64,000 nt of DNA, taken from positions 858,582 to 922,581 of the forward strand of contig NZ_CP063144.1 in NCBI RefSeq assembly GCF_014962245.1, written 5' to 3'. The translations under genes and the position numbers were made by a program. The notes under the pieces are model-generated. The model was not told the origin of the DNA. It searched no databases and was given only the letters and a program-made list of their open reading frames with translations. Of this stretch, positions 1 through 64,000 are shown piece by piece. Every line of letters begins with the position of its first letter. The first letter of the stretch is position 1. This DNA is from Thermosphaera aggregans (GTDB lineage: Archaea > Thermoproteota > Thermoprotei_A > Sulfolobales > Desulfurococcaceae).

Positions 1-326
1 GGGATGGTACGCAGACTAGGGATTTCATCCACGTGGAGGATGTTGCGAAAGTTGTCGAGGAATTCATCTCGAAAAATATTTTCGACAACAGGGTTTACAA
101 TGTCGGTACGGGTATTGGGACGAGAATCATAGATCTCGCTAAACTGGTTATGAGGATTACAGGACGCTCGGTTAATATTGTTTTCAAACCTGCGAGAATT
201 GGAGAGGTTAGGCATAGTGTAGCCGATGTTTCGAGACTCAGGGGGCGAATCGTGTTCAACCCGATCAATTTAGAGGAAGGGATTAGTAAGCTTCTCCAAA
301 CTATTCACAAATACAAGGTTGAATAG
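1..326 (+). CDS. NAD-dependent sugar epimerase/dehydratase, C-terminal part
   Basis: The gene is cut by the left edge; the reading frame is open from base 3. The first visible residues read DGTQTRDFIHVEDVA, the conserved segment of extended short-chain dehydrogenases of the UDP-glucose 4-epimerase and dTDP-glucose dehydratase group. It lies after the catalytic Tyr-x3-Lys, which is outside the window. The rest (NVGTGIGTRI, KPARIGEVRHSVADVSRL) fits the substrate-binding C-terminal lobe and the family's usual ending. The likely role is a cytosolic step in nucleotide-sugar synthesis for glycans. The exact substrate cannot be told from this fragment. Confidence 0.88.
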   Translation, partial: DGTQTRDFIHVEDVAKVVEEFISKNIFDNRVYNVGTGIGTRIIDLAKLVMRITGRSVNIVFKPARIGEVRHSVADVSRLRGRIVFNPINLEEGISKLLQTIHKYKVE

Positions 327-407
327 TGAAACACGCCCAAAGAGGAGTTAAAAGTACGCGGTCATTGAACAATTCCCATCCAATATTTTGCTTGTAGGAT
401 TGTTCAG

Positions 408-860
408 CTAGTCGGATATGGGTAGGTGGAAGGTCTCTTTGACAATTCGGAAAATAATACTAGTTCTAGTTTGCCGGATAAACGGGTTTTGCAGAAGCCA
501 TTTCACAAACTTGTCTAGCTCGCTCATTGATTTAAAAGCCGCTATAACAGCGACGTCAAACTCGCCCGTTATGTCATATACTGCTTGAACGTTTGGATGC
601 TGGGATACATAGTTTTCCACATCAATAATATGCTTACCATCCACATTCACCAGTATTAAAACCTTTATTCCATAGCCTAATCTTCCATAGTCTATTAGGA
701 CCGTGAACTTCCTCAAAATCCCGCTCTTGAAGAGTCTTTTTATTCTTTCATGAATAGTGGATACGGGTTTTCCGGTGTTCTCCGATATGATTTTCAAGCT
801 TACTCTTGAATCTTCTCGTAAAAACTCCAAGATCTTCTTGTCTAAATCATCTATTATCAT
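408..860 (-). CDS. Lrp/AsnC family transcriptional regulator
   Basis: This 150-residue protein has the full Lrp/AsnC layout. An N-terminal helix-turn-helix spans about residues 4-60, with a recognition helix around STIHERIKRL. A RAM/ACT-like effector domain spans about 68-145, including the family Gly-Glu-Phe-Asp segment. Such proteins form dimers or octamers and respond to amino acids. It is divergent from glutamine synthetase, which suggests a nitrogen or amino acid role (inference). A TATA-like element lies near 899-909 on this strand. A palindrome at 861-880 covers the likely transcription start and the Shine-Dalgarno sequence, suggesting autoregulation. Confidence 0.9.
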   Translation of the reverse strand: MIIDDLDKKILEFLREDSRVSLKIISENTGKPVSTIHERIKRLFKSGILRKFTVLIDYGRLGYGIKVLILVNVDGKHIIDVENYVSQHPNVQAVYDITGEFDVAVIAAFKSMSELDKFVKWLLQNPFIRQTRTSIIFRIVKETFHLPISD

Positions 861-880
861 TGTAAAACCTCTTATTTACA
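861..880. promoter_or_regulatory. Candidate Lrp operator, inverted repeat
   Basis: TGTAAA-N8-TTTACA is a perfect 6-bp inverted repeat directly before the ATG of the Lrp gene (ATG at 860-858). It contains the GAGGT Shine-Dalgarno of that gene and lies about 25 nt downstream of its TATA-like stretch. A protein bound here would block transcription start. Binding by Lrp itself is inference. Confidence 0.45.
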
Positions 881-921
881 CTATATGAAGTTGTGGAATT
901 TTTATAATTTTTCTTTTCAAG

Positions 922-930
922 CTTTTTAAA
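922..930 (+). promoter_or_regulatory. TATA box of the glutamine synthetase gene
   Basis: CTTTTTAAA lies about 39 nt before the ATG at 965. A start 25 nt downstream gives a leader of only about 12 nt with no clear Shine-Dalgarno, so the message is nearly leaderless. Confidence 0.5.
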
Positions 931-964
931 CTATTTCAAACCTTTAAGCGTTGTATGTGAAATC

Positions 965-2260
965 ATGCAGCAGGAAAAAATTAAGATATTATTCCCCGAT
1001 GTGACAGGCGTGCACAGGGAGGTCGAAATATTCCTCCATCAAAAACCAGACTGCCTCTACGGGTTTAAGACGAGCGTGGACGGTTCCAGCCTCCCTGATT
1101 ACGCAAGCGTCGAAGACGGGGACTTGTTTCTGAAGCCTGCGTCAGGTAAGTTTGTCGATTTAAGTAGCTATGGGGGCGGGTTGCTAGTAGTTGGCGCTGT
1201 CTATTTTTCGAAGGGTGAGAGGCATTACTTGGATACTAGGCTAAAGGCAGAGGAAACTAGTAAGTATCTATTCGAGCATGGTTTAGAAGCGCTTGTTGGT
1301 TATGAATTAGAATTCTTTATAATGCGGAAAATAAAGCACTACTTAGATTCAAGGAGACAGTTATTCTATGCGAAGCCCGTGGAGAATACCTGTTTAACCA
1401 GGCAGGGGAACGGGAAATATTTTACATCAATCCACTCAAGAGTGGATGAAATCCTCGAAGAGACTACAACAGCTCTTACACGAGCAGGCATAGCTCCGCT
1501 TAAAATCCACAGGGAAAACGGGGTTTTCAACCAGTATGAGATTTCATTCCGACCCTACCCTCTTTTAGAAGCTTGTGATAACATAATTCTCTCCATTAAA
1601 ACAGTTCGTGAAGTATCGAAAGCTAAGAGGCTGACCGCCGTTTTCATGCCAAAGCCATTCACGGATGATTATGGAAATGGTCTACACCTGCACTTAAGCC
1701 TATGGGTGGGCGCCAGGAATATTCTGTTCGAAGACGGAGCCCTATCCCAGGAGGGAAGGTATTTCATAGGAGGAATACTTCAGCATGCAAGAAGCCTGGC
1801 AGCTTTCACAAACCCCTCTTTGAACAGTTATAAAAGACTAGCCCCCGGCTTCGAGGCCCCGGTCCACATAGCATGGGGTTATGGAAATCGAACCGCGATG
1901 GTGCGGATCCCGAGAAATGGGGAAAGCATTGAGGCTCGTAATCCAGACGCTTCCATGAACCCGTACCTTGGAGTACCGGCACTGATACTAGCTGGAATGG
2001 ATGGGTTGAGGAAGAAAATAGATCCGGGGGATGCGGTCGAGTTCAATCTTTACGAGAAACAGGGGTTTTCAAATATTAGGAGACTGCCTTTGTCGCTTAA
2101 AGAAGCGTTGGAAGAGTTAATGTCTGACTACGAGTATTTGAAACCAGTGTTTTCAAAATCTTTCATAGAAAAGTATGTTGAGTTAAAGATGCGTGAAGTA
2201 GTTGCTGAGATAACCCTCCCGAGCGTTCTCGAGTACCAACTTCTAGAGCATATCTCCTAG
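965..2260 (+). CDS. glnA: Glutamine synthetase family protein
   Basis: The product has 431 residues, the length of archaeal type I glutamine synthetases, which make glutamine from glutamate, ammonia and ATP in the cytosol. Visible elements are a metal-binding Glu in YELEFFIMRK, a Q-x-E segment in FNQYEISFRP, the ATP-site segment KPFTDDYGNGLHLHLSL, the NSYKRLAPGFEAP glutamate-binding stretch, an Arg in GYGNRTAMVRIP, and EARNPDASMNPYL near the end. Several motifs differ from the canonical enzyme (QYEI rather than QNEI, EARNPD rather than EFRxPD). A related gamma-glutamyl ligase is therefore possible. The gene is divergent from an Lrp regulator. Confidence 0.82.
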   Translation: MQQEKIKILFPDVTGVHREVEIFLHQKPDCLYGFKTSVDGSSLPDYASVEDGDLFLKPASGKFVDLSSYGGGLLVVGAVYFSKGERHYLDTRLKAEETSKYLFEHGLEALVGYELEFFIMRKIKHYLDSRRQLFYAKPVENTCLTRQGNGKYFTSIHSRVDEILEETTTALTRAGIAPLKIHRENGVFNQYEISFRPYPLLEACDNIILSIKTVREVSKAKRLTAVFMPKPFTDDYGNGLHLHLSLWVGARNILFEDGALSQEGRYFIGGILQHARSLAAFTNPSLNSYKRLAPGFEAPVHIAWGYGNRTAMVRIPRNGESIEARNPDASMNPYLGVPALILAGMDGLRKKIDPGDAVEFNLYEKQGFSNIRRLPLSLKEALEELMSDYEYLKPVFSKSFIEKYVELKMREVVAEITLPSVLEYQLLEHIS

Positions 2261-2300
2261 GTTTAAAACGTTTTATACCTATGTATTCGTTAGAGATTAA

Positions 2301-3161
2301 ATGGTTGCAGTTTTAGGGATGTTTATGAAGATTGTGGAAGATTATGCACTACTTGAAACAGGGATAAGGGTGTTTTACAGGTGCGTAGTTCCTGAGAAGA
2401 TTTTCCACACTTTAATAATAGGTTCGCACGGGTTGACAGCGCACAGCGGGATCTACATTCCTATTGCCGAGGAGTTTGCAAGACACGGGTTTGGATTCTG
2501 CATGCATGATCAAAGAGGGCATGGTAGAACCGCAGGTGAAAACGATAAAGGGTATGTCGATGATTTCCAATATTATGTGGAGGATATCAAAGCTTTTTCC
2601 GATTATGCTAGATGATGCGTAGGAGCCAGGGAAGTAGTACTGCTTGGGCACAGCATGGGCGGTTTAATAGTGCTTTTAACAGCTGCAACGCATAAAGGAG
2701 TTGCTAAAGGAGTTATTGCTCTAGCTCCAGCTCTCCAAATTCCCTTAAACCCTGTTAGAAAACTCATTCTAAGCCTAGCATTAAGGTTTGCTCCGCGTTC
2801 CAAGATCCTGTTACAAAGAGGGCCACCCGAGGAAATAGAGGGCTTTCAAAAAGCAAAGGATCTGGAATACAGTCTGAGAGAAGTATCGGTCAAGTTAATT
2901 AACGAAATGATTAAGGCGTCACACAAATTCTGGAGGCTTGCGGGGGATATCATCGTCCCGGTCTTGCTTATTCATGGTGAAAAAGACAAAGTCATACCCT
3001 TCGAGGCAAGCAAGAGGGCTTATCAGCTTCTCGCTTCATACCCTAAAGAGTTGAAGGTGTATCCTGACCTCGGACATAACTTATTTTTCGAGCCAGGCGG
3101 AGAGAAAGTTGTGAAGGACGTTATAGATTGGGTGAGCAATCTACCTAGAGAAAACCCTTAA
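2301..3161 (+). pseudogene. Alpha/beta hydrolase (monoacylglycerol lipase-like) interrupted by one TGA
   Basis: Two open segments, 2301-2615 and 2655-3161, lie in the same frame and are separated only by a TGA at 2613-2615. The sense codons after it read CVGAREVVLLGHSMGG, which supplies the nucleophile elbow G-H-S-M-G. The upstream part carries the oxyanion-hole region (SHGLTAHSG) and HDQRGHGRT. The downstream part carries the acid loop (LIHGEKDKVIP) and the catalytic His (DLGHNLFFEP). A complete serine hydrolase is therefore present except for one nonsense codon. ATG codons at 2319 and 2325 are alternative starts. It may be a recent pseudogene, a sequencing error (CGA or TGC/TGG read as TGA), or read through. 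Confidence 0.82.
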
Positions 3162-3198
3162 ACCCAAGTCAACAAATCTAAGAATAGGTGTTGGAGCC

Positions 3199-3495
3199 TT
3201 GAAAGTGTTAGCTGTGATTCGCGTAATCCCAATCGGTACTGGCAAGCCAAGTATCGGGGATTATGTAAAAGAAGTAGTAGAGGTGATTAAAAAGCGAGGA
3301 GTGAATTACCAGGTCACCCCGTTTGGAACCGCTCTCGAGGCTTCAAGCATTATGGAAGTTTCAACACTTATAGATGAAATAATTGAAAAAATGAGGGATT
3401 TAGGGGTTTTTAGAATGGCTATCGATGTTTCATTTGACATCAGGTTTGACAAGGAGTTATCGTTGGAGTACAAGGTGAGAAGAGTTATCGAATAA
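3199..3495 (+). CDS. MTH1187/YkoF-type thiamine-binding protein
   Basis: This 98-residue protein starts at TTG, with a GGTG-type Shine-Dalgarno upstream. It matches the DUF77/MTH1187 family: an N-terminal beta strand VLAVIRVIPIGTG, a S-I-G-D-YV helix start, and the YQVTPFGTALE segment. Members have a ferredoxin-like fold, form tetramers and bind thiamine or related pyrimidines. Their job is unclear, possibly thiamine storage or delivery. A YkoE/C/D-type importer and thiL occur elsewhere in this window, which fits a thiamine-salvaging organism. It lies 37 nt after the broken hydrolase. Confidence 0.85.
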   Translation: MKVLAVIRVIPIGTGKPSIGDYVKEVVEVIKKRGVNYQVTPFGTALEASSIMEVSTLIDEIIEKMRDLGVFRMAIDVSFDIRFDKELSLEYKVRRVIE

Positions 3496-3531
3496 TGAAT
3501 AGTTTGTCAAGACCTATCCTGAAATGTTTCC

Positions 3532-3975
3532 TCAGTGTTTTGAGAAGTCACCAAGCCTTCTCACACCTTTTACAATTGAAACAAGATCCTCTAGTTTAAG
3601 GGAGGCGGAAAGGTGTGTCTTAGTAATCTTCAAACCCCCCGTATCCTGTAAGCTGTTCAAACTGATAAATCTCCATTCTCCTGTTCCAACAATCTTTACA
3701 GCTATATAAGCTTCTCCACCAGCTCGTTTAGAGAACTCGATGAGCTTTTCAACTTGTTGCTTCTTCAGGTAAATCGTTCTCTCCCTTCTAATAGTTTTAG
3801 CTTCAATGGCTAGGACTTTACCATGGTAAATCGCTACGATATCAGGGTAAAGGATTGTCTTAGCCTTGGATCCGCTTGCGGGAGAACGGATTACGGCAAA
3901 ACCATGGTTCCAAAACCTCTGAACTAGATCTCTTTCATGGGAAAATCCTCTTCTCCGGTTGCTCATACCAGTCAA
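3532..3975 (-). CDS. hjc: Holliday junction resolvase Hjc
   Basis: This 147-residue protein is the archaeal Holliday junction endonuclease, which cuts four-way junctions in recombination. The nuclease signature is complete: an early Glu in HERDLVQRFW, the conserved RSPASGS loop, the metal-binding Asp in YPDIVAI, and the E-x-K pair in AIEAKT, followed by the KKQQVEKL helix. A second Met at residue 4 (3966) could be the true start. The gene runs convergent to the thiamine-binding protein gene and back-to-back with the surface phosphoesterase gene. Confidence 0.93.
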   Translation of the reverse strand: MTGMSNRRRGFSHERDLVQRFWNHGFAVIRSPASGSKAKTILYPDIVAIYHGKVLAIEAKTIRRERTIYLKKQQVEKLIEFSKRAGGEAYIAVKIVGTGEWRFISLNSLQDTGGLKITKTHLSASLKLEDLVSIVKGVRRLGDFSKH

Positions 3976-4016
3976 GCCCTATACTAAATTTATAGTCCTT
4001 TCAGGATTAAATTAAG

Positions 4017-6206
4017 ATGGTGAGTGATGTGAACAGCAAGTTGTACTTAATGATCGGCGCAACCATGATCCTCCTGCTTCTCATATCCAGTGCAGGCTTC
4101 GGAAACGCGGAGAACACGACAATATTGCCAGGGATTGTCTACAACGTTACAGAGAACATCTTTAAAGAGATAGGTCCTGTATTGCCTGCGATTGTCCAAC
4201 CTGGCAGTGTAATACAGCTTACATTAGCTCAGGGTTATTCAGGGCTATCAATAACTCGAGCATTCCTGGTCTCGGCGAAAATAGTGAACAACAACTTGGT
4301 GTATCTTAACTACTCATTAGAAGTTGAGAAGGCTGGTGTAGACCAATATAGTTTCATTGTGCCGTCGGGCGTTGAAGACGGGTTATACGACTTGGTGGTT
4401 GAGTCGAATACAGCAACGTACCATGTTAAGAGAAGCATTTGGGTTGTCTCCCAATGGCCTAGTGAGCTAAAGATCGCGGTAATGACTGATCTTCACTTTA
4501 TAACAGGTACTCCCGACACTTTGACCGGGGATGTGAACAGGGTTTCAGCCTTTACCCTGGCCGGCCTGTTGAACCCTGACCTTATATTCTGGCTGGGGGA
4601 CATAACGGATCAAGCCTCTCCTGGAGAGTACTATGCGGCACAGACCTATAGGTATTCACTACTGTACAAGTACCCCATCCTCGGGATTCCTGGTAATCAT
4701 GATGTGCCAGACTCCAGCTATAGGAGATACCTCGGACCCTCTTATTGGTACAGGATTCTCGGGGATAGACTGCTAGTAGTGGGATTGTTCACCGGTGAGG
4801 GTGGAACCCCGAGCTGGGAGCAAATAGTTTTCCTAGAGGAGGTACTATCTAACTATAATTACATACCGTTCAAAGCCATACTTGTTCACCACCCAATGTT
4901 CTACTACCAGGGCGAGTTATACACGTGGTACAATGACACCGAAACATTGAAACCATACTCTCAAGGAGTTCAGACCCCTGTTAGCAGCTACTGGAGTAAC
5001 AATATGACGGCTTTCAGATACGTGTTAAAACTGATCGAGGATTACAACATTACTTTTGTTCTTTCAGGACACGTTCACAGAGACTTCTTCGTTAAATACA
5101 ATAGTATTAGAACTAATACTACAACATTGTTCATGACCTTTACCACAACGGCACATGGAACCGCTAGTTACGACGCAATAGGGTTCTTCAAATTCAACCT
5201 TGAAACCGGAGAAGTCTCCTTCCCTGTCAAGCCTCCAACATTCATTGGTTTCCAAAACTCTTCAACTCCTCTAGCACTGAACAGTATCCCAATAGGAATT
5301 TATCCTCCCACAAACAACCTAGGATGGTCTAACAAGACATACTTCCTGGTGAAACTGGCCCAGTCTAACAATGCGTACACGGTCTCGCTTGGTAATAATC
5401 TGGAATGGTTAAACATTTCAGGAGAGCTGTTCTGGATACTACCATGGAACGGGTCAAGCTTCAACTACGTTATCAACACGGGGAATCCCTCCGTACTAGA
5501 GATTAATGCATATATGAGGAACAGCCTCCTCTATCTATCTCTGAGACTAGCTGTGAATTACGGAGACAATATCGGGCTAACAATCTTCAACGCCCCAGAC
5601 ACGGAGCCGCCTGACATCGTGGTAGGCTCCTATACTCCGAGGCCTCCGTATTTGAACAGGACATTCACCCTTTACCTTAGAGGAACGGATTCTGAATGGG
5701 GCATCAAGTCAGTATCATTCGTCTTGACAGACGGGGCAAACACTACATCTTTAGAATATACTCAAACACCCAGCACTTATACTCAGAAACTAAACAACAT
5801 AACCTATACTCTTCAGTTCACAATAGTATCCGCCACTACCAAGTCAGTATTGCTTAACACGACTGTTACAGATTACTACGGAAGAACACGTATCAAAGTC
5901 TTCAACATCACATTTGTACCATACGGTGCCCAAGCCCCTGCAAACCCTATCCTAGTAGTTTCAGACGTAGTCATCGAGCCTGAGTCCCCCACGACAACCA
6001 TTACAACCACAACCATGGAGACAGAGACACAAACCGCTTCAACAACCACCACACCTACAACTACAACCATGACAACAACCCCACCGTTAATCACAACGGA
6101 GCCACCCCCGCCTCAAGAAGAAGCGGACTACACATTAATCGGGTTAGCAATAGTCGTATTGATTGTTGCAGTGGCAGTAATCTACGTATTCTTTCTTAAA
6201 AAATAG
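4017..6206 (+). CDS. Cell-surface metallophosphoesterase with Thr-rich stalk
   Basis: The 729-residue protein has a signal peptide (hydrophobic residues about 9-28) and a beta-rich N-terminal domain. A calcineurin-like phosphoesterase domain spans about 150-360, with metal motifs D-x-H (TDLHF, 158-160), GD (LGDITD), GNHD (about 226-229), HH (VHHPMF) and G-H-V-H. A second beta domain follows, then a Thr-rich stretch at about 655-695, then a C-terminal membrane helix ending in Lys-Lys. It is probably anchored in the membrane facing outward. The substrate is unknown. A TATA box near 3986-3994 places the start of transcription at the ATG, so the message is leaderless. It is the first of three similarly built surface proteins. 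Confidence 0.85.
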   Translation: MVSDVNSKLYLMIGATMILLLLISSAGFGNAENTTILPGIVYNVTENIFKEIGPVLPAIVQPGSVIQLTLAQGYSGLSITRAFLVSAKIVNNNLVYLNYSLEVEKAGVDQYSFIVPSGVEDGLYDLVVESNTATYHVKRSIWVVSQWPSELKIAVMTDLHFITGTPDTLTGDVNRVSAFTLAGLLNPDLIFWLGDITDQASPGEYYAAQTYRYSLLYKYPILGIPGNHDVPDSSYRRYLGPSYWYRILGDRLLVVGLFTGEGGTPSWEQIVFLEEVLSNYNYIPFKAILVHHPMFYYQGELYTWYNDTETLKPYSQGVQTPVSSYWSNNMTAFRYVLKLIEDYNITFVLSGHVHRDFFVKYNSIRTNTTTLFMTFTTTAHGTASYDAIGFFKFNLETGEVSFPVKPPTFIGFQNSSTPLALNSIPIGIYPPTNNLGWSNKTYFLVKLAQSNNAYTVSLGNNLEWLNISGELFWILPWNGSSFNYVINTGNPSVLEINAYMRNSLLYLSLRLAVNYGDNIGLTIFNAPDTEPPDIVVGSYTPRPPYLNRTFTLYLRGTDSEWGIKSVSFVLTDGANTTSLEYTQTPSTYTQKLNNITYTLQFTIVSATTKSVLLNTTVTDYYGRTRIKVFNITFVPYGAQAPANPILVVSDVVIEPESPTTTITTTTMETETQTASTTTTPTTTTMTTTPPLITTEPPPPQEEADYTLIGLAIVVLIVAVAVIYVFFLKK

Positions 6207-6274
6207 TTTTTCCTTGCTTCTTTTAAGTTTATATACCATGCCGATATTAACATTTATTGAAAGGTGTAACATGT

Positions 6275-8173
6275 ATGAAGAAAGCGATCTTAATCCTAAT
6301 TATCTCACTACTCTTAATATCAGCAATACCTTTGACTACAAACGCGCTCGTAAAACCCGGTCAAACAGTAACTGTTGGAGTCGATCTCGCCCACGGCGAG
6401 AGCAATAAGTACTTAGACTATATAATGGGTAATATAACATTCGTCAACTGGAAAATAATAAATGAATCCTTCACGGCAACCGTTCTAGCCGACGTTGACA
6501 TACTGCTTATAGGACAGCCTACCGCTAGTCTCTCGCCAGAAGAGCTAGACGCCTTGGTAAAATGGCTTTCTAAAGGAGACAAGGTGCTGTACGTTGCAGG
6601 AGACAGTGATTATGGCGGAGGAGTGAACAGTATAGCGGCCGTGAACAACCTGCTAGAGTATGTTGGTGCAAAACTAAGGCTTGAGCAAGGAGCCGTTTAC
6701 TCACCAACTCCATGCAGAAACTACACTTACAAAGGAGTTGACTCACCAGTATGCTGTGGTGCATACTACCGTATGACAGCTTTCGTCGAGCCTGACAACG
6801 TTTCCGAATTGTTCACAAACGTGTTAGACGAGGGAGTGCAATACCCGATACTCATGCACGGACCGACAGCTGTTATCTGGCAGGATGAGATGGGCAATTA
6901 CCACGACCCTGTGAACGAGACATTCCCAGGATTGATAAGAATAGCCTGGTACCATCTAGCATACATTGGTGACAACCAGGCTCCAAACCCGTTTGTGTAC
7001 GACCCGTTGATATATGGCACAGGCGACTGGAACTTCATCGCATACGCGGCCGAGTATCATCAGGAGAAGAACAACCTGATAGTAGTAGCTGGAGAGTCGC
7101 TCTACGGTGACTACGAGCCGGCATGGGCTTCCTCATACTATAATGTCACACTAGATGGACCCAAGTTTGTTACAAATCTTATAAAATGGTTCATAAGGAT
7201 TCTAGAGACGTATGATCCGATTACAAGATTGGAGACGATCGCCGTGTTCTCAGACCCGGTGGGAGACGATAAAGGCACTGGCACCTTCCTCTATCCAACC
7301 AACCCTGTATTCCAGCCCTCCATATACGACCTTGTAAAATTCGGAGCCTACGCGGATGACAACTTCATCTACTTTAGAACAACCGTGAAGAACCTGGGCG
7401 GAAACCCGTGGAATGGCCCTAACGGGTTCTGCCTCCAGAACGTTCAAATCTACATAGCAACGACTTCTGAAGCACTGCCGATAAGTACTAACAGCATAGG
7501 TCTCGGAGTACAGATATGGCATGGATGGCACTACGCAGTAATAGCCATACCGGGCTGGGGTACCACGCCCTACCCCGATGGAGAGGTCTCAGTTCTATTC
7601 AACGCTAACATGAGTATGCTAGCAGATGAGTACAACAACAACACAGTGTTTGACGTCTACCTCAGCGAGGCCGAGCCCAACACTATAGAGGTTAAAATAG
7701 CTAAGAGCCTGCTGGCAGACGTCGAGAATATCAGGAACTGGATCGTATTCGTAGCTCTTTCAAGCTATGACGGATACAGTGAAGGAAAGGTAAGAGGAGT
7801 CCAAACTGGTGATCCTGGAGAGTGGGTGTTAGGCGGAGGAGATCCCTTAGCCATCTTAGCCGGTGTCCAGCCCAAGGTGATAGACATTTTAGCTCCAACA
7901 CCGGAAGCCCAGTATGCCATGTTGACAAGCTATGACACAGCTAACAATATCCCAGCAAAAGTAAGCGGTGTGAAACTTCTCGGATTGTTAGAGCCCGGAG
8001 TGGGTGCAACGGTAACCGAGACCCAAACCATTACCACGACAAAGACCGAGGTATCAACTACAACGAAGACTGAGACATCTCCCGTGACAGACTACACTAT
8101 AACCGGCGTTGTTGCTGGAGTACTCCTGCTTGTCATAATTGTAATGGCAGTCACGATGATGAGGAAAAAGTAA
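6275..8173 (+). CDS. Membrane-anchored surface protein with glucodextranase-like C-terminal domain
   Basis: The ATG at 6275 is chosen because a GGTG Shine-Dalgarno precedes it; an in-frame TTG at 6257 is less likely. The protein has about 632 residues. A signal peptide is followed by an alpha/beta domain (about 25-310: VTVGVDLAHGESNKYL, DILLIGQP, DKVLYVAGDSDYGGG) resembling a class-I glutamine amidotransferase-like fold. Next is a beta-sandwich domain (about 315-560: IAVFSDPVGDDKGTGTF, DLVKFGAY) of the glucodextranase C-terminal/DOMON-like type. A Thr/Glu-rich stalk and a C-terminal membrane helix end the protein. It probably binds or processes sugars or peptides at the surface. No catalytic residues are assigned. 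Confidence 0.72.
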   Translation: MKKAILILIISLLLISAIPLTTNALVKPGQTVTVGVDLAHGESNKYLDYIMGNITFVNWKIINESFTATVLADVDILLIGQPTASLSPEELDALVKWLSKGDKVLYVAGDSDYGGGVNSIAAVNNLLEYVGAKLRLEQGAVYSPTPCRNYTYKGVDSPVCCGAYYRMTAFVEPDNVSELFTNVLDEGVQYPILMHGPTAVIWQDEMGNYHDPVNETFPGLIRIAWYHLAYIGDNQAPNPFVYDPLIYGTGDWNFIAYAAEYHQEKNNLIVVAGESLYGDYEPAWASSYYNVTLDGPKFVTNLIKWFIRILETYDPITRLETIAVFSDPVGDDKGTGTFLYPTNPVFQPSIYDLVKFGAYADDNFIYFRTTVKNLGGNPWNGPNGFCLQNVQIYIATTSEALPISTNSIGLGVQIWHGWHYAVIAIPGWGTTPYPDGEVSVLFNANMSMLADEYNNNTVFDVYLSEAEPNTIEVKIAKSLLADVENIRNWIVFVALSSYDGYSEGKVRGVQTGDPGEWVLGGGDPLAILAGVQPKVIDILAPTPEAQYAMLTSYDTANNIPAKVSGVKLLGLLEPGVGATVTETQTITTTKTEVSTTTKTETSPVTDYTITGVVAGVLLLVIIVMAVTMMRKK

Positions 8174-8246
8174 AACCTTTTTTAAACCTTAAACCCTTCT
8201 CAAACTATTTAATAAGTTAAATCCTATAAGTAAAACAGGTGAGATC

Positions 8247-9881
8247 ATGTTGCGAAATCTACTCGTCGGCGTAAGCATGATACTGATTATCCTGTCATCC
8301 CTAGTGTCGATACCTTCAACAACTGGAGAGTGGCCATGGGTCCCTAGCGAGCCATATCCTTGGCTTGAATATTTGAAAAGCTTGACAAACGATAGAGGAG
8401 TAGTCCTTAGAGTGATAACTCGGCACGAACAGTCGATTCTGTCTCTAACCAAGCAACTGTTCCTAAATAGTCCTGTTGCACAGGAGCTGGGGATTATCGA
8501 CATCCAGTTCTTGTATGTTGCAGCGGAATCATGGCCTGATTACATTACCAGAGCTAAATCCCTTGGAACCCCGATTGATGTTGCTTGGGGAGGGGGGCCA
8601 ACTCTTTTCAATAATATTTACGCAATGGGCTTTCTCCAGGAGATAAACAGCTCAATACATCCTGCCCATAACGCAATCCTCTATGAGTTGTCGAAGATCC
8701 CGGAAAGAATTGCCGGCGCTGAAACTTATAGGGTTGATGGTAATGGTAGCTTAGTGTGGATTGGTGCTAGCGTTAGTAGTTTCGGCTTCACGATCAACAA
8801 GAATGTGTTAAATCGTTATGGAGTACCAACGCCTGCTAAATGGGGCGATCTCGCCTCTCCAGAGTACGCTAGATACCTTCCCTACATTCACATAGTCGGG
8901 ATAGCTGACCCAACGATGAGTACTAGTAATACCAGAATATTTGAAATCATTCTCCAAGCCAAGGGTTGGGAGGAAGGCTGGCGCATCCTAACCCTTCTCG
9001 CAGCCAACGCGATAATTTACTCGGGAAGCGGAGACGTGAGAGATGCTGTCATACAGGGAGATATAGGAATAGGGACAACAATAGATTTCTACGGATACAT
9101 GGCCATGAGCAATAATCCTGCATGTGAGTACATTATTCCAGCTAACGAGTCAATAGTTAACGCCGACCCAATCGCCCTATTGAAAGATTCGAGATACCCT
9201 GTCCATGCTGCTGCTTTCGTGGCATGGGTCTTAAGCGAATACGGTGGACAACAGGTATGGTTAGATCGCGAAATAAACAGGCTACCAATAAACCCGCGGG
9301 TCTTCAACACCCCTGGAGGGCAGGAGAGGCCTGACCTTTATCAAGCCTTGCAGAATATTCAGCAAGCTGGCGGGATACTCTTCAATGAGACTCTATCCAC
9401 AAAGTGGGTTGACGCCGTGGTTAACTATTTTAAGGCCACCCTTGTTAATGCCCACGATGATCTGACTCCAGCATGGGCTCAAATCGCTAACGCATACCTT
9501 GAAGGCAGGATTTCTAAGGACTGGTATAATTACCTCGTATGGTATATTTCGAGACCGTTACAGTTCACAGATCCTTTGTCAAATGAAACAGTCACTTTCA
9601 CTCTCGAATATGCGATACGAATAAACCCATACATAACCCAGGGACCGATTCAAAGTACTTTGAGAAGAACATGGGAGGATCTCTCACGTCAAAGGTATAG
9701 GGAGGCATTGAATCTACTCCAACAGGCATTAAATGGGGCGCCGGTTCCAACAACCACGACAACACAAGAGACATCTTCACCAGGAGGAGAGGGAGGACAA
9801 ATCCCAATAAGCATTATTATCCTAATAGCAGTGATTGCAATAGTGGTGTTCTATTTCTTCCTTAGAAGGAGGAAGGTTTAA
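8247..9881 (+). CDS. ABC transporter substrate-binding protein, iron/polyamine/thiamine class
   Basis: This 544-residue lipid-free binding protein has an N-terminal signal peptide and a type II periplasmic-binding fold (DVAWGGGPTLFNN, SFGFTINKNVLNRYGVPTPAKWGDLASPEY, GSGDVRDAVIQGDIGIGTTIDFYGY). A Thr/Gly linker near 510 and a C-terminal membrane anchor ending FFLRRRKV follow. The closest family is the Fe(III)/spermidine/thiamine-type solute-binding proteins. The ligand cannot be named from sequence alone. A GGTGAG Shine-Dalgarno precedes the ATG. The permease and ATPase genes follow directly, so the three form one importer operon. Confidence 0.85.
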   Translation: MLRNLLVGVSMILIILSSLVSIPSTTGEWPWVPSEPYPWLEYLKSLTNDRGVVLRVITRHEQSILSLTKQLFLNSPVAQELGIIDIQFLYVAAESWPDYITRAKSLGTPIDVAWGGGPTLFNNIYAMGFLQEINSSIHPAHNAILYELSKIPERIAGAETYRVDGNGSLVWIGASVSSFGFTINKNVLNRYGVPTPAKWGDLASPEYARYLPYIHIVGIADPTMSTSNTRIFEIILQAKGWEEGWRILTLLAANAIIYSGSGDVRDAVIQGDIGIGTTIDFYGYMAMSNNPACEYIIPANESIVNADPIALLKDSRYPVHAAAFVAWVLSEYGGQQVWLDREINRLPINPRVFNTPGGQERPDLYQALQNIQQAGGILFNETLSTKWVDAVVNYFKATLVNAHDDLTPAWAQIANAYLEGRISKDWYNYLVWYISRPLQFTDPLSNETVTFTLEYAIRINPYITQGPIQSTLRRTWEDLSRQRYREALNLLQQALNGAPVPTTTTTQETSSPGGEGGQIPISIIILIAVIAIVVFYFFLRRRKV

Positions 9882-9914
9882 ATTATTTTTCAAAAAATCC
9901 CTTAATAATGAAGG

Positions 9915-12197
9915 TTGAGGGCAATGAGAGAGATAAAGCTTTTATATGTATTTATATTCGGGCTTGTTCTTTCGCTGGTTTACATGGTTATTCCGGATTT
10001 AGGTCTTTCAAAAACTGATGGGAGCATATTGGAAACAGGTTTATGGCTCATCGGTTTCAGCCTAGGCCCATTTTTCTTGTACAAAGGTTTTGACTTCAGA
10101 AGAATCAAGTTTAGCTCATTCCTGAGTTTTCTTTCAATAATTTCATTTCTCTACATTTTCTTCGTAATTGTTCTTTATATACAAGGTGTTCCCACTGCAT
10201 TAGGAATGTTTCTTACGCCTTTTCTATCTCTCTCTGTGTCAGGATTTCTACATGAGAGGTTTAAAAAAAGGAAAATTGCAATGGAAGTTACTAGAGGGGT
10301 TGCGGGAGGATTTGCCCGTAAAATCAGGTCTACGATATCTCAACTTGATAGAACCATGTGGTTCTTCCTGATTTTTGGCTTCGCATACCTTTTCACGTTC
10401 CTTATAATTCCTATACTTTCAGTATTAATTTACGCATTTATCCCTCCTGTCGGCGGTGAATGGTGGAGTAACTTTGAGACTATCTTAAGAGGGCATTTAA
10501 GACCGGAATCGCCGACGTTAACATATGTTAACCTCAACCCCCTCGATAAAGACCCTATTAAAATCGTGGAGCCTTTAAAACTGATGATTTTGAAAGGAGT
10601 GGACTATGGGTCATTAATTAACAGTTTACTAGTGTCGGCAATTGTTACTTTAGTAGCCACGGTTCTCGGCGCTATCGTGGCCTTTGCTCTTGCAAGATAC
10701 GATTTCAAAGGGAAAATGCTACTCAGGATTTTGGCTATGGTTCCATTGTTTGTAACCCCGTTTGTCAATTCATACGTCATAAGGTTGCTTTGGGGTGAGG
10801 GAGGCCCGATTTCGCAATTGGTGAAGTATTTCACAGGATACACGTTACGAGTAGAGGGGTTGGCAGGCGTAATCATATCTCAAATCATGACTTTCTACCC
10901 TATAGTTTACTTGAACGCTTATGCAAGCTTCCTTAACGTGGATCCCTCAACTGAGGAGCAGGCTGAAAACCTGGGTGCGAAAGGTTTGAAGCTGTTTCTC
11001 AATGTTACACTGCCTTTAGCGCTACCAGGCATTGTGGCCGGGTCTATAATAGTGTTTATTTTCAGCCTTGAGGATCTGGCCGCCCCAATAGTTTTCAACT
11101 ATAAGAATTTAATAAGCTATCAGATTTACGATGGGATAATAAACGCTAGAGGAGCGATTTACCCTGAAAAGGCTGCTCTAGGTTTGATCCTGTTATTCAT
11201 CTCGCTAACAGGCTTCATAGCGATTAGGAACTACGTGGGAATGAGATCATATGCGATGATAAGCAGGGGTGGAAGATGGCAGAAGAGGGAGCATAAGCTG
11301 GGTGTTTTAGGCTCGATAGCGGTTTACCTAGGGATTTTCCCCCTAGTGCTCTTCACTGCTTTCCCGCAAATCGGTGTGGTTTTAATGTCATTCAACATTC
11401 TCCAGCCTTACGTGAAAATTGAAGCCGGCCAGGTTCAAGGATTAGTGCTTCAAATGCCGTCTTCAATTAATGATTTAACCATCTATATGAGTAAGGCTTT
11501 AACAGATCCTAATATTTTAAACTACTTAAAGAACACCTTCATATACGCATCCATATCAGTTGTATTAGCAGTCTTCATAGCAATTAGTGTTGGATACAGC
11601 GTCAGCCGTTTAAAGATCAAGTGGCTGAGCAACCTGCTGGATTCGCTTGCAACAGCACCTCTCGCCATACCAGGACTAGTCGTCGCGCTGGGCTACTACA
11701 TAGTTTTCTCATTCATTGGTGAGTTGAACCCGGGCATTCTAGGTTTCCTCCACCCAGCTAATCCAGGCTTTCAAGCATGGATAGTGTTTATAATAGCTTT
11801 CAGCGTTAGAAGGCTACCTTATGTTGTCAGATCCGTCTTCGCAGGATTCCAGCAGGTTCATGAAAACCTTGAGGAGGCAGCTATGAATCTCGGAGCATCG
11901 AGGATCAAAGTAGTGTTCGGAGTGATATTCCCATTTATAATAGGATACGTGTTAAGCGGGGCGCTACTAGGATTTATATACATGTCCACAGAAGTAAGCA
12001 CGAGCATTACTTTCGGAGGGATAAACGAGAATCAAGCCCCGTTAACATATTATATGAGGCAGTACTATAGCGGAGGAGCAGGCATCGGAGTTCAAGTGAC
12101 AGCAGCCATGGGGACAATACTGATCCTGCTCCAACTAGTTGCCGTGTTAATAGTTGTCTACGTATTTAAGCAAAGATACGCATTTATAGGTGCTTAG
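9915..12197 (+). CDS. ABC transporter permease, fused two-domain FbpB type
   Basis: The 760-residue permease contains two complete BPD_transp_1 domains in one chain. The first EAA loop is SFLNVDPSTEEQAENLGAKG (about 338-357) and the second is ENLEEAAMNLGASR (about 650-663), both followed by Leu/Pro-rich coupling segments. About four extra N-terminal membrane helices precede the first domain. This fused layout is typical of Fe(III)- and thiamine-type importers. TTG at 9915 and ATG at 9924 are both possible starts. The ATPase gene begins 15 nt downstream. Confidence 0.9.
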   Translation: MRAMREIKLLYVFIFGLVLSLVYMVIPDLGLSKTDGSILETGLWLIGFSLGPFFLYKGFDFRRIKFSSFLSFLSIISFLYIFFVIVLYIQGVPTALGMFLTPFLSLSVSGFLHERFKKRKIAMEVTRGVAGGFARKIRSTISQLDRTMWFFLIFGFAYLFTFLIIPILSVLIYAFIPPVGGEWWSNFETILRGHLRPESPTLTYVNLNPLDKDPIKIVEPLKLMILKGVDYGSLINSLLVSAIVTLVATVLGAIVAFALARYDFKGKMLLRILAMVPLFVTPFVNSYVIRLLWGEGGPISQLVKYFTGYTLRVEGLAGVIISQIMTFYPIVYLNAYASFLNVDPSTEEQAENLGAKGLKLFLNVTLPLALPGIVAGSIIVFIFSLEDLAAPIVFNYKNLISYQIYDGIINARGAIYPEKAALGLILLFISLTGFIAIRNYVGMRSYAMISRGGRWQKREHKLGVLGSIAVYLGIFPLVLFTAFPQIGVVLMSFNILQPYVKIEAGQVQGLVLQMPSSINDLTIYMSKALTDPNILNYLKNTFIYASISVVLAVFIAISVGYSVSRLKIKWLSNLLDSLATAPLAIPGLVVALGYYIVFSFIGELNPGILGFLHPANPGFQAWIVFIIAFSVRRLPYVVRSVFAGFQQVHENLEEAAMNLGASRIKVVFGVIFPFIIGYVLSGALLGFIYMSTEVSTSITFGGINENQAPLTYYMRQYYSGGAGIGVQVTAAMGTILILLQLVAVLIVVYVFKQRYAFIGA

Positions 12198-12212
12198 GGA
12201 GGGGGTGGGTTT

Positions 12213-13295
12213 TTGACACGGATCAGGCTCGAGGGGGTAACAAAAACCTACGGTAACGTCATAGCTGTTAACAACATAACCCTAGACATTGAGAAGGGGG
12301 AGTTATTTACTTTCCTAGGACCTAGCGGCTGCGGTAAAACTACAACGTTGAGAATTATCGCTGGTTTCGAGATACCTGACTCAGGCAAGCTATACTTTGA
12401 CGACGAGGATGTCACGTTTTTAAAACCCTATAAGAGAAACACGGCAATGGTGTTTCAGAACTATGCTTTATGGCCCCACATGACTGTTTATGAAAACGTA
12501 GCATATGGGTTGAAAATAAGGAAGAAGCAGCTGGGGCTGACGGACGAGGACATTAAGAAAAAGGTGTTAGAGGCTCTCGAACTGGTTAAGCTTTCAGGAT
12601 TGGAGGACCGGTATCCACTCCAGCTAAGTGGTGGGCAACAGCAAAGAGTAGCGCTTGCAAGGGCATTAGTTGTTAAGCCCAGGGTTTTACTCCTTGACGA
12701 GCCTTTGAGCAACCTTGACGCAAAACTCCGCGTTGAGATGAGGGAGGAGATTAAGAAGATACAGAAGAAGCTGGGGATCACAACAATATACGTTACCCAT
12801 GATCAGCTGGAGGCTCTCAGTATCAGTGACAGGATAGGAATAATGAACAAGGGTAGTCTTGTCCAAGTCGGCACTCCACAGGAGTTATACTTTAAGCCTA
12901 GAAACATCTTTGTAGCAGACTTCCTAGGTCGTAGCAGTATTTACTACGGAGAGCTGGTCTCAAAAACTAATGGCATCGTAACAGTCAGGCTCGAAGGCAC
13001 TGAGATGCTGTTAGAGGGTACAACCCCGTTTGACTCACTCCCAGGCAAGGTGGCTGTGGTGATCAGACCTGAAGTAGTTAAACCGGTTTCAACAATGATT
13101 CCTTCTAAAAACGCTGTGAAAGGGGTAGTGGATTTTGCGATGTTCATTGGCGATAAGATCGAGTCGAGGATTAAAATAGGTGGATTATCACTACTTGCTT
13201 ACTTCCCCAACACGATGCCTGTTAGAGTAGGAGAAGAGATCCTACTTCACATACCGCCTGAACACACGATTGTCATACCTCCTGTTCAGGAGTAG
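12213..13295 (+). CDS. ABC transporter ATP-binding protein, PotA/FbpC type
   Basis: This 360-residue ATPase drives the importer encoded just upstream. Walker A is GPSGCGKTT (about 37-45), the signature is LSGGQQQR (about 140-147), Walker B is RVLLLDEP, the D-loop is SNLDAKLR and the switch His is in YVTHDQLEALS. A C-terminal TOBE-like beta domain (about 240-355) is usual for the MalK/PotA/FbpC group. The TTG start is supported by a very strong purine-rich Shine-Dalgarno (GGAGGGGGTGGG). Confidence 0.95.
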   Translation: MTRIRLEGVTKTYGNVIAVNNITLDIEKGELFTFLGPSGCGKTTTLRIIAGFEIPDSGKLYFDDEDVTFLKPYKRNTAMVFQNYALWPHMTVYENVAYGLKIRKKQLGLTDEDIKKKVLEALELVKLSGLEDRYPLQLSGGQQQRVALARALVVKPRVLLLDEPLSNLDAKLRVEMREEIKKIQKKLGITTIYVTHDQLEALSISDRIGIMNKGSLVQVGTPQELYFKPRNIFVADFLGRSSIYYGELVSKTNGIVTVRLEGTEMLLEGTTPFDSLPGKVAVVIRPEVVKPVSTMIPSKNAVKGVVDFAMFIGDKIESRIKIGGLSLLAYFPNTMPVRVGEEILLHIPPEHTIVIPPVQE

Positions 13296-13306
13296 CTTCA
13301 ACCATT

Positions 13307-13885
13307 TCAACCCATCCTAACATACCATTTATCCTTTCTCTCAGCTGAAAACAATTCTTCAATAATACTGCCTCCCACAAGCTTGAAGAGTCTAATCTCA
13401 AAATATCCATCTCGGGCTTCAACAATCATGAGACTAGGTGGCCCGGATTCAAGCTCACCGCTCCACGCACCTGTGGCAGACCCGGGGTTCAGAAGTAGAA
13501 TTTCCCTCGAAGGGTCGGTTTTCACGAATGGAACGTGCGTGTGACCTGTAATCAGCACACTAGCTCCAATGGTTTTAGCGATCTCGGCAAGTTTTCTAGA
13601 ATCTCCGCGCGGATATATCCCGTGCCCATGATACAAGCCTATTACATAGTCACGTATCGAGAGTTTTTGGTAAGCAGGAAGAGGTAGGAAATCCATGTTT
13701 CCCTTAACAATAAAAACATTTTCCCCGAGCTCTTCAACCCACGCCTTCACCTCGCCAGAGGTCAAATCCCCTGTGAATAGAACAGAGTCCCACGCCCCGT
13801 TCTCCACTAACCTCACGAGAGGCTTCGGCACCCTTTCTGCCCGATCAGGTATGTGAGTATCGCCAAGGATGAGGATTCTAGTCAA
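13307..13885 (-). CDS. YfcE/MJ0936-type metallophosphoesterase
   Basis: The 192-residue protein is a small calcineurin-like phosphodiesterase with the full metal-site set: GDTHIPD (D-x-H), FTGDLT (GD), VKGNMDF (GN-x-D), YHGHG (H) and TGHTHVP (GH-x-H). Relatives such as MJ0936 and YfcE cleave artificial phosphodiesters; their natural substrates are mostly unknown. It is cytosolic, as no signal peptide is seen. It runs convergent to the ABC operon. A candidate C/D box sRNA lies in the 86 nt just upstream. Confidence 0.88.
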   Translation of the reverse strand: MTRILILGDTHIPDRAERVPKPLVRLVENGAWDSVLFTGDLTSGEVKAWVEELGENVFIVKGNMDFLPLPAYQKLSIRDYVIGLYHGHGIYPRGDSRKLAEIAKTIGASVLITGHTHVPFVKTDPSREILLLNPGSATGAWSGELESGPPSLMIVEARDGYFEIRLFKLVGGSIIEELFSAERKDKWYVRMG

Positions 13886-13892
13886 CCTTTGT

Positions 13893-13950
13893 TACCTCAG
13901 ACGGGTATGTTTATGTCACCTCTCCATCCGGGAGTAATTCATCATCGTGA
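13893..13950 (-). ncRNA. Candidate C/D box sRNA (second, weaker)
   Basis: Read on the minus strand: C box ATGATGA (13945-13939), 12-nt guide, D' box TGGA (13926-13923), 3 nt, C' box GTGACAT (13919-13913), 12-nt guide, D box CTGA (13900-13897). The 12/3/12 spacing is the canonical archaeal layout and equals that of the sRNA at 23.5 kb. D' and C' are degenerate. A TATA-like element near 13970-13980, inside the end of the upstream gene, is about 25 nt from the expected 5' end. Guide complements are TCCGGGAGTAAT and ACGGGTATGTTT; targets were not identified. Confidence 0.5.
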
Positions 13951-13971
13951 AATAATATCATGCAGAGCTTG

Positions 13972-14706
13972 TTAAAATTCTTTCGCAACATGTTTTTTCC
14001 ATGTATTTAAGAAGAACTTGCTGAAAGGATGCGGCACTAGCAGGTAGGTGAGTGCTCTGAAGCTTGGCTTTTCTAAAACCCTCGCGACTTCCTGTGAAAC
14101 CGTCTCCGACCCTTCTACGTAACCTTCTATGAATGCTTCCATGAATCTTTCCAAATCATTTTTTCGTTGAACTATGCTTTCAATATTGAATAAAACCATG
14201 GTTGAAGCCAACACTACCAGGTCCCATGCATAGTGGCGGATATCAGTGGAGGGAGTAGCCTGTTCAGCATCAACAATGTAGATTCCTTTAACCGATAATA
14301 CGAAGTTGGATATCTTACTATCTCCCAAGGCCCATCCTTTTCTGTGAAGCACGCTTAGATGATAACCAAGCTCACGGTAAGCTGTCTCGCTGTCTACACT
14401 TGTGAAAAAATCGCCCTCAACATACTCCCTAATTAACTTCAATCTCATAAAGTCGGTTACGTAAACCTTTGGCTTCTTCAACACCTCAGGTGCTTCCCTA
14501 AAGAAAAAAGCTTCTCTTTCAAGCCTCTTAATAGGTTGAAAGGCGAAAGGATATATGTTAATAGTTAAGTTTGTTGCGTTAATAAGTAACCATTTCAAAA
14601 TTCCTGTTTCCTTCCGATAATTTTTAACTACTAGTTTTTCCCCGTTGAATTCATATACCTGGGTCTGTCTGGAAAAATCATCTAGGTAATTTAATATACT
14701 TTCCAA
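13972..14706 (-). CDS. RIO/Bud32-like protein kinase-fold protein
   Basis: This 244-residue protein has a minimal kinase fold. A candidate ATP-binding Lys sits in KLVVKNYRK (about 25-33) and a helix-C Glu in RLEREAFFF. The hinge region is IREYVEGDF, the catalytic loop is GWALGDSKISNFVL (Asp and Asn kept, usual HGD His replaced by Leu), and a metal-binding Asp is in IYIVDAEQAT where Asp-Phe-Gly would be. This resembles RIO, Bud32 and lipopolysaccharide-kinase-like families. No glycine-rich loop is evident. The substrate is unknown. It lies 6 nt after the DUF211 gene and is probably cotranscribed with it. Confidence 0.65.
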   Translation of the reverse strand: MESILNYLDDFSRQTQVYEFNGEKLVVKNYRKETGILKWLLINATNLTINIYPFAFQPIKRLEREAFFFREAPEVLKKPKVYVTDFMRLKLIREYVEGDFFTSVDSETAYRELGYHLSVLHRKGWALGDSKISNFVLSVKGIYIVDAEQATPSTDIRHYAWDLVVLASTMVLFNIESIVQRKNDLERFMEAFIEGYVEGSETVSQEVARVLEKPSFRALTYLLVPHPFSKFFLNTWKKHVAKEF

Positions 14707-14712
14707 ACACGC

Positions 14713-14997
14713 TCACTCTATCAGATATTGGGGTGGCTCTATCACTCTAGATCCGGCAGAAACCTGGTCAACACTGTGTATTACTCCACCGTGTTTCTCC
14801 AATACTTCCTTTAATTCTTTAAAGCTGATGTTTTCACCCTCCACTACAACGAGAATGTTTTGAGTATCAACATCTACTTCCTTGACAGTTATGTTTACTG
14901 CTTCAACACCCTCTACCTTGCTCAGATGAATGGATAATTCCACTATGGATTCTCCGCGAACAGGGTATAGAACGTCTAGTATGAGCCTACGTAACAA
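14713..14997 (-). CDS. DUF211 family protein
   Basis: This 94-residue protein matches the archaeal DUF211 family: LRRLILDVLYPVRGESIVELS at the N-terminus, VEAVNITVKEVDVDTQNILVVVEG in the middle, and HGGVIHSVDQVSAGSRVI near the C-terminus. The fold is ferredoxin-like and oligomeric, and no enzymatic function is established. It is followed closely by the kinase-like gene. Confidence 0.88.
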   Translation of the reverse strand: MLRRLILDVLYPVRGESIVELSIHLSKVEGVEAVNITVKEVDVDTQNILVVVEGENISFKELKEVLEKHGGVIHSVDQVSAGSRVIEPPQYLIE

Positions 14998-15062
14998 TCC
15001 GGGACATCCCTCGGTATTTATGTGTTAAAGCAGTTTTTAAAGGTGACTTGCCCAGGGGAGTC

Positions 15063-15104
15063 AGTCCTGCTCACCCTCCCTCGCTTCGAGGGCGTTGCAG
15101 GACT
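15063..15104. ncRNA. GC-rich hairpin island, candidate structured RNA
   Basis: The gap 14998-15293 is AT-rich except for a GC-rich block. In it AGTCCTGC (15063-15070) pairs with GCAGGACT (15097-15104), and inside that CCCTCG (15078-15083) pairs with CGAGGG (15087-15092) over a 3-nt loop. The two stems are joined by an asymmetric internal loop. On the plus strand a TATA-like TTTTTAAA at 15034-15041 is about 25 nt before the hairpin. In hyperthermophiles, GC islands in AT-rich gaps often mark RNA genes, but no known family was recognised. The rest of the gap (15120-15293) is AT-rich promoter-like sequence for the gene at 15294. Confidence 0.35.
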
Positions 15105-15293
15105 CATCTGATCATATCTATATTCCTAAAGAGTTAATAAGCTAGGCGCTTCAAATTATTCAATTATTTTATTTGTATAAAATAAAATTTTTTGACTGTT
15201 CTTTATAAAGCTTTTCATAGTGGTGTAAAAGTGGGAAAACTAGGAGTTACTTATTAACTATCAGCTTTACAATATAAAGATGGGGCATGATCA

Positions 15294-15593
15294 ATGACCG
15301 TTGAAGCTTACAGAAAATCTTCATCATACGAACCCTCAAAATCGTTCATTATCGAGATTCCTCTTAAATCAAAGAAAAGGGTTGTCTCCCTGAGAGTTGA
15401 CGAAGATGCCCTAGCTGTTATCGACAAGTTTGTTGCAAGAAAGGGTATGGGTTCTAGAACATTATTGATTAGTAAATTAGTGGAAGCCCTAGCTGAAGGT
15501 TTAAAACAAAACCCTGAAAACATTGATAAAGTTGCCTTGACTCTCAAAATAGGCAGTAAAGATTTCACCGCGTTTATCTCCCTAAACAGCTAG
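15294..15593 (+). CDS. Ribbon-helix-helix-like DNA-binding protein
   Basis: This 99-residue protein carries a central ribbon-helix-helix pattern: a basic beta strand RVVSLRVDEDAL (about 30-41), a helix AVIDKFVARKGM and a second helix SRTLLISKLVEALAEGL. The Lys-rich N-terminal arm fits a DNA-binding regulator. The C-terminal strand (VALTLKIGSKDFTAFISL) may extend the dimer. No target is known. Its 3' end overlaps the convergent winged-helix gene by 4 nt. Confidence 0.55.
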   Translation: MTVEAYRKSSSYEPSKSFIIEIPLKSKKRVVSLRVDEDALAVIDKFVARKGMGSRTLLISKLVEALAEGLKQNPENIDKVALTLKIGSKDFTAFISLNS

Positions 15594-15970
15594 GCCCTCC
15601 CGGTTTTTATCATCTCAAGTACGATCCTGGCTATATCGGCTGGGATGCTTATTTGATGCGCTATTTGCTCAATATTTAGTTGTTCATAGCCAAGCTTCTC
15701 AACATAGTCCTTTAATGCTGAAACTGGTTCCAAATAGTAAATCCTTCTACCCTCCCTAACCTTCCCGATAATACCTATTTTATTCAGCTGGGCGAGGTAC
15801 CTGGATTCAATGGTTCTCGGTCGTTTAGTATATTTTGCCACATCGTCTGCTGTTGCTTTTTTCAAGGTTATAACTGCTTCGAGACTCCTCATTAGCGTAG
15901 GCGTTAAATATATGTTTTTTCTAACAAGGAATCTAACATCGTATATGCTGCAATAATCTATTTCACTCAT
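15590..15970 (-). CDS. Winged helix-turn-helix protein
   Basis: The 126-residue protein has a winged-helix pattern: helices LTPTLMRSLEAVITLKKATADDVAKYTKRPRTIESRYLAQLNKIGI followed by a basic wing KVREGRRIYYLEP. A C-terminal helical segment may dimerise. It is a likely cytosolic DNA-binding regulator with unknown targets. The AT-rich region 15971-16211 (241 nt) holds its promoter and that of the DUF47 gene. Nothing else was recognised there. Confidence 0.6.
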   Translation of the reverse strand: MSEIDYCSIYDVRFLVRKNIYLTPTLMRSLEAVITLKKATADDVAKYTKRPRTIESRYLAQLNKIGIIGKVREGRRIYYLEPVSALKDYVEKLGYEQLNIEQIAHQISIPADIARIVLEMIKTGRA

Positions 15971-16211
15971 ATCAATCAGCCTTCACCATTTATTTCTTAT
16001 TAAAACGATTTTATAAATTTAATTATTTAAAGTTAAAAAATAACAGAAAAACCATTTTAACAAGAATTGTAGAGAACTGTTCAAATAGATATTTCAATAT
16101 ACACTGAATTAGACAGCATTAAAGGTTTTGAAAACTTGCTATAAATGTTAGAGTGCTCGCAAACTTATTATGTGGTGTTAGAATACATGATACTTGAACG
16201 GGGTATGAGGC

Positions 16212-16859
16212 TTGATAAGTAAGTTTATTGAGCAAGTGTTTGAAAAAGTTAAATCCCACTCTAAATACGTACTGAAAGGTGTTGAACTCTTAAACGAATT
16301 ACTCATAGCTTTGAAAAAGAATGACTTGGGAAATGCAGAGGCAAGTTTTAACGAGCTCCTATTAATTGAGAAGCAGGCTGACACGATTAAGAGAGAAATA
16401 ATTGGAGAGCTTCACAGTAGCTTCCTTCACCCCGATGACAGGGAGGACATTCTGAGGCTTACCATCGAGCTGGATAAAATAGTAGGGTTTGCGAAATCGG
16501 CTGCTAAAAGATTGATAATAATGTACCATGTTGGATTAAGTATACCGGATAGTTACTATCAGGTCATGGAGGAAATAATGCACAACACTGTCGAGGCGTG
16601 CGATTTTGTTGTCAATATGGTTGAAAACATAATCAAAGACCCCTCTAAGGCGCTTGAGTACTCAAACATGATTGAGAAAAGAGAGGAAGAGGTCGACGAG
16701 TTAAGATTCAAATTACTTGAAAAGTTGTGCAAGGACTGTTCTGAAAAAGTGAATTCAATATGCCTCTTCCTACCAGGCATCATTGACGACATTGAAGAAA
16801 TAACGGATAGGGCTGAAGATGTAGGAGATATTTACAAGCTCTTCATCATAGGGAAGTAG
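16212..16859 (+). CDS. DUF47 family (PhoU-like) protein
   Basis: This 215-residue all-helical protein matches the DUF47/TIGR00153 family, distant PhoU relatives with Asp/Glu metal-binding motifs. Visible elements are EASFNELLLIEKQADTIKREI, FLHPDDREDILRLTIELDKIVG and EEVDELRFKLLEKL. Members often accompany PiT phosphate transporters and are thought to control them. No transporter is adjacent here; a MocA-type gene follows 12 nt downstream. The TTG start has an ATGAGG Shine-Dalgarno. Confidence 0.88.
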   Translation: MISKFIEQVFEKVKSHSKYVLKGVELLNELLIALKKNDLGNAEASFNELLLIEKQADTIKREIIGELHSSFLHPDDREDILRLTIELDKIVGFAKSAAKRLIIMYHVGLSIPDSYYQVMEEIMHNTVEACDFVVNMVENIIKDPSKALEYSNMIEKREEEVDELRFKLLEKLCKDCSEKVNSICLFLPGIIDDIEEITDRAEDVGDIYKLFIIGK

Positions 16860-16871
16860 CCGGGATCATGA

Positions 16872-17489
16872 ATGATTTCCTGTATAGTGACGGCTGCTGG
16901 GTTGAGCAGGAGGTTTGAAGGCAACAAGCTCTTGTTCAAGTACCATGATCGACCGCTCATAGCTCAAACTATTAGCAATATAACGGAGTCGAGGAGTGTC
17001 GATAAAATAGTTGTGGTCACAGGGTTTATGAATAAGGAGATTGAAGAAGCAGTAGTCAAATTCGTGCAGGATGAAAGAATAGTATTTGTTAACAACCCAA
17101 ACTACCAGGAAGGAATGAGCAGTAGTGTGAAAAAAGGGATTGAATTCCTGGTTTCGCATGGTGATAGAATAGATGGAGTAATGGTGAACCCGGGTGATGC
17201 AGCCTGGATACACCCATTTGTTTACGACTTACTTGTAAACGCTTTCTACAGTTACAGGCCCATGATCGCAGTGGCTAGTTATAAAGGGAGAAGAGGACAC
17301 CCAATTCTCTTCTCCTCGAGCCTGGTTGACGATTTGACAAGCATTGATGAATCAACTAAAGGGTTGAAAAAAGTAGTGGACAAATACCATAATAATATTT
17401 TACAAGTTGAAACACTATACCCCGGGGTAACACTGGACTTCGACACCTACCTAGACTACATCAGAGTTAAAAACGCTTTGATGAGGTGA
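16872..17489 (+). CDS. MocA-type nucleotidyltransferase (molybdenum cofactor cytidylyltransferase-like)
   Basis: The 205-residue protein has the NTP_transf_3 fold. The nucleotide-binding start is VTAAGLSRRFEGNKLL, followed by NPNYQEGMSSSVKKGIEFL, the metal-binding GDAAWIHP, GRRGHPILFS and the C-terminal DFDTYLDY. This set fits MocA/MobA enzymes, which attach CMP or GMP to molybdopterin, here perhaps tungstopterin. The gene lies between DUF47 and hypD with short gaps. moeA occurs at 51.1 kb. Confidence 0.78.
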   Translation: MISCIVTAAGLSRRFEGNKLLFKYHDRPLIAQTISNITESRSVDKIVVVTGFMNKEIEEAVVKFVQDERIVFVNNPNYQEGMSSSVKKGIEFLVSHGDRIDGVMVNPGDAAWIHPFVYDLLVNAFYSYRPMIAVASYKGRRGHPILFSSSLVDDLTSIDESTKGLKKVVDKYHNNILQVETLYPGVTLDFDTYLDYIRVKNALMR

Positions 17490-17493
17490 AACC

Positions 17494-18609
17494 GTGTCTC
17501 ATGAAATCATTAACCCCCTTAGAAGCAGGGAATATGGTTTGAAAATAGCTGCCGAGATCAACAGGGAGTCTGAAATCCTAGCCAAGGAATTAGGAAGACC
17601 TGTTCGGGTAATGAATTTCTGCGGGACGCATGAATGGACTATTACCCATTACGGCTTAAGAAGCTTGATGTCCCCCAGTATTGAACTGATTCCTGGTCCA
17701 GGTTGCCCTGTCTGCATCACCCCAGGTTACTATGTTGACTTGCTTATTGATTTAAGCCTCGACAGCTACACGGTTCTAACTTACGGGGATGCTTACAAAC
17801 TACCAGGTACTAGTGGTAAGAAGCCGAGAAGCCTCTTCCAAGCAGCTAGTATGGGGGGTCGCGTCAAAGTCGTTTACAGCTTCACTGATGCTATTAAAAC
17901 TGCTGCTGAAAAGCCTTCTGAAAAATTCGTATTCTTCGCTGTTGGTTTTGAAACCACCATGCCCGCCACAACCCTTCCAATGTTCTACGGTAAAGTACCT
18001 GATAACCTTTTTGTCCTAGTTACTTACCGGTATACTCCACCAGTCATGAAGTACTTATTGAATAATCACCCAGAGGTTGAGATAGACGGCATTATAGCAC
18101 CTGGGCATGTTTCAGCAATCATAGGCTCAGAATCCTGGAGGTTTCTGCCTGAGGAATTTAAGATCCCTGTAGTAGTCTCCGGGTTCGAACCCGTCGACGT
18201 TCTCACCTCAATATTTCTAATTGTGAAAATGTTGAGCCAGGGTAAGCCAGATCTAGTCAACGAGTATTCCAGAGTTGTTAAACCAGAGGGGAATACGTTC
18301 GTGAAGAAAGTGATAGATAAGGTTCACGAAAACGCTGATAGTTACTGGAGAGGAATAGGAGTAATACCTGGAAGCGGGGTAAGGCTCAGAGAGCCTTATA
18401 GAAGACTAGACATCCTTGCCCAACTCGGATTAGAGGAAAGGATAGTTGAAGACAAACTGCCTGGTTGCATATGCGACAAAGTTGTCCTCGGTCTTGCAAA
18501 ACCTTTTGAGTGCCCCCTATTCCTGAAAGGGTGCAAGCCTCAGCAACCCTACGGTCCATGCATGGTTAGTAGCGAGGGAGCTTGTAGGATATGGGCAGAA
18601 AACACTTAG
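17494..18609 (+). CDS. hypD: Hydrogenase maturation protein HypD
   Basis: This 371-residue protein is HypD, the iron-sulfur scaffold that with HypC assembles the Fe(CN)2CO group of NiFe hydrogenases. Conserved motifs are CGTHE (Cys43), GPGCPVC (Cys71, Cys74), the GFETTMP segment and a C-terminal cysteine-rich region (LPGCICDKVVLG, ECPLFLKGC, GPCMVSSEGAC) for the 4Fe-4S cluster. The start is GTG at 17494, 4 nt after the MocA gene. No hypC, E or F is seen nearby, so the other maturation genes lie outside the window. Confidence 0.95.
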   Translation: MSHEIINPLRSREYGLKIAAEINRESEILAKELGRPVRVMNFCGTHEWTITHYGLRSLMSPSIELIPGPGCPVCITPGYYVDLLIDLSLDSYTVLTYGDAYKLPGTSGKKPRSLFQAASMGGRVKVVYSFTDAIKTAAEKPSEKFVFFAVGFETTMPATTLPMFYGKVPDNLFVLVTYRYTPPVMKYLLNNHPEVEIDGIIAPGHVSAIIGSESWRFLPEEFKIPVVVSGFEPVDVLTSIFLIVKMLSQGKPDLVNEYSRVVKPEGNTFVKKVIDKVHENADSYWRGIGVIPGSGVRLREPYRRLDILAQLGLEERIVEDKLPGCICDKVVLGLAKPFECPLFLKGCKPQQPYGPCMVSSEGACRIWAENT

Positions 18610-18630
18610 TCTTAATGGTGAAAGAACGCG

Positions 18631-20178
18631 TTGAACAGGATCCTAATCCTTGATGGATACACTGATGAACCAGCAGGATTAGGCGTCCCACCTTACATAA
18701 ACGTATATCCTCGACTCATAGCAGGTGCAATATGGTCTGTAAAGAAGGACGCACAGGTGCTTTACTGGACTGTGGACCAATATCGCAGAAACCCGGGCGA
18801 GTTTTTTAAGCAGGCATTTGAAAGCGACTTAGTAGTCATTGTTGCAGGGATGGAGGTTCCAGGACATTATGTTGGAGGTAGGCCAATGTCTTTCAAGGAA
18901 CTAGAGTACCTTGCAATGAGACTTTTCAGTAAAAACCTCGTTTTAACAGGACCGGCCGCTAGGTTCGGGTTTGGCACTGGGGGAGGCTCATCAGCATATT
19001 CTACTAGGGTTTTGAAAAGATACTTCAAGGAGATAGTTAGGGGCGATGTAGAACTCTATTTTAAAGAATTGTTTACAGTAGGCTTTGAGAAGGCAGATCC
19101 TTATAAACTAAGGGAAGACTACTCCGTAGCGGATGAAGCGTTTTACAAGGGAGCCAGGATCGTGCAGCAACACCCGAATTTCGGTAAAAACTTGATCGTA
19201 GAGGTTGAAACATTCCGAGGATGCCCTAGATGGATAACCGGGGGCTGTAGTTTCTGTATTGAGCCCAGATACGGGAGACCTATCACGCGTAACCCGGAGT
19301 CAATAGTTCAAGAAGTCAGCGAACTATACTCCCTAGGAGTTAAACACGTGAGGATTGGGAGACAGCCTGACATCTTAGTATACGGTTCAAGCGAAATCGG
19401 GACCGAAGAATTCCCTAAGCCATGTCCCAATATTCTAGAGAAAGTTTTTAAGGGGATTAGAAACAAAGCGCCTGGATTACGAACAATACATATCGATAAC
19501 GTTAACCCGGGAACTATTGCGAAGCATCCAGAGGAATCGTTAGAAGCGCTTAAAGTAATTATGAAATACCACGCCCCAGGGGATGTCGCAGCTCTAGGGG
19601 TTGAATCTTTCGACGAAAAGGTTGTAAAAGCAAATAATCTCAAAGCAACTCCTGACGAAGTAATGGAAGCGTTGAGATTGATAAATAAAGTCGGGCGTAT
19701 TAGAGGTTGGAATGGGCTACCCCATCTTTTACCAGGAATAAACCTATTATATGGGCTTCCCGGCGAGACGCGGGAAACTTTCAATATAAACGAGGAATTC
19801 CTGTATAAAATTATTCAAGAAGGATTCCTTGTTCGAAGAGTCAACATTCGAAAAGTAAGTATTTTGGAAAACACTCCTCTATGGCTAAGGAGGAAGCAGG
19901 TGTATGCCAATCTTACCAAGCATGAATGGCTGTATAAAACCCACAGAATCAGTGTTATGAAGTTTTTCGACAAGGAAATGCTTAGGAAAGTGGTTCCTGA
20001 AGGAATTCTTCTCCCCTATCTCTATGTGGAAAAATCTGGGAAAAACATGTCCTTGGCAAGATTTCCAGGTAGCTATCCCATCGCAGTTAAATTTTATTCA
20101 AGTATTCCAAAATACTCCACAGTTTCAGGAATTGTCCGAAAGCATTCTTCTAAAAGCGTTTTAGCCGAGCTCATATGA
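18631..20178 (+). CDS. Radical SAM protein with N-terminal B12-binding-like domain
   Basis: This 515-residue protein has an N-terminal Rossmann-like region (about 1-150) like the cobalamin-binding-type domain of many radical SAM enzymes. The SAM core follows: CPRWITGGCSFC (about 198-209), a C-x7-C-x2-C spacing rather than C-x3-C-x2-C. Next come VKHVRIGRQPD and the substrate-barrel segments TIHIDNVNPG and LGVESFDEKVVKANN. The family occurs in archaea but its reaction is not established to my knowledge. It lies 21 nt after hypD with a GGTGAAAG Shine-Dalgarno and a TTG start, so cotranscription is likely. Confidence 0.8.
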   Translation: MNRILILDGYTDEPAGLGVPPYINVYPRLIAGAIWSVKKDAQVLYWTVDQYRRNPGEFFKQAFESDLVVIVAGMEVPGHYVGGRPMSFKELEYLAMRLFSKNLVLTGPAARFGFGTGGGSSAYSTRVLKRYFKEIVRGDVELYFKELFTVGFEKADPYKLREDYSVADEAFYKGARIVQQHPNFGKNLIVEVETFRGCPRWITGGCSFCIEPRYGRPITRNPESIVQEVSELYSLGVKHVRIGRQPDILVYGSSEIGTEEFPKPCPNILEKVFKGIRNKAPGLRTIHIDNVNPGTIAKHPEESLEALKVIMKYHAPGDVAALGVESFDEKVVKANNLKATPDEVMEALRLINKVGRIRGWNGLPHLLPGINLLYGLPGETRETFNINEEFLYKIIQEGFLVRRVNIRKVSILENTPLWLRRKQVYANLTKHEWLYKTHRISVMKFFDKEMLRKVVPEGILLPYLYVEKSGKNMSLARFPGSYPIAVKFYSSIPKYSTVSGIVRKHSSKSVLAELI

Positions 20179-20190
20179 GACTTCCATTAT

Positions 20191-21957
20191 CTAAAGATAG
20201 CTTTTACGGCCGTGTTTAAGAACCTTGATAACGGGTTTACCGGACCCGTTGATGTCGATCACGATTTCTGGCGCTCCATATATCAGATTATGCTTCATTG
20301 CTAGAGGATCCTGGTAAGCACCTGTGTCCAGAAATGCTAGATAGTAATCTTCATCTTTACCGGGGAGGTGGAGGGGGATGCCTCCCAGCTTCAAATATTT
20401 CTTAGGGAGATGACTAATCCTGAAATCCATTCTATTGAACCAGCTGTCAACACTGGTTTCTATCTCAACATCACTGATGAACTCTCTTAACTCACCCATG
20501 CTGTCACAGGTCAGGTCTCCTAGGACGGCCAGCACGTCCGGCTTCTCATTGAGTTTTTGAATCGGCGTTACCTGGAAGTACTGGTTAACAAGTACTGAAT
20601 CGGGAATATCCGCAAATAATGACAGGTTGACAATAAATCGTCTAGAAGGAGACGTCAGTATCTTGTAGAGTAATGGATCGTTTATTATATTTTCTACTGA
20701 GCTAGGATTAGACCTTATTATCTCGGCAAGTTTTACAATGATTTCTTCCCTGTAATGTGTGATAATGTCTTCAACCCTCTCCCGCTCTGCAAGAGTCAGG
20801 GTTTTACCTTTAATCTTTGACTGAATATCCCGGGTGTATTGAAGAATCTTTTTAATACCCTCTAACGACTCTGGGATCCCTATTAATCTTTCCCCATTCC
20901 CGGTTTCAAAAGGCTTGTATTCCGTGGAATAAGGTCTTACATCAACTACCTTGGCAACAACAATCCGGTGCGAAGCGACAATATATCTGCCTCCTTCGAA
21001 AACAAGTGTTGGATGTGGGTGGACATCGTTGAACTTTCTTATCAATAAATTAAGATAATCAACTATTGTGTAGTTTGGGGACTCCGGTGTTCCCTTTCTA
21101 CTATCATGGTAGGGATAAGCCATTCCTCCTCCAGTGTCTATGATTGAAATGTTTTCAAAGCCAATACTTCTCAAATCATTAAATAAAATCCTAGCTTCAT
21201 CAAATATGGCTGCAATATGTTTCAACTCATATATCTGAGAACCGCCGTGGATATGGATTAATATCGCTCTTTCATTCAACCACTTGTACTCCTTGATCAG
21301 CTTTAACAAGGTGTTGATAGTTAACCCGAATTTTCCCTCAAGCCCCGCGGAATGCGACCATTTTCCACCTGGTTTGTAAAATGGTTTTACCCTTATTCCT
21401 ACGTTTATTTCACCATACTTCGATAAAACTTGTAAATCGTGCTCGCTTTCCACGTCTACTATAACATGCCATCCTGCTTTTTTGAAGTCCATTAAAAGTT
21501 TTAACACGTTGTCGGAGACCACGCCATCATATATTAGAAGCCTCGAGCCCTTGTCCAAATACCTGTGTAGTAGCCTCAACTCTCCTATGGATCCTGAGTT
21601 AAACCCCCAGTTAAACTCTTCACCATACCTCCAAATAGCGTCTATAACAAGAGGAATCGGGTTTACTTTCATTGGAAATACAGGTTGAAACTTTCCAGTA
21701 TATCCGTGAATTTGGGAAAGCGTTTTAAAAGTTTCGAAAACTTTTTTCATTGTACTTTTTATTGCCGGAAGGAACCGGATGTAAGCTGTTTCAAAACCGT
21801 ACTTCTTCATTAAGTCAATGATTCTTACAGATTCATCCCCTATTTTCAGAACCAATGCTCCTGTTTCATCAATAGTTAAGTATTCCCCGCGAATTGAGTG
21901 CTCTAACCCATATAGTTGTTTTGAAACTTCAACGCTCCATTCCGCAGGCTTTGACAT
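20191..21957 (-). CDS. speA: PLP-dependent arginine decarboxylase (SpeA type)
   Basis: This 588-residue enzyme belongs to the alanine-racemase-fold arginine decarboxylases, which make agmatine for polyamines. The PLP Lys is in FPMKVNP (Lys97). Also visible are GFNSGSIGELRLL, a phosphate-binding IDTGGGMAYPYH (about 273-284), FEGGRYIVASH and the catalytic Cys in GDLTCDSMGEL (Cys484), with GAYQDPLAMKHNL near the C-terminus. Many crenarchaea instead use a pyruvoyl enzyme for this step, so a SpeA-type enzyme is of interest. It is slightly shorter than E. coli SpeA. The gene stands alone, convergent with the radical SAM gene. Confidence 0.85.
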   Translation of the reverse strand: MSKPAEWSVEVSKQLYGLEHSIRGEYLTIDETGALVLKIGDESVRIIDLMKKYGFETAYIRFLPAIKSTMKKVFETFKTLSQIHGYTGKFQPVFPMKVNPIPLVIDAIWRYGEEFNWGFNSGSIGELRLLHRYLDKGSRLLIYDGVVSDNVLKLLMDFKKAGWHVIVDVESEHDLQVLSKYGEINVGIRVKPFYKPGGKWSHSAGLEGKFGLTINTLLKLIKEYKWLNERAILIHIHGGSQIYELKHIAAIFDEARILFNDLRSIGFENISIIDTGGGMAYPYHDSRKGTPESPNYTIVDYLNLLIRKFNDVHPHPTLVFEGGRYIVASHRIVVAKVVDVRPYSTEYKPFETGNGERLIGIPESLEGIKKILQYTRDIQSKIKGKTLTLAERERVEDIITHYREEIIVKLAEIIRSNPSSVENIINDPLLYKILTSPSRRFIVNLSLFADIPDSVLVNQYFQVTPIQKLNEKPDVLAVLGDLTCDSMGELREFISDVEIETSVDSWFNRMDFRISHLPKKYLKLGGIPLHLPGKDEDYYLAFLDTGAYQDPLAMKHNLIYGAPEIVIDINGSGKPVIKVLKHGRKSYL

Positions 21958-22038
21958 CTCTTTTTATTCTCCCTCTGGTTTTTCTAATGGATTTTAATAC
22001 GTCATGGGTTTTTAAACTAGTCCTCTACTATTCCATTA

Positions 22039-22806
22039 ATGTCGTGGAATACAAGGCTGGTGGCATTGGCAAGCGAAGCATCTCCACTGGAAAGGGTGAA
22101 AGCATATATCCTTAATGTTGAACAAGCATTAAACGCTGTCTCGGCACAACCTGTCAGGGATGAAAAAGTGGATAAATTAGTATTGCTGGCTAAATCTTAC
22201 CTCTCAGATGCTAAATACTATCTCGAACAGAACGATTTCTTCACAGCACTATCCTGCATAGCTTACGCAGAGGGGTTATTAGACGCTATTAAATACTTGG
22301 GGCTTTTATCCTTTGAATGGAGGGCTCTCTCGGAACTTTTAAAACGTAGAAGAGTCTTAGTGGCGGGAAGCTTTGAATTCCTCCATCCCGGACACCTGTT
22401 TTTATTAAGGAAAGCATGGGAGCTTGGAAGCGTGACAGTTGTTGTTTCTCGTGATAAAAACTTCAGGAAATTCAAAAACAGAACCCCTTTATTGCCTGAT
22501 ACTGTTAGAAGAGAGATTCTTGAATCCGTGAAATACGTTGATAAAGCGGTATTAGGTGATGAAGAGGACTTCCTGAAACCCATTGTAGAGCTTAAGCCTG
22601 AGATAATCCTTCTCGGACCGGATCAATGGATTACTCCTGAAGAGCTGAAGGAGAGATTGAGAGAAAGGGGCTTATCAGATGTGGTTGTTTTAAAACTTGA
22701 AGAAAGAGTTGGGGAGTGGAGTTCCACCCGTATAGTAGAAGTGCTTAAGAAAATTGCGTGTAATTACTCGCAGGATGTGCAGGAGGATTCTTTCAAAAGC
22801 CATTGA
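22039..22806 (+). CDS. DUF357-cytidylyltransferase fusion (RibL-like FAD synthase)
   Basis: This 255-residue protein joins two parts. Residues about 10-90 are a helical DUF357 domain (LSDAKYYLEQNDFFTALSCIAYAEGLLDAI). Residues about 104-245 are a nucleotidyltransferase of the cytidylyltransferase superfamily with GSFEFLHPGH (His116-His119), VVSRDKNFRKFKNR, LLPDTVRREIL, LGPDQ and the SSTRI motif. Archaeal relatives (RibL) make FAD from FMN and ATP or CTP. FAD synthase is the likely role but not certain, because phosphopantetheine or glycerol-phosphate nucleotidylyltransferases look similar. Its 3' end overlaps the restored flavoprotein gene on the other strand by 43 nt. Confidence 0.8.
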   Translation: MSWNTRLVALASEASPLERVKAYILNVEQALNAVSAQPVRDEKVDKLVLLAKSYLSDAKYYLEQNDFFTALSCIAYAEGLLDAIKYLGLLSFEWRALSELLKRRRVLVAGSFEFLHPGHLFLLRKAWELGSVTVVVSRDKNFRKFKNRTPLLPDTVRREILESVKYVDKAVLGDEEDFLKPIVELKPEIILLGPDQWITPEELKERLRERGLSDVVVLKLEERVGEWSSTRIVEVLKKIACNYSQDVQEDSFKSH

Positions 22807-23347
22807 AGCCTTTTCTCTTTCTCGTTTTCAAGGGTTTTAACAAAGTCTTTTATCATATTCACCAGCCCGTTTTTATCCACGTTTGGATTATACCCAAGGT
22901 GATTGCTAGATACGAGATAGCCATCATAACCCCACTGTCAAGTCCTGTAGCAATAAATCCTGCAACTTTACCTTCCAGCAGGCTTCTACCTTTATGAAAG
23001 ATCATATGCTCCATGCTTGTTAACCTGTCAATAAAGTTCTTCAAAACCCCGCTAGGGGCGTACCAGTACACAGGCGTTGACACGATCAATCCATCTGCTT
23101 CCAGCAACATGCTTGCTACATTGTTGAAATCGTCATCGCTTATAATACATGGAAACTTACAGTACTTGTTTCCATCCGAGACGCATCCAATACACGGCTT
23201 AATATTTTTCTCATAAAGATGAACGAACTCAGGTAATCCGCCGCCGTCTACAACACCCTTAGCGGCAACAATTAATAACTGGTTCGAAGACCCGTAGCTT
23301 CTCGGAGACGCATTGATCATTAATATTTTCGGCTTGGATGTTTTCAA
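22764..23347 (-). pseudogene. NAD(P)H-dependent FMN reductase/flavodoxin-like protein with one frameshift
   Basis: From 23347 the frame encodes a flavodoxin-fold FMN reductase: MINASPRSYGSSN, the Cys-rich CIGCVSDGNKYCKFPC, TPVYWYAPSGVLKNFIDRL, GFIATGLDSGVMMAIS. It stops at 22859 after 162 residues, just past IIQTWIKTGW. Adding one base in the run of five T at 22870-22874 (A on this strand) gives TWIKNGLVNMIKDFVKTLENEKEKRLQ and a TAA at 22766-22764, a 194-residue protein of normal family length. The tail is clearly coding-like. The cause may be a real mutation, slippage recovery at the A tract, or a sequencing error. Confidence 0.8.
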
Positions 23348-23456
23348 TTGGAACCACCCAGACTAATGGTATCAGGTAAAAGCTAATTTAAAATTCAGAC
23401 TTTGTGATACCTCACTACCTATTGACCCTGTTCAGGTTCACAAGTGTTTAAAAGGA

Positions 23457-23514
23457 GAATTCAGCAACGCCAACCGTCTTCATGAATCTGACACGGGTTC
23501 GCTCATCATTCAGG
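23457..23514 (-). ncRNA. Candidate C/D box sRNA (strong)
   Basis: On the minus strand the order is: perfect C box ATGATGA (23509-23503), 12-nt guide GCGAACCCGTGT, D' box CAGA (23490-23487), 3-nt spacer, C' box ATGAAGA (23483-23477), 12-nt guide CGGTTGGCGTTG, perfect D box CTGA (23464-23461). This is the standard archaeal dual-guide 2'-O-methylation RNA, with one mismatch each in D' and C'. A TATA-like sequence at 23537-23546 lies about 25 nt before the expected 5' end. It is divergent from taw1. Predicted targets are ACACGGGTTCGC and CAACGCCAACCG, with the modified base opposite the fifth guide nucleotide from D or D'. Confidence 0.72.
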
Positions 23515-23573
23515 TTATGATAATGTGTTATTAAGGATTATAAATTAATAACAATGTGATGCGAGTGATTGAG

Positions 23574-24662
23574 ATGAGCATTAACTTCCATGAAGTAAAG
23601 AAGAAGCGGGAGGAGTTTTGGAATAGTAGCCTGGTTTACAAGGCTATTCACGACAGGTTGGTAAAGCAGGGTTATCACTTAATAGGTACGATTGGAGCCG
23701 TTAAAAGATGCCACTGGACAAAGGAAGCAGTAGTTAGGAAGAGATTCTGCTACAAGTGCTTATGGTACGGCATTGAGAGCCACAGGTGCATTCAAATGAC
23801 CCCTGTCGCTGCATGGTGCTGGAACAGGTGTCTACACTGCTGGAGGATTCAGCCAGAAGATGTTGGAATGCATTGGGATGATACTAGGCCGCCGGTTATA
23901 GATGACCCGGAAGTACTGGTTGAAGAAAGTATTAGGGTCCACCGCGAGATAATGGCGGGATATAAAGGGAATCCCTCCGCTGATCAATTAATGGTTGAGG
24001 AGGCTTTGAAACCTAAGCACGCGGCCATAAGTTTAACCGGTGAACCCCTGCTTTATCCACGCCTATCCGAATTGATCGAGGAATATCATAAAAGAGGCCT
24101 CACCACATTCCTTGTCACTCATGGTACAAGGCCCGATGTTTTAAAATCCCTGGTTAAGGAGCCATCTCAACTCTACATTAGCATAGAATCATGGGATAAA
24201 GAGTCATACGAATACTTTAACAGACCCCTGGTTCCAAGGGCTTGGGAGCTCTTCCAGGAAACTTTAGAGCTAATACCTTCGTTTAAATCGCCAACTGTTT
24301 TCAGATTCACAATAGTTAAAGGGTACAATGATAACGAGAAGGCTTTAGAAAGCTTCTCCAGGTTCGTGGAGAAAGCCCAGCCAACATACATCGAGGTTAA
24401 AGCATACATGTTCCTAGGGGGGAGCAGGGGACGGCTTGAGCATTCCAACATGCCCAGTCATGATGATATTAGAAATGTGGGAAGGATTCTGTCAGAGAAA
24501 ACCGGCTACAAGTTATTGAGCGAAAGCATTCCGAGCAGGATCGTTCTCCTAAGCCGAATCGATAAGCCAATAAGGCATGGAAAAGGCTGCCCTGACGGTG
24601 TCGAGCATCCAGAGAAGTACGCTCCAGCCTTCTCGAAGGAGTATGAGGAGCTTACGGATTAA
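23574..24662 (+). CDS. taw1: tRNA 4-demethylwyosine synthase Taw1 (TYW1)
   Basis: This radical SAM enzyme converts N1-methylguanosine at position 37 of tRNA-Phe to 4-demethylwyosine using pyruvate. It has the SAM cluster CWNRCLHC (C-x3-C-x2-C), the extra cysteines of the second cluster (RFCYKCLWYGIESHRC), and family segments HAAISLTGEPLLYPRL, FLVTHGTRP and SIESWDKESYEYFNRP. ATG 23574 is preferred because the TATA near 23537-23546 implies transcription starts at about 23566. GTG 23556 and ATG 23559 are in-frame alternatives. The length of about 362 residues is normal for archaea. Confidence 0.94.
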   Translation: MSINFHEVKKKREEFWNSSLVYKAIHDRLVKQGYHLIGTIGAVKRCHWTKEAVVRKRFCYKCLWYGIESHRCIQMTPVAAWCWNRCLHCWRIQPEDVGMHWDDTRPPVIDDPEVLVEESIRVHREIMAGYKGNPSADQLMVEEALKPKHAAISLTGEPLLYPRLSELIEEYHKRGLTTFLVTHGTRPDVLKSLVKEPSQLYISIESWDKESYEYFNRPLVPRAWELFQETLELIPSFKSPTVFRFTIVKGYNDNEKALESFSRFVEKAQPTYIEVKAYMFLGGSRGRLEHSNMPSHDDIRNVGRILSEKTGYKLLSESIPSRIVLLSRIDKPIRHGKGCPDGVEHPEKYAPAFSKEYEELTD

Positions 24663-25423
24663 CCGAAGATTTTCTTACATGATTCTTCGGAGAAAGACTC
24701 TCTTATTATTTGAGCCTGTCTAACAATACCTATCTCTAAGTCATCCAGCGTGAAAACAACGGAGGGGATTATCTTGTGCTTATTTAATAAGGAGAGACAG
24801 ACTCTTTTGTGACCGTCTAGAACATAGTATGAATGATTGATCCGGTATACTAGAATGGGTTCTTCAATTTTAACTTCTTTATTCAGGCTTCCACCCAGAA
24901 GCATCTGAGTAGGCTTCAACACGTCAAGTCTTACATTCTCAAACCATACTCTCGCTATTCTTCCATGAAGCTCTTCTAGAAAATGAATAGTATTGACCAT
25001 GTGTCTCCAGGTGAGTAAGGACTCAGGCGTGTCAACAGGGTTTACGAATTTAATCTTGTATAGAGGTGTCGAAAAAACAGGCTGGTAGCCGGCTGCATTA
25101 ATTAAAACAGCTCTAACATGCTTTCTCATCCATAGAGACACTAATGCTCTGTGATGACCGTCTATGATGTACTTGTATGCGTTTTTTCCAATAACCACTA
25201 TGATCGGTACATCATAGGATTCAAACAATGTTTTTTGAAGCACGAGACCCAGCTTATCGGCTTCTATATGGGTCTGAGTCGTGTATAATTCGAACGGGTT
25301 AACGAATCCTTCACCCATGATAACTGGGCTTAGATTCTTCATATTCAACAATGAAAGGGTGTGCAAGGTTTTCCGCTCTACGTCTCTCCTGTCAGACAGT
25401 TTCAGCCTATTATGACTCGACAA
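24659..25423 (-). CDS. Protein with two ParB/sulfiredoxin-like domains (possibly SerK-like)
   Basis: The 254-residue protein shows the ParB active-site pattern twice: IVVIGKNAYKYIIDGHHRALVSL (about 75-97) and ILVYRINHSYYVLDGHKRVCLSL (about 195-217). DGH-R is the nucleotide-contacting motif of ParB/Srx-fold enzymes. Archaeal relatives include the ADP-dependent free-serine kinase SerK of Thermococcus, so a small-molecule kinase is as plausible as a partition protein. No parA or centromere-like repeat is nearby. It overlaps the upstream winged-helix gene by 14 nt and the convergent taw1 end by 4 nt. Confidence 0.6.
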   Translation of the reverse strand: MSSHNRLKLSDRRDVERKTLHTLSLLNMKNLSPVIMGEGFVNPFELYTTQTHIEADKLGLVLQKTLFESYDVPIIVVIGKNAYKYIIDGHHRALVSLWMRKHVRAVLINAAGYQPVFSTPLYKIKFVNPVDTPESLLTWRHMVNTIHFLEELHGRIARVWFENVRLDVLKPTQMLLGGSLNKEVKIEEPILVYRINHSYYVLDGHKRVCLSLLNKHKIIPSVVFTLDDLEIGIVRQAQIIRESFSEESCKKIFG

Positions 25424-26153
25424 GTCTTAACTCCCTGCCAGCATAGAGAATGACTAATGCTTCCCTACGCATCTCCTCCAGCAGTATTTTCTCAGTATCG
25501 CTTAGCTTCTCAATGTCGCTGGTTTTTAAAGGAAACTTTCTTTTAAACTGGTCGTAAAACGACCTTTCAACAATGAGTTTACCTATCCTAACTATCTTAC
25601 CTTCATACAGCATTCTTTCAAATAAGCTTCCCAGTACTGCTTGAGCATCATTGAACGATAAAACAGGAGATGGTAGCATTTTACTCTCCTTCCTCGGCTC
25701 TGTCAAATAATTTAAAGCTTTCCGTAACTCCTCAATTTCTTTCTCAATCTTTGAAAGTCGTTTCTCAATAGCATCAAGCCTTAATCGTGTCTCATCCGCG
25801 ATTGATTCGAGAGTGCTCTCAGGAAGTGATTCTTCCCCCTCTTTAATATGCTCCTCTGTCAATTTTTCTAGTTGGGCCGGGGTCTGCTGCGCTTTCTCAG
25901 CGCTTTCACGGTGCTGAATAGTCTTGGAAGCGATGTACTCTAACAGCCTGCTTCCTCGCTCTGTCAACACATATCCATTGCCTGATTTTTCAACATAGTT
26001 ATCGTTTTTCAGCTTGTATAGTATTTTTCGAACAATAACCGGGGAGAGACCTGTAGAGTTTGATATGTCTTTAATACTTGAAGCAGGGTAGGTGTTTAAG
26101 TACTCCAGGATAATGTGGGTATACGTCCTTCTAGAGCTCAACACTTTTCCCAA
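25410..26153 (-). CDS. Winged-helix protein with coiled coil
   Basis: The 247-residue protein has an N-terminal winged helix (about 8-70: YPASSIKDISNSTGLSPVIVRKILYKLKNDNYVEKSGNGYVLTERGSRLL), an acidic linker, and a heptad-like coiled coil (about 130-160: ETRLRLDAIEKRLSKIEKEIEELRKAL). A C-terminal helical domain (about 175-245) ends it. It is probably a DNA-binding protein or regulator that oligomerises through the coiled coil. The ParB-like gene overlaps its end, so the two are translationally linked and may work together. Confidence 0.6.
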   Translation of the reverse strand: MGKVLSSRRTYTHIILEYLNTYPASSIKDISNSTGLSPVIVRKILYKLKNDNYVEKSGNGYVLTERGSRLLEYIASKTIQHRESAEKAQQTPAQLEKLTEEHIKEGEESLPESTLESIADETRLRLDAIEKRLSKIEKEIEELRKALNYLTEPRKESKMLPSPVLSFNDAQAVLGSLFERMLYEGKIVRIGKLIVERSFYDQFKRKFPLKTSDIEKLSDTEKILLEEMRREALVILYAGRELRLVES

Positions 26154-26278
26154 TTTAATAATGCTGGTAAAGCGCTTATATAGATGTAGCTTCCTATTTT
26201 CGAGAAGGAAAGGCTCAGATAGGATTTAAAAGGATAAAATCCATTAAAGATGTTAGATAAACCTAACAGGTGCTTTCA

Positions 26279-26998
26279 ATGAGCGGGTTGTTCGACCAGG
26301 AAACAGAATCCGAACTTAAAAACATATTCGCTAAATGGCCCAGGAATCTAAAAGACACCTTGATAATTGATGAAGATAGGCATGAAGGGCCTCATTCACA
26401 TGAAAACCCTCTTGACCACTGCCACACTTGTGACGATGCCGTGATGCTGGTTAACGAGTTGGCCAGGATAAGCGAGGGGAAGCTTAGATTCAACATTATG
26501 AAGAAAGCTGAGGCTAAGGAGTATAAACCCCGATATCTCCCATCATTCATATACGACACACCGTCAAGGAATGTGCGATACTATGGTCTCCCAAGCGGGC
26601 AGGAATTCGCCCCATTCATATTTGTACACGAATACATAGCAACTAACGCGCTGAAGCTGCCCAAGGAAGTGATCGAGGAGGTGGAAGCGATCGATGCACC
26701 GCTTCACATCAAAGTATTTGTAACGCCGGAGTGCCCTTACTGTCCACTCGTAGTGGACTTCGCTAACCAAGTCGGCTTAATAAACCCCAACATTATTGTT
26801 GAGACCATTGAGGCTATGGAAAACCCCATTGAAGCAGATTACTACGGGGTACAATACGTTCCCTTCGTAGCCATCACCAGGGTTGAAGACTATTACAGAT
26901 ACGGTGCAAAACCGGTTGAAGTGATACCAGGGTACCTACCCCCTGAAGAAGCTGTAAAGGTCATATCGAGAGCTGCCAGGAAATTGAAAAGAAGCTAG
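26279..26998 (+). CDS. Protein disulfide oxidoreductase, two thioredoxin folds
   Basis: This is the PDO of hyperthermophilic archaea, a glutaredoxin-like protein with two thioredoxin units that forms and shuffles disulfides in the cytosol. From ATG 26279 the product has 239 residues, with CHTC at 48-51 in the N-terminal unit and CPYC at 152-155 in the C-terminal unit, plus the cis-Pro segment YVPFVAITR. The start is set by AGGTG 7 nt before this ATG; GTG at 26270 is also in frame. A His-rich stretch (five His in residues 35-47) precedes the first CxxC, which is unusual. The upstream gap contains GGATTT-N9-AAATCC at 26222-26242. Confidence 0.93.
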   Translation: MSGLFDQETESELKNIFAKWPRNLKDTLIIDEDRHEGPHSHENPLDHCHTCDDAVMLVNELARISEGKLRFNIMKKAEAKEYKPRYLPSFIYDTPSRNVRYYGLPSGQEFAPFIFVHEYIATNALKLPKEVIEEVEAIDAPLHIKVFVTPECPYCPLVVDFANQVGLINPNIIVETIEAMENPIEADYYGVQYVPFVAITRVEDYYRYGAKPVEVIPGYLPPEEAVKVISRAARKLKRS

Positions 26999-27017
26999 TT
27001 AGGGTGTTTCAGTCAGC

Positions 27018-27398
27018 ATGAGCGTATCAACCCGAGAAGAAGAGTATATTGAGGTAATATACGAGCTCCAGGAATGCGGTAATTTAAAGATAAGGGAGAT
27101 CGCGAGAAGGCTTGGCGTTAGACCAAGTAGCGTGGTGGAGTTTTTAAGAAAGCTGGAGGAGAAGGGTCTCCTAGAATATGAGAAGGGGGGAAGGGTCCAA
27201 TTAACAAGCAAGGGCTTAGAACTCGCTAAATCTCTTGAAGCGAAACATCAATTGCTGTACAAGTTTCTTATCGCATTAGGAGTTCCAAAAGAGATTGCTA
27301 TAAGAGATGCGTGTAAAATGGAGCACTACCTCCACCCTGAAACAATAGTTAGGATAAAGGAGTTTCTAAGCAAGTGCAACATGGGAGAGCTAAAATAG
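27018..27398 (+). CDS. DtxR/MntR family metal-dependent repressor
   Basis: The 126-residue protein has the DtxR/MntR winged helix (EEYIEVIYELQECGNLKIREIARRLGVRPSSVVEFLRKLEEKGLLEYEKGGRVQLTSKG) and the short dimerisation and metal-binding domain, including Cys-x-x-Glu-His (CKMEHYL). It lacks the C-terminal SH3-like domain, as do MntR proteins. It probably senses Fe or Mn. It starts 19 nt after the disulfide oxidoreductase gene and may share its transcript. Confidence 0.88.
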   Translation: MSVSTREEEYIEVIYELQECGNLKIREIARRLGVRPSSVVEFLRKLEEKGLLEYEKGGRVQLTSKGLELAKSLEAKHQLLYKFLIALGVPKEIAIRDACKMEHYLHPETIVRIKEFLSKCNMGELK

Positions 27399-28181
27399 TT
27401 TTACACTATTAAGGTTTTTCTCCATTTCAACCACAATTCTAACAGGATCCTTCCCAGCGAAGCAGTACCATTTCATCTCGTCAAACTCCAACTCTTTCAA
27501 CCCGTTGAACAATAAATGTTCAAAACAAACAAGAGCCAGCTCATCCTCCATAAGTGAATCCTTAACACTTTTTCTCTGAATTTTATCCAACCTTACTACC
27601 TCCCTGTATTGTCGTGATAAGTAGATTTCAACCTCATAGGATAATCCCCTCTCAGTTATACACGAGAAAACCACTCTCCCCTTAACAGCTTCTTGGATAG
27701 ACGTATGAGAGAGGAATCTACTGATCGCGTCGAATAATCGGTCAACGCACTTGAAGCCCGCCACTTTTCTAGAAACAACAGATGCAGGGTTTACATTGTC
27801 ATACTCGTAGAATTCTGAGACTGCTTGTAAAGCATCGTTTACGGGAAGTCCTTTCAAGAGAAATCCTGCTAGTAGCCCTATGAAAATTCTCTCATCCACC
27901 GCTTCACTGGTGAGAAAACCTGTCAGTTCGCTGGATGAGGAACCGGTGTAAAACAAGCCGTTGAAGGGTTTGTTAACGACGATGCCGCCTTCATCGCCTA
28001 TACGGTACTCTTCTCCACGAATCTTAACTATCCATGTGTTTTTTATCCTGTATATAAGATTCTCGCGAGAATCGCAGTTTTCGACAACAGGTTTCACACC
28101 GTTCATCATTAACCCGTGTGAAATGTTTACAGCATCATCTAAGGAGATGCCTTCGATGCAAACACTACTCATGTCGATCAC
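27390..28181 (-). CDS. Unknown protein translationally coupled to nikR
   Basis: I do not recognise this 263-residue protein. It has no signal peptide or membrane helix. A first part (about 1-75) is beta-rich and ends with a Gly-rich turn (IGDEGGIVV). A middle part (about 80-165) is helical (IFIGLLAGFLLKGLPVNDALQAVSEFYEYDNVNP), and the last part includes EVEIYLSRQYREVVRLDKIQRKS and ALVCFEHLLFNGLKELEFDEMKWYCF. Its ATG overlaps the nikR stop by 4 nt, so the two are coupled. A role in nickel handling is inferred only from this linkage. Its 3' end overlaps the convergent DtxR-type gene by 9 nt. Confidence 0.7.
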   Translation of the reverse strand: MIDMSSVCIEGISLDDAVNISHGLMMNGVKPVVENCDSRENLIYRIKNTWIVKIRGEEYRIGDEGGIVVNKPFNGLFYTGSSSSELTGFLTSEAVDERIFIGLLAGFLLKGLPVNDALQAVSEFYEYDNVNPASVVSRKVAGFKCVDRLFDAISRFLSHTSIQEAVKGRVVFSCITERGLSYEVEIYLSRQYREVVRLDKIQRKSVKDSLMEDELALVCFEHLLFNGLKELEFDEMKWYCFAGKDPVRIVVEMEKNLNSVKLF

Positions 28182-28582
28182 CCCTTCATCTTGTACAGAG
28201 TCGGATTTACGAGGAGAACGCCTTTGAGCATTCTCAAATTGTCGATGAATTCTGAAACCCGTTTACCCTCACCTTTAACGATGATGTTTAACATGCATGT
28301 TTCCTCATCTAAATGAACGTGGAGTGTTGAAACAACTATTTCCAGGAATTCATGCTGAAGATCTGTTAGTTCGCTGTCAATGTTTTTCTTGCCATGATCG
28401 TAAACCACATTTATAGTGCCAACCACGGCCCCCTCTTTCAAAGGTTGGTTTAGATACATGTACAGCCTTAAGGCTTCTTGAACAAGCTTGCTCAAACTCA
28501 CGTTTTCCCCTTTAGAAGAAAACTTGGCAATCTCCTCGTAGATGTCGGCCGGTATGTAAACTCCTATTTTAACCCCCTTCAT
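28178..28582 (-). CDS. nikR: Nickel-responsive regulator NikR
   Basis: From ATG 28582 the protein has 134 residues. It has an N-terminal ribbon-helix-helix (KIGVYIPADIYEEIAKFSSKGENVSLSKLVQEAL) and the NikR C-terminal ACT-like domain. All four high-affinity nickel ligands are present: His77, His88, His90 and Cys96 (QHEF, LHVHLDEETC), one position off E. coli NikR numbering. A GGGGGAG Shine-Dalgarno directly before this ATG sets the start. The longer frame from 28687 lacks such support. It probably represses nickel uptake when nickel is plentiful; no transporter is adjacent. hypD at 17.5 kb implies nickel demand for hydrogenase. Confidence 0.92.
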   Translation of the reverse strand: MKGVKIGVYIPADIYEEIAKFSSKGENVSLSKLVQEALRLYMYLNQPLKEGAVVGTINVVYDHGKKNIDSELTDLQHEFLEIVVSTLHVHLDEETCMLNIIVKGEGKRVSEFIDNLRMLKGVLLVNPTLYKMKG

Positions 28583-28689
28583 TAACTCCCCCGTCTGAAT
28601 AGCATGATATAAAAGCTTATTCAAATATTTGTCGAAATAGGGATGACCGCAGCCCTCCTGAAAGAACCCGAAGGATGTTTGATTCACGG

Positions 28690-28732
28690 ACCGGGGGACC
28701 GGATATTTCTCCAGTAATACCGGCTAAACCGG
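28690..28732. promoter_or_regulatory. Cluster of four ACCGG repeats, candidate operator
   Basis: ACCGG occurs at 28690, 28698, 28719 and 28728, as two close pairs (N3 and N4 apart) separated by 16 nt. It lies in the gap between nikR and the gene at 28774, directly before a TTTAAAAAA TATA box (28733-28741) of the latter. The spaced pairs suit a ribbon-helix-helix tetramer such as NikR, but the half-site does not match the E. coli NikR site. Confidence 0.4.
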
Positions 28733-28773
28733 TTTAAAAAAAGTATCCTTCGGATAAGCTACTGGTGAGTTAA

Positions 28774-29034
28774 ATGCTAAATGTTAGTGAAAAAATAATA
28801 TCGAGAGCAACGGATTTAACGAATCTTTTAATGCTGAAGTATATTACGATGCTTGAAGACTTGAAAGTCTATGAGGCTGAGGTAGAATCCTCGGATATGA
28901 GCCCGGAGGATAAGGAAGCAACTCTTTCTATGATTAACTTGTTGAAAAACATTGTTGTAAAAGAAATTTATTCCCTTGCTGCGGAAGGATTATTTACCGG
29001 TACTAATACGCAGGAGGAGAGCGTCGCGCTCTGA
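28774..29034 (+). CDS. Small helical protein of unknown function
   Basis: This 86-residue protein was not recognised. It is predicted to be mostly helical, with an acidic middle (YEAEVESSDMSPEDKEATLSMINLLKNIVVKEIYSLA). No membrane segment, cysteine or known motif is visible. It has its own TATA box (about 28733-28741) next to the ACCGG repeat cluster and is divergent from nikR, so it may be regulated by it (inference). Confidence 0.6.
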   Translation: MLNVSEKIISRATDLTNLLMLKYITMLEDLKVYEAEVESSDMSPEDKEATLSMINLLKNIVVKEIYSLAAEGLFTGTNTQEESVAL

Positions 29035-29128
29035 TCATCTAAAATCACGTTTTTATTATCACTTACTTAATAGATTATTTTTGATGAATTAGCGAGGTGT
29101 ATCTAATCTGGAATCTTTTATCAACATT

Positions 29129-30745
29129 TTGCTCGGAGGGAAAGTCAGTCCTGATAAAACAATGCTACTTCCCGTTGACATTCATCCTTTCGTCGTACCA
29201 ACAGTAATAAGCAGGTTGAAGGAAGAGCTGGATATCACCGATTTCATAATCATCACGCGTAGGGAGACGGCTGAAAGCATAAGGAACGTGATGGATAGTT
29301 TTCCCTCAGACGTTAACATATACTTCGACAACATAATGTCGAAAAGCCTGTTGAAAGATAATATTTTTGAAAACCTGTTTTTGACGAGAAGTCTTATTAA
29401 ATCCCTTGAAGGCAAGCTAAACAAATTATACATTGATATATCAGCCATGTCTGGTCCTTTCGCAGGAGGAATCATGGAGGAGAAGAATCGTTTAAATATC
29501 GAAATCGTTTTCACACACGTTGACATAATACCTCTTCCAGGATTACCCCCATACCCATACAGTCCTAGATGGGTTCACAAACTCTATATTCACGGAAAAG
29601 TTGAACCAGCCCAACCATCCAATCAGAGCAACCAGTACTTGGACCTACCTCGCGAAATAAGATGGCAGGGTAGCAAGTACGTATTCATGGAGATATCCAA
29701 TATCCTAAACAGCATTACAGGTAAAGGGCTGGTTGAATCATTCTATGAAGGACAGAGGCATGTCCCGAGCGAAGGAGATAGGTTAAGCATTTACGCTTCC
29801 CTACCGGGAAGTGATGAGAAGAAACTACTTCTAACCATGGATACTAAAACCGGTCCTTCCGAAGAAGCCGTGACTATGATGTATGACAGCTGGAAAATCA
29901 TATCGAACATGATACATGAGCAGAATAGTGATGTTGATAAGACATTGCTAGATAGGGTTCTGATGCAGATTCAGAGATACACTGGAGCTGTGGACTTGAT
30001 TGTTAAAGAAATGAAGCCTTCACGTGTTGAAATACGTAGGGATGATCAAACCAGGGAGCACAGAGAATATAAAGGCTGGAAGATTCACAGCTTCCTCATC
30101 GACCTGGTTAGACAGGTTAAGAAGCCTATCGGTCTTCTCCCAGACACCAACATGTTTTATCAAGGATTCCATGTGACCTTGTTAAAGGCGAGCATAAAGA
30201 ACGGTCATCCCTGGTCGTCAATAGATGGTTTAAGAATTTACATACCGATCTGTGCTGAAGCAGAGATTAATGGAAAAGTCGCTGAGTCCGCGGGAGAGGC
30301 CAAAGGTTTATCCCTATACTCCTACGTAATGGCTTTGCTCGCTAATAGAGCTATTGATGAAGTTAAAAAGTATTATGGAAGTTTTCAAATACCGGCTGTT
30401 AGCCCTCCATGCGAAGCATCAATAGCTGTTGTAGCCCAGAATATCCACGAAGAGAAGGCCATATTAATGACTGCCGATAGGAAGGCTTACAACGCGTGGC
30501 AAACCATAAATGTCTGCAGCGATAAAGTTCTCTGTGTCTACGTGGGTCATCAACACAAGACGATAAACATTGATGGATTGTTCTCAAAGTACTATGCTAG
30601 CATTGTGCTCGCTAACCTACTATATGTTAGTAGCTTATTCGTAAACCTGGATATTGTTTCAACACAAGACAAGCTGAGACTAAGTCTCGAAAGCTTGAAA
30701 GGAAGCAATGCACCCGTAGTTAAAGTTTCCCGTATCTTAACCTAA
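29129..30745 (+). CDS. Probable CARF-domain protein with C-terminal PIN-like nuclease
   Basis: Residues about 10-160 look like a CARF-type Rossmann domain: TMLLPVDIHPFVVPTVIS, FIIITRRETAESI, LYIDISAMSGPFAGG (place of the family Gly/Ser-Thr loop) and IEIVFTHVDIIPL. Residues about 335-480 have a PIN-like acidic pattern: LLPDTNMFYQGF (Asp339), IPICAEAEINGK (Glu377/379), CEASIAVVAQ (Glu429) and ILMTADRKAYNAW (Asp450). CARF domains sense cyclic oligoadenylate and control attached nucleases in type III CRISPR immunity. No cas gene or array is visible here. The TTG at 29129 lacks a Shine-Dalgarno. A CTG at 29108, 8 nt after GAGGTG, would add seven residues and may be the true start. Confidence 0.6.
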   Translation: MLGGKVSPDKTMLLPVDIHPFVVPTVISRLKEELDITDFIIITRRETAESIRNVMDSFPSDVNIYFDNIMSKSLLKDNIFENLFLTRSLIKSLEGKLNKLYIDISAMSGPFAGGIMEEKNRLNIEIVFTHVDIIPLPGLPPYPYSPRWVHKLYIHGKVEPAQPSNQSNQYLDLPREIRWQGSKYVFMEISNILNSITGKGLVESFYEGQRHVPSEGDRLSIYASLPGSDEKKLLLTMDTKTGPSEEAVTMMYDSWKIISNMIHEQNSDVDKTLLDRVLMQIQRYTGAVDLIVKEMKPSRVEIRRDDQTREHREYKGWKIHSFLIDLVRQVKKPIGLLPDTNMFYQGFHVTLLKASIKNGHPWSSIDGLRIYIPICAEAEINGKVAESAGEAKGLSLYSYVMALLANRAIDEVKKYYGSFQIPAVSPPCEASIAVVAQNIHEEKAILMTADRKAYNAWQTINVCSDKVLCVYVGHQHKTINIDGLFSKYYASIVLANLLYVSSLFVNLDIVSTQDKLRLSLESLKGSNAPVVKVSRILT

Positions 30746-30816
30746 GCCATTACCTTATATTTTTTATCAAAAATTCTTTAAATACTGAACGTTCATAATA
30801 TTGTTCAGGGAGCTTC

Positions 30817-31191
30817 ATGAAACCCCTTGTGAAATTGATGACCCTGCTAGGGCTCCCCCCGGTAGCGGGGATAATTCTGTCGGTCCTACTAACTAGCGGG
30901 ACGCCTCTCGATCTTACTGAGCTCTCTAGAAAGACAGGTTATGCTAAGAGTCATCTATCGCAGACTTTGAAACTACTCTATGCAAGAGAAATCGTTGATT
31001 TCTATGTTGAAAGAAAGAAGAAATACTTCATAGTTAATAATCAGGGATTGTTAAAAGCGCTGAGAGAGCACATCAACAATTTAATTGATTCCTTAAACCA
31101 GCTTGCAAACCTCACTGAGAACCCGGAGTTTCTGAAACTTTACTTAGAAACTTTCAGGGATATAAAAGGTGAACATAATGTTCGACGCTAG
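30817..31191 (+). CDS. Winged helix-turn-helix regulator of the CARF-PIN cassette
   Basis: The 124-residue protein has a MarR/TrmB-like winged helix (TPLDLTELSRKTGYAKSHLSQTLKLLYAREIVDFYVERKKKYFIVNNQGLLKAL), with a basic wing and a C-terminal helix. It lies 71 nt after the CARF-PIN-like gene and overlaps the next gene by 14 nt. It may control the cassette. It lacks its own sensor domain. Confidence 0.7.
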   Translation: MKPLVKLMTLLGLPPVAGIILSVLLTSGTPLDLTELSRKTGYAKSHLSQTLKLLYAREIVDFYVERKKKYFIVNNQGLLKALREHINNLIDSLNQLANLTENPEFLKLYLETFRDIKGEHNVRR

Positions 31192-31537
31192 TGTTCCAGT
31201 AATCCTTATACCCAGCGCTGATGCCTCTCGCCTTTATGATGCCTTGTTGAAGATAAGCATTAGAGAACGCAAGAAAAGGCTATCCATTTACATCTGGTTG
31301 AATGGTGAAAACATTGAAAAACAGGTGGAAAAGTTAAGATCAATTATAAGTTTAAACCATATATTAACATTATCGTTCTTTGTTCTGCGCTCGAATCTAG
31401 AGGTTCTTAAAAAACACAATCCTAATCGGATTTACATTGTTTTCCCCGAGACACGTAAAGAAGTAGCACTAAGCATAGCTGGGCAGCTCTCTGAGATGAA
31501 AACAGAGGTTGTGGAGGTGGAGATCCCTGGGTTATGA
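31178..31537 (+). CDS. Small alpha/beta protein of unknown function
   Basis: From ATG 31178 (GGTG Shine-Dalgarno 5-6 nt upstream) the protein has 119 residues. The pattern alternates strands and helices: VPVILIPSA, LYDALLKIS, RLSIYIWLNG, IEKQVEKLRSII, LTLSFFVLR, NRIYIVFPETRKEVALSIAGQL, TEVVEVEI. It could be a small Rossmann-like sensor, perhaps a minimal CARF-type domain, but no signature proves this. It overlaps the regulator gene upstream by 14 nt and the radical SAM frame downstream. Confidence 0.55.
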   Translation: MFDASVPVILIPSADASRLYDALLKISIRERKKRLSIYIWLNGENIEKQVEKLRSIISLNHILTLSFFVLRSNLEVLKKHNPNRIYIVFPETRKEVALSIAGQLSEMKTEVVEVEIPGL

Positions 31538-33044
31538 GATTGTTTTAACATCCGATAGGACAATGATGAGTAATCATCATGGAAGAGAATTCTTAGGATT
31601 CGTCGCTACAGCGCCGCCTATATTTCTACCTGAAAGCTTATGGATGTATATTGCATCACCCAAGGTTGAAGTAGACGATGAGGGAAAGCCCAGGGAGGCA
31701 CCTTATGGAATGAGAAAGATCGAGGCGGTTCTTAAAGAAAAAGGCTTCAAGGCGTCGATCATTGACCCTGATCATTTGGGAAAGCACCTGGATTCGATGA
31801 AGGTATTAATGCTGAGCCACCACGATTACTTTGGCTATGGCCCTCCAACCAGCGAATGGTGGAGTTTAACTGGGAAAGAACCGCTGAACCGGAGAAGCTT
31901 TATTAAGTTAATGAGCAAGCCGGAAGTCCGCGAGGCGAAGAAAAAAGGCGTGAGGATCATTGCTGGCGGTCCAGCAGCTTGGCAATGGCTTTACGAGGTG
32001 AGGAAGTTCGTAGAGTGGGGTATTGACACAGTAGTAGATGGAGAGGCTGAAAAAATCATCGTCGACCTGGTTGAGAAAGCATTAAATAACGAGCCTCTCC
32101 CGAAATACGTTTACATAGGATCGGGTGATGTCCCATCCGTTGACGAAATCCCCATTATTAAGGGAGGAAGCGTAAATGGGCTCGTGGAGATAATGAGAGG
32201 TTGTCCGAGAGGCTGTAAGTTCTGCAGCGTCACCTTGAGACCCCTCAGATTCATACCGCTGGATAAGATCGTGAAAGAAGTCCAGGTGAATTTAACCGCG
32301 GGGGTGAAGGGAACGATTCTCCACAGCGAAGACATCCTCCTCTACCATGCAGACGGCGTTAAACCCCGTCCAGAAGCTATAATCAAACTCCACGAGGAGG
32401 TATTGAAACTCGTGGGAGAAAACGGCTCGTTCGCATGGTCTCATGTAAGTCTATCGGCTTTGAAATTCGCGGAGGAAAATCATGGGCTTATCTCGAAACT
32501 TATGCATGAGTATATTCTAACAGACTCTAGAAGGTTTATCGGGGTGGAAGTCGGTATTGAAACAGGCTCTCCGAGACTGGCTCAGGAAATAATGCGTGCC
32601 AAGTCACTCCCCTATCCCATAGAGGACTGGCCCGACGTTGTCGAAGACGCTTTCAAAATAATGCATGAAAACTCTATCATTCCCGCAGCAACAGTTATTC
32701 TAGGATTCCCAGGCGAGACAGGGGATGACGTGGTTAAAACAATTGAGCTAATAGAGAGGTTGAAAAACTACAGAAGCCTCATAGTTCCAATGTTCTTCGT
32801 GCCAATGGGGTCTTTAAAGAGTGGAGAATGGTTCATCAGAGACCACTTGAAACGGGAGCATGTGGATGCGCTGTTGAAAATTTACAATCACTCCATATAC
32901 TGGGCTGAAGACATTATGAACAAGTATTACTTGAAATCCCCTGCTAATCTCCCCGTGAGACTGCTGCTCAAATTCTTCATACGATACGCTAGAAGGCAGG
33001 TAAATAAGTACGTTGCAAAAATTGAAGAATATATTAAACAGTAG
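31509..33044 (+). CDS. Radical SAM protein with N-terminal B12-binding-like domain
   Basis: The product has about 500 residues. An N-terminal Rossmann-like region (MLSHHDYFGYGPP, RIIAGGPAAWQWL, VDTVVDGEAEKII) precedes a radical SAM core with MRGCPRGCKFC (C-x3-C-x2-C), then GTILHSEDILLY, GVEVGIETGSPRLAQ and ILGFPGETGDD. The family is common in archaea and the reaction is unknown. The conserved start of relatives aligns at EIVLTSDRTMMSNHHGREFLG. TTG 31509 may therefore be too early, and a CTG at 31527, six nt after GGAGGTGG, is the better supported start. It overlaps the previous gene. Confidence 0.8.
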   Translation: MWRWRSLGYEIVLTSDRTMMSNHHGREFLGFVATAPPIFLPESLWMYIASPKVEVDDEGKPREAPYGMRKIEAVLKEKGFKASIIDPDHLGKHLDSMKVLMLSHHDYFGYGPPTSEWWSLTGKEPLNRRSFIKLMSKPEVREAKKKGVRIIAGGPAAWQWLYEVRKFVEWGIDTVVDGEAEKIIVDLVEKALNNEPLPKYVYIGSGDVPSVDEIPIIKGGSVNGLVEIMRGCPRGCKFCSVTLRPLRFIPLDKIVKEVQVNLTAGVKGTILHSEDILLYHADGVKPRPEAIIKLHEEVLKLVGENGSFAWSHVSLSALKFAEENHGLISKLMHEYILTDSRRFIGVEVGIETGSPRLAQEIMRAKSLPYPIEDWPDVVEDAFKIMHENSIIPAATVILGFPGETGDDVVKTIELIERLKNYRSLIVPMFFVPMGSLKSGEWFIRDHLKREHVDALLKIYNHSIYWAEDIMNKYYLKSPANLPVRLLLKFFIRYARRQVNKYVAKIEEYIKQ

Positions 33045-33094
33045 TGATTTTAAAAGTGTCAACGAGGATAAAATGAAAGTAATAGGGGGAAGCA

Positions 33095-34606
33095 ATGAAC
33101 ACGTTTTACATTACAACACCCATATACTATCCCAATGGCCCGCCACACATAGGGCATGCATATACAACAGTTTACGCTGACGTGCTTGCAAGGTTTGCCA
33201 GGCTTCTTGAAAAAGACGTTTTCTTCTTAACAGGCAATGATGAACACGGGCTGAAAATTCAGAGATTCGCGGAAAAACTAGGTAAAACCCCTAAGGAAGT
33301 TGTTGATGAAATGGCAACAGTGTATAGGGATTATTGGTTAAGACTGAATATCTCGTATGACTACTTTATCCGCACAACGGATAGTGTTCATGAGAAGGTT
33401 GTGATGGATAGTTTCCGAAAACTATATGAAAAAGGCTATGTGTACAAGGACAAATATGGCGGGTTCTACTGCGTAGAGTGTGAAAAATACTATTTACCTG
33501 GAGAATACGTTGAAGTGGAGGGCAAGCCTTACTGCCCCATTCACAACAAACCCTTGGAATACTTAGAGGAGGAAACATATTATTTCAAACTAAGCGAGTT
33601 TAAGGATTTCTTGCTTCAGGTTTTAAGAAACGATAAAATTGTCTATCCTGAGGAGTATTCCCTTGAAGTTACTTCTAGAATAGAAAAAGAGGGTTTGAGA
33701 GACATATCTATTGCAAGGCCTGTTGAAAGGGTTTCATGGGGCGTCAAAGTACCTTTCGACCCGAGTTACGTGATATACGTATGGTTTGATGCCCTATTGA
33801 ACTACATAACTGGGGCAGGATATGCCACGGATCCCTCAAGGTTTGAGAAATATTGGGTAAACGTCCACCATGTTGTTGGGAAAGATATTTTATGGTTCCA
33901 CACAGCTGTTTGGTTCTCAATCCTTAAAGCACTAGATATTCCTCTGCCTAAAAAAGTCCTTGTACACGCGTTCCTGATAAACAAAGGTTTGAAAATCGGT
34001 AAGAGCGCTGGAAATGTTATTTCGATAGATGATCTGCTTTCAAGATACAACGGCCCTGACGGAGTTAGATACATACTATCTCGAGTATTCAATATGAGCA
34101 AAGACAGTGAGGTTTCATTCGAATTAATGGATGCCATATACAACGATGAATTAGCAGACACGTACGGAAATCTTGTCAGAAGAGTGGGAGCCCTAGCAAT
34201 GAAGAAATTAAAGGGTAAAATCTATAGAAGAGAGGTTGATAAGAAGCTGAATGAGCAGATAACCCTCAGGCTGAACACCTACCTTGAGCGCATGGGGAAT
34301 TATGACGTGCCAGGCGCAATTATTGAAATAATGGAGCTTTTAAGAGAGGGTAATGCTTACGTTAACAACACCAGGCCTTGGGAGAAGGAGGATCCTAGCA
34401 AGGAGCTTTACAGTCTACTAGAGCTTATTAGGGTTTCAACAATAGCGTTGGCTCCCGTGATTCCTAATGCCGCCTCGAAAGTGGCTGAGGAGTTTGGGTT
34501 TAGGATTGAAAATCCTGCAAGAGTTCAGCTAGGAGTGCTTGAAAGATACAATATAAGAAATGCTCCTATACTTTTCAAGAAAGTAATGCCACAGCGGAGT
34601 ACGTGA
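33095..34606 (+). CDS. metG: Methionyl-tRNA synthetase, bacterial-like form
   Basis: This 503-residue class I synthetase charges tRNA-Met. The HIGH motif is PHIGHAY (18-21), a zinc-binding insert is CVECEKYYLP...CPIH, YVWFDALLNYITG and GKDILWFH form the active site, and the KMSKS position reads KIGKSAGN. The layout, with one CxxC...CxxH insert and WFDALLNY, is like Thermus thermophilus MetRS rather than the usual archaeal enzyme. The C-terminal EMAP-like domain is absent. AGGGGGA before the ATG is a strong Shine-Dalgarno. The altered KMSKS (Ile and Gly in the middle) is notable. Confidence 0.92.
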   Translation: MNTFYITTPIYYPNGPPHIGHAYTTVYADVLARFARLLEKDVFFLTGNDEHGLKIQRFAEKLGKTPKEVVDEMATVYRDYWLRLNISYDYFIRTTDSVHEKVVMDSFRKLYEKGYVYKDKYGGFYCVECEKYYLPGEYVEVEGKPYCPIHNKPLEYLEEETYYFKLSEFKDFLLQVLRNDKIVYPEEYSLEVTSRIEKEGLRDISIARPVERVSWGVKVPFDPSYVIYVWFDALLNYITGAGYATDPSRFEKYWVNVHHVVGKDILWFHTAVWFSILKALDIPLPKKVLVHAFLINKGLKIGKSAGNVISIDDLLSRYNGPDGVRYILSRVFNMSKDSEVSFELMDAIYNDELADTYGNLVRRVGALAMKKLKGKIYRREVDKKLNEQITLRLNTYLERMGNYDVPGAIIEIMELLREGNAYVNNTRPWEKEDPSKELYSLLELIRVSTIALAPVIPNAASKVAEEFGFRIENPARVQLGVLERYNIRNAPILFKKVMPQRST

Positions 34607-34623
34607 TTTAAGGGATACTTGGA

Positions 34624-35592
34624 ATGAAGTATTATCTTGCAATAGATCTCGGCGCTTCTAAAACTAGAATAGCAGTTTGCTCGAAAGGCTCGATTATTGG
34701 AAAAATCGTTGAGACAACTCCTAAACAAGGGGATGAATACACTATTGCGAGATTTATTTGGGAAGGCGTGATGAAACATTTTCCTGAGTATATTGAAAAT
34801 ATTGAAGCCGTAGGAGTAGCGTCCATTGGCCCCTTGGACGTAAAAAGAGGCGTAGCCGTGAACCCGACGAATCTCCCGTTTAAAGAAATAAAACTTCTAG
34901 AGCCTTTAACAAAGTACTTTAAGGCAAGGGTTATAGTAGCAAACGATGCCGTGGCTGCTGCATGGGGCGAGAAAAACTACGGCTTGGGAAAACCGTTCAG
35001 AAACCTCATATACCTCACCCTAAGCACCGGTATTGGAGCGGGAGTCATAGTTGACAACCATTTGCTGATTGGTAAGGAGGGCAACGCACACGAGGTAGGC
35101 CACATTGTTGTCGACTTCAATTCCGAACTAGAATGTGGGTGCGGGGGAAGGGGGCACTGGGAGGCTTTTGCAGGCGGGATAAACATTCCTAGAGTGGCTA
35201 AATGGCTTGCTTCAAAACACGGGATTAATTCAGACTTGCTCGAATTTTTAATGAAACACCCCGAGGCCACTGCAAAAGATGTTTTCGAATACTACAGGCG
35301 GGGAGACCGTCTAGCCGAGCTGGTAGTTGACTTGTACGTGAAAGCCTCGAGGGCAGGTATAGCCTCCATAATAAATACTTACGATCCGGAGCTCCTGGTC
35401 ATAGGGGGCGGAGTGTTTCTTAACAACCAGGACATACTCTTCGAGAGAATGTTAGACGGGTTGGAGAACGATGTTGTAACTTCAAAGCCTATCATTAAAC
35501 CAACAGGCTTCGGAGATGATGTTGGCTTATACGGTGCGTTAGCATTAGCGGTTAATCCTCCACGCGAGCTTGTCGAAGTACAGGGTATTTGA
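34624..35592 (+). CDS. ROK family sugar kinase (glucokinase-like)
   Basis: The 322-residue kinase has the N-terminal phosphate loop YLAIDLGASKTR, the catalytic Asp in VANDAVAAAWGE and the ATP-site LSTGIGAGVI. The ROK zinc region is GHIVVDFNSELECGCGGRGHWEAFAGG, in which the third family Cys is His. C-terminal VIGGGVFLN completes it. It probably phosphorylates glucose or another hexose with ATP in the cytosol. It starts 18 nt after metG. Confidence 0.9.
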   Translation: MKYYLAIDLGASKTRIAVCSKGSIIGKIVETTPKQGDEYTIARFIWEGVMKHFPEYIENIEAVGVASIGPLDVKRGVAVNPTNLPFKEIKLLEPLTKYFKARVIVANDAVAAAWGEKNYGLGKPFRNLIYLTLSTGIGAGVIVDNHLLIGKEGNAHEVGHIVVDFNSELECGCGGRGHWEAFAGGINIPRVAKWLASKHGINSDLLEFLMKHPEATAKDVFEYYRRGDRLAELVVDLYVKASRAGIASIINTYDPELLVIGGGVFLNNQDILFERMLDGLENDVVTSKPIIKPTGFGDDVGLYGALALAVNPPRELVEVQGI

Positions 35593-36924
35593 CTATTTAA
35601 TTTTTACAGTGAACGCTTCAACTAAAGCCGCTAGAGCCAATATAAGCAACCCTACTATAAGTAGCCTCCAGGAGTTAGGTCTTCTCCAAGTAAAGGCAAA
35701 GGTAATGAAGAATGAATAACTAATCAGTTCAAGGATCGCATGTGGCATGATCAATAAGAGGATTGGACTGTAATCTCCCATTGCTAGCTTTTCAGGGGTT
35801 AAAGTACCTATTACCAGTCCAGCATTGTTAACACCTACGCTCATCGGAATCGTGCCTAAACAAGGTGTAATTGATGCTAAAGCGATCCCCATGTTGTTCA
35901 GGAAGATCGCACCGGACAGGCTAAGAACCGGTAAATCCTGGAGAGATGAAATTCCTTGCAAGGACTCCCTGAATATTAGAGAATACGTCCTGTACCCTGC
36001 TACACCTATCATTATTGACAACATTATCATTAGATAAATTAATCCCGCATTAACAAGGAGAATCCTAGATACGCTATTATTCCTGAGTTTTAGATTCACA
36101 AAACTCCATGCAAGGCCTATGCCAAAATTCATTAAAAAAATCGAGGGCAACCCAAGATATCCTAGCACAGCGTGGAGTGAGCTGAAGGTTAGAAGAAGAC
36201 CTATGAAAAACGCTAAGGGCTTTGCAGGCTCGTAAACTGTTGTTTCATACTCTATCCTAGGAGGAGGGTTAGGATGGGTGGCATGTACTCTTTCAATGTG
36301 ACTATTATAGGTTTTCACTACTCTGAATGATTGGTAAATTAGATAAGTGCCAAGAGTTAGGAAAACAAGCGCTATTTCAACAATGATGCGCTCCGTGAAG
36401 AAATACGGTGTGAGTTTCTTACCCAGTAGGGCCTCTTCCTCATCGATCATGTGGTCTCTAAGCGTTTTTTCAACCAAGCTTATAATTATAGGGTATGAAA
36501 AACCACCAGTGACAAGTGAGAGTACCAGTCCCGTAGCCGGTGAAGGTATCTTAGCCTTTGAAAGCCTGTTTTTCAGGTAGTATAGGGATGCGTTGAAAGA
36601 CCCTCCTCCTAGGAAGTAGTATGTGGTTACTCCGCTCGTGTAAAGATGGTTGATCACTTTATCCAAGAGGATATACGTGCTTACACTAGAGGAAAGCAGT
36701 GATGCTATGAGGAATGAGGAAACGATCGAAGACGTGAATAGTGTGAGGTTTAAGGATAATGCTTCCACCAGCATTAACAAAGCAGATAGAATAAAGCCCG
36801 TGATGAACATCCCGGGGAGTACGTGAATGAAGGAAGTGATCTTGTCGAATTTGAAAGACCGGACAAGGGGCTCTAACTCTCCAGCCGTTTGCTGTATCGT
36901 CTCGCTTGACATTTTCCCACCCAT
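35593..36924 (-). CDS. SpoIIM/DUF95-like integral membrane protein
   Basis: The 443-residue protein has about 9-10 membrane helices. Its C-terminal half matches the SpoIIM family: FLNNMGIALASITPCLGTIPMSVGVNNAGLVIG, LLLIMPHAILELISYSF (the PHGxxEL-type motif) and ALAALVEAFTV. The N-terminal half has a Gly-rich FLGGGSF loop and further helices and was not recognised. Archaeal SpoIIM-like proteins have no settled function. The gene is convergent to the ROK kinase, with the stop codons adjacent. Confidence 0.7.
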   Translation of the reverse strand: MGGKMSSETIQQTAGELEPLVRSFKFDKITSFIHVLPGMFITGFILSALLMLVEALSLNLTLFTSSIVSSFLIASLLSSSVSTYILLDKVINHLYTSGVTTYYFLGGGSFNASLYYLKNRLSKAKIPSPATGLVLSLVTGGFSYPIIISLVEKTLRDHMIDEEEALLGKKLTPYFFTERIIVEIALVFLTLGTYLIYQSFRVVKTYNSHIERVHATHPNPPPRIEYETTVYEPAKPLAFFIGLLLTFSSLHAVLGYLGLPSIFLMNFGIGLAWSFVNLKLRNNSVSRILLVNAGLIYLMIMLSIMIGVAGYRTYSLIFRESLQGISSLQDLPVLSLSGAIFLNNMGIALASITPCLGTIPMSVGVNNAGLVIGTLTPEKLAMGDYSPILLLIMPHAILELISYSFFITFAFTWRRPNSWRLLIVGLLILALAALVEAFTVKIK

Positions 36925-36965
36925 TTTAAAGTTAAACCATTATATTATTAAATCTTGGTGATTCA

Positions 36966-37949
36966 ATGGTTAAAGCCTTACTCCTTCACGGGGGTGCCGG
37001 CTCCTGGAGAGAATCTAAGGTTAAGGAGAATGCTGTTGAAGCGATCAGGAATTGCACGCTTGAAGGATGGAGAGCGTTGAACACCACTAATAACAGCGTG
37101 GAGGCAGTAATCTCTGCTGTTGCTTGCATGGAGGATTCGGGCTATTTGAACGCAGGCGTTGGATCGGTGCTTGACCTTCACGGAGGTAGAAGCCTTGATG
37201 CTGGAGTAATGAGTTCCAATGGGCTGTTAGGAGCCGCCGCAGGAGTGAGAAGGATTAGGAACCCGATTAAACTCGCAAGAATCATTGCTGAAGAGACCCC
37301 GCACGTGTTGATTGTTGGTGAGGATGCTGACAACTACGGATTGCTCCGTGGCCTACCCCTGCTACCTCCTCCCCCGTTACATGTATATGAACGATATATC
37401 GAGTCGTTGAGAAAACTTCTTTCACACGAGGTAAAAACCGAGTATGGTGGAAAACTGGTCGAATACTTGGTTAAAAACAGTAGTGTTAAACAAGCTTTGA
37501 AAAAAGTTGCTGATGTCGGAGACACTGTGGGAGCGGTCGCGATAGATGATAACCAGGTTTTAGCAGCTGCAACAAGCACCGGGGGAGTTTCGTTTAAACT
37601 ACCTGGGAGAGTGGGGGATTCACCTATCCCCGGTGCAGGTTTCTACGCATCCAACAATATAGCGTGTAGCGCTACAGGTATTGGAGAATATATTATAAGG
37701 GCAATGCCTTGTTTGAAGGCCCACCTTGAATATCCACGGTTTGGGGACGCTTGGAAAACAGCTCGCAACGTGCTAAGGGAGGTAACGGAAGCTGTTGGAA
37801 GCGATACTATGGGCTTCGTCCTAGTTGATAACAAGGGGAGAATAGCGTATGCATATAATACGGAGGCTATGTTGATCGGCTATGTTACTGAAAACGGCGA
37901 AATCGTCGTTGATGAGAAGCCTCCACAATATCTTGAGAAACCGTTCTAA
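36966..37949 (+). CDS. Isoaspartyl peptidase/L-asparaginase, Ntn-hydrolase
   Basis: The 327-residue precursor matches plant-type asparaginases. The start is LLLHGGAGSW, with VEAVISAVACMEDSGYLNAGVGSVL following. The autoprocessing site is VGDTVGAVAID, where Thr187 becomes the N-terminal nucleophile, then TSTGGVSFKLPGRVGDSPIPGAGFYA in the beta subunit. It removes isoaspartyl residues or asparagine amide nitrogen in the cytosol. The HAD gene follows 10 nt downstream. Confidence 0.93.
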   Translation: MVKALLLHGGAGSWRESKVKENAVEAIRNCTLEGWRALNTTNNSVEAVISAVACMEDSGYLNAGVGSVLDLHGGRSLDAGVMSSNGLLGAAAGVRRIRNPIKLARIIAEETPHVLIVGEDADNYGLLRGLPLLPPPPLHVYERYIESLRKLLSHEVKTEYGGKLVEYLVKNSSVKQALKKVADVGDTVGAVAIDDNQVLAAATSTGGVSFKLPGRVGDSPIPGAGFYASNNIACSATGIGEYIIRAMPCLKAHLEYPRFGDAWKTARNVLREVTEAVGSDTMGFVLVDNKGRIAYAYNTEAMLIGYVTENGEIVVDEKPPQYLEKPF

Positions 37950-37959
37950 GGGTAATTGT

Positions 37960-38523
37960 ATGGGTAAAGCTTTAATTCTTGACATAGATGGGACAATAAT
38001 ACCTTTCCTGGTTGACTTCGAATCCCTAAGGGAGAGGGTGAGAAGACTTCTAGGGGTTAATGAAGAACTTAGACCACTGGGCCTCTCGCTGGAAAGGCTG
38101 AACGTGCCTGAGGAACTGAAGAATCAAGCATGGGAGCTTATTGAAAAGGAAGAGCTTGAATCAATAAATAGTTTAAAACCAAACGATTACGAGGAAAACG
38201 TTGAAACCATTTGCAACCTTCACCAATCGGGTTTTAAAATAGCAATGGTAACAAACAGGTCGAGTAAAACAGCAATCGCTTTGCTTGAAAAAATCAACCT
38301 GAAAAACTGTGTTGACCTGATAATTACGAGAGAGGATGGGCTGGATAGGAGGCGACAACTTGAAAAAGCATTAGGGTCTCTTAAAGCAGGATGGGCAGGT
38401 TTCCTAGGGGACACTGTTTACGATGAAAAAGCTGCCAGGGAGCTCAACATACCTTTTCGGAGAGTTATATCGCATAGAATGCTTCCCTCTCTCATTAAGG
38501 AACTAATACAACAAGGCAGGTGA
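37960..38523 (+). CDS. HAD superfamily phosphatase
   Basis: From ATG 37960 the protein has 187 residues, with the HAD motifs LDIDGTI (nucleophile Asp near 9), MVTNRSS (motif II), a Lys region, and GFLGDTVYDEKAA (motif IV). A helical cap separates motifs I and II. The longer in-frame TTG start at 37882 would lie inside the upstream gene and is rejected. The substrate is unknown; phosphoglycolate phosphatase-like enzymes are the nearest type. Confidence 0.82.
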   Translation: MGKALILDIDGTIIPFLVDFESLRERVRRLLGVNEELRPLGLSLERLNVPEELKNQAWELIEKEELESINSLKPNDYEENVETICNLHQSGFKIAMVTNRSSKTAIALLEKINLKNCVDLIITREDGLDRRRQLEKALGSLKAGWAGFLGDTVYDEKAARELNIPFRRVISHRMLPSLIKELIQQGR

Positions 38524-38583
38524 CAAGAATGGTGTTATTTAAATATTTATTAGCACTATTTCACTTAACCAGTGGGGATTAGC

Positions 38584-39141
38584 ATGGTTACGCTCCTAGA
38601 GCTTTTCATAGAGTTCGCGAAAATAGGGGCGATCATGTTCGGCGGGGGGTACGGCGGCATCTCACTTCTCTATAAAGAGCTAGTGGAGATAAAGGGTTGG
38701 ATCAGCGATCAAGAGTTCGTAGAAATTTTGGGAGTTGCGGAGAGCACACCTGGGCCGATAGCCATCAACTCTGCTACCTGGATCGGTTACAAGCTGGGAG
38801 GTATTCCCGGCTCACTCTTAGCAACTCTCGGAGTGATCACAGTTCCATACTTCGTGATTATGGCGATAGTGCTGTCTCTCTACCCATACATGGAGCACCC
38901 CGTGGTCAGGACTGCGTTCAGAGGGATTAACGCGGCGGTAGTGGCCTTAATTCTATACGCATTAATCAGCGTGAGCAGGACGGTTTTGCTTGAGAAAAAT
39001 ACGGGAATGATAAACTTTGTAGCACTTGGTATCTTCCTGATAGCATTCATAATCCTTTACGTGTTGAAACAGCACCCCTTTGTCTCAATAGTGATTTCTG
39101 CAGGGTTAAGCCTGGCTTTGAAATTCCTTTTCGGAATATGA
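38584..39141 (+). CDS. Chromate transporter (CHR) family, single domain
   Basis: From ATG 38584 (GGGG Shine-Dalgarno 6 nt upstream; GTG 38572 also in frame) the protein has 185 residues with about six membrane helices. CHR motifs are FAKIGAIMFGGGYGGISLLYKE, VAESTPGPIAINSATWIGYKLGGIPGSLLATLGV and FRGINAAVVALI. Short CHR proteins usually occur as adjacent pairs that form the transporter. Only one copy is seen here. The substrate may be chromate, sulfate or something else. Confidence 0.88.
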   Translation: MVTLLELFIEFAKIGAIMFGGGYGGISLLYKELVEIKGWISDQEFVEILGVAESTPGPIAINSATWIGYKLGGIPGSLLATLGVITVPYFVIMAIVLSLYPYMEHPVVRTAFRGINAAVVALILYALISVSRTVLLEKNTGMINFVALGIFLIAFIILYVLKQHPFVSIVISAGLSLALKFLFGI

Positions 39142-39233
39142 AATTGTTAAAGTTTTTCAACAACAATATTTTAACATAACCCTTTGTGTTAGAAAAGTAT
39201 TTATATATTGACGCAGGGAATACGTAAAACTGG

Positions 39234-40682
39234 ATGGTAGTAATGATTGACGAATCCCTCCTATACATGGCTATTAAACACGCCTCGGAGCTGGGAGCAG
39301 AATATGTTGAGGCAAGGTTTCAGAAGGACTACGGGTTCGCAGTGAGCCTTCGGAATGGAAAAATCCTTGGAGCGGGGTCGAGCAGGAAGAGCGGGGTCGG
39401 CATTAGAGTTCTTGTAAACGGATCCCTCGGCTTTTCATCAACAAATATCATCGATCGAGAAAACGTTTTGGAAGCCGTTGAAAAGGCTGTGGCCAGGGCT
39501 AAATCGCTGAGCAGTCTAAGGAAAAACCCTATCAAGTTCTCTAATGAGCGAGTTGGGAAAGCGTCTTACCAAGTAATGGTTAAGCGGAGGCTCGAGGACT
39601 TGGTGGTAGAGGATGTCGTGGAAATGGGTTCATCCCTCTACAATACTCTTACAAAGGAGTTGACGAAGGCTAAAATACCAGTTTCAACATTCAGCTTTGA
39701 AACCCATACCCAGGAGAAGCTGATAATTACAAGCGAGGGCGCGTTCATCCACTCTATTGTTCCTAGAATATATGTTGATTCGAATAATGTGCTGTTTAGC
39801 CCTGAAAAAGGAACACTGCAGAGAATGGTTAGCTTCGCGGCATCAGGAGGGTTAGAGCTAATTGATGAGTGGAAACCTGTTGAAGCTATTGTGGACGAGA
39901 TGAAGCGGTTGGAGAATGTGCTAGTAAATGGGGTCCAACCCCCTAGGGAGAAAGTGGATGTAGTAGTGGGTTCGGAGATAGTGGGGCTTCTCGTCCACGA
40001 GTCTGCGGGACACCCGATGGAGGCTGATAGAATCCTGGGGCGTGAAGCAGCGCAGGCGGGAGAATCCTATGTGAAGCCCGAGATGATAGGCTCGTTCCGG
40101 ATTGGCAACGAGTATGCAACGGTTATAGAAGACCCCACTATCCCGGGAGGCAACGGTTTTTACCTTTATGATGACGAAGGTGTTCCCGCTAAGCCGAGAT
40201 ACCTGTATAAAGAGGGGTTGATTCACGAGCCTCTTCACAACAGGCACACAGCCTTCTTGTTCGGCACCAGGAGCAATGGAGCTGCGAGAGCCATGGATTA
40301 CGCTTCCGAGCCCATAATAAGAATGAGCAACACCTATTTCAAACCCGGAGACATGGGCTTCGAGGAACTTATAGAAGACATAGAGTTCGGAGTTTACCTC
40401 AAGTCCTATATGGAGTGGAACATCGACGATGTAAGATGGAATCAGAGATACGTGGGATTAGAAGCATACTTGATAAGAAACGGAGAGCTCGCAGAGCCTG
40501 TAAGAGACCCTATATTGGAAATTACGACGCAGGGATTCTACAGTAGCATAGTAGGGGTTGATAAAAACCTAGTATTCTACCCGGGGACATGTGGAAAGGG
40601 CGAGCCTTCCCAAGGTGTCCCCGTATGGTTTGGAGGGCCCAATGTTAGGTTGAAAAAGATCACGCTGGGGGTGAGGGCTTAA
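39234..40682 (+). CDS. tldD: TldD family metalloprotease
   Basis: The 482-residue subunit of the TldD/PmbA (TldE) protease, which degrades small or unfolded peptides inside a shared cavity, carries the zinc motif HESAGH (His255, Glu256, His260) in IVGLLVHESAGHPMEAD. Further family segments are PGGNGFYLYDDEGVPAK, GAARAMDYASEPIIRMSNT and GFYSSIVGVDKNLVFYPGTCGKGEPSQGVPV. ATG at 39243 is an alternative start. It overlaps the pmbA gene by one base, so the subunits are made together. Confidence 0.95.
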   Translation: MVVMIDESLLYMAIKHASELGAEYVEARFQKDYGFAVSLRNGKILGAGSSRKSGVGIRVLVNGSLGFSSTNIIDRENVLEAVEKAVARAKSLSSLRKNPIKFSNERVGKASYQVMVKRRLEDLVVEDVVEMGSSLYNTLTKELTKAKIPVSTFSFETHTQEKLIITSEGAFIHSIVPRIYVDSNNVLFSPEKGTLQRMVSFAASGGLELIDEWKPVEAIVDEMKRLENVLVNGVQPPREKVDVVVGSEIVGLLVHESAGHPMEADRILGREAAQAGESYVKPEMIGSFRIGNEYATVIEDPTIPGGNGFYLYDDEGVPAKPRYLYKEGLIHEPLHNRHTAFLFGTRSNGAARAMDYASEPIIRMSNTYFKPGDMGFEELIEDIEFGVYLKSYMEWNIDDVRWNQRYVGLEAYLIRNGELAEPVRDPILEITTQGFYSSIVGVDKNLVFYPGTCGKGEPSQGVPVWFGGPNVRLKKITLGVRA

Positions 40683-42013
40683 TGAGCATGGATCTCGAGC
40701 TCGGACGCAAAATAATTGAAAGCTTGAGGAGCAGGTTTGACGAAGTAGCGGTAAGCATTGTTACACGTGACAACGTGATGGTGAAGCTGTGGAATAGTGA
40801 GCCTTCTGTGGTTCAAAGCTGGAAGATCACGGATGTAATGTTAAGGCTTGCAAAGAATAGGAGATTATTCCTACTTGAATACTCGACAAGAGATCCGGAG
40901 GCACTCCTGAAAGATGTTGAAGAACTGCCCAAGATGGCTGAGAAGATCGAGGAGGCTGAAATATATGCCCCGTTACCGGATCCTGGAGTTGTTAAACCTG
41001 TTGAAGGGGGAGTCGACCCCATTGCGTTGTCAGCTAGAAACGAGCCTGGAAAGCTAGTATACAGAATGATTGATGCGGCTTTAAAATACAATGTGGACCG
41101 CGTAGCCGGCACTCTCACGCTCGGCTATGAAACCAGGGCCGTCCTTAATAGCAAAGGATTTGAAGCGTCTGAATCCAAGACAAGCGTCGAAGCGTATTTA
41201 CGAGCTTTCAAAGGAGAATTCAGTGGTCATTGGGCTTATGGAGGGACAAGGCTGAACGAGCCGAAGCTTGTTGAAGTAGGCGACCGTGCCGGGTACCTAG
41301 CAACGGTTTCTAACAGGAAAGTGGACTTATCACCGGGCAAGTACACTGTCATCCTATCCCCTCTCGTGGTTGGAAACCTGGTGAACTATCTCACCTTTAT
41401 GGCCTCTGCTATGGCGGTGATAATGGGCTACTCGATGTTCCTGAAGTACAAACCCGGTGAAAAAGTTGCTGCTGAAACTTTAACGCTCCTAGATAAACCT
41501 AGGGATCCAACGCTCCCAGGTTTCGCATCATTCGATGACGAAGGGGTTGAAACTTTTGATAAACCAATAATTGAAAACGGCAGATTGGTGAGCCTCCTGC
41601 ACAATGTTTCAACAGCCAGTAAAATGGGTGTTAAATCAACAGGTAATGCTGGATGGATGTTCCCGCATCCATGGAACCTAGAGCTCTCCCCTGGAGAGCT
41701 GAGCGAGAAAGACTTGTTCAAAGACGTGGAGAAAGGAGTGTTCTTCTCAAACAACTGGTATACCAGGTATCAAAACTACGCTGAAGGCGTTTTCTCAACA
41801 GTCTCCAGAGACGCCACCTTGTATGTGGAAAATGGAGAAGTAGTCGGCCAGGTAGGCAGAGTGAGGCTTTCAACATCATTCCCAATACTTTTAGCCAACA
41901 CTACCGGGTGCACCAGGGAAAGATATGATGTCATGTGGTGGGAGGTTAGAACTCCCTCCAGAATACCCTTCTTAGTTGCCAAAGATATAATGGTAACGCG
42001 TCCAGAAATCTAG
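40682..42013 (+). CDS. pmbA: PmbA/TldE family protease subunit
   Basis: The 443-residue partner of TldD lacks the HExxxH motif, as TldE subunits do. Family segments include TLGYETRAVLNSKGFEA, LSPLVVGNLVNYL, LPGFASFDDEGVET and the C-terminal GVFSTVSRDATLYVENGEVVGQVGRVRLS. The TAATG overlap with tldD shows coupling. Confidence 0.94.
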   Translation: MSMDLELGRKIIESLRSRFDEVAVSIVTRDNVMVKLWNSEPSVVQSWKITDVMLRLAKNRRLFLLEYSTRDPEALLKDVEELPKMAEKIEEAEIYAPLPDPGVVKPVEGGVDPIALSARNEPGKLVYRMIDAALKYNVDRVAGTLTLGYETRAVLNSKGFEASESKTSVEAYLRAFKGEFSGHWAYGGTRLNEPKLVEVGDRAGYLATVSNRKVDLSPGKYTVILSPLVVGNLVNYLTFMASAMAVIMGYSMFLKYKPGEKVAAETLTLLDKPRDPTLPGFASFDDEGVETFDKPIIENGRLVSLLHNVSTASKMGVKSTGNAGWMFPHPWNLELSPGELSEKDLFKDVEKGVFFSNNWYTRYQNYAEGVFSTVSRDATLYVENGEVVGQVGRVRLSTSFPILLANTTGCTRERYDVMWWEVRTPSRIPFLVAKDIMVTRPEI

Positions 42014-42024
42014 TGAAGGTTGTC

Positions 42025-42528
42025 TTATAAACATTTTTTAACTTTTTCCAACCCCTCTTCAAACCCGGCAAAATCCTTCCATGCCATTATAAAACATGTA
42101 CCAGGATACCTCTCCTTGAAATCTTTAAAATGAATATCCCTGTCATCAATGTAAACTATCTTGAAATCCTTGCAACCATGTCTAGATGCGAAGAATGCTA
42201 AGGCTTTCTCAGCCATTAAATCCTTTCTGGGATGAAACTCTATTGCATGATAATGAAACAAATCTCGAAGTCCCAGCTCCTGCAAAGCCTGGAGAGCTAT
42301 GTCCGGGTCGTTCCAACTCAACGTGGACAGCAAGACCCCTTCCTCCCTGAGAATGCTGAGTATTCTGAGCATGTCTTCTCTAACTCTAAGAATTGAGCCG
42401 TGGGAATCCGTGATAACGCCTTCACCTATCTTCCTGAACGGAGGCTTCATTTGTGAAACATCTTCATGGTCCCACAGGGTTCCGTCGAGATCAACAAATA
42501 CGATCCTGCAGGTCTCAGAGTCTCCCAC
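42025..42528 (-). CDS. HAD phosphatase, magnesium-dependent phosphatase-1 type
   Basis: The 167-residue protein has HAD motif I FVDLDGTLWDHED, motif II LSTLSWND, and motif III/IV KIVYIDDRDIHFKDF. This fits the MDP-1-like subgroup (MJ1440/FkbH-like), which dephosphorylates small sugars or protein tyrosines. The start ATG is 7 nt downstream of the TusA-like gene end on the same strand. Confidence 0.82.
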   Translation of the reverse strand: MGDSETCRIVFVDLDGTLWDHEDVSQMKPPFRKIGEGVITDSHGSILRVREDMLRILSILREEGVLLSTLSWNDPDIALQALQELGLRDLFHYHAIEFHPRKDLMAEKALAFFASRHGCKDFKIVYIDDRDIHFKDFKERYPGTCFIMAWKDFAGFEEGLEKVKKCL

Positions 42529-42535
42529 TTAAACC

Positions 42536-42763
42536 TCACACACCCTGTTTCTTTCTAAATCTTAGCTTAACAATTACTTCCTTCTCCTCCAGCTTTTCAA
42601 CCTCGTAACCTTTTTTACCAGCCACTAGTTTCGCGAAATCAAAAGGTACCACGTCGGCTCGCACTATCACTGTGAAATCTTCAACGCCTTCGTTCAATAA
42701 GCTGAGAATCCTCGACACTGGGTTATCGCTACAGCTAGCGGACTTTGTTAAATCTATTTCCAT
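42536..42763 (-). CDS. TusA/SirA-like small sulfur-carrier-type protein
   Basis: The 75-residue protein aligns by eye with TusA-like proteins: IDLTKSASCSDNPVSRILSLLN corresponds to the strand, the Cys and the first helix. The strand FTVIVRADV, a helix FAKLVAGKKG and the strand VIVKLRFRK follow. The usual Cys-Pro pair reads CSDNP, so the active Cys is kept but Pro is displaced. It may carry sulfur as a persulfide. It is divergent from an OsmC gene with a small palindrome between them. Confidence 0.6.
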   Translation of the reverse strand: MEIDLTKSASCSDNPVSRILSLLNEGVEDFTVIVRADVVPFDFAKLVAGKKGYEVEKLEEKEVIVKLRFRKKQGV

Positions 42764-42819
42764 TCCACCACCTAAGGTGTTTTATCAAGGTTTCCTGTAT
42801 TATTATTTTCGTTAGGTTT

Positions 42820-42834
42820 AATAACTTTGTTATT
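42820..42834. promoter_or_regulatory. Palindrome between TusA-like and OsmC genes
   Basis: AATAAC-TTT-GTTATT is a perfect 6-bp inverted repeat in the 93-nt divergent promoter region, about 23 nt before the OsmC ATG. It overlaps the AT-rich promoter zone. A shared redox or sulfur regulator is inference. Confidence 0.3.
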
Positions 42835-42856
42835 GATACTTATTAAAGGGTTATGA

Positions 42857-43288
42857 ATGGAGAAGATTAAAATACCTAAGGTAGAAGTAAAAGCCTCCTA
42901 TGATTCTGGAAGCCCTAACGTATTGTTGAAGGCTAGAAACATACTGCGTGAGGCAAGCGAGTTGCCTGAGTTCGGCGGAGCGGGAAACGATTTCACCCCG
43001 TTAGAGTACATGCTGGCTTCACTCGCCTCTTGCGAAGCATTCATGTTCGGAATGTTTGCGAAAATGTTGATGAAAAAGCTACCCAAGATCGAGATAGATG
43101 TTGAGGCAGAATTCAGTGTAGGCGAAGGTCTTAAAACTCTCAGGATAAAGTACCTTGTTACAGGGATTGAAGAGGGGATTACCCATGCAATTATCAACCA
43201 GGTTAAGGCAACCTGCCCGATTTACAACACCTTGAATAAAGCATGTGGAAACATATATGAGGAAGTAGTCGTGAAGCCTGATGAATAA
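42857..43288 (+). CDS. OsmC family peroxidase-like protein
   Basis: The 143-residue protein has the OsmC layout with the two family cysteines, in LASLASCEAFMFG and VKATCPIYNTL, and FTPLEYMLASL before the first. OsmC/Ohr proteins reduce organic hydroperoxides or bind lipids. Its partner gene on the other strand is a TusA-like sulfur protein; YeeD/OsmC-type pairings of this kind are known in prokaryotes. Confidence 0.88.
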   Translation: MEKIKIPKVEVKASYDSGSPNVLLKARNILREASELPEFGGAGNDFTPLEYMLASLASCEAFMFGMFAKMLMKKLPKIEIDVEAEFSVGEGLKTLRIKYLVTGIEEGITHAIINQVKATCPIYNTLNKACGNIYEEVVVKPDE

Positions 43289-43330
43289 AGTTTATATGAG
43301 CATGTAAAAAACGATCTAAGTGGGGGCGAG

Positions 43331-44038
43331 TTGACTAGTAAGATAAATACTGGCTTAATCCCCGCAGCAGTATACGCTACCAAAACGCGTAGAGCCCTTT
43401 ACGCTTTACTTCAACCACTTGTAAAGAAAGATAGGGAATGGGGTAGGATCATCAACGATGAAATAGGGAAGCTGAACAGGGCGCTCTACCACCTTTTCAC
43501 GGTGGATTTGAAGATCGATAAAACCGATGTTATCAGGCTTAGAATAGAGTTCGACGTCGATGAGGAAGGGCGCAGGATTTTGTGGAAATGGGAGACCTTG
43601 GATATAGAGGTTTACAAGCAGCTTCCCAAGGAAGAGGTTAAGAAGCATATTGAACACTTAATCACCATGATATCTGAAATAGTTGCTAAGCCCATCAACT
43701 ACGTGGTTGAAAAGATTGCCACAACCATGGATGGTGATGACGTTTATCTTGTTAAGCTGGATCACGAGGAGGTTGGAGCTGCACTAGTCCTGGGAGTTGA
43801 TGAGAACACTATTGTGTTGAAAAAAGCTGGTGTGCTCCAACCCAATCCGTTGATTTATGAAAAGACGAAGATAACTTTGGACGGTAAAACGGTTGAACAG
43901 GCTCTTCAAGATGAGCTCTCAGCTGTCACGAAGAAAGGGATACATGTAGAGTATTCTGAAGCATTGAAGATAATTAATATGATTCGGGAGAAGGCTTTGC
44001 TGAAGCATATTGAGAAGCCTGAGGGAGTAGAGGAGTAG
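43331..44038 (+). CDS. DUF2258-like crenarchaeal protein
   Basis: The 235-residue protein resembles the archaeal DUF2258 family; this is a recollection-level match. The N-terminal half (KINTGLIPAAVYATKTRRALYALLQPLV, VIRLRIEFDVDEEGRRILWKWETLDIEVYKQL) is beta-rich with a Trp-rich strand. The C-terminal half is helical. It lacks membrane helices and catalytic motifs. A nucleic-acid-binding role is possible but unproven. It starts with TTG after a GGGGGCGAG Shine-Dalgarno. Confidence 0.65.
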   Translation: MTSKINTGLIPAAVYATKTRRALYALLQPLVKKDREWGRIINDEIGKLNRALYHLFTVDLKIDKTDVIRLRIEFDVDEEGRRILWKWETLDIEVYKQLPKEEVKKHIEHLITMISEIVAKPINYVVEKIATTMDGDDVYLVKLDHEEVGAALVLGVDENTIVLKKAGVLQPNPLIYEKTKITLDGKTVEQALQDELSAVTKKGIHVEYSEALKIINMIREKALLKHIEKPEGVEE

Positions 44039-44118
44039 CTTATTTCACAGGTTTTTTAAATTTTCAAACCTTCTTGTTTAAATACTGTTCAATTAGTATT
44101 ATAAGATAAGGTGGGAAC

Positions 44119-44181
44119 ATGCCTTGTAAGAAGAAGACTTCAGGAGAGGAGAAGAAGAAGGAAGGAGAGAAGAAGCAGTAG
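44119..44181 (+). CDS. 20-residue Lys/Glu-rich micro-ORF
   Basis: ATG 44119 to TAG 44181 encodes 20 residues, MPCKKKTSG followed by a Glu/Lys repeat. It has a clear GGTGGG Shine-Dalgarno 3-4 nt upstream and a TATA-like TTTAAAT near 44087-44093, so it is positioned like a real gene. It ends 4 nt before the stop of the convergent PolB2 gene. The repetitive AAG/GAG codons could be by chance. The role is unknown. Confidence 0.45.
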   Translation: MPCKKKTSGEEKKKEGEKKQ

Positions 44182-44185
44182 GTTC

Positions 44186-46099
44186 TCACTTATTGCTCAC
44201 CAGGCATGATTCAACATCTTTTTTACTGGGAAGCTCCGCCCTAGCTCCCTCCAGCAATTCAATATACTTGTTTACATCAATCATTGACTGCTCCATCCTT
44301 CTCAGAAAACGCAGTTTTCCCGAAACATACACCACCCTGTAAGGAGGTTCTCCTTCGAAAACATAGCTCGGCGGCCTCACGTAGCCTCCTCCCCTGGCGC
44401 TACGCGATATCACCAGGTCGAGAGTGTTGAAAACGCCCTTCCTGAGTTTTTCAACGTAGGAGTCTATGATCGCGTGTGCTCTTGCAAGCAGTGGAACCAT
44501 TTCAGCCGGCTTCACAGCTTTCGACAACTCCTGTAAAGCCTCATACTGGGCTTCTTTAACAAGGATTGGCGTGTCCCTCCTAACCATCATTATACCCTTG
44601 GCTTTCAACCCTCCGCTGGACAGTAATCCATAATACCTGTTAGCAACACCTCTCAAACCCTTTACATCCCATGGTATGTAGAGCCAGATGTAGTAAGCCT
44701 CAACCTTAGCCTTGAAGCCTGTTGCATCCTCGATCAAGTCCTTAACCATAATGCACTCGTCAGGGGATGCAACTCCTTGGATGAACACGCTGTCAACTAT
44801 TGCATGGATAACTCTGTAACCTTTTCTCTCCGCAACCAGCCTGGCACGTTTCATCAACTCCCTGCTCGTGCTCGTGACTAATTCATGCGCCATCACCGAG
44901 CCGAACAAGCTGTTCCTGTAGCCCAAGTACCCGAAGCTGGCGACAAGTATCCATTTCACAGCACTCTTCCTATGCTCGTAAAGCTCCTCACCGGTCTTCT
45001 TCCAAAGCTCATCGTAAAGCTCCTTTAACTCTATCAGTCTCCGAATACTCCCGGGGACAATTCCCTCCTCATCCATGCATACGGTGTGGGGTGACCAGTG
45101 GAAGCTGGCTCTGCTTGAGCAGGAGGGCTTGTCAACAGTCTCGCCTGAAATATTATACTTGACTATTATGCTTGGGTATAGGCTTTTGAAATCTACTTGG
45201 CAAACCCCCCAGTAAAGCCCCGGCTTAGGCTGGTAGACCACTCCTCCCCTGTCGTAAACCAGTAGCTCCCTAATGGTTCTCCAAGGCTCTCTCCTCCCGT
45301 ATGTTTTATCCACTAGAAGCTTCCTATCCCTTGCAAGCAACGCTTCCAGCGTGGTAAGGATCTTGCCTATGCTGATACTGCCCATCATGCTTAATGGCGT
45401 GTAGCTCAGCCTGCTCCATTCGAAGTATTCTGATGGGTGGAAGCCTCCCCCGGTAATCCATCTACACACTTTACGGGCTAGACGGGGCTCTACCTCTAGA
45501 AGCCGCGTGTAGATGAACTCGTCTGTGAACGCTAGGAGGAACTTGTTGGAAGCTATGAAGTCTGCAACATCCTCCAACCTCCAGAAGCGGTTCCCGCCGC
45601 CCGGGGTTTCAGCTACGAAATATCCGTGCTCTACACGTAGCACCACATAGTCTACCACGGGATCTTTGTCAGCAGGATTCCACTCGACCGTGGCTAGACC
45701 TTTGTTTCCACCAGTGTTCACTCTTGTTAGAGGGCGCATTCCAGCCCTGTACAGGGCCTCGACCAGCGGGTGAGGGTAGTTGTTCACCGGTTTCAAACCC
45801 TTGTTAACGCCCTGGTTCAACAGCTTCCTCAACAGCCTGTAGCTCTTAGTCTTAAACACTACGACATCCACCGTGTCAACATAGTAGGGCGGGATCCTAA
45901 ACTTCTCAACCCAGGTTGAGACAACCCCGTCTAAATTACTGATCTCTTCCGCCAGCATGACCGGGTTTTCGGAAACTATGTATCCGTGGAAGACCAGTTC
46001 TGTCTCATGCTCTCTTACAGTATGGTTTTCCTCATCGTAAAGGGATAGAACGACCTTGTCCTCCCTTATCGAAGCATCCAGAAGCCACATTCTGCTCAA
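44186..46099 (-). CDS. B-family DNA polymerase, PolB2 (Dpo2) type
   Basis: The 637-residue protein is a short family B polymerase with no recognisable 3'-5' exonuclease motifs. Motif A is intact (VDFKSLYPSII, Asp303), motif B is KSAVKWILVASFGYLGYRN (about 378-396). Motif C reads HAIVDSVFI (432-440) where active enzymes have YGDTDSLFV, so the first catalytic Asp is Ile. This matches the crenarchaeal PolB2 group, described as degenerate yet linked to damage tolerance in Sulfolobales. A small helical protein gene lies just upstream on the same strand. Confidence 0.87.
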   Translation of the reverse strand: MSRMWLLDASIREDKVVLSLYDEENHTVREHETELVFHGYIVSENPVMLAEEISNLDGVVSTWVEKFRIPPYYVDTVDVVVFKTKSYRLLRKLLNQGVNKGLKPVNNYPHPLVEALYRAGMRPLTRVNTGGNKGLATVEWNPADKDPVVDYVVLRVEHGYFVAETPGGGNRFWRLEDVADFIASNKFLLAFTDEFIYTRLLEVEPRLARKVCRWITGGGFHPSEYFEWSRLSYTPLSMMGSISIGKILTTLEALLARDRKLLVDKTYGRREPWRTIRELLVYDRGGVVYQPKPGLYWGVCQVDFKSLYPSIIVKYNISGETVDKPSCSSRASFHWSPHTVCMDEEGIVPGSIRRLIELKELYDELWKKTGEELYEHRKSAVKWILVASFGYLGYRNSLFGSVMAHELVTSTSRELMKRARLVAERKGYRVIHAIVDSVFIQGVASPDECIMVKDLIEDATGFKAKVEAYYIWLYIPWDVKGLRGVANRYYGLLSSGGLKAKGIMMVRRDTPILVKEAQYEALQELSKAVKPAEMVPLLARAHAIIDSYVEKLRKGVFNTLDLVISRSARGGGYVRPPSYVFEGEPPYRVVYVSGKLRFLRRMEQSMIDVNKYIELLEGARAELPSKKDVESCLVSNK

Positions 46100-46163
46100 T
46101 AAGCAACCCTGAATTTTAAGCCCTGGCTTCTAGCAGGGAGTTGGGCGAAAGTTTCCCGAAACC

Positions 46164-46391
46164 CTAGCGACTCTCGCACTCCTTATTCATCTTTCTTATC
46201 AAGTGGATGAATAAGACTTCGAGCGGGTCTGCGACACCGGTGTGCATGCAGAGAGAGATTGTAGATTCTAAATCCTCGAGGAAGCGCAGGACCCCTTCTT
46301 TCTCATCCATCGGAAGCATCTCGGAAACCTTCCTCAACCTCTCAACATACTCGCTCACGCTAATCCAGAGAGACGGAGTGCTACGGCCCAT
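46164..46391 (-). CDS. Small helical protein upstream of polB2
   Basis: The ATG at 46391 follows AAGGGG; the frame is open further, but the extra 62 residues overlap the divergent gene and its promoter. The product has 75 residues in two or three helices (SVSEYVERLRKVSEMLPMDEKEGVLRFLEDLESTISLCMHT, ADPLEVLFIHLIRKMNKE). I do not recognise it. Its position 64 nt before polB2 on the same strand suggests a partner or regulator. A TATA-like TTTAAA lies near 46423 on this strand. Confidence 0.55.
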   Translation of the reverse strand: MGRSTPSLWISVSEYVERLRKVSEMLPMDEKEGVLRFLEDLESTISLCMHTGVADPLEVLFIHLIRKMNKECESR

Positions 46392-46500
46392 TAAACCCCT
46401 TTTTAGAAATCCCTTAGCTGAATGTTTAAATAACTGGGCCCGTGGAAAGCCTGCGGAATAGTTTCGGCAACCCCTCTCGTGTTTATGCATCACATACTTC

Positions 46501-47163
46501 TTGGATGATGAAATGAGAGTAACAGGCTTTAAGCCATTGGACGAATTGGTTAGCCCTGTTGAAAAACACTGGAGCATCGAGTTCTACGGCGATCCCTCAA
46601 TCCTCTTCCCACTGATCCACTACACTATTGCTTCGCGAAGCTCTTCGAGCAGGGTCTACCTGGTCCACAACGTGGAGTTCGGAGGGCTCCACACCCCTCT
46701 CCTCGTGAGGCTGTGCAGAATATTCGAGTGCAGGATGGACAATATAATGGTTTCCAGATCCTTCAGGTTGAACGATACTGTGAAAATCCTGGAAGACCTT
46801 GCCGCTGAAAAAGACTCCGTGGTAGTCCTAGTGTTCCCTTACAACTACCTGCCCAGCGATCCCTCGAAATACAGTGAAGCAACCAGGATAACGGGGCTTT
46901 TATCGAGAATATCCGTGTTCAACCAAGTAGTAATCTTCAACACTGTTTCAAGATACGGGTATTTCATGCCGGAAGGCGGTAGCATGCACCACCATGCTGT
47001 TAAGATCATCGTGAGGGTTATGAGAAGAAACGGCAGGGTTGTGTCGCAAATCGTTAAACACCCTGTTAAAAACGAGGGAGTAAGGGTTTTTTCGGAGAGA
47101 CTTCTTGAAGCAGGGGTAGTGGCAAGGGGTTCTAGAAGCCTTCTAGCCTGGATTAGGAGCTGA
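46501..47163 (+). CDS. Degenerate RecA/RadA-fold protein
   Basis: The 220-residue protein begins VTGFKPLDELV, as RadA-type ATPases do. Where Walker A should be it reads EFYGDPSILFPL, with no GKS/T. A Walker B-like strand SVVVLVFPYNYLP follows, and KIIVRVMRRNGRVVSQIVKHP aligns with the late strands of the RecA core. It is probably an inactive RadA paralogue (aRadC-like) with a DNA or protein-binding role. It is divergent from the polB2 pair. ATG 46513 is an alternative to TTG 46501. Confidence 0.6.
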   Translation: MDDEMRVTGFKPLDELVSPVEKHWSIEFYGDPSILFPLIHYTIASRSSSSRVYLVHNVEFGGLHTPLLVRLCRIFECRMDNIMVSRSFRLNDTVKILEDLAAEKDSVVVLVFPYNYLPSDPSKYSEATRITGLLSRISVFNQVVIFNTVSRYGYFMPEGGSMHHHAVKIIVRVMRRNGRVVSQIVKHPVKNEGVRVFSERLLEAGVVARGSRSLLAWIRS

Positions 47164-47273
47164 CTATTCCCCGGTCCTCACCCAACACTAGTCATGGTTT
47201 TAAACTAAGCCGTCATTATTATAATTAGCTTAGTGATTGCTGTGAAAACCCATGACGTAGAGATGACGTTAAA

Positions 47274-48383
47274 GTGGGGTCAGAACTACTAGACAATGTT
47301 GTCGAGGTCGTAGCGGGTCTATGGTTGGTTTACGTCTCCATAACAGTGGCTGGAGGTGTTGCATACTTCTTATACAAGCCTCGGAAAAGCTTGTTTAAGT
47401 CAACTAATTATGAAATAGTAGTTGTCTCGAAAGCTGATGAAAAGGTTAAGAACAGCCTTCTCGAAGTAGTAAGGTACCACTTGAAGAAGTTTGGAAAACT
47501 CACAGTAGTCATAGATGAAGGAGCGCCTTTAACCAATACTTTGAAATCAATCAGGTCGCTGAACCTGGTTATCGTCCCAGCCTCCTACCGGAGAGACCTT
47601 GTGGGGAAGGGGCGCGCCCTAAGCTATTTCATCGAGAACCAGGTGGACGATGAGAAGTGGTACGTGTTCATAGATGATGACAATCTAATCCTTGACGAAT
47701 CCTTCCTTTACGAAATACCTTACTACGAGGAAAAGGGTTTCGCAGCAGGAAACGGCATATTACTCCCTAGGCCTGGGAGAAGCAAAATAGCCTACGTTAT
47801 GGACTGGATAAGGTATGTTGATGATTTAACACTCTACAGGTTTTTCACCGGGCTGGTTTCACGCCCCCTGCTAGGGTTGCACGGGGAGCTGTTAATAGTT
47901 AAGGGAAGGGTTCTCAGGGAAGTAGGCTTCACGTTCAAATCGATAACAGAGGATTTCAGGTTTGCCACGGAGCTGATTAAGAAGGGATATAAAACATGGC
48001 AGTCGGGTACAAGAGTCTCTATTAAAAGCCCGAACAGCCTGAGAGACCTGGTGAAACAGCGTGGACGATGGTTCAAGGGGATGCTGTCAGATATTAAATA
48101 CAGCCCTGTTCCCATGAAGCTTATAGTGGGCTTCCGCTCGGTGATATGGAGTTTCAACTTTGTCTCAACCCTTCTAATAGGGCCCTTGCTAGCTTACATG
48201 GGCCTGATATGGGTGCTGATACCTGGGAGTCTCTACTACTTAACATCCTACACCTATGGAGTATACAGGTCTGGAAAACCCTACATGCTCCTCCTTGTCC
48301 CCTTCTTCGGCTTCATAGAGGCTTCCTCAAGGGTTTATGGATTAATCAATGTGAACGATTTCGTGGTTATTGATAAAAACTGA
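47274..48383 (+). CDS. Membrane glycosyltransferase family 2
   Basis: The 369-residue protein has an N-terminal membrane helix (about 8-32) and a GT-A domain with the DDD-type metal motif FIDDDN, an acceptor Asp motif ITEDF and QRGRWFKGM (QxxRW). Two or more C-terminal helices follow (about 285-350). The QxxRW set is typical of processive or mannosyltransferase-like GT2 enzymes. It acts at the inner membrane face in glycan synthesis. The start is GTG. Confidence 0.87.
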   Translation: MGSELLDNVVEVVAGLWLVYVSITVAGGVAYFLYKPRKSLFKSTNYEIVVVSKADEKVKNSLLEVVRYHLKKFGKLTVVIDEGAPLTNTLKSIRSLNLVIVPASYRRDLVGKGRALSYFIENQVDDEKWYVFIDDDNLILDESFLYEIPYYEEKGFAAGNGILLPRPGRSKIAYVMDWIRYVDDLTLYRFFTGLVSRPLLGLHGELLIVKGRVLREVGFTFKSITEDFRFATELIKKGYKTWQSGTRVSIKSPNSLRDLVKQRGRWFKGMLSDIKYSPVPMKLIVGFRSVIWSFNFVSTLLIGPLLAYMGLIWVLIPGSLYYLTSYTYGVYRSGKPYMLLLVPFFGFIEASSRVYGLINVNDFVVIDKN

Positions 48384-48417
48384 TAAAACAATCTTAAAAC
48401 TCAGGGTGGATTCTGAA

Positions 48418-49575
48418 ATGGTGACACCTTTGAAAAAGTTTAAACTCAAATATGCTGACACCACCCTGTTCTTTGGCGAGAAATCTATTGGAAACCTGGA
48501 GACCTGGGTTCACGGTAAACAAGTAGTGGGATTAGTAATGAGCAGGACGGCTGCGAAAAACTCGGGTGCCCTGCAAGAAGTGCTTGAAATACTGTCGAGA
48601 CATAGCATTGTCCACGTTCCATACAGCGATGTAACACCAAATCCCTACGCATCACAAGCCGTATCCTGCGCAGAACTGTTTAGGAAGGAAAGGGTTGACT
48701 CTATCATAGCAATAGGCGGAGGGAGCGTGATAGATGTTGCGAAAACTGTTTCCATACTGGTGAAGAGTAATTTGTCACCTACCGAGCTTGTAAAAGGCGT
48801 CAAGCCCGAAAACACCCTGCCGCTGGCGGCTGTTAATTTAACGCATGGAACAGGTAGCGAAATAGACCGGTACGCAGTACTCACCTTCGAGGAAACAGGG
48901 GAGAAAAGAGGTTTCACAGCCAGATATCCTGAGGTATCGATAGATGATCCCAGGTTTACATTAACTCTTCCAAGAGATCAAACATTGTTCACATCTCTCG
49001 ACGCCTTCTACCACGCATACGAGTCCGCAACCTCATTGTACACGAACATGTTTGTGCAGACTCTTTCAAGCGAGGCCGCCGGGATTATTGTTAAAACCTT
49101 ACCAGAGGCTCTTTCAAACATGAAGTCGCTCGAGCTAAGGTCTAGGCTACTTTACGCGTCGATGATTGCAGGAATAAGTATTGACATAGCGTTAACGCAT
49201 CTAAACCACGCGTTAGAGCATACCTTCTCCGGCTTAAACCCTAGACTTCCACACGGGGAGGGCCTCGCCATTCTCGGTCCAAGAATCATATACCATGTCC
49301 ATAAAGCAGTCCCCGAGGACTCCGCGATTATATTGAAACATATAGATCCCTCTATAAGACCCTTGTCTGGAGATGCTGAGAAAGCCTATGTAGCGGTCAG
49401 GGAGTTTCAGAACAGGCTTGGCTTGAAGAGGAAGCTGAGCGACTACGGCTTCGGGCTAGATGACATACCCGGCATCGTAGCTTACACTCTGAGAATAATC
49501 AGAGAAAGGTATAAAACAACGCCGGTAAATGTGAGCGAGGATGTCCTCAAGGATATTATTCTGGACGCCCTATAG
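48418..49575 (+). CDS. Iron-containing alcohol dehydrogenase
   Basis: From ATG 48418, with AGGGTGG 8 nt upstream, the product has 385 residues, the standard family length; TTG 48370 would overlap the glycosyltransferase. The NAD(P) motif is GGGSVIDVAK (about 100-109). The metal ligands Asp195 and His199 (SLDAFYHA) and two later His (ALEHTFSG, LPHGEGLA) are present. The substrate alcohol is unknown. Confidence 0.9.
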   Translation: MVTPLKKFKLKYADTTLFFGEKSIGNLETWVHGKQVVGLVMSRTAAKNSGALQEVLEILSRHSIVHVPYSDVTPNPYASQAVSCAELFRKERVDSIIAIGGGSVIDVAKTVSILVKSNLSPTELVKGVKPENTLPLAAVNLTHGTGSEIDRYAVLTFEETGEKRGFTARYPEVSIDDPRFTLTLPRDQTLFTSLDAFYHAYESATSLYTNMFVQTLSSEAAGIIVKTLPEALSNMKSLELRSRLLYASMIAGISIDIALTHLNHALEHTFSGLNPRLPHGEGLAILGPRIIYHVHKAVPEDSAIILKHIDPSIRPLSGDAEKAYVAVREFQNRLGLKRKLSDYGFGLDDIPGIVAYTLRIIRERYKTTPVNVSEDVLKDIILDAL

Positions 49576-49577
49576 GT

Positions 49578-51086
49578 TCATGATAGGATTTTCCACATGT
49601 AAGGACTCTCCGGAGGTCTGAAATACCCTAGCCTCCTGTAGTACTCTCTAGCTCCTATCCCGCTTATGACAAGAATCTTCCTAGCCCCATACTCCTCCGA
49701 GGCAATTCTCTCCGCTTCACTCATCAGCTTCCTGCCCCATCCAACATGCTGCCACCAGTAACCCCTGTCCCCGACAGGGGTTTCAGGACCATACACGTGA
49801 AGCTCCCTTATTATCGCGGTATTGTGATCTACCTCCCATCTATGGGCTTTCTCGCTAGGGATCCGCATTCTGAGGAAACCGATAATTATGTTCAGCTCAG
49901 GGTCTTCCACGCTTAAGAATTCCTCAATCCCTCCTCCCGCTTCATAAGTAAGCCTTTTAATCCTGGTTCGCGAGGGATCAGGAGTCAACCCGTGCTTGTA
50001 ACATCTAAGCCCTACCTCCCGAAACCTTATCTCCTTTATCAACACGCCCTTCTCGACGGCTCTACTCTCCACTAATTCTCTGAGATTAGCTTTCTTAGTC
50101 CCGTCTGCGACCTCGTCAGCTGGAATATCTCTTCTAATCCTCATCACCCTAACATACTCGGGAATATACCTGTACGCCTCGCTGACAAGCTCTACGACTT
50201 CATCATCATGATAGGGTTTGTATAGGCCCTGCCTCCACCATTCGTAGAGTCTCGTGCCCTCGATTACTTCGGTAGGATATATTTTGAGCATGTCCGGGCG
50301 GAAATCAGGGTTTTCAAACAAGGTTTTAATCATCTCTAAATCCCTATCGAAATCGCTGCCGGGGAGGCCGAGCATCACGTGATAGCATATTTTGAAACCA
50401 GCATCCCTCAATATTCTTGTGGATTCAACACTATCTTTGACGCTGTGTCCCCGGTTGATTCTTTGAAGAACATCATCATATATGCTTTGAACACCTAGCT
50501 CAACCTTGGTGGCCCCGTAGGAGAGCATTTCATCAGCGTGCTCCTCCCTACCGTAATCCGGCCTTGTCTCAATAGTTAAGCCTACAACTCTCAATGGTGC
50601 AGTCTCGTTTCTGAGCAGCGCATTCTCCAGTTCAATCCTCCAGGGTGGAATCCTCACCGGATACCTGTTGAAAGCCTCGTACACGCTAGTTATAAACCAT
50701 TTCTTATAAGTATCGGGAAGAGCGAGGAAAGTGCCCCCCATGATGATGACTTCTATTTTACTGGGATTATGACCCAATGCCTCATACTGCTTCAGCCTCT
50801 CAAAAACCTGGTGAAAAGGGTGGAACCTGTTCCTGCGAGCTCTTCTCACAGCGGGCTCGTTGCCGAAATAGCTTTTCGGGGCATCATATTCTATTCCGCC
50901 TGGACAATAGTAGCACCTTCCAGGGCATGGGAGAGGGTGTGTCATAACAGCTACTACGGTTATACCGCTCAGCATTCTCGAAGGCTTCCTCACCTTCCTC
51001 AATACTTCCGCATCCATCTCCAATTCCCGTTTCCAGGTAGGGATTTCCCTCAAGCATTTTAATATTTCTAACTCATTTATCAACAA
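49578..51086 (-). CDS. elp3: Elp3 tRNA uridine-34 acetyltransferase/radical SAM protein
   Basis: Elp3 modifies the wobble uridine of tRNAs using radical SAM chemistry and acetyl-CoA. The SAM motif is CPGRCYYCPGG, preceded by SGITVVAVMTHP. EVIIMGGTFLALP and GLTIETRPDYG follow, and the C-terminal GNAT domain has VGWGRKLMSEAERIA. The frame extends to 51305, but that part overlaps moeA. A TTG at 51086 or 51083 gives about 501-502 residues and is the likely start. moeA begins 13 nt away on the other strand. Confidence 0.93.
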   Translation of the reverse strand: MLINELEILKCLREIPTWKRELEMDAEVLRKVRKPSRMLSGITVVAVMTHPLPCPGRCYYCPGGIEYDAPKSYFGNEPAVRRARRNRFHPFHQVFERLKQYEALGHNPSKIEVIIMGGTFLALPDTYKKWFITSVYEAFNRYPVRIPPWRIELENALLRNETAPLRVVGLTIETRPDYGREEHADEMLSYGATKVELGVQSIYDDVLQRINRGHSVKDSVESTRILRDAGFKICYHVMLGLPGSDFDRDLEMIKTLFENPDFRPDMLKIYPTEVIEGTRLYEWWRQGLYKPYHDDEVVELVSEAYRYIPEYVRVMRIRRDIPADEVADGTKKANLRELVESRAVEKGVLIKEIRFREVGLRCYKHGLTPDPSRTRIKRLTYEAGGGIEEFLSVEDPELNIIIGFLRMRIPSEKAHRWEVDHNTAIIRELHVYGPETPVGDRGYWWQHVGWGRKLMSEAERIASEEYGARKILVISGIGAREYYRRLGYFRPPESPYMWKILS

Positions 51087-51099
51087 GGGTATTAACCCG

Positions 51100-52317
51100 A
51101 TGAAAATACTAAGGGATTTAATAGAGGTTGACACGGCTGTAGAAGCTTTTGCGAGAGCTCTTTCAAAGATAAGCCTGCGAACAGAGTCTTTAAGGATAGG
51201 TGAAGCATTGGGGAGAGTTGTAGCTTCTGAGGTGAAGGCTGAATTCGACTTCCCTGACCAGGATAGAAGCGCTGTAGACGGGTACGCGGTAGTGGCTGAG
51301 GACACATACTACGCCTCTCAGTACAGCCCTGTTGAATTGAGGCTTGTTCATGATAGACGGGGAGATTTGTGTATTGGGAAAGGAGAAGCGTTTGAAGTAT
51401 TCACGGGGAACCCTATCCCCTGTGGTGCTGACTCAGTGGTTATGAAGGAGGATACTGTGAGAGAGAAGGATAAGATACTGGTTTTAAAGCCGGTGCCTGT
51501 TGGAGGAAACATTTCGAGAAAAGGAGAGGATTACGCTAAAGGCTCTATATTAGTTCCCAAGGGAACAGTGCTCAACCCCTTCCACATCGCTATCATGGCT
51601 AGTAATGGTTTGAAAACGGTGGAAGTCTTCGAGGAGTTGAGAATAGGTGTTATATCTACAGGGAATGAAATCGTCAGCCCAGGTCTAGCCAGGAAGCAGG
51701 GTGAATACTATGATTCGACAGGTGTCTTGATCAACCAGTTACTGATCCAAGATGGATTCTACAAGGTAACCTACTATGGAGTCTTCCCAGATGACGTGAA
51801 GGCTTTAACGGAGGCTTTAGAGGAGGCTGTACTTGAGAATGATATTGTTCTAACGCTGGGGGGTACAGGGGTTAGTGAGAGCGATGTAGTGGTCGAGGTT
51901 GCTGAGAAAAAAGGTGGGCTCGTTTTCAGAGGGGTTAAAATGAGGCCGGGGAGGCCTACGAGCAGTTCCATGATCAATGGAAAGCCAGTACTGCATCTTT
52001 CAGGGTATCCGGTTGCAGCGTGGACTGGTTACGAGGTCATATTTCGTAGAGCGGTTGCGAAGGCTTTTAACCTGTTAAACTATAATAGGCGTGTAGCTTT
52101 CGCAAAGCTGGCGAGAAGGCTTCCAAACCAGGTTGGTTATCAAACGTATATCCGGGTCCAGTTGAAAATGGGAGAGGATGGGTTAATAGCTGAGCCTTAC
52201 ATGCTAAGAGGTAGCGGAGTTTTATCCTCGCTTGTCTTTTCACAAGGGTATGTGGAAATACCGTCGAACATTGAGGGTTACGAGAAAGGGGAGATTGTTA
52301 AAGTGTTTCTCTTCTAG
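51100..52317 (+). CDS. moeA: Molybdopterin molybdenumtransferase MoeA
   Basis: The 405-residue protein inserts molybdate or tungstate into adenylated molybdopterin. Conserved parts are DFPDQDRSAVDGYAV, VFTGNPIPCGADSVV, the domain III start RIGVISTGNEIV, the TLGGTGVSESDVV nucleotide loop and GYPVAAWTGYEVIFR. In hyperthermophiles the metal is often tungsten. It is divergent from elp3 and its end overlaps the convergent flippase gene by 20 nt. Confidence 0.94.
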   Translation: MKILRDLIEVDTAVEAFARALSKISLRTESLRIGEALGRVVASEVKAEFDFPDQDRSAVDGYAVVAEDTYYASQYSPVELRLVHDRRGDLCIGKGEAFEVFTGNPIPCGADSVVMKEDTVREKDKILVLKPVPVGGNISRKGEDYAKGSILVPKGTVLNPFHIAIMASNGLKTVEVFEELRIGVISTGNEIVSPGLARKQGEYYDSTGVLINQLLIQDGFYKVTYYGVFPDDVKALTEALEEAVLENDIVLTLGGTGVSESDVVVEVAEKKGGLVFRGVKMRPGRPTSSSMINGKPVLHLSGYPVAAWTGYEVIFRRAVAKAFNLLNYNRRVAFAKLARRLPNQVGYQTYIRVQLKMGEDGLIAEPYMLRGSGVLSSLVFSQGYVEIPSNIEGYEKGEIVKVFLF

Positions 52318-53923
52318 CCCTGGCTCGGAAAGCGTAGTAGATTTTCTTGTAAGCCTTTGCAAGATAATCGACAAACCGGCCCACGAATCTAATTCTGGAA
52401 AACATTTTCTCAATAAAGGCTATATCGACCTCGTCAAGCCCGCCTATAACAGCCATGAGAACCACGTATGTTTGGAGAGTGATCACGAATGCGAGAAGCA
52501 ATAATGCTGTTCTCAGCAGAAACAACCCTATTGGGTTGAGCAGTGTATGAGTTGGAACAAACCCTGATATCGCTGAAGTAATAGTATATGATATGAGGCA
52601 GGAAATAATGGTGGAGAAGAGGGTTTTCAGTGTTTTCAACGCCTCAATGCGAGTCTTATACTTTGCTATCCCATAGGCAAGGTAAAGAATGTGTGAGAAA
52701 ACTTGGTATAATCCAACAGTTAACGCAATGCCTGCTGTGCTGATTAAGGATGAAGATATTTCGAGGAAAACAACCCCGAACACAAAAGTGGCTAATCCGT
52801 TCAACATGATGATCTTCTTATCATTCATAACCTGGAAGAAGGCGGAGTATACCACACCTATGTGGAAGGTTAAGAGCGCCACCCCCATTAAGGTAAAGTA
52901 GCCCGGGGCTAAACCATATCTGACCCCATAGACCACGCTGATCACGTCGTCCGAGAAGAAAAGTGCGAACACGGACAGCGGGAGCAGGGTAGCATTCAGT
53001 ATGCTTGTTAATCTCTCCACTGATCTCACCGCATTGTTTCCATTGGCTAACTGATGGGATAGATAAGGTAGGAGCGGGGTTGCAAGCGAACCATATATTG
53101 ATAAAACAGCCCCTATGAATGCTGATGCAGCGTTGAAGTTTCCAAACATGGAGTTACCCAGCTCTCCTAAGGGGGCTGTAGTGTAGGCTAATCTGATAGA
53201 TACCAGCCTGCCAAGAATTCCGGTTAGAAAACCTGGAATAAACATGCTTAGGGCGAATTTTGCATACTCGATTTTATCCAAGGAACACTCATCAGGCCCT
53301 TTAATGTATGGTTTGACAAAGAACACCCCGATGAGTGCTACCACGATGTAGCTTACAACGTATGAGGCCACCGCTCCTTCTAACAAATAGCCAGCTGAAA
53401 TCAGTAAAACAGCTGATACGATTCTAACTAACCCCTGCAATACTTGAAGGAGAGCCCTCTTCTCCGCATCCTCAACAGCAGCTAGAATAGATATCGACAT
53501 CCCGAACAGTGCGGAGGCGATAGGTGTGATACTAGTTAGCATTACAAACCTAGATAACTCGCTTCTCTGTGTCAAGATAATGCTTAACTCGCCTGGAAAA
53601 ACCAGTAAGGACAGCGATAATCCAAGATTGAGTGTGAAAAGAACCTTGGAAGTGAAGAGGAATGCTTTTTTAACGGTACAGTAATCTTTCCTTGAATGAC
53701 TTATCGAGGAATATCTGAATAAGGCAGCGTTGAAGCCTAGGTCGGAGAACATTAGGAGAAAGGTCAAGGGAACCAGGGAGAGATTGTACAATCCGTAAAG
53801 CTCTGGCCCCAGGATTCTTGAAATATACATCATTGTGAAAACTTGAATTATGATTTGAAGCAGGGTTGCAAACCCGTAAATCATGGCTTGAAAAGACACG
53901 TGTCCTAGTTGCTCTTCGTTCAT
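52298..53923 (-). CDS. Polysaccharide flippase, MOP/Wzx family
   Basis: The 541-residue protein has about 14 membrane helices and the MOP/polysaccharide_synt start (VSFQAMIYGFATLLQIIIQVFTMMYISRILGPELYGLYNLSL). A basic C-terminal tail follows the last helix. It probably flips a lipid-linked oligosaccharide for surface glycans or N-glycosylation. It overlaps the end of moeA by 20 nt. Confidence 0.88.
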   Translation of the reverse strand: MNEEQLGHVSFQAMIYGFATLLQIIIQVFTMMYISRILGPELYGLYNLSLVPLTFLLMFSDLGFNAALFRYSSISHSRKDYCTVKKAFLFTSKVLFTLNLGLSLSLLVFPGELSIILTQRSELSRFVMLTSITPIASALFGMSISILAAVEDAEKRALLQVLQGLVRIVSAVLLISAGYLLEGAVASYVVSYIVVALIGVFFVKPYIKGPDECSLDKIEYAKFALSMFIPGFLTGILGRLVSIRLAYTTAPLGELGNSMFGNFNAASAFIGAVLSIYGSLATPLLPYLSHQLANGNNAVRSVERLTSILNATLLPLSVFALFFSDDVISVVYGVRYGLAPGYFTLMGVALLTFHIGVVYSAFFQVMNDKKIIMLNGLATFVFGVVFLEISSSLISTAGIALTVGLYQVFSHILYLAYGIAKYKTRIEALKTLKTLFSTIISCLISYTITSAISGFVPTHTLLNPIGLFLLRTALLLLAFVITLQTYVVLMAVIGGLDEVDIAFIEKMFSRIRFVGRFVDYLAKAYKKIYYAFRARARRETL

Positions 53924-54011
53924 TACTCAAACCCTATGAACAAGGCTGGATTGAGCTGATTAATTAATAATGACAGGTTAAGGTATTAAAATAAGGAGGC
54001 TAGATTCATAG

Positions 54012-55004
54012 ATGACTACTCTCAGAGAGCTGGGCGAGAGAAACGTTATTGATGAGATTGTTAAAACAGTAGGGACGCGCGTGTTCAAAGGTGAAGTATT
54101 ATCCTACCCTGACGATGCCAAGGACCTGCTTCCAAAAGCCCCCAGAATCATAGTCAATATTGATGGATACGGGATTGAGAAACTTAGGCTTCCCTGGCGG
54201 GATTCAAGCGACATAGGATGGTGTGCTATAACAGGATCCGTTAGCGATATATTAGTTAAAGGAGGAGTGCCGGATGCTGTTCTAATAGCTCTTGGACTGC
54301 CTCCAGATTATCCCGTGCAAGAGTTGAAGATGCTGGCTGAAGGATTAAGAGATGCTGTAAACTACTACGGGGTTCGACTCCTCGGCGGGGATACTAACAG
54401 TTCTAGCGAGCCTTGGATAGCTGTTGCCACAATCGGTTTCACACCGGCTAAGAAACCTCCTTCTCGAAAAGGGCTGAGAAAGGATGACTACATTGTTGTG
54501 ACAGGGGTTTACGGTGCAATGGGGTTTGCAGCCATAAAAGGTCTCGAGGAGGCGCAAAGACGTAAATGGGTGGTTGAGAAAACCAAGAGGCCGGTGGCAA
54601 ACAAGGAGCTAGGTGTGGTTATATCATCAAACTACCGTTGGATCACGGCTTCGATGGATGTTAGCGACGGGTTAGGCTATACTCTGCTCACTCTTTCATC
54701 GGAGAGCAATGCAAGGATCCTGCTTCACCAGCCACCATTGTATGAGCCAAGCCTAATGGATGAGTGCCAGGGCGATATGGAATGCATCGTTAAGATCGCA
54801 ATGAGCGGTGGGGAGGAGTACGGAGCCGTTATCGGGGTCAGGCCTGAAGGGTTGAGCAATGTCTTGAGAGATCTAGAATACTATCAAATACCATACAGGC
54901 TGGTAGGAAGAGTAGTAGAGGGGGAGCCAGGAGTTTTCTATGAGGACAAGCCTCTTACGTTCGCATCATGGGATCAATTTAAAGGATGGAGCAATGGGGT
55001 CTAA
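54012..55004 (+). CDS. thiL: Thiamine-monophosphate kinase ThiL
   Basis: The 330-residue protein has the PurM/ThiL fold: WCAITGSVSDILVKGGVPDAVLIALGLP, LLGGDTNSSSEPWIAVATIGF (Asp-rich metal site), VVTGVYGAMGFAAI and SMDVSDGLGYTL. ThiL phosphorylates thiamine monophosphate to the cofactor TPP with ATP. The GEEYGAVI segment near the end is typical. The next gene starts on the base after its stop. Confidence 0.88.
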   Translation: MTTLRELGERNVIDEIVKTVGTRVFKGEVLSYPDDAKDLLPKAPRIIVNIDGYGIEKLRLPWRDSSDIGWCAITGSVSDILVKGGVPDAVLIALGLPPDYPVQELKMLAEGLRDAVNYYGVRLLGGDTNSSSEPWIAVATIGFTPAKKPPSRKGLRKDDYIVVTGVYGAMGFAAIKGLEEAQRRKWVVEKTKRPVANKELGVVISSNYRWITASMDVSDGLGYTLLTLSSESNARILLHQPPLYEPSLMDECQGDMECIVKIAMSGGEEYGAVIGVRPEGLSNVLRDLEYYQIPYRLVGRVVEGEPGVFYEDKPLTFASWDQFKGWSNGV

Positions 55005-55910
55005 ATGTTTAAATGGATTATCCAGGACAAGCTTGCCCAAGCACCTATGCCAAGCCTGAGTGAGCTAGCTTATATCAGGAGGGTTTTCGACGCAGTCATC
55101 GTTTTAACAATGCCGCATGAACAACCGCTCAGCGAGAGATATGTTGACATGTTAGAGAGCCACGGCTTCCAAGTTCTCCATGTTCCCACACCTGATTACC
55201 ATCCCTTAGAACTCTTCGACTTGCTGAGGACCAGCATCTTCATTGATGAGAACCTGAGAGAGTCTCGCAGAGTACTCGTCCACTGTATGGGAGGAATTGG
55301 GCGGAGCGGGCTTGTTACGACTGCATACTTAATCTACAAGGGATATGATTTATACAGCGCGTTAAAACATGTAAGAACAACAGTGCCTGGTGCTGTCGAA
55401 AACAAGGGTCAAGCATTAATGCTTGAAAACTACTATAACCTCGTAAACAGTTTCGGGCAAGAGTTGCTGAGAAATTATGGTAAAATTATTTTCGCCCTTA
55501 ATGATCCGCAAGCCGTTCTCCACGCCTCTAAGACCACCCAGTTCACGATCGAACTACTTAACAATCTATCTATGGAGAACACGTTGTCGAGGGGTTTGCT
55601 GACCCAGTCCCTGCTACACTTCCATGACCAGAAAATTCAATCAAAGCTGAAAGAACTATTCAAGGATTTGGAATTCTCCTCCTCAGCAGAGAGACTTCTA
55701 TCATTCACCCATACGCTAGATATCTTCCAGGATGGCAGGGTTGTCTTAACGATTTACGATTCATCACAGAGCAAGGTTGATTTAACAGTCCTGTGTAAGT
55801 GGGATTGCGAGAAAATAGTGGAGATTTCGGCGACCAAGAAAAACATTATCGAGGAAATCATGGGTAAAGAGGTTTACATATCCTGGGCTAACTACCTAGA
55901 CTACGTCTAA
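55005..55910 (+). CDS. Dual-specificity/tyrosine phosphatase with C-terminal extension
   Basis: The 301-residue protein has an N-terminal Cys-based phosphatase domain with the CX5R loop VHCMGGIGRSG (Cys near 97) and an upstream general acid candidate Asp in VPTPDYHPLEL. About 150 further residues form a helical and beta extension that was not recognised. It directly abuts thiL, so cotranscription is certain in layout. A link to thiamine phosphates is possible but unproven. Confidence 0.82.
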   Translation: MFKWIIQDKLAQAPMPSLSELAYIRRVFDAVIVLTMPHEQPLSERYVDMLESHGFQVLHVPTPDYHPLELFDLLRTSIFIDENLRESRRVLVHCMGGIGRSGLVTTAYLIYKGYDLYSALKHVRTTVPGAVENKGQALMLENYYNLVNSFGQELLRNYGKIIFALNDPQAVLHASKTTQFTIELLNNLSMENTLSRGLLTQSLLHFHDQKIQSKLKELFKDLEFSSSAERLLSFTHTLDIFQDGRVVLTIYDSSQSKVDLTVLCKWDCEKIVEISATKKNIIEEIMGKEVYISWANYLDYV

Positions 55911-55962
55911 GCTCTGCCACTCCTTAAAAAACAATGCCACCTGCTATATTGGTAATAGGGGG

Positions 55963-57174
55963 TTGAGACTGCTAACACCTGCGATGCTGATATCCCTGCT
56001 AAACCTGCTTGACCTGCTAATAAATATCGTAGCAGTGAGAATTATAGGAATGAGTATTATTGAATTAAGCCTGCTGAATTTCGCGTGGACAATCGTGTTC
56101 GTCTTCTTTGTTAAAATCGCTAACAGGCTTGGAGATCAAGGAATTGCCAGGTTACAGATTATTCTTGGACTCATAGGTGTTTTGGGCTCAGAGATTTCTT
56201 TAATGATTGTGGTAGAAAACAGGGAGTACTGGCTAATTTACGCTTCCTACATGGTCCACGCCATAGCTTACTCTTTTACCCGAATAGGGGTAAACGCGTA
56301 TGTTCTCGAAAACTTCCAGAGCAGTGAATGGAGTTCCATTTTCAAGAAGATTTCTCGGAATACTCTTTTATTCGACGCAGTCTTATTAATCTCCATCTCG
56401 CGAATTACTATTGGATTATTCCTCCATGGTTTTGAATTCTTTATCGGAATCACCCTGTTAATTTACTTCCTCGGTGTTTTGAAATTGAAGGAACCTGTTT
56501 TCAAGATAGAGCGAATTCTTAACAGGATAGAGAGAAACATTTCAACAGTGATCACCAGCGTGCACGGATACTTGAATCTTACGTCTTTCGAAAACTTCAA
56601 CGGATCCTTCATACCATATTACAGAATGCTCCAGCCCGCTGCAATATCAATAAGGCTTATAGTGATCGGGTTGCTGGGTTTTAAAATAGGTAACGAGTTC
56701 TTGTTCACCCCGCTCCCCTACCATTTCATTAAGACATTAAGGTTTGACTTAAACCAGGTGTTTCAAATCTACGGTATCGGGAAAATCGTTGCTTTCATCC
56801 TATACACACTGTTCCAGGGAGCGATAACTAGGAAAATCGTTTTCCTCGCATCCATTCCGTTAAGACTCTTAACCGTTTACGTTATCTTAGTCTCCGGATT
56901 GGATGAATCAGCCATAGCAGTCAGCCTAGGATTCCTCTACCTTGCCAACAGCATTATTGATAGCAACCTGTATCTTCAGTACGTTGAATCCACGGGAGGG
57001 TATGGGACCGGTACTTACTCTCTCCTAAGCGAGGCGTCAAGCCTTATCGGGGTTTTAACATCCGGGTTTGTATACTCTGTTTACGGTTTAACAGCACTGT
57101 TAACACTTGTAGCTTTGCTTTCAACACCGAAAATTGTTTTAGCTTTAAGGAAAAAAGATTATGAATTATATTGA
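55963..57174 (+). CDS. MFS-like membrane transporter
   Basis: The 403-residue protein has about 11-12 membrane helices and a long central loop (about 170-185), like major facilitator proteins. No substrate motif was recognised. It follows the phosphatase gene by 52 nt with a GGGGG Shine-Dalgarno before a TTG start. Because thiL lies two genes upstream, a vitamin or nucleoside substrate could be tested. Confidence 0.6.
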   Translation: MRLLTPAMLISLLNLLDLLINIVAVRIIGMSIIELSLLNFAWTIVFVFFVKIANRLGDQGIARLQIILGLIGVLGSEISLMIVVENREYWLIYASYMVHAIAYSFTRIGVNAYVLENFQSSEWSSIFKKISRNTLLFDAVLLISISRITIGLFLHGFEFFIGITLLIYFLGVLKLKEPVFKIERILNRIERNISTVITSVHGYLNLTSFENFNGSFIPYYRMLQPAAISIRLIVIGLLGFKIGNEFLFTPLPYHFIKTLRFDLNQVFQIYGIGKIVAFILYTLFQGAITRKIVFLASIPLRLLTVYVILVSGLDESAIAVSLGFLYLANSIIDSNLYLQYVESTGGYGTGTYSLLSEASSLIGVLTSGFVYSVYGLTALLTLVALLSTPKIVLALRKKDYELY

Positions 57175-57178
57175 AAAA

Positions 57179-57805
57179 CTACTTCTCAGCTCTCTTTCTA
57201 ATCACGATTTTCTGACCAATTATCATAGTGCTTGGCACTAGGACTGTTAAACCATCCTTTCTCTCAACTACAGTGAACAATGTTGAAATATCCTTAACAG
57301 TGACCTCGCTTTCACCTGCAACATCGACAACATCGTTTATTTTGAAAGGCCTAGCCAGCAATATGAACAATCCCGCTATCGCCTGCCCTAGAACTTGCTG
57401 TGTAGCGAAGCCGACGACTAACCCTATGAAGCCTCCTAATGCCACGCCAGCCGCGCCTCCCGCAACGCCGCCGGCTATCCCTGCTACTAACGCGCCGAGA
57501 CCGAGAATCCTGATCAAGCTTCTCACAGCCGCACCGGTTGAAGCACCATACTTAGGAGTCATCATAGCGTAGAACATTGACGCGACAGCATTCACTATCA
57601 GCCAGCCGAGAATGAACAGGACTATTATGTAAACATATACTGAGTACTCCTTTAATGTGAGGAATCCCTCGTAGTTCAATGTTTCAGCAAGGATTTCAAC
57701 ACCGCTGGTGAAAACCCATTGGACTATTGCCAGTATGATTATCGTTATCACAGCGTAGAGGATTACTCTTCCCAAAGCTTTCCCAACGCTATCTGTTTGA
57801 CTCAT
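57179..57805 (-). CDS. MscS-type mechanosensitive channel
   Basis: From ATG 57805, with a GAGGTG Shine-Dalgarno 7 nt upstream, the product has 208 residues. Three membrane helices are followed by the Gly/Ala-rich pore helix (AGGVAGGAAGVALGGFIGLVVGFATQQVLGQAIAGLFIL) and an OB-like beta domain (RPFKINDVVDVAGESEVTVKDISTLFTVV). The alpha-beta C-terminal domain of MscS is missing, as in the shortest family members. It releases solutes under osmotic stress. It is convergent with the MFS-like gene. Confidence 0.85.
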   Translation of the reverse strand: MSQTDSVGKALGRVILYAVITIIILAIVQWVFTSGVEILAETLNYEGFLTLKEYSVYVYIIVLFILGWLIVNAVASMFYAMMTPKYGASTGAAVRSLIRILGLGALVAGIAGGVAGGAAGVALGGFIGLVVGFATQQVLGQAIAGLFILLARPFKINDVVDVAGESEVTVKDISTLFTVVERKDGLTVLVPSTMIIGQKIVIRKRAEK

Positions 57806-57976
57806 TACCAACACCTCTTAAGTATATATAGTTAATCATTCGGTTATAAAATTTTCAAAAATTACCAATTAAATGGTCAGAGCCCGCTTATCCATTATTT
57901 TATTCATCGCCTAAAACTCTTTTCCCGGGTTCCTCTTCATCCCACAAATAATAACGTTTGAAGCCGTTTAAATCAG

Positions 57977-58675
57977 TTACCTGTGAAACACTCGGTTTCT
58001 CAGAAACTTTAGCGGGAGAAGGTGAAACCTTGCAAAACCGTTAGCCATGCATTTCAAGAAGTACGCTACCGCGTGGCGGACCCCATACTTTTTTGCCAAC
58101 CCTCCTAGCTTAAGCCAGTCTATGGAGCCGGCTAAATACGTGAACAATAGGGTAATGTAGAGGTAAATGATTATGAATACCCACAAGGGAACGTTAAGGG
58201 ATTCTGAGAAAATAAACGAAAGCCCTTTACCGTACAACGCTGCTAGGGAGGTTACAATTATCTTTCCCGTGAGCAGTGCCACAGTGTATTTCACGATGTT
58301 ATACTTCGCGTATCCCAGAGGGAGGATGATAACGTCGTCAGGCAGGGGGAGGGCTGTGAACAATAGTAATGTGATGAATAAGGCATTACTGTGCTCAGAA
58401 GCCAGGATATTGAGGTTTCTTTTAATCCTAGATTCCTCTCCAAGCCTTGAAAAACCCCTACCTATGAAGTAAACCACAATCTTCCCCATCGATGCGCCCA
58501 GCGAGGATAGAATTATCAGTAAGATGTACTCAAACATATTGCCTTGATATAGGGCGAAAACCGGTATCAGCCAAAACAAGTATGGAATCGTAGAGTAAGG
58601 TATAGCGTTAGAGATGAAGCTTATTAGGAAAATCCCGAAGAACCCAAATCCTTTTAAAAATTCAAGATCAAGCAT
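57977..58675 (-). CDS. DedA/VTT-domain membrane protein
   Basis: The 232-residue protein has several membrane helices. The central part LSSLGASMGKIVVYFIGRGFSRL and FTALPLPDDVIILPLGYAKYN fits the SNARE-associated/VTT (DedA, YqaA) fold with its re-entrant loops. Such proteins act in lipid scrambling or undecaprenyl/polyprenyl phosphate recycling. The gene stands 61 nt after the tRNA-thiolase gene on the same strand. The gap 57806-57976 holds only AT-rich promoter-like sequence. Confidence 0.75.
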   Translation of the reverse strand: MLDLEFLKGFGFFGIFLISFISNAIPYSTIPYLFWLIPVFALYQGNMFEYILLIILSSLGASMGKIVVYFIGRGFSRLGEESRIKRNLNILASEHSNALFITLLLFTALPLPDDVIILPLGYAKYNIVKYTVALLTGKIIVTSLAALYGKGLSFIFSESLNVPLWVFIIIYLYITLLFTYLAGSIDWLKLGGLAKKYGVRHAVAYFLKCMANGFARFHLLPLKFLRNRVFHR

Positions 58676-58741
58676 TCAACAATTCACCGTTCATGAGAAT
58701 CATAATTATCCTTTACGAGAGTGTTAGTTTATAAATTACTC

Positions 58742-59761
58742 TTAAAATCTAGCTAAGAATTTTCTAAGGTATGGATATTCATTAATTACGTACTTAACCC
58801 TTGAAGACTCCTCTGAAGATAGAATTCCCAGCTCGAACCTATACATACATGCTTTACAAATCGGGTGTGAGGAAGGATCCCCGCAGATCTTGCATGTCTC
58901 AAAGGATTTCAAGACGTTTTTCTGAGCGTTTTCGATTAAACCTGACACTTTCTCGAGGCTTCTGAGAAGCCCGTACTTAGTGCCTGGATATTTTTCCTCT
59001 AGGTCGTTGAGGATTTTCCTAATGGTAAATCTTATGTTGTATTCAGCGTACGGGCACTGCTGGTAATCCGGGCGAACAAGCCCGTTAACCAGCGCATAAA
59101 TAGCGGACTCCTTCTCCAAGACCTCGTAGAAAGGCTTTATCCTTGGCACAAACCCTTCGTGCCCTCCTCTCTCAGCGACGGGCTTAAGCCTTGCTATCTT
59201 ATCCCAGCTGTTGTTTATAATATTCATTAGGTAAGTTTGCACAATATCGTCTAGATTGTGAGCAGTAGCCAGTACCGTTCCTCCAACATCTCTCGCAGCC
59301 CTGTTTAACACATACCTTCTGAAAACCCCGCAGTAACTGCATGGGAGATAGGGGAGACCTCTCTCCCTGCCTATTGAAACTATTTCATCCAGGGTGAATC
59401 CCAGGTACTCCTTGAAGGAAACAATTCTATACTCCACCATGTTTCTCTCGGCATAAGTTTTGAGTGCGGGAATGGTGTTTTCACGATAACCCCTTATTCC
59501 TTCATCAACCAGGACTGCTGTTAACCGCCAGTTCTTGTTCTTTTTTGAAAGTTTATGGAGGAGGTGGAGCAGGCTCATTGAGTCTTTACCGCCGCTTACA
59601 CCTACAACAATATGTTCTTTCTCACCGAGCATTCCATGCTTTCTAATAGTTCTTCTAACTTTTCTCTCAAAATAAGAAATAAAGTGCAACTTACAGTAGG
59701 CTTTGCCGTTGAGATGGTTAACGTAAACTGCTTTCCGCTCGCAAAAACTACATTTTACCAT
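58742..59761 (-). CDS. Ncs6/TtcA-family tRNA 2-thiolation enzyme
   Basis: The protein, about 339 residues from ATG 59761 (AGGTG upstream; GTG 59767 also in frame), has the PP-loop VGVSGGKDSMSLL and an N-terminal CxxC zinc finger. The catalytic Cys sits in YLPCSYCGVFRRYVLN, AHNLDDIVQT follows, and a C-terminal zinc ribbon contains CKICGDPSSHPICKAC. This TIGR00269-type group thiolates wobble or position-54 uridines in tRNA. Ncs6 and TtuA are hard to separate by eye. Confidence 0.88.
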   Translation of the reverse strand: MVKCSFCERKAVYVNHLNGKAYCKLHFISYFERKVRRTIRKHGMLGEKEHIVVGVSGGKDSMSLLHLLHKLSKKNKNWRLTAVLVDEGIRGYRENTIPALKTYAERNMVEYRIVSFKEYLGFTLDEIVSIGRERGLPYLPCSYCGVFRRYVLNRAARDVGGTVLATAHNLDDIVQTYLMNIINNSWDKIARLKPVAERGGHEGFVPRIKPFYEVLEKESAIYALVNGLVRPDYQQCPYAEYNIRFTIRKILNDLEEKYPGTKYGLLRSLEKVSGLIENAQKNVLKSFETCKICGDPSSHPICKACMYRFELGILSSEESSRVKYVINEYPYLRKFLARF

Positions 59762-59803
59762 TTCCACACCTATGGGGAAAAGGATTGTGTAAAAAACTAA
59801 TAA

Positions 59804-60352
59804 CTACTTCCTCCTAACCGATGATGCAACGCCGTAAGCTATTAACCCGTACAAGGCACCACTAATCATTAAAGCCGCGAGTAGGAGAATCATTTCATTC
59901 CATGGATAGATGTCTTCGAACAGTATTGCGTCTAAGACTAGAGCAGGTATTGCTGGTAGTGCACCGGAGATACCTGCCTGAAGAATCCCGTACTTCTTGT
60001 ACCTGAAGATCGCGTAGCCCGCCTCGCCGGCAAGACCCTGCGCTATCCCGTAGTATAAATTATAGATCCCTCCCGGCGTAGGGAAAATCGCCTCCAGCAA
60101 CGCAGGGAGGAATTCACCTAGGAAGCCTGAGAAAGGCTTCCTTATCAAGCTAGCGGCAAGGGGTACAGGCATAAACCATAATCCATAGGTTAATATTCTC
60201 GTCCCGATAGGTCCCAGTAGTGCTTTCACAGCATAGTAGACATCCCACCAAACAGTGAACAGTATTGCAAACACTACTGCTATCACGCCCAAGTACAGGA
60301 AGTCGATAACAGTGTACGTTTTCCTCGCCTCCAACGGCTTGGACGCCTTCAT
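59804..60352 (-). CDS. ECF transporter S component, YkoE type
   Basis: From ATG 60352, with an AAAGGTGGG Shine-Dalgarno 3-4 nt upstream, the protein has 182 residues and about five membrane helices. LWFMPVPLAASLIRKPFSGFLGE and GIAQGLAGEAGYAIFRYKKYG match the YkoE family, the hydroxymethylpyrimidine/thiamine-specific substrate component. The upstream T component and the two-domain ATPase complete a YkoE/C/D-like importer. Confidence 0.8.
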   Translation of the reverse strand: MKASKPLEARKTYTVIDFLYLGVIAVVFAILFTVWWDVYYAVKALLGPIGTRILTYGLWFMPVPLAASLIRKPFSGFLGEFLPALLEAIFPTPGGIYNLYYGIAQGLAGEAGYAIFRYKKYGILQAGISGALPAIPALVLDAILFEDIYPWNEMILLLAALMISGALYGLIAYGVASSVRRK

Positions 60353-60423
60353 AATCCCACCTTTAAATATTCTCATTGTTGAAATAACAATGCTTGAGTT
60401 ATAAATTTTTGATAAACGATTTA

Positions 60424-61119
60424 TCACATAATTGTTGCGTAAATTAACTGGGCGATTAAGGCAGCAATGATTAAAACATCATACAGGTTGAGGCTGATTC
60501 CGCGAGCAGGCTTGTAGTCTCTAAACCCTCTTAACTCAAGGCTGACCCCGCTCCATAGGGCTCTTTCAAAACCCGCTAGAAGTAGCCCTGTTAACGTGCT
60601 CGAGAGTTCGCCCGGGGTTAGCGGTCTCTTCCTATAACCCCTCTGCTTCCGGGAGAACATTATCTCCTCTAAATCCTTCCTGAGAAGAGGTAGCAGTCTA
60701 AGAGCGTATGAAAGCGAAAGAGAGATCGATGCCGGCATGCGGAGCTCTCTCGTGAAGCCTTTAATTATTTCCAGAGGTTCGAACAATGCCACGAAGAAAG
60801 CTCCAACCCCCGCGATCAACATTACCCTTAACGTTACCGTGACAAAGCCTTTCAAAGCGTTCTCTCTGACAACGAAAAACCCGGTGTCTAAGACAGTGCC
60901 TCCCGTATTGGCGAAGAATAAAGCATTTGTGAAAATCCCTATTGAAGCCACAAGTATTAAGAAGTAGAGCCACCAGACCTTCCTCCATCCCACAATAAGA
61001 GACATAGACGCATTGAAAACCACCAGCGGCAGAATCCTGTGCGGTTCTTTCAACAATAAGGCTAGGGTTGTCAAAATAAGCGCGTAGATGAAAACCACTG
61101 CTACACTAGGCTTCCTCAC
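60424..61119 (-). CDS. ECF transporter T component (EcfT/YkoC)
   Basis: GTG 61119 is chosen: it overlaps the ATPase stop by 4 nt (GTGA) and has GGTG 7 nt before it; the frame is open to 61164. The product has about 231 residues, several membrane helices and the two coupling motifs FSRKQRGYRKR and LELRGFRDY (Ala-Arg-Gly-type) that grip the ATPases. Confidence 0.85.
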   Translation of the reverse strand: MRKPSVAVVFIYALILTTLALLLKEPHRILPLVVFNASMSLIVGWRKVWWLYFLILVASIGIFTNALFFANTGGTVLDTGFFVVRENALKGFVTVTLRVMLIAGVGAFFVALFEPLEIIKGFTRELRMPASISLSLSYALRLLPLLRKDLEEIMFSRKQRGYRKRPLTPGELSSTLTGLLLAGFERALWSGVSLELRGFRDYKPARGISLNLYDVLIIAALIAQLIYATIM

Positions 61120-62522
61120 GCAGAAACACCTGTTCTCGAGTAGTATTCCTCCACAATCTTGCACTTGTCAACCTCGACCAGTCTTCCATTATCAATCACG
61201 TAAGCCCTGTCAACTATTTCACTAACAACCCTGGGATCATGAGTGCTCACCAGGAATGAAACACCCTTCCTCTTTAACTCATCAACCAGTCTTTTCAAAT
61301 GATTAAACCTCACATAATCAAGCCCCGTCGTCGGCTCATCAAGCAGGATAACTCCTCTTGAGTAAGCATATGCAATAATTATGCTCAACCAACGCCTCTG
61401 ACCGTGGCTGAGCCAGTGGGGATTAAGCCCCCTGACTCTCGGATACCATGGGATAAGCTCTACCAACCCGTCAAATGTGAAGCCTGTTTTCTTACTCGTC
61501 TCCTTCAGCTCTTTTTCAACCGTTTTAAATAGGAAAAGAAGGTCAGGATTCTGTGGAACATAGAAAACCCTAGTACTCCCTGCAATTCTAATCTCTCCCG
61601 CCAGTGGCTTGTAAAACCCAGCGATGGTTTTTAACAATGTTGTTTTGCCCGAGCCATTAGGACCTAATATACCGATTACTTCGCCCCTGCGGGCTAAAAG
61701 ATTGATATTTTTAATCAACGGCTTGTCGAAACCTATGTCTAAATCAAAAGTTTCAAGTAAAACCTCTCCCACCGAGCTGTTTTCATTATTCTGCTCAACG
61801 CAGTGATGCGAAGTTATATCTACCACGGAGGATTTGTAAAGTGTTTCAAGGTCCACCTTCCTCGAACCGGTTTTCTCAAGGACAAATGCATTGTCTATTA
61901 AATCTGTGTAGAAAACGGGCTTGTGCTCAGCAATGAGAACTGTGGTGTTGTCTCGTTCCTTATACTTCTTCACAATTTCTCTAACCATCTTGATACCTTC
62001 AACATCTAGTGAAGCCGAGGGTTCATCCAGGATGAGCACAGGTGGCTCGTGAATGATTGATAAGAGTATCGACAGCCTCCTCTTCTCTCCACCTGAAAGG
62101 TTTTCTATGTGAAGATTCATCTTGTTTGAGAGCCCCGCTATTGCAAGGAGGTCGCGAGCCCTCTTAATAGCCTCCTCTTCATCATATCCTCTCATCTGGA
62201 AGGTGAAAACAGCTTCGTCAAATGGGGTTGGCATTACAAGCTGTTTCTCCGGATCCTGCATTACAAAGCCTATCTTTGACGGAAGCCTCAAGTAATCATT
62301 ACCATCAAGCGGGTTCAAATCATCAATTCTCACTGACCCTTTCACGTAGCCGTTAAGCAGAAATTCGAGGACACCAGTAAGGGAGAGTAATAATGTGGTC
62401 TTACCCGAACCTGACTCACCCAATAGGAGAGTAACCGAGGCTTTAGAACTCTCTATCAATATGTTTTTAATGATGGGTTTACCCTCCGAGAACCCTGCCT
62501 CAGCTATTTTAGCGGTGATCAC
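61116..62522 (-). CDS. ECF transporter ATPase, two ABC domains fused (YkoD-like)
   Basis: The 468-residue protein has two ATPase domains. The first has Walker A LGESGSGKTTL, signature LSGGEKRR and Walker B VLILDEPSASLD. The second has GPNGSGKTTLL, LSHGQRRWLS and VILLDEPTTGLD. It energises the thiamine-type importer with the T and S genes downstream. GTG 62522 is the start. A TATA box (ATTTATAA on this strand, near 62558) lies between the arms of a perfect inverted repeat. Confidence 0.93.
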   Translation of the reverse strand: MITAKIAEAGFSEGKPIIKNILIESSKASVTLLLGESGSGKTTLLLSLTGVLEFLLNGYVKGSVRIDDLNPLDGNDYLRLPSKIGFVMQDPEKQLVMPTPFDEAVFTFQMRGYDEEEAIKRARDLLAIAGLSNKMNLHIENLSGGEKRRLSILLSIIHEPPVLILDEPSASLDVEGIKMVREIVKKYKERDNTTVLIAEHKPVFYTDLIDNAFVLEKTGSRKVDLETLYKSSVVDITSHHCVEQNNENSSVGEVLLETFDLDIGFDKPLIKNINLLARRGEVIGILGPNGSGKTTLLKTIAGFYKPLAGEIRIAGSTRVFYVPQNPDLLFLFKTVEKELKETSKKTGFTFDGLVELIPWYPRVRGLNPHWLSHGQRRWLSIIIAYAYSRGVILLDEPTTGLDYVRFNHLKRLVDELKRKGVSFLVSTHDPRVVSEIVDRAYVIDNGRLVEVDKCKIVEEYYSRTGVSA

Positions 62523-62544
62523 TTTAAGCCCATGTGTATGAAAT

Positions 62545-62585
62545 ATGATAACTTGTTATAAATATTTTGATAAATTAGTTATCAT
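62545..62585. promoter_or_regulatory. Perfect 9-bp inverted repeat flanking the ECF operon TATA box
   Basis: ATGATAACT (62545-62553) and AGTTATCAT (62577-62585) are exact reverse complements 23 nt apart. On the minus strand the TATA box of the ECF operon falls inside the spacer, and the expected start is near 62532. A repressor bound to both arms would shut the operon. The right arm overlaps the stop codon of the upstream gene. The binding protein, perhaps thiamine-responsive, is unknown. Confidence 0.55.
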
Positions 62586-63823
62586 TCAAATTCTCTGAAG
62601 CAGTCTTGATTGGGGTCGTAAAGGTAGGTGTAAATTGTATTATTTCTCTCCACACGTACGCCTCCAGCAAACTTCACACACCTAGCGCCCATTTCAACAC
62701 ACATCTTCATAACGCTTTCGAGATCGAGACAGCTCGATCGCTCCCCTACCAGCTTAGCTCTGGTCTCAGTGATCTTATCCCATATGTTCATGTTTACCAA
62801 TGAGATTGCCTCAAGCAACGCCATGAAACCCAATAAACCGTCATAGCCCATGCTGAACAACGGGATAACTACTTCGCCTTTACCATTTAAAGCTAGAACA
62901 GGCTGCTCCTTCTTCAGCTTTGTGAAAAACTCTTCTTCACAAGTAGCTTTAACCACGTTGTAGTTTGATTCAACTTCCTCAACATATTTGCTATTCCACC
63001 ATTTATCTATGAGGATTTTAGAGCCTGGGCGGTATCTTGAGAGAAGGATAATACCTAGTTCCTCGGGGAGGAGGAATCCTGTTTTCTTAGTGTAAACGGT
63101 GATCGAGGAGGCATCATTATTGAAAATCACTCCCAGATCCGCGTTCAAAGCGTTAACAATCCTCGATGTTTTCAACATTTCATTAGTCAAGGGATAGCCC
63201 GTCCGTTCCTCGATCATTTTCCTTGTGCTGAAAACTATGCTATCTATTTTTATAGAGGTGAAAAGCTCCGGTAGAACAATGTCAAGGGCTCCTCTCGATG
63301 AGCCTGCGACAATGCTTAATTTCTCATCAATAATAACATCCGTCTTAACAAAAGAAGCCAGGGCTGAAACATATAGTTTATGAATGTACTCTGCGTAGTT
63401 AACCCATCCGACTTTTTTCTCACCTTGCTGTAGAATTCTCTCCCTCGAAATTATTTTCTCCAGTTCTCCGCCAACTATTTCAACACCTGGGGCTTTGAAA
63501 ACCCGAATCATTATCTTAACGGGATTGTAAGGATCCTGCACTATGCTGAATCCTCCTCTTGCCCCGAACCTTTTAATACTGAAAGCTATCTCGCCGTTAA
63601 TGGATTCGTGGAAATCTAATACTTCAACTCCACTACTCATCAAGCCCGCTGTTAAAGCCCTTTTAAACATTCTTGAAGCGGGATAGAAATCCCTGCCGCT
63701 CACGAATAGGGTGCGTTCCCCTCCAAAATATTCTCCAAGCAGGGCTCCAAGGCCTGTGACGTCTTCTAAGGTAACCTCATCCACGGGTTTACCGATAAAC
63801 CGCTCCCTCTCAATCCTGAGCAT
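62582..63823 (-). CDS. Degenerate phosphohexomutase-like protein
   Basis: The 413-residue protein resembles phosphomannomutase/phosphoglucomutase domains: FVSGRDFYPASRMFKRALTAGLMSSGVEVLDF at the N-terminus. At the active-site loop it reads GGFSIVQDPYNPVKIMI where active enzymes have TASHNP, so the phosphorylated Ser is absent. The C-terminal phosphate-binding domain is short. It overlaps by 14 nt the partial nucleotidyltransferase gene, so it may regulate or bind that enzyme rather than catalyse. Confidence 0.6.
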   Translation of the reverse strand: MLRIERERFIGKPVDEVTLEDVTGLGALLGEYFGGERTLFVSGRDFYPASRMFKRALTAGLMSSGVEVLDFHESINGEIAFSIKRFGARGGFSIVQDPYNPVKIMIRVFKAPGVEIVGGELEKIISRERILQQGEKKVGWVNYAEYIHKLYVSALASFVKTDVIIDEKLSIVAGSSRGALDIVLPELFTSIKIDSIVFSTRKMIEERTGYPLTNEMLKTSRIVNALNADLGVIFNNDASSITVYTKKTGFLLPEELGIILLSRYRPGSKILIDKWWNSKYVEEVESNYNVVKATCEEEFFTKLKKEQPVLALNGKGEVVIPLFSMGYDGLLGFMALLEAISLVNMNIWDKITETRAKLVGERSSCLDLESVMKMCVEMGARCVKFAGGVRVERNNTIYTYLYDPNQDCFREFE

Positions 63824-64000
63824 ATGGTGACACCTCGTTCATAACATCTAATTTTTGTCTATAAAGGTCTGATGAAACCACATTACCTGTACCTACCACC
63901 GAGGATACGATTTTAACGCCGGGTTTTACAACCACGTTGTTCATGACTATAGAGTCGAAAACGTATGACTCATCCATTAGCAAGCTCCTATGCCAGATTA
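63810..64000 (-). CDS. Sugar-1-phosphate nucleotidyltransferase-like protein, C-terminal fragment
   Basis: The frame, open to the right edge, reads IWHRSLLMDESYVFDSIVMNN and VVVKPGVKIVSSVVGTGNVV, the isoleucine/valine-rich hexapeptide turns of a left-handed beta helix. These repeats end GlmU-like and mannose-1-phosphate guanylyltransferase-type enzymes. The catalytic domain is outside the window. TGA at 63812-63810 overlaps the phosphohexomutase-like gene. Confidence 0.65.
   Translation of the reverse strand, partial: IWHRSLLMDESYVFDSIVMNNVVVKPGVKIVSSVVGTGNVVSSDLYRQKLDVMNEVSPYAQD

Follow-up and report, generated by a model that had tools for sequence, protein, structure and literature searches.

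Thermosphaera aggregans encodes a 538-residue protein in which a CARF sensor domain is joined to a PIN nuclease domain, and it does so in a genome where we found no match to Cas10, RAMPs or Cas1. CARF domains are best known for receiving the messenger that Cas10 makes. With moderate confidence, we interpret this CARF-PIN protein as a vertically inherited, stand-alone ligand-gated RNase that works here independently of type III CRISPR. The gene lies in a 64,000-nucleotide stretch of the host genome, which we refer to as the window.

The CARF-PIN protein and its family

A first-pass annotation of the window had described a compact cassette of three open reading frames: a CARF-PIN nuclease, a winged-helix protein and a small alpha/beta protein. 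The three frames lie where it placed them. The features discussed here are listed below (window positions).

28178-28687, minus strand: NikR-family regulator with an N-terminal extension
28774-29034: 86-residue helical protein, just upstream of the CARF-PIN gene
29129..30745, plus strand: CARF-PIN protein (CARF_m12 family), 538 residues, TTG start
29435..29455, plus strand: CARF signature loop, residues 103-109 (DISAMSG)
30143..30478, plus strand: PIN catalytic stretch, codons D339 to D450 (D339, E377, E379, E429, D450)
30777..30784, plus strand: putative TATA-like box TTTAAATA, read directly from the sequence, between the CARF-PIN and winged-helix genes
30817-31191: winged-helix protein, 124 residues
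31169-31537: small Rossmann-like protein, 122 residues, overlapping the winged-helix frame by 23 nt

A CTG codon at 29108, where the annotation began the region, lies in the same open frame and would add the residues LESFINI. The close homologue in genome G096 also has LESFINI, and this codon may be the true start of the gene.

Searching the PADLOC models gave a full-length match to the CARF_m12--CARF_PIN profile (PDLC01979; E 5.3e-193, 640 bits; residues 13-534 on profile positions 22-529 of 533), which bears out the assignment of CARF and PIN domains. We take this family to come from the 2020 CARF classification. The protein is a genuine CARF-PIN with the same full-length architecture as the catalogued family, from which it shows no architectural difference. 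Nor is the architecture new, since PADLOC holds a model of the exact family and CARF-PIN fusions were already reported in 2014 (PMC4012209).

The domains span approximately residues 1-157 (CARF), 176-300 (middle region) and 333-475 (PIN). When 21 homologues were aligned, none of the five acidic residues named in the annotation (D339, E377, E379, E429 and D450) varied, so the acidic pattern is not a chance one. In the same alignment, the CARF loop has the consensus D-[LI]-[ST]-x-x-x-G, with D103 and G109 invariant. An AlphaFold model of the protein (pLDDT 87, pTM 0.89) contains the beta-alpha order of a PIN fold.

The best PDB match of the model in Foldseek was SiRe_0806 of Sulfolobus islandicus, which has been solved free and bound to cA4 (PDB 9jxw and 9jxx) and which aligned over about the whole length (E 4e-9 to 4e-8, probability 1.00; 4e-9 for the cA4-bound 9jxx). 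Identity between the two proteins is 10-11%, and the likeness is structural: the CARF family of SiRe_0806 was not confirmed by sequence, and PDB sequence searches with CARF-PIN proteins and profiles returned chance matches only and did not recover 9jxw. Domain-length matches (about 131-141 columns, probability 0.99-1.00) to Can2, Cdn1, Cam1, Card1 and the ring nuclease Sis0455 confirmed the CARF fold. Pfam and NCBIfam searches gave no match, including to any Pfam PIN model, and no free-standing PIN structure was among the best 50 Foldseek matches; the grounds for the PIN label are thus the name of the PADLOC profile, the acids, the fold order and homology to other CARF-PIN proteins.

CARF-PIN proteins of the CARF_m3 type (PDLC01984 and PDLC01983), from other Desulfurococcales families and Sulfolobales, are homologous to the window family over both domains (hhalign 99.4%, E 5e-21) and share with it motifs of the DTN, YP-x2-P, PxC, PC-[ED] and T-x-D types. 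They differ in being shorter, in their identity of about 20% and in belonging to a different CARF clade. Genes of this divergent type are widespread in those groups (49 further genomes; L024-L030 and L139-L148). In the literature, we found no biochemistry for the clade of the window protein and no paper on SiRe_0806 or on 'CARF-PIN' by name.

Descent of the gene and CRISPR genes in its carriers

Full-length CARF_m12 members were found in 23 of the 229 genomes of the class that were searched, and all 23 are Desulfurococcaceae. A contig scan for CARF-PIN returned only metagenome-assembled genomes belonging to this group, Staphylothermus and Thermogladius among them. A single draft genome (G074, 260 contigs) carries three copies, on contigs C202, C242 and C252, and is probably a strain mixture.

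We compared the CARF-PIN tree with that of methionyl-tRNA synthetase (MetRS) in 20 genomes, using the genus labels of the searched genome set. Both trees unite g1 with g2, and both of these with g13 against the rest; both also group g3 with g11, g8 with g16, and g4, g6, g8, g12 and g16 together. Their sole difference is the placement of g6, which is weakly supported. Between G000 (the host genome) and G096, neither of which has Cas10, dN/dS was 0.045-0.057 for CARF-PIN and 0.03-0.06 for MetRS; in genus g2, where all three species are without Cas10 and RAMPs, it was about 0.10 for CARF-PIN (all values are approximate, as synonymous sites are near saturation). Judged by tree agreement and substitution ratios, CARF-PIN is vertically inherited and under purifying selection, including between species without Cas10.

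The fourth position of the CARF loop is Gly (DLTG or DLSG) in g3, g4, g6, g8, g11, g12 and g16, and Ala, Leu or Met in g1, g2 and g13, most genomes of which are without Cas10. This difference could reflect a different ligand.

The separation from CRISPR that had been noted for the window holds genome-wide, as far as our searches reached. The host genome is a single contig of 1,305,106 bases (99.86% complete), and profile searches of it returned no match to RAMPs, the Cas10 palm domain or Cas1; the CRISPR repeat of its congeners, the one repeat used in the array check, has zero copies there and 88 and 194 copies in the two congeners. Both congeners have Cas1 as well as these large arrays, suggesting a recent loss of CRISPR-Cas in the host. 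Because no type III system was detected, the signal for CARF-PIN would not come from a resident one. A profile for Csx1 matched nothing in 11 genomes, a weak test in which only one control genome matched.

Another source of cyclic oligoadenylate (cOA) was also considered. SMODS-type matches occurred in all eight genomes tested, and the single one in the host is the archaeal CCA-adding enzyme (TIGR03671), so the SMODS profile gave no second cOA synthase. A divergent synthase could have been missed by these searches.

The main alternative is that CARF-PIN is an ordinary ancillary RNase of type III systems that answers cyclic oligoadenylate in trans, and that species without Cas10 keep the gene because type III systems are gained and lost, or brought in by mobile elements, more quickly than this chromosomal gene disappears. 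That the nearest structural relative was determined in complex with cA4, the messenger of type III systems, speaks for this explanation and against a CRISPR-independent one. PIN RNases are also listed among cOA-activated effectors (PMC12669027), and effector-bearing CARF proteins have a strong overall link to type III systems (PMC4012209). The same 2014 survey had already noted CARF genes without a CRISPR link, and just 9 of its 145 genomes with CARF genes were without both cas1 and cas10 (PMC4012209).

Within the family, the distribution of CRISPR genes bears on this alternative in both directions. Cas1 was commoner in near-complete genomes with CARF-PIN than in those without it (9/15 versus 0/8, P = 0.007, uncorrected for phylogeny), an association that favours the type III explanation and weighs against independence from CRISPR. 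Cas10 is present in five of the 15 near-complete carriers, but its frequency is alike with and without CARF-PIN (5/15 versus 2/8, P = 1.0); ten of the 15 are without both Cas10 and RAMPs, and five of the 15 are without Cas1 as well. Nor are the homologues confined to type III cas operons: in none of the 23 carrier genomes does CARF-PIN lie near a Cas10, RAMP or Cas1 match (in draft genomes, these matches are on other contigs), and no strong cas core match was among the PADLOC matches listed for representatives of neighbour genes within about 6 kb. The window gene itself is not part of a type III locus. Genus g2 also counts against a type III role, as its three species retain the gene under constraint. 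On this evidence, we consider a type III RNase acting in trans to be rather unlikely.

A housekeeping nuclease of Desulfurococcaceae for RNA processing or quality control, whose CARF domain binds RNA and not a signal, is improbable. Vertical inheritance with a tree that matches MetRS, constraint close to that of MetRS, and neighbours that are mostly ordinary chromosomal genes or genes without known function would all fit such an enzyme. However, 8 of the 23 near-complete genomes in the family yielded no CARF-PIN gene, so it is not essential; its branch lengths show faster evolution than those of MetRS; and the CARF signature loop is retained.

Neighbouring genes

Synteny across loci revealed no conserved operon partner of CARF-PIN. 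The first-pass annotation had proposed that the two downstream genes form a cassette with the nuclease, the winged-helix protein and the small Rossmann-like protein being a Csa3-like regulator divided into two genes. Both proteins are of the kinds it described: the second frame matches MarR_2 (E 9e-6, just under the gathering score) and has a weak Csa3 winged-helix match (5e-6), and structure prediction gave the third an alternating alpha/beta fold (pLDDT 84). The three genes are also adjacent in the window and in two congeners.

The winged-helix protein, the small DUF5751-like Rossmann protein, a radical-SAM protein and MetRS (window 30817-34606) form an operon that is conserved across Desulfurococcaceae. 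In a search of 40 genomes, many other genera had a winged-helix homologue some 2.3-2.4 kb upstream of MetRS, in the order winged helix, small protein, radical SAM and MetRS; CARF-PIN is present at such loci only in the genus of the window and is found at other sites in the remaining genera. In genus g13, the small protein adjoins the radical-SAM gene, and two other genes stand between it and CARF-PIN. For the model of the small protein, none of the 50 best PDB matches was a CARF structure; they included generic Rossmann-like folds, universal stress proteins and a protein of the DUF5751 type. The putative TATA-like box at 30777-30784 would fit the winged-helix operon having a transcription start of its own.

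Given an operon conserved without CARF-PIN, this TATA-like box and a small protein without a CARF match, the ideas of a dedicated regulator and of a split Csa3 both fall. The cassette is refuted as a conserved unit, which makes a split regulator of the nuclease very improbable, and genus-specific cross-talk alone is possible. From the annotation as a whole, the identification as CARF-PIN, the catalytic residues and the separation from CRISPR have survived; the regulator cassette and the split Csa3 have not.

Other PADLOC matches among neighbour genes were set aside. Those to Csa3, CasR and CARF3 look like generic winged helices, and the homologue in the window matches only the winged-helix end of the profiles. 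Matches of the DruE, BrxHI and DpdJ types are probably to an MrfA-like helicase gene.

Upstream, the 86-residue helical protein was considered as a dedicated antitoxin or inhibitor of CARF-PIN, near which it lies at 14 of 21 loci in seven genera, but this is scarcely credible and we regard it as a neighbour only: homologues were detected in 30 of 40 genomes, including several without CARF-PIN; its orientation relative to CARF-PIN varies; and in genus g4 its gene is located apart from CARF-PIN, still next to the same two companion families. With proteins of about 100 and about 260 residues (the latter with hydrophobic ends, by eye), it makes up a Pfam-unmatched neighbourhood that is conserved in Desulfurococcaceae with or without CARF-PIN (window 28774-29034; L035:7324-8786; L033:4186-5686). 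The NikR-family gene further upstream points away from the CARF-PIN region; next to it is an uncharacterized gene for a 263-residue protein, seen only in the genus of the window.

A proposed ligand-gated RNase

As a stand-alone RNase, CARF-PIN would bind a small oligonucleotide signal through its N-terminal CARF domain, probably in a dimer, as other CARF proteins do. Binding would activate the PIN domain at the C terminus, where the acidic cluster is predicted to bind a divalent metal and cleave RNA, leading to growth arrest or RNA turnover. Gating by a ligand, the RNA substrate and dimerization are inferred here by analogy with related proteins. Csx1/Csm6 and Can/Card1 are CARF-gated nucleases of the kind proposed; they carry a HEPN or PD-(D/E)xK nuclease domain instead of PIN and belong to type III systems.

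The CARF domain of RtcR offers a precedent outside CRISPR, as its ligands are tRNA fragments with a cyclic phosphate terminus (PMC7790460); a signal RNA unrelated to CRISPR is thus plausible for CARF-PIN. RtcR differs in that its divergent CARF is fused to AAA+ and HTH domains, and it is a transcription activator, not a nuclease. For CARF-PIN, the ligand would more likely be an endogenous or infection-generated RNA product, for example an RNA fragment that ends in a cyclic phosphate, like those read by RtcR.

To what was catalogued for CARF_m12, our analysis adds its detection, in these searches, in Desulfurococcaceae only, its vertical tree and its persistence without detected Cas10, RAMP or Cas1. 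As far as the literature we found goes, this persistence and this mode of inheritance are new, although the 2020 CARF classification may already record part of them. In five near-complete genomes that carry CARF-PIN, Cas10, RAMPs and Cas1 all went undetected, and purifying selection on the gene is strong between species that lack Cas10. This raises the question of what ligand a CARF sensor receives where no Cas10 makes one, and it could be addressed with one purified protein. More tentatively, CARF-PIN could be uncoupled from CRISPR throughout the family and sense another nucleotide or an RNA-damage signal. If so, Desulfurococcaceae would possess a CARF-gated stress or antiviral RNase that works without Cas10.
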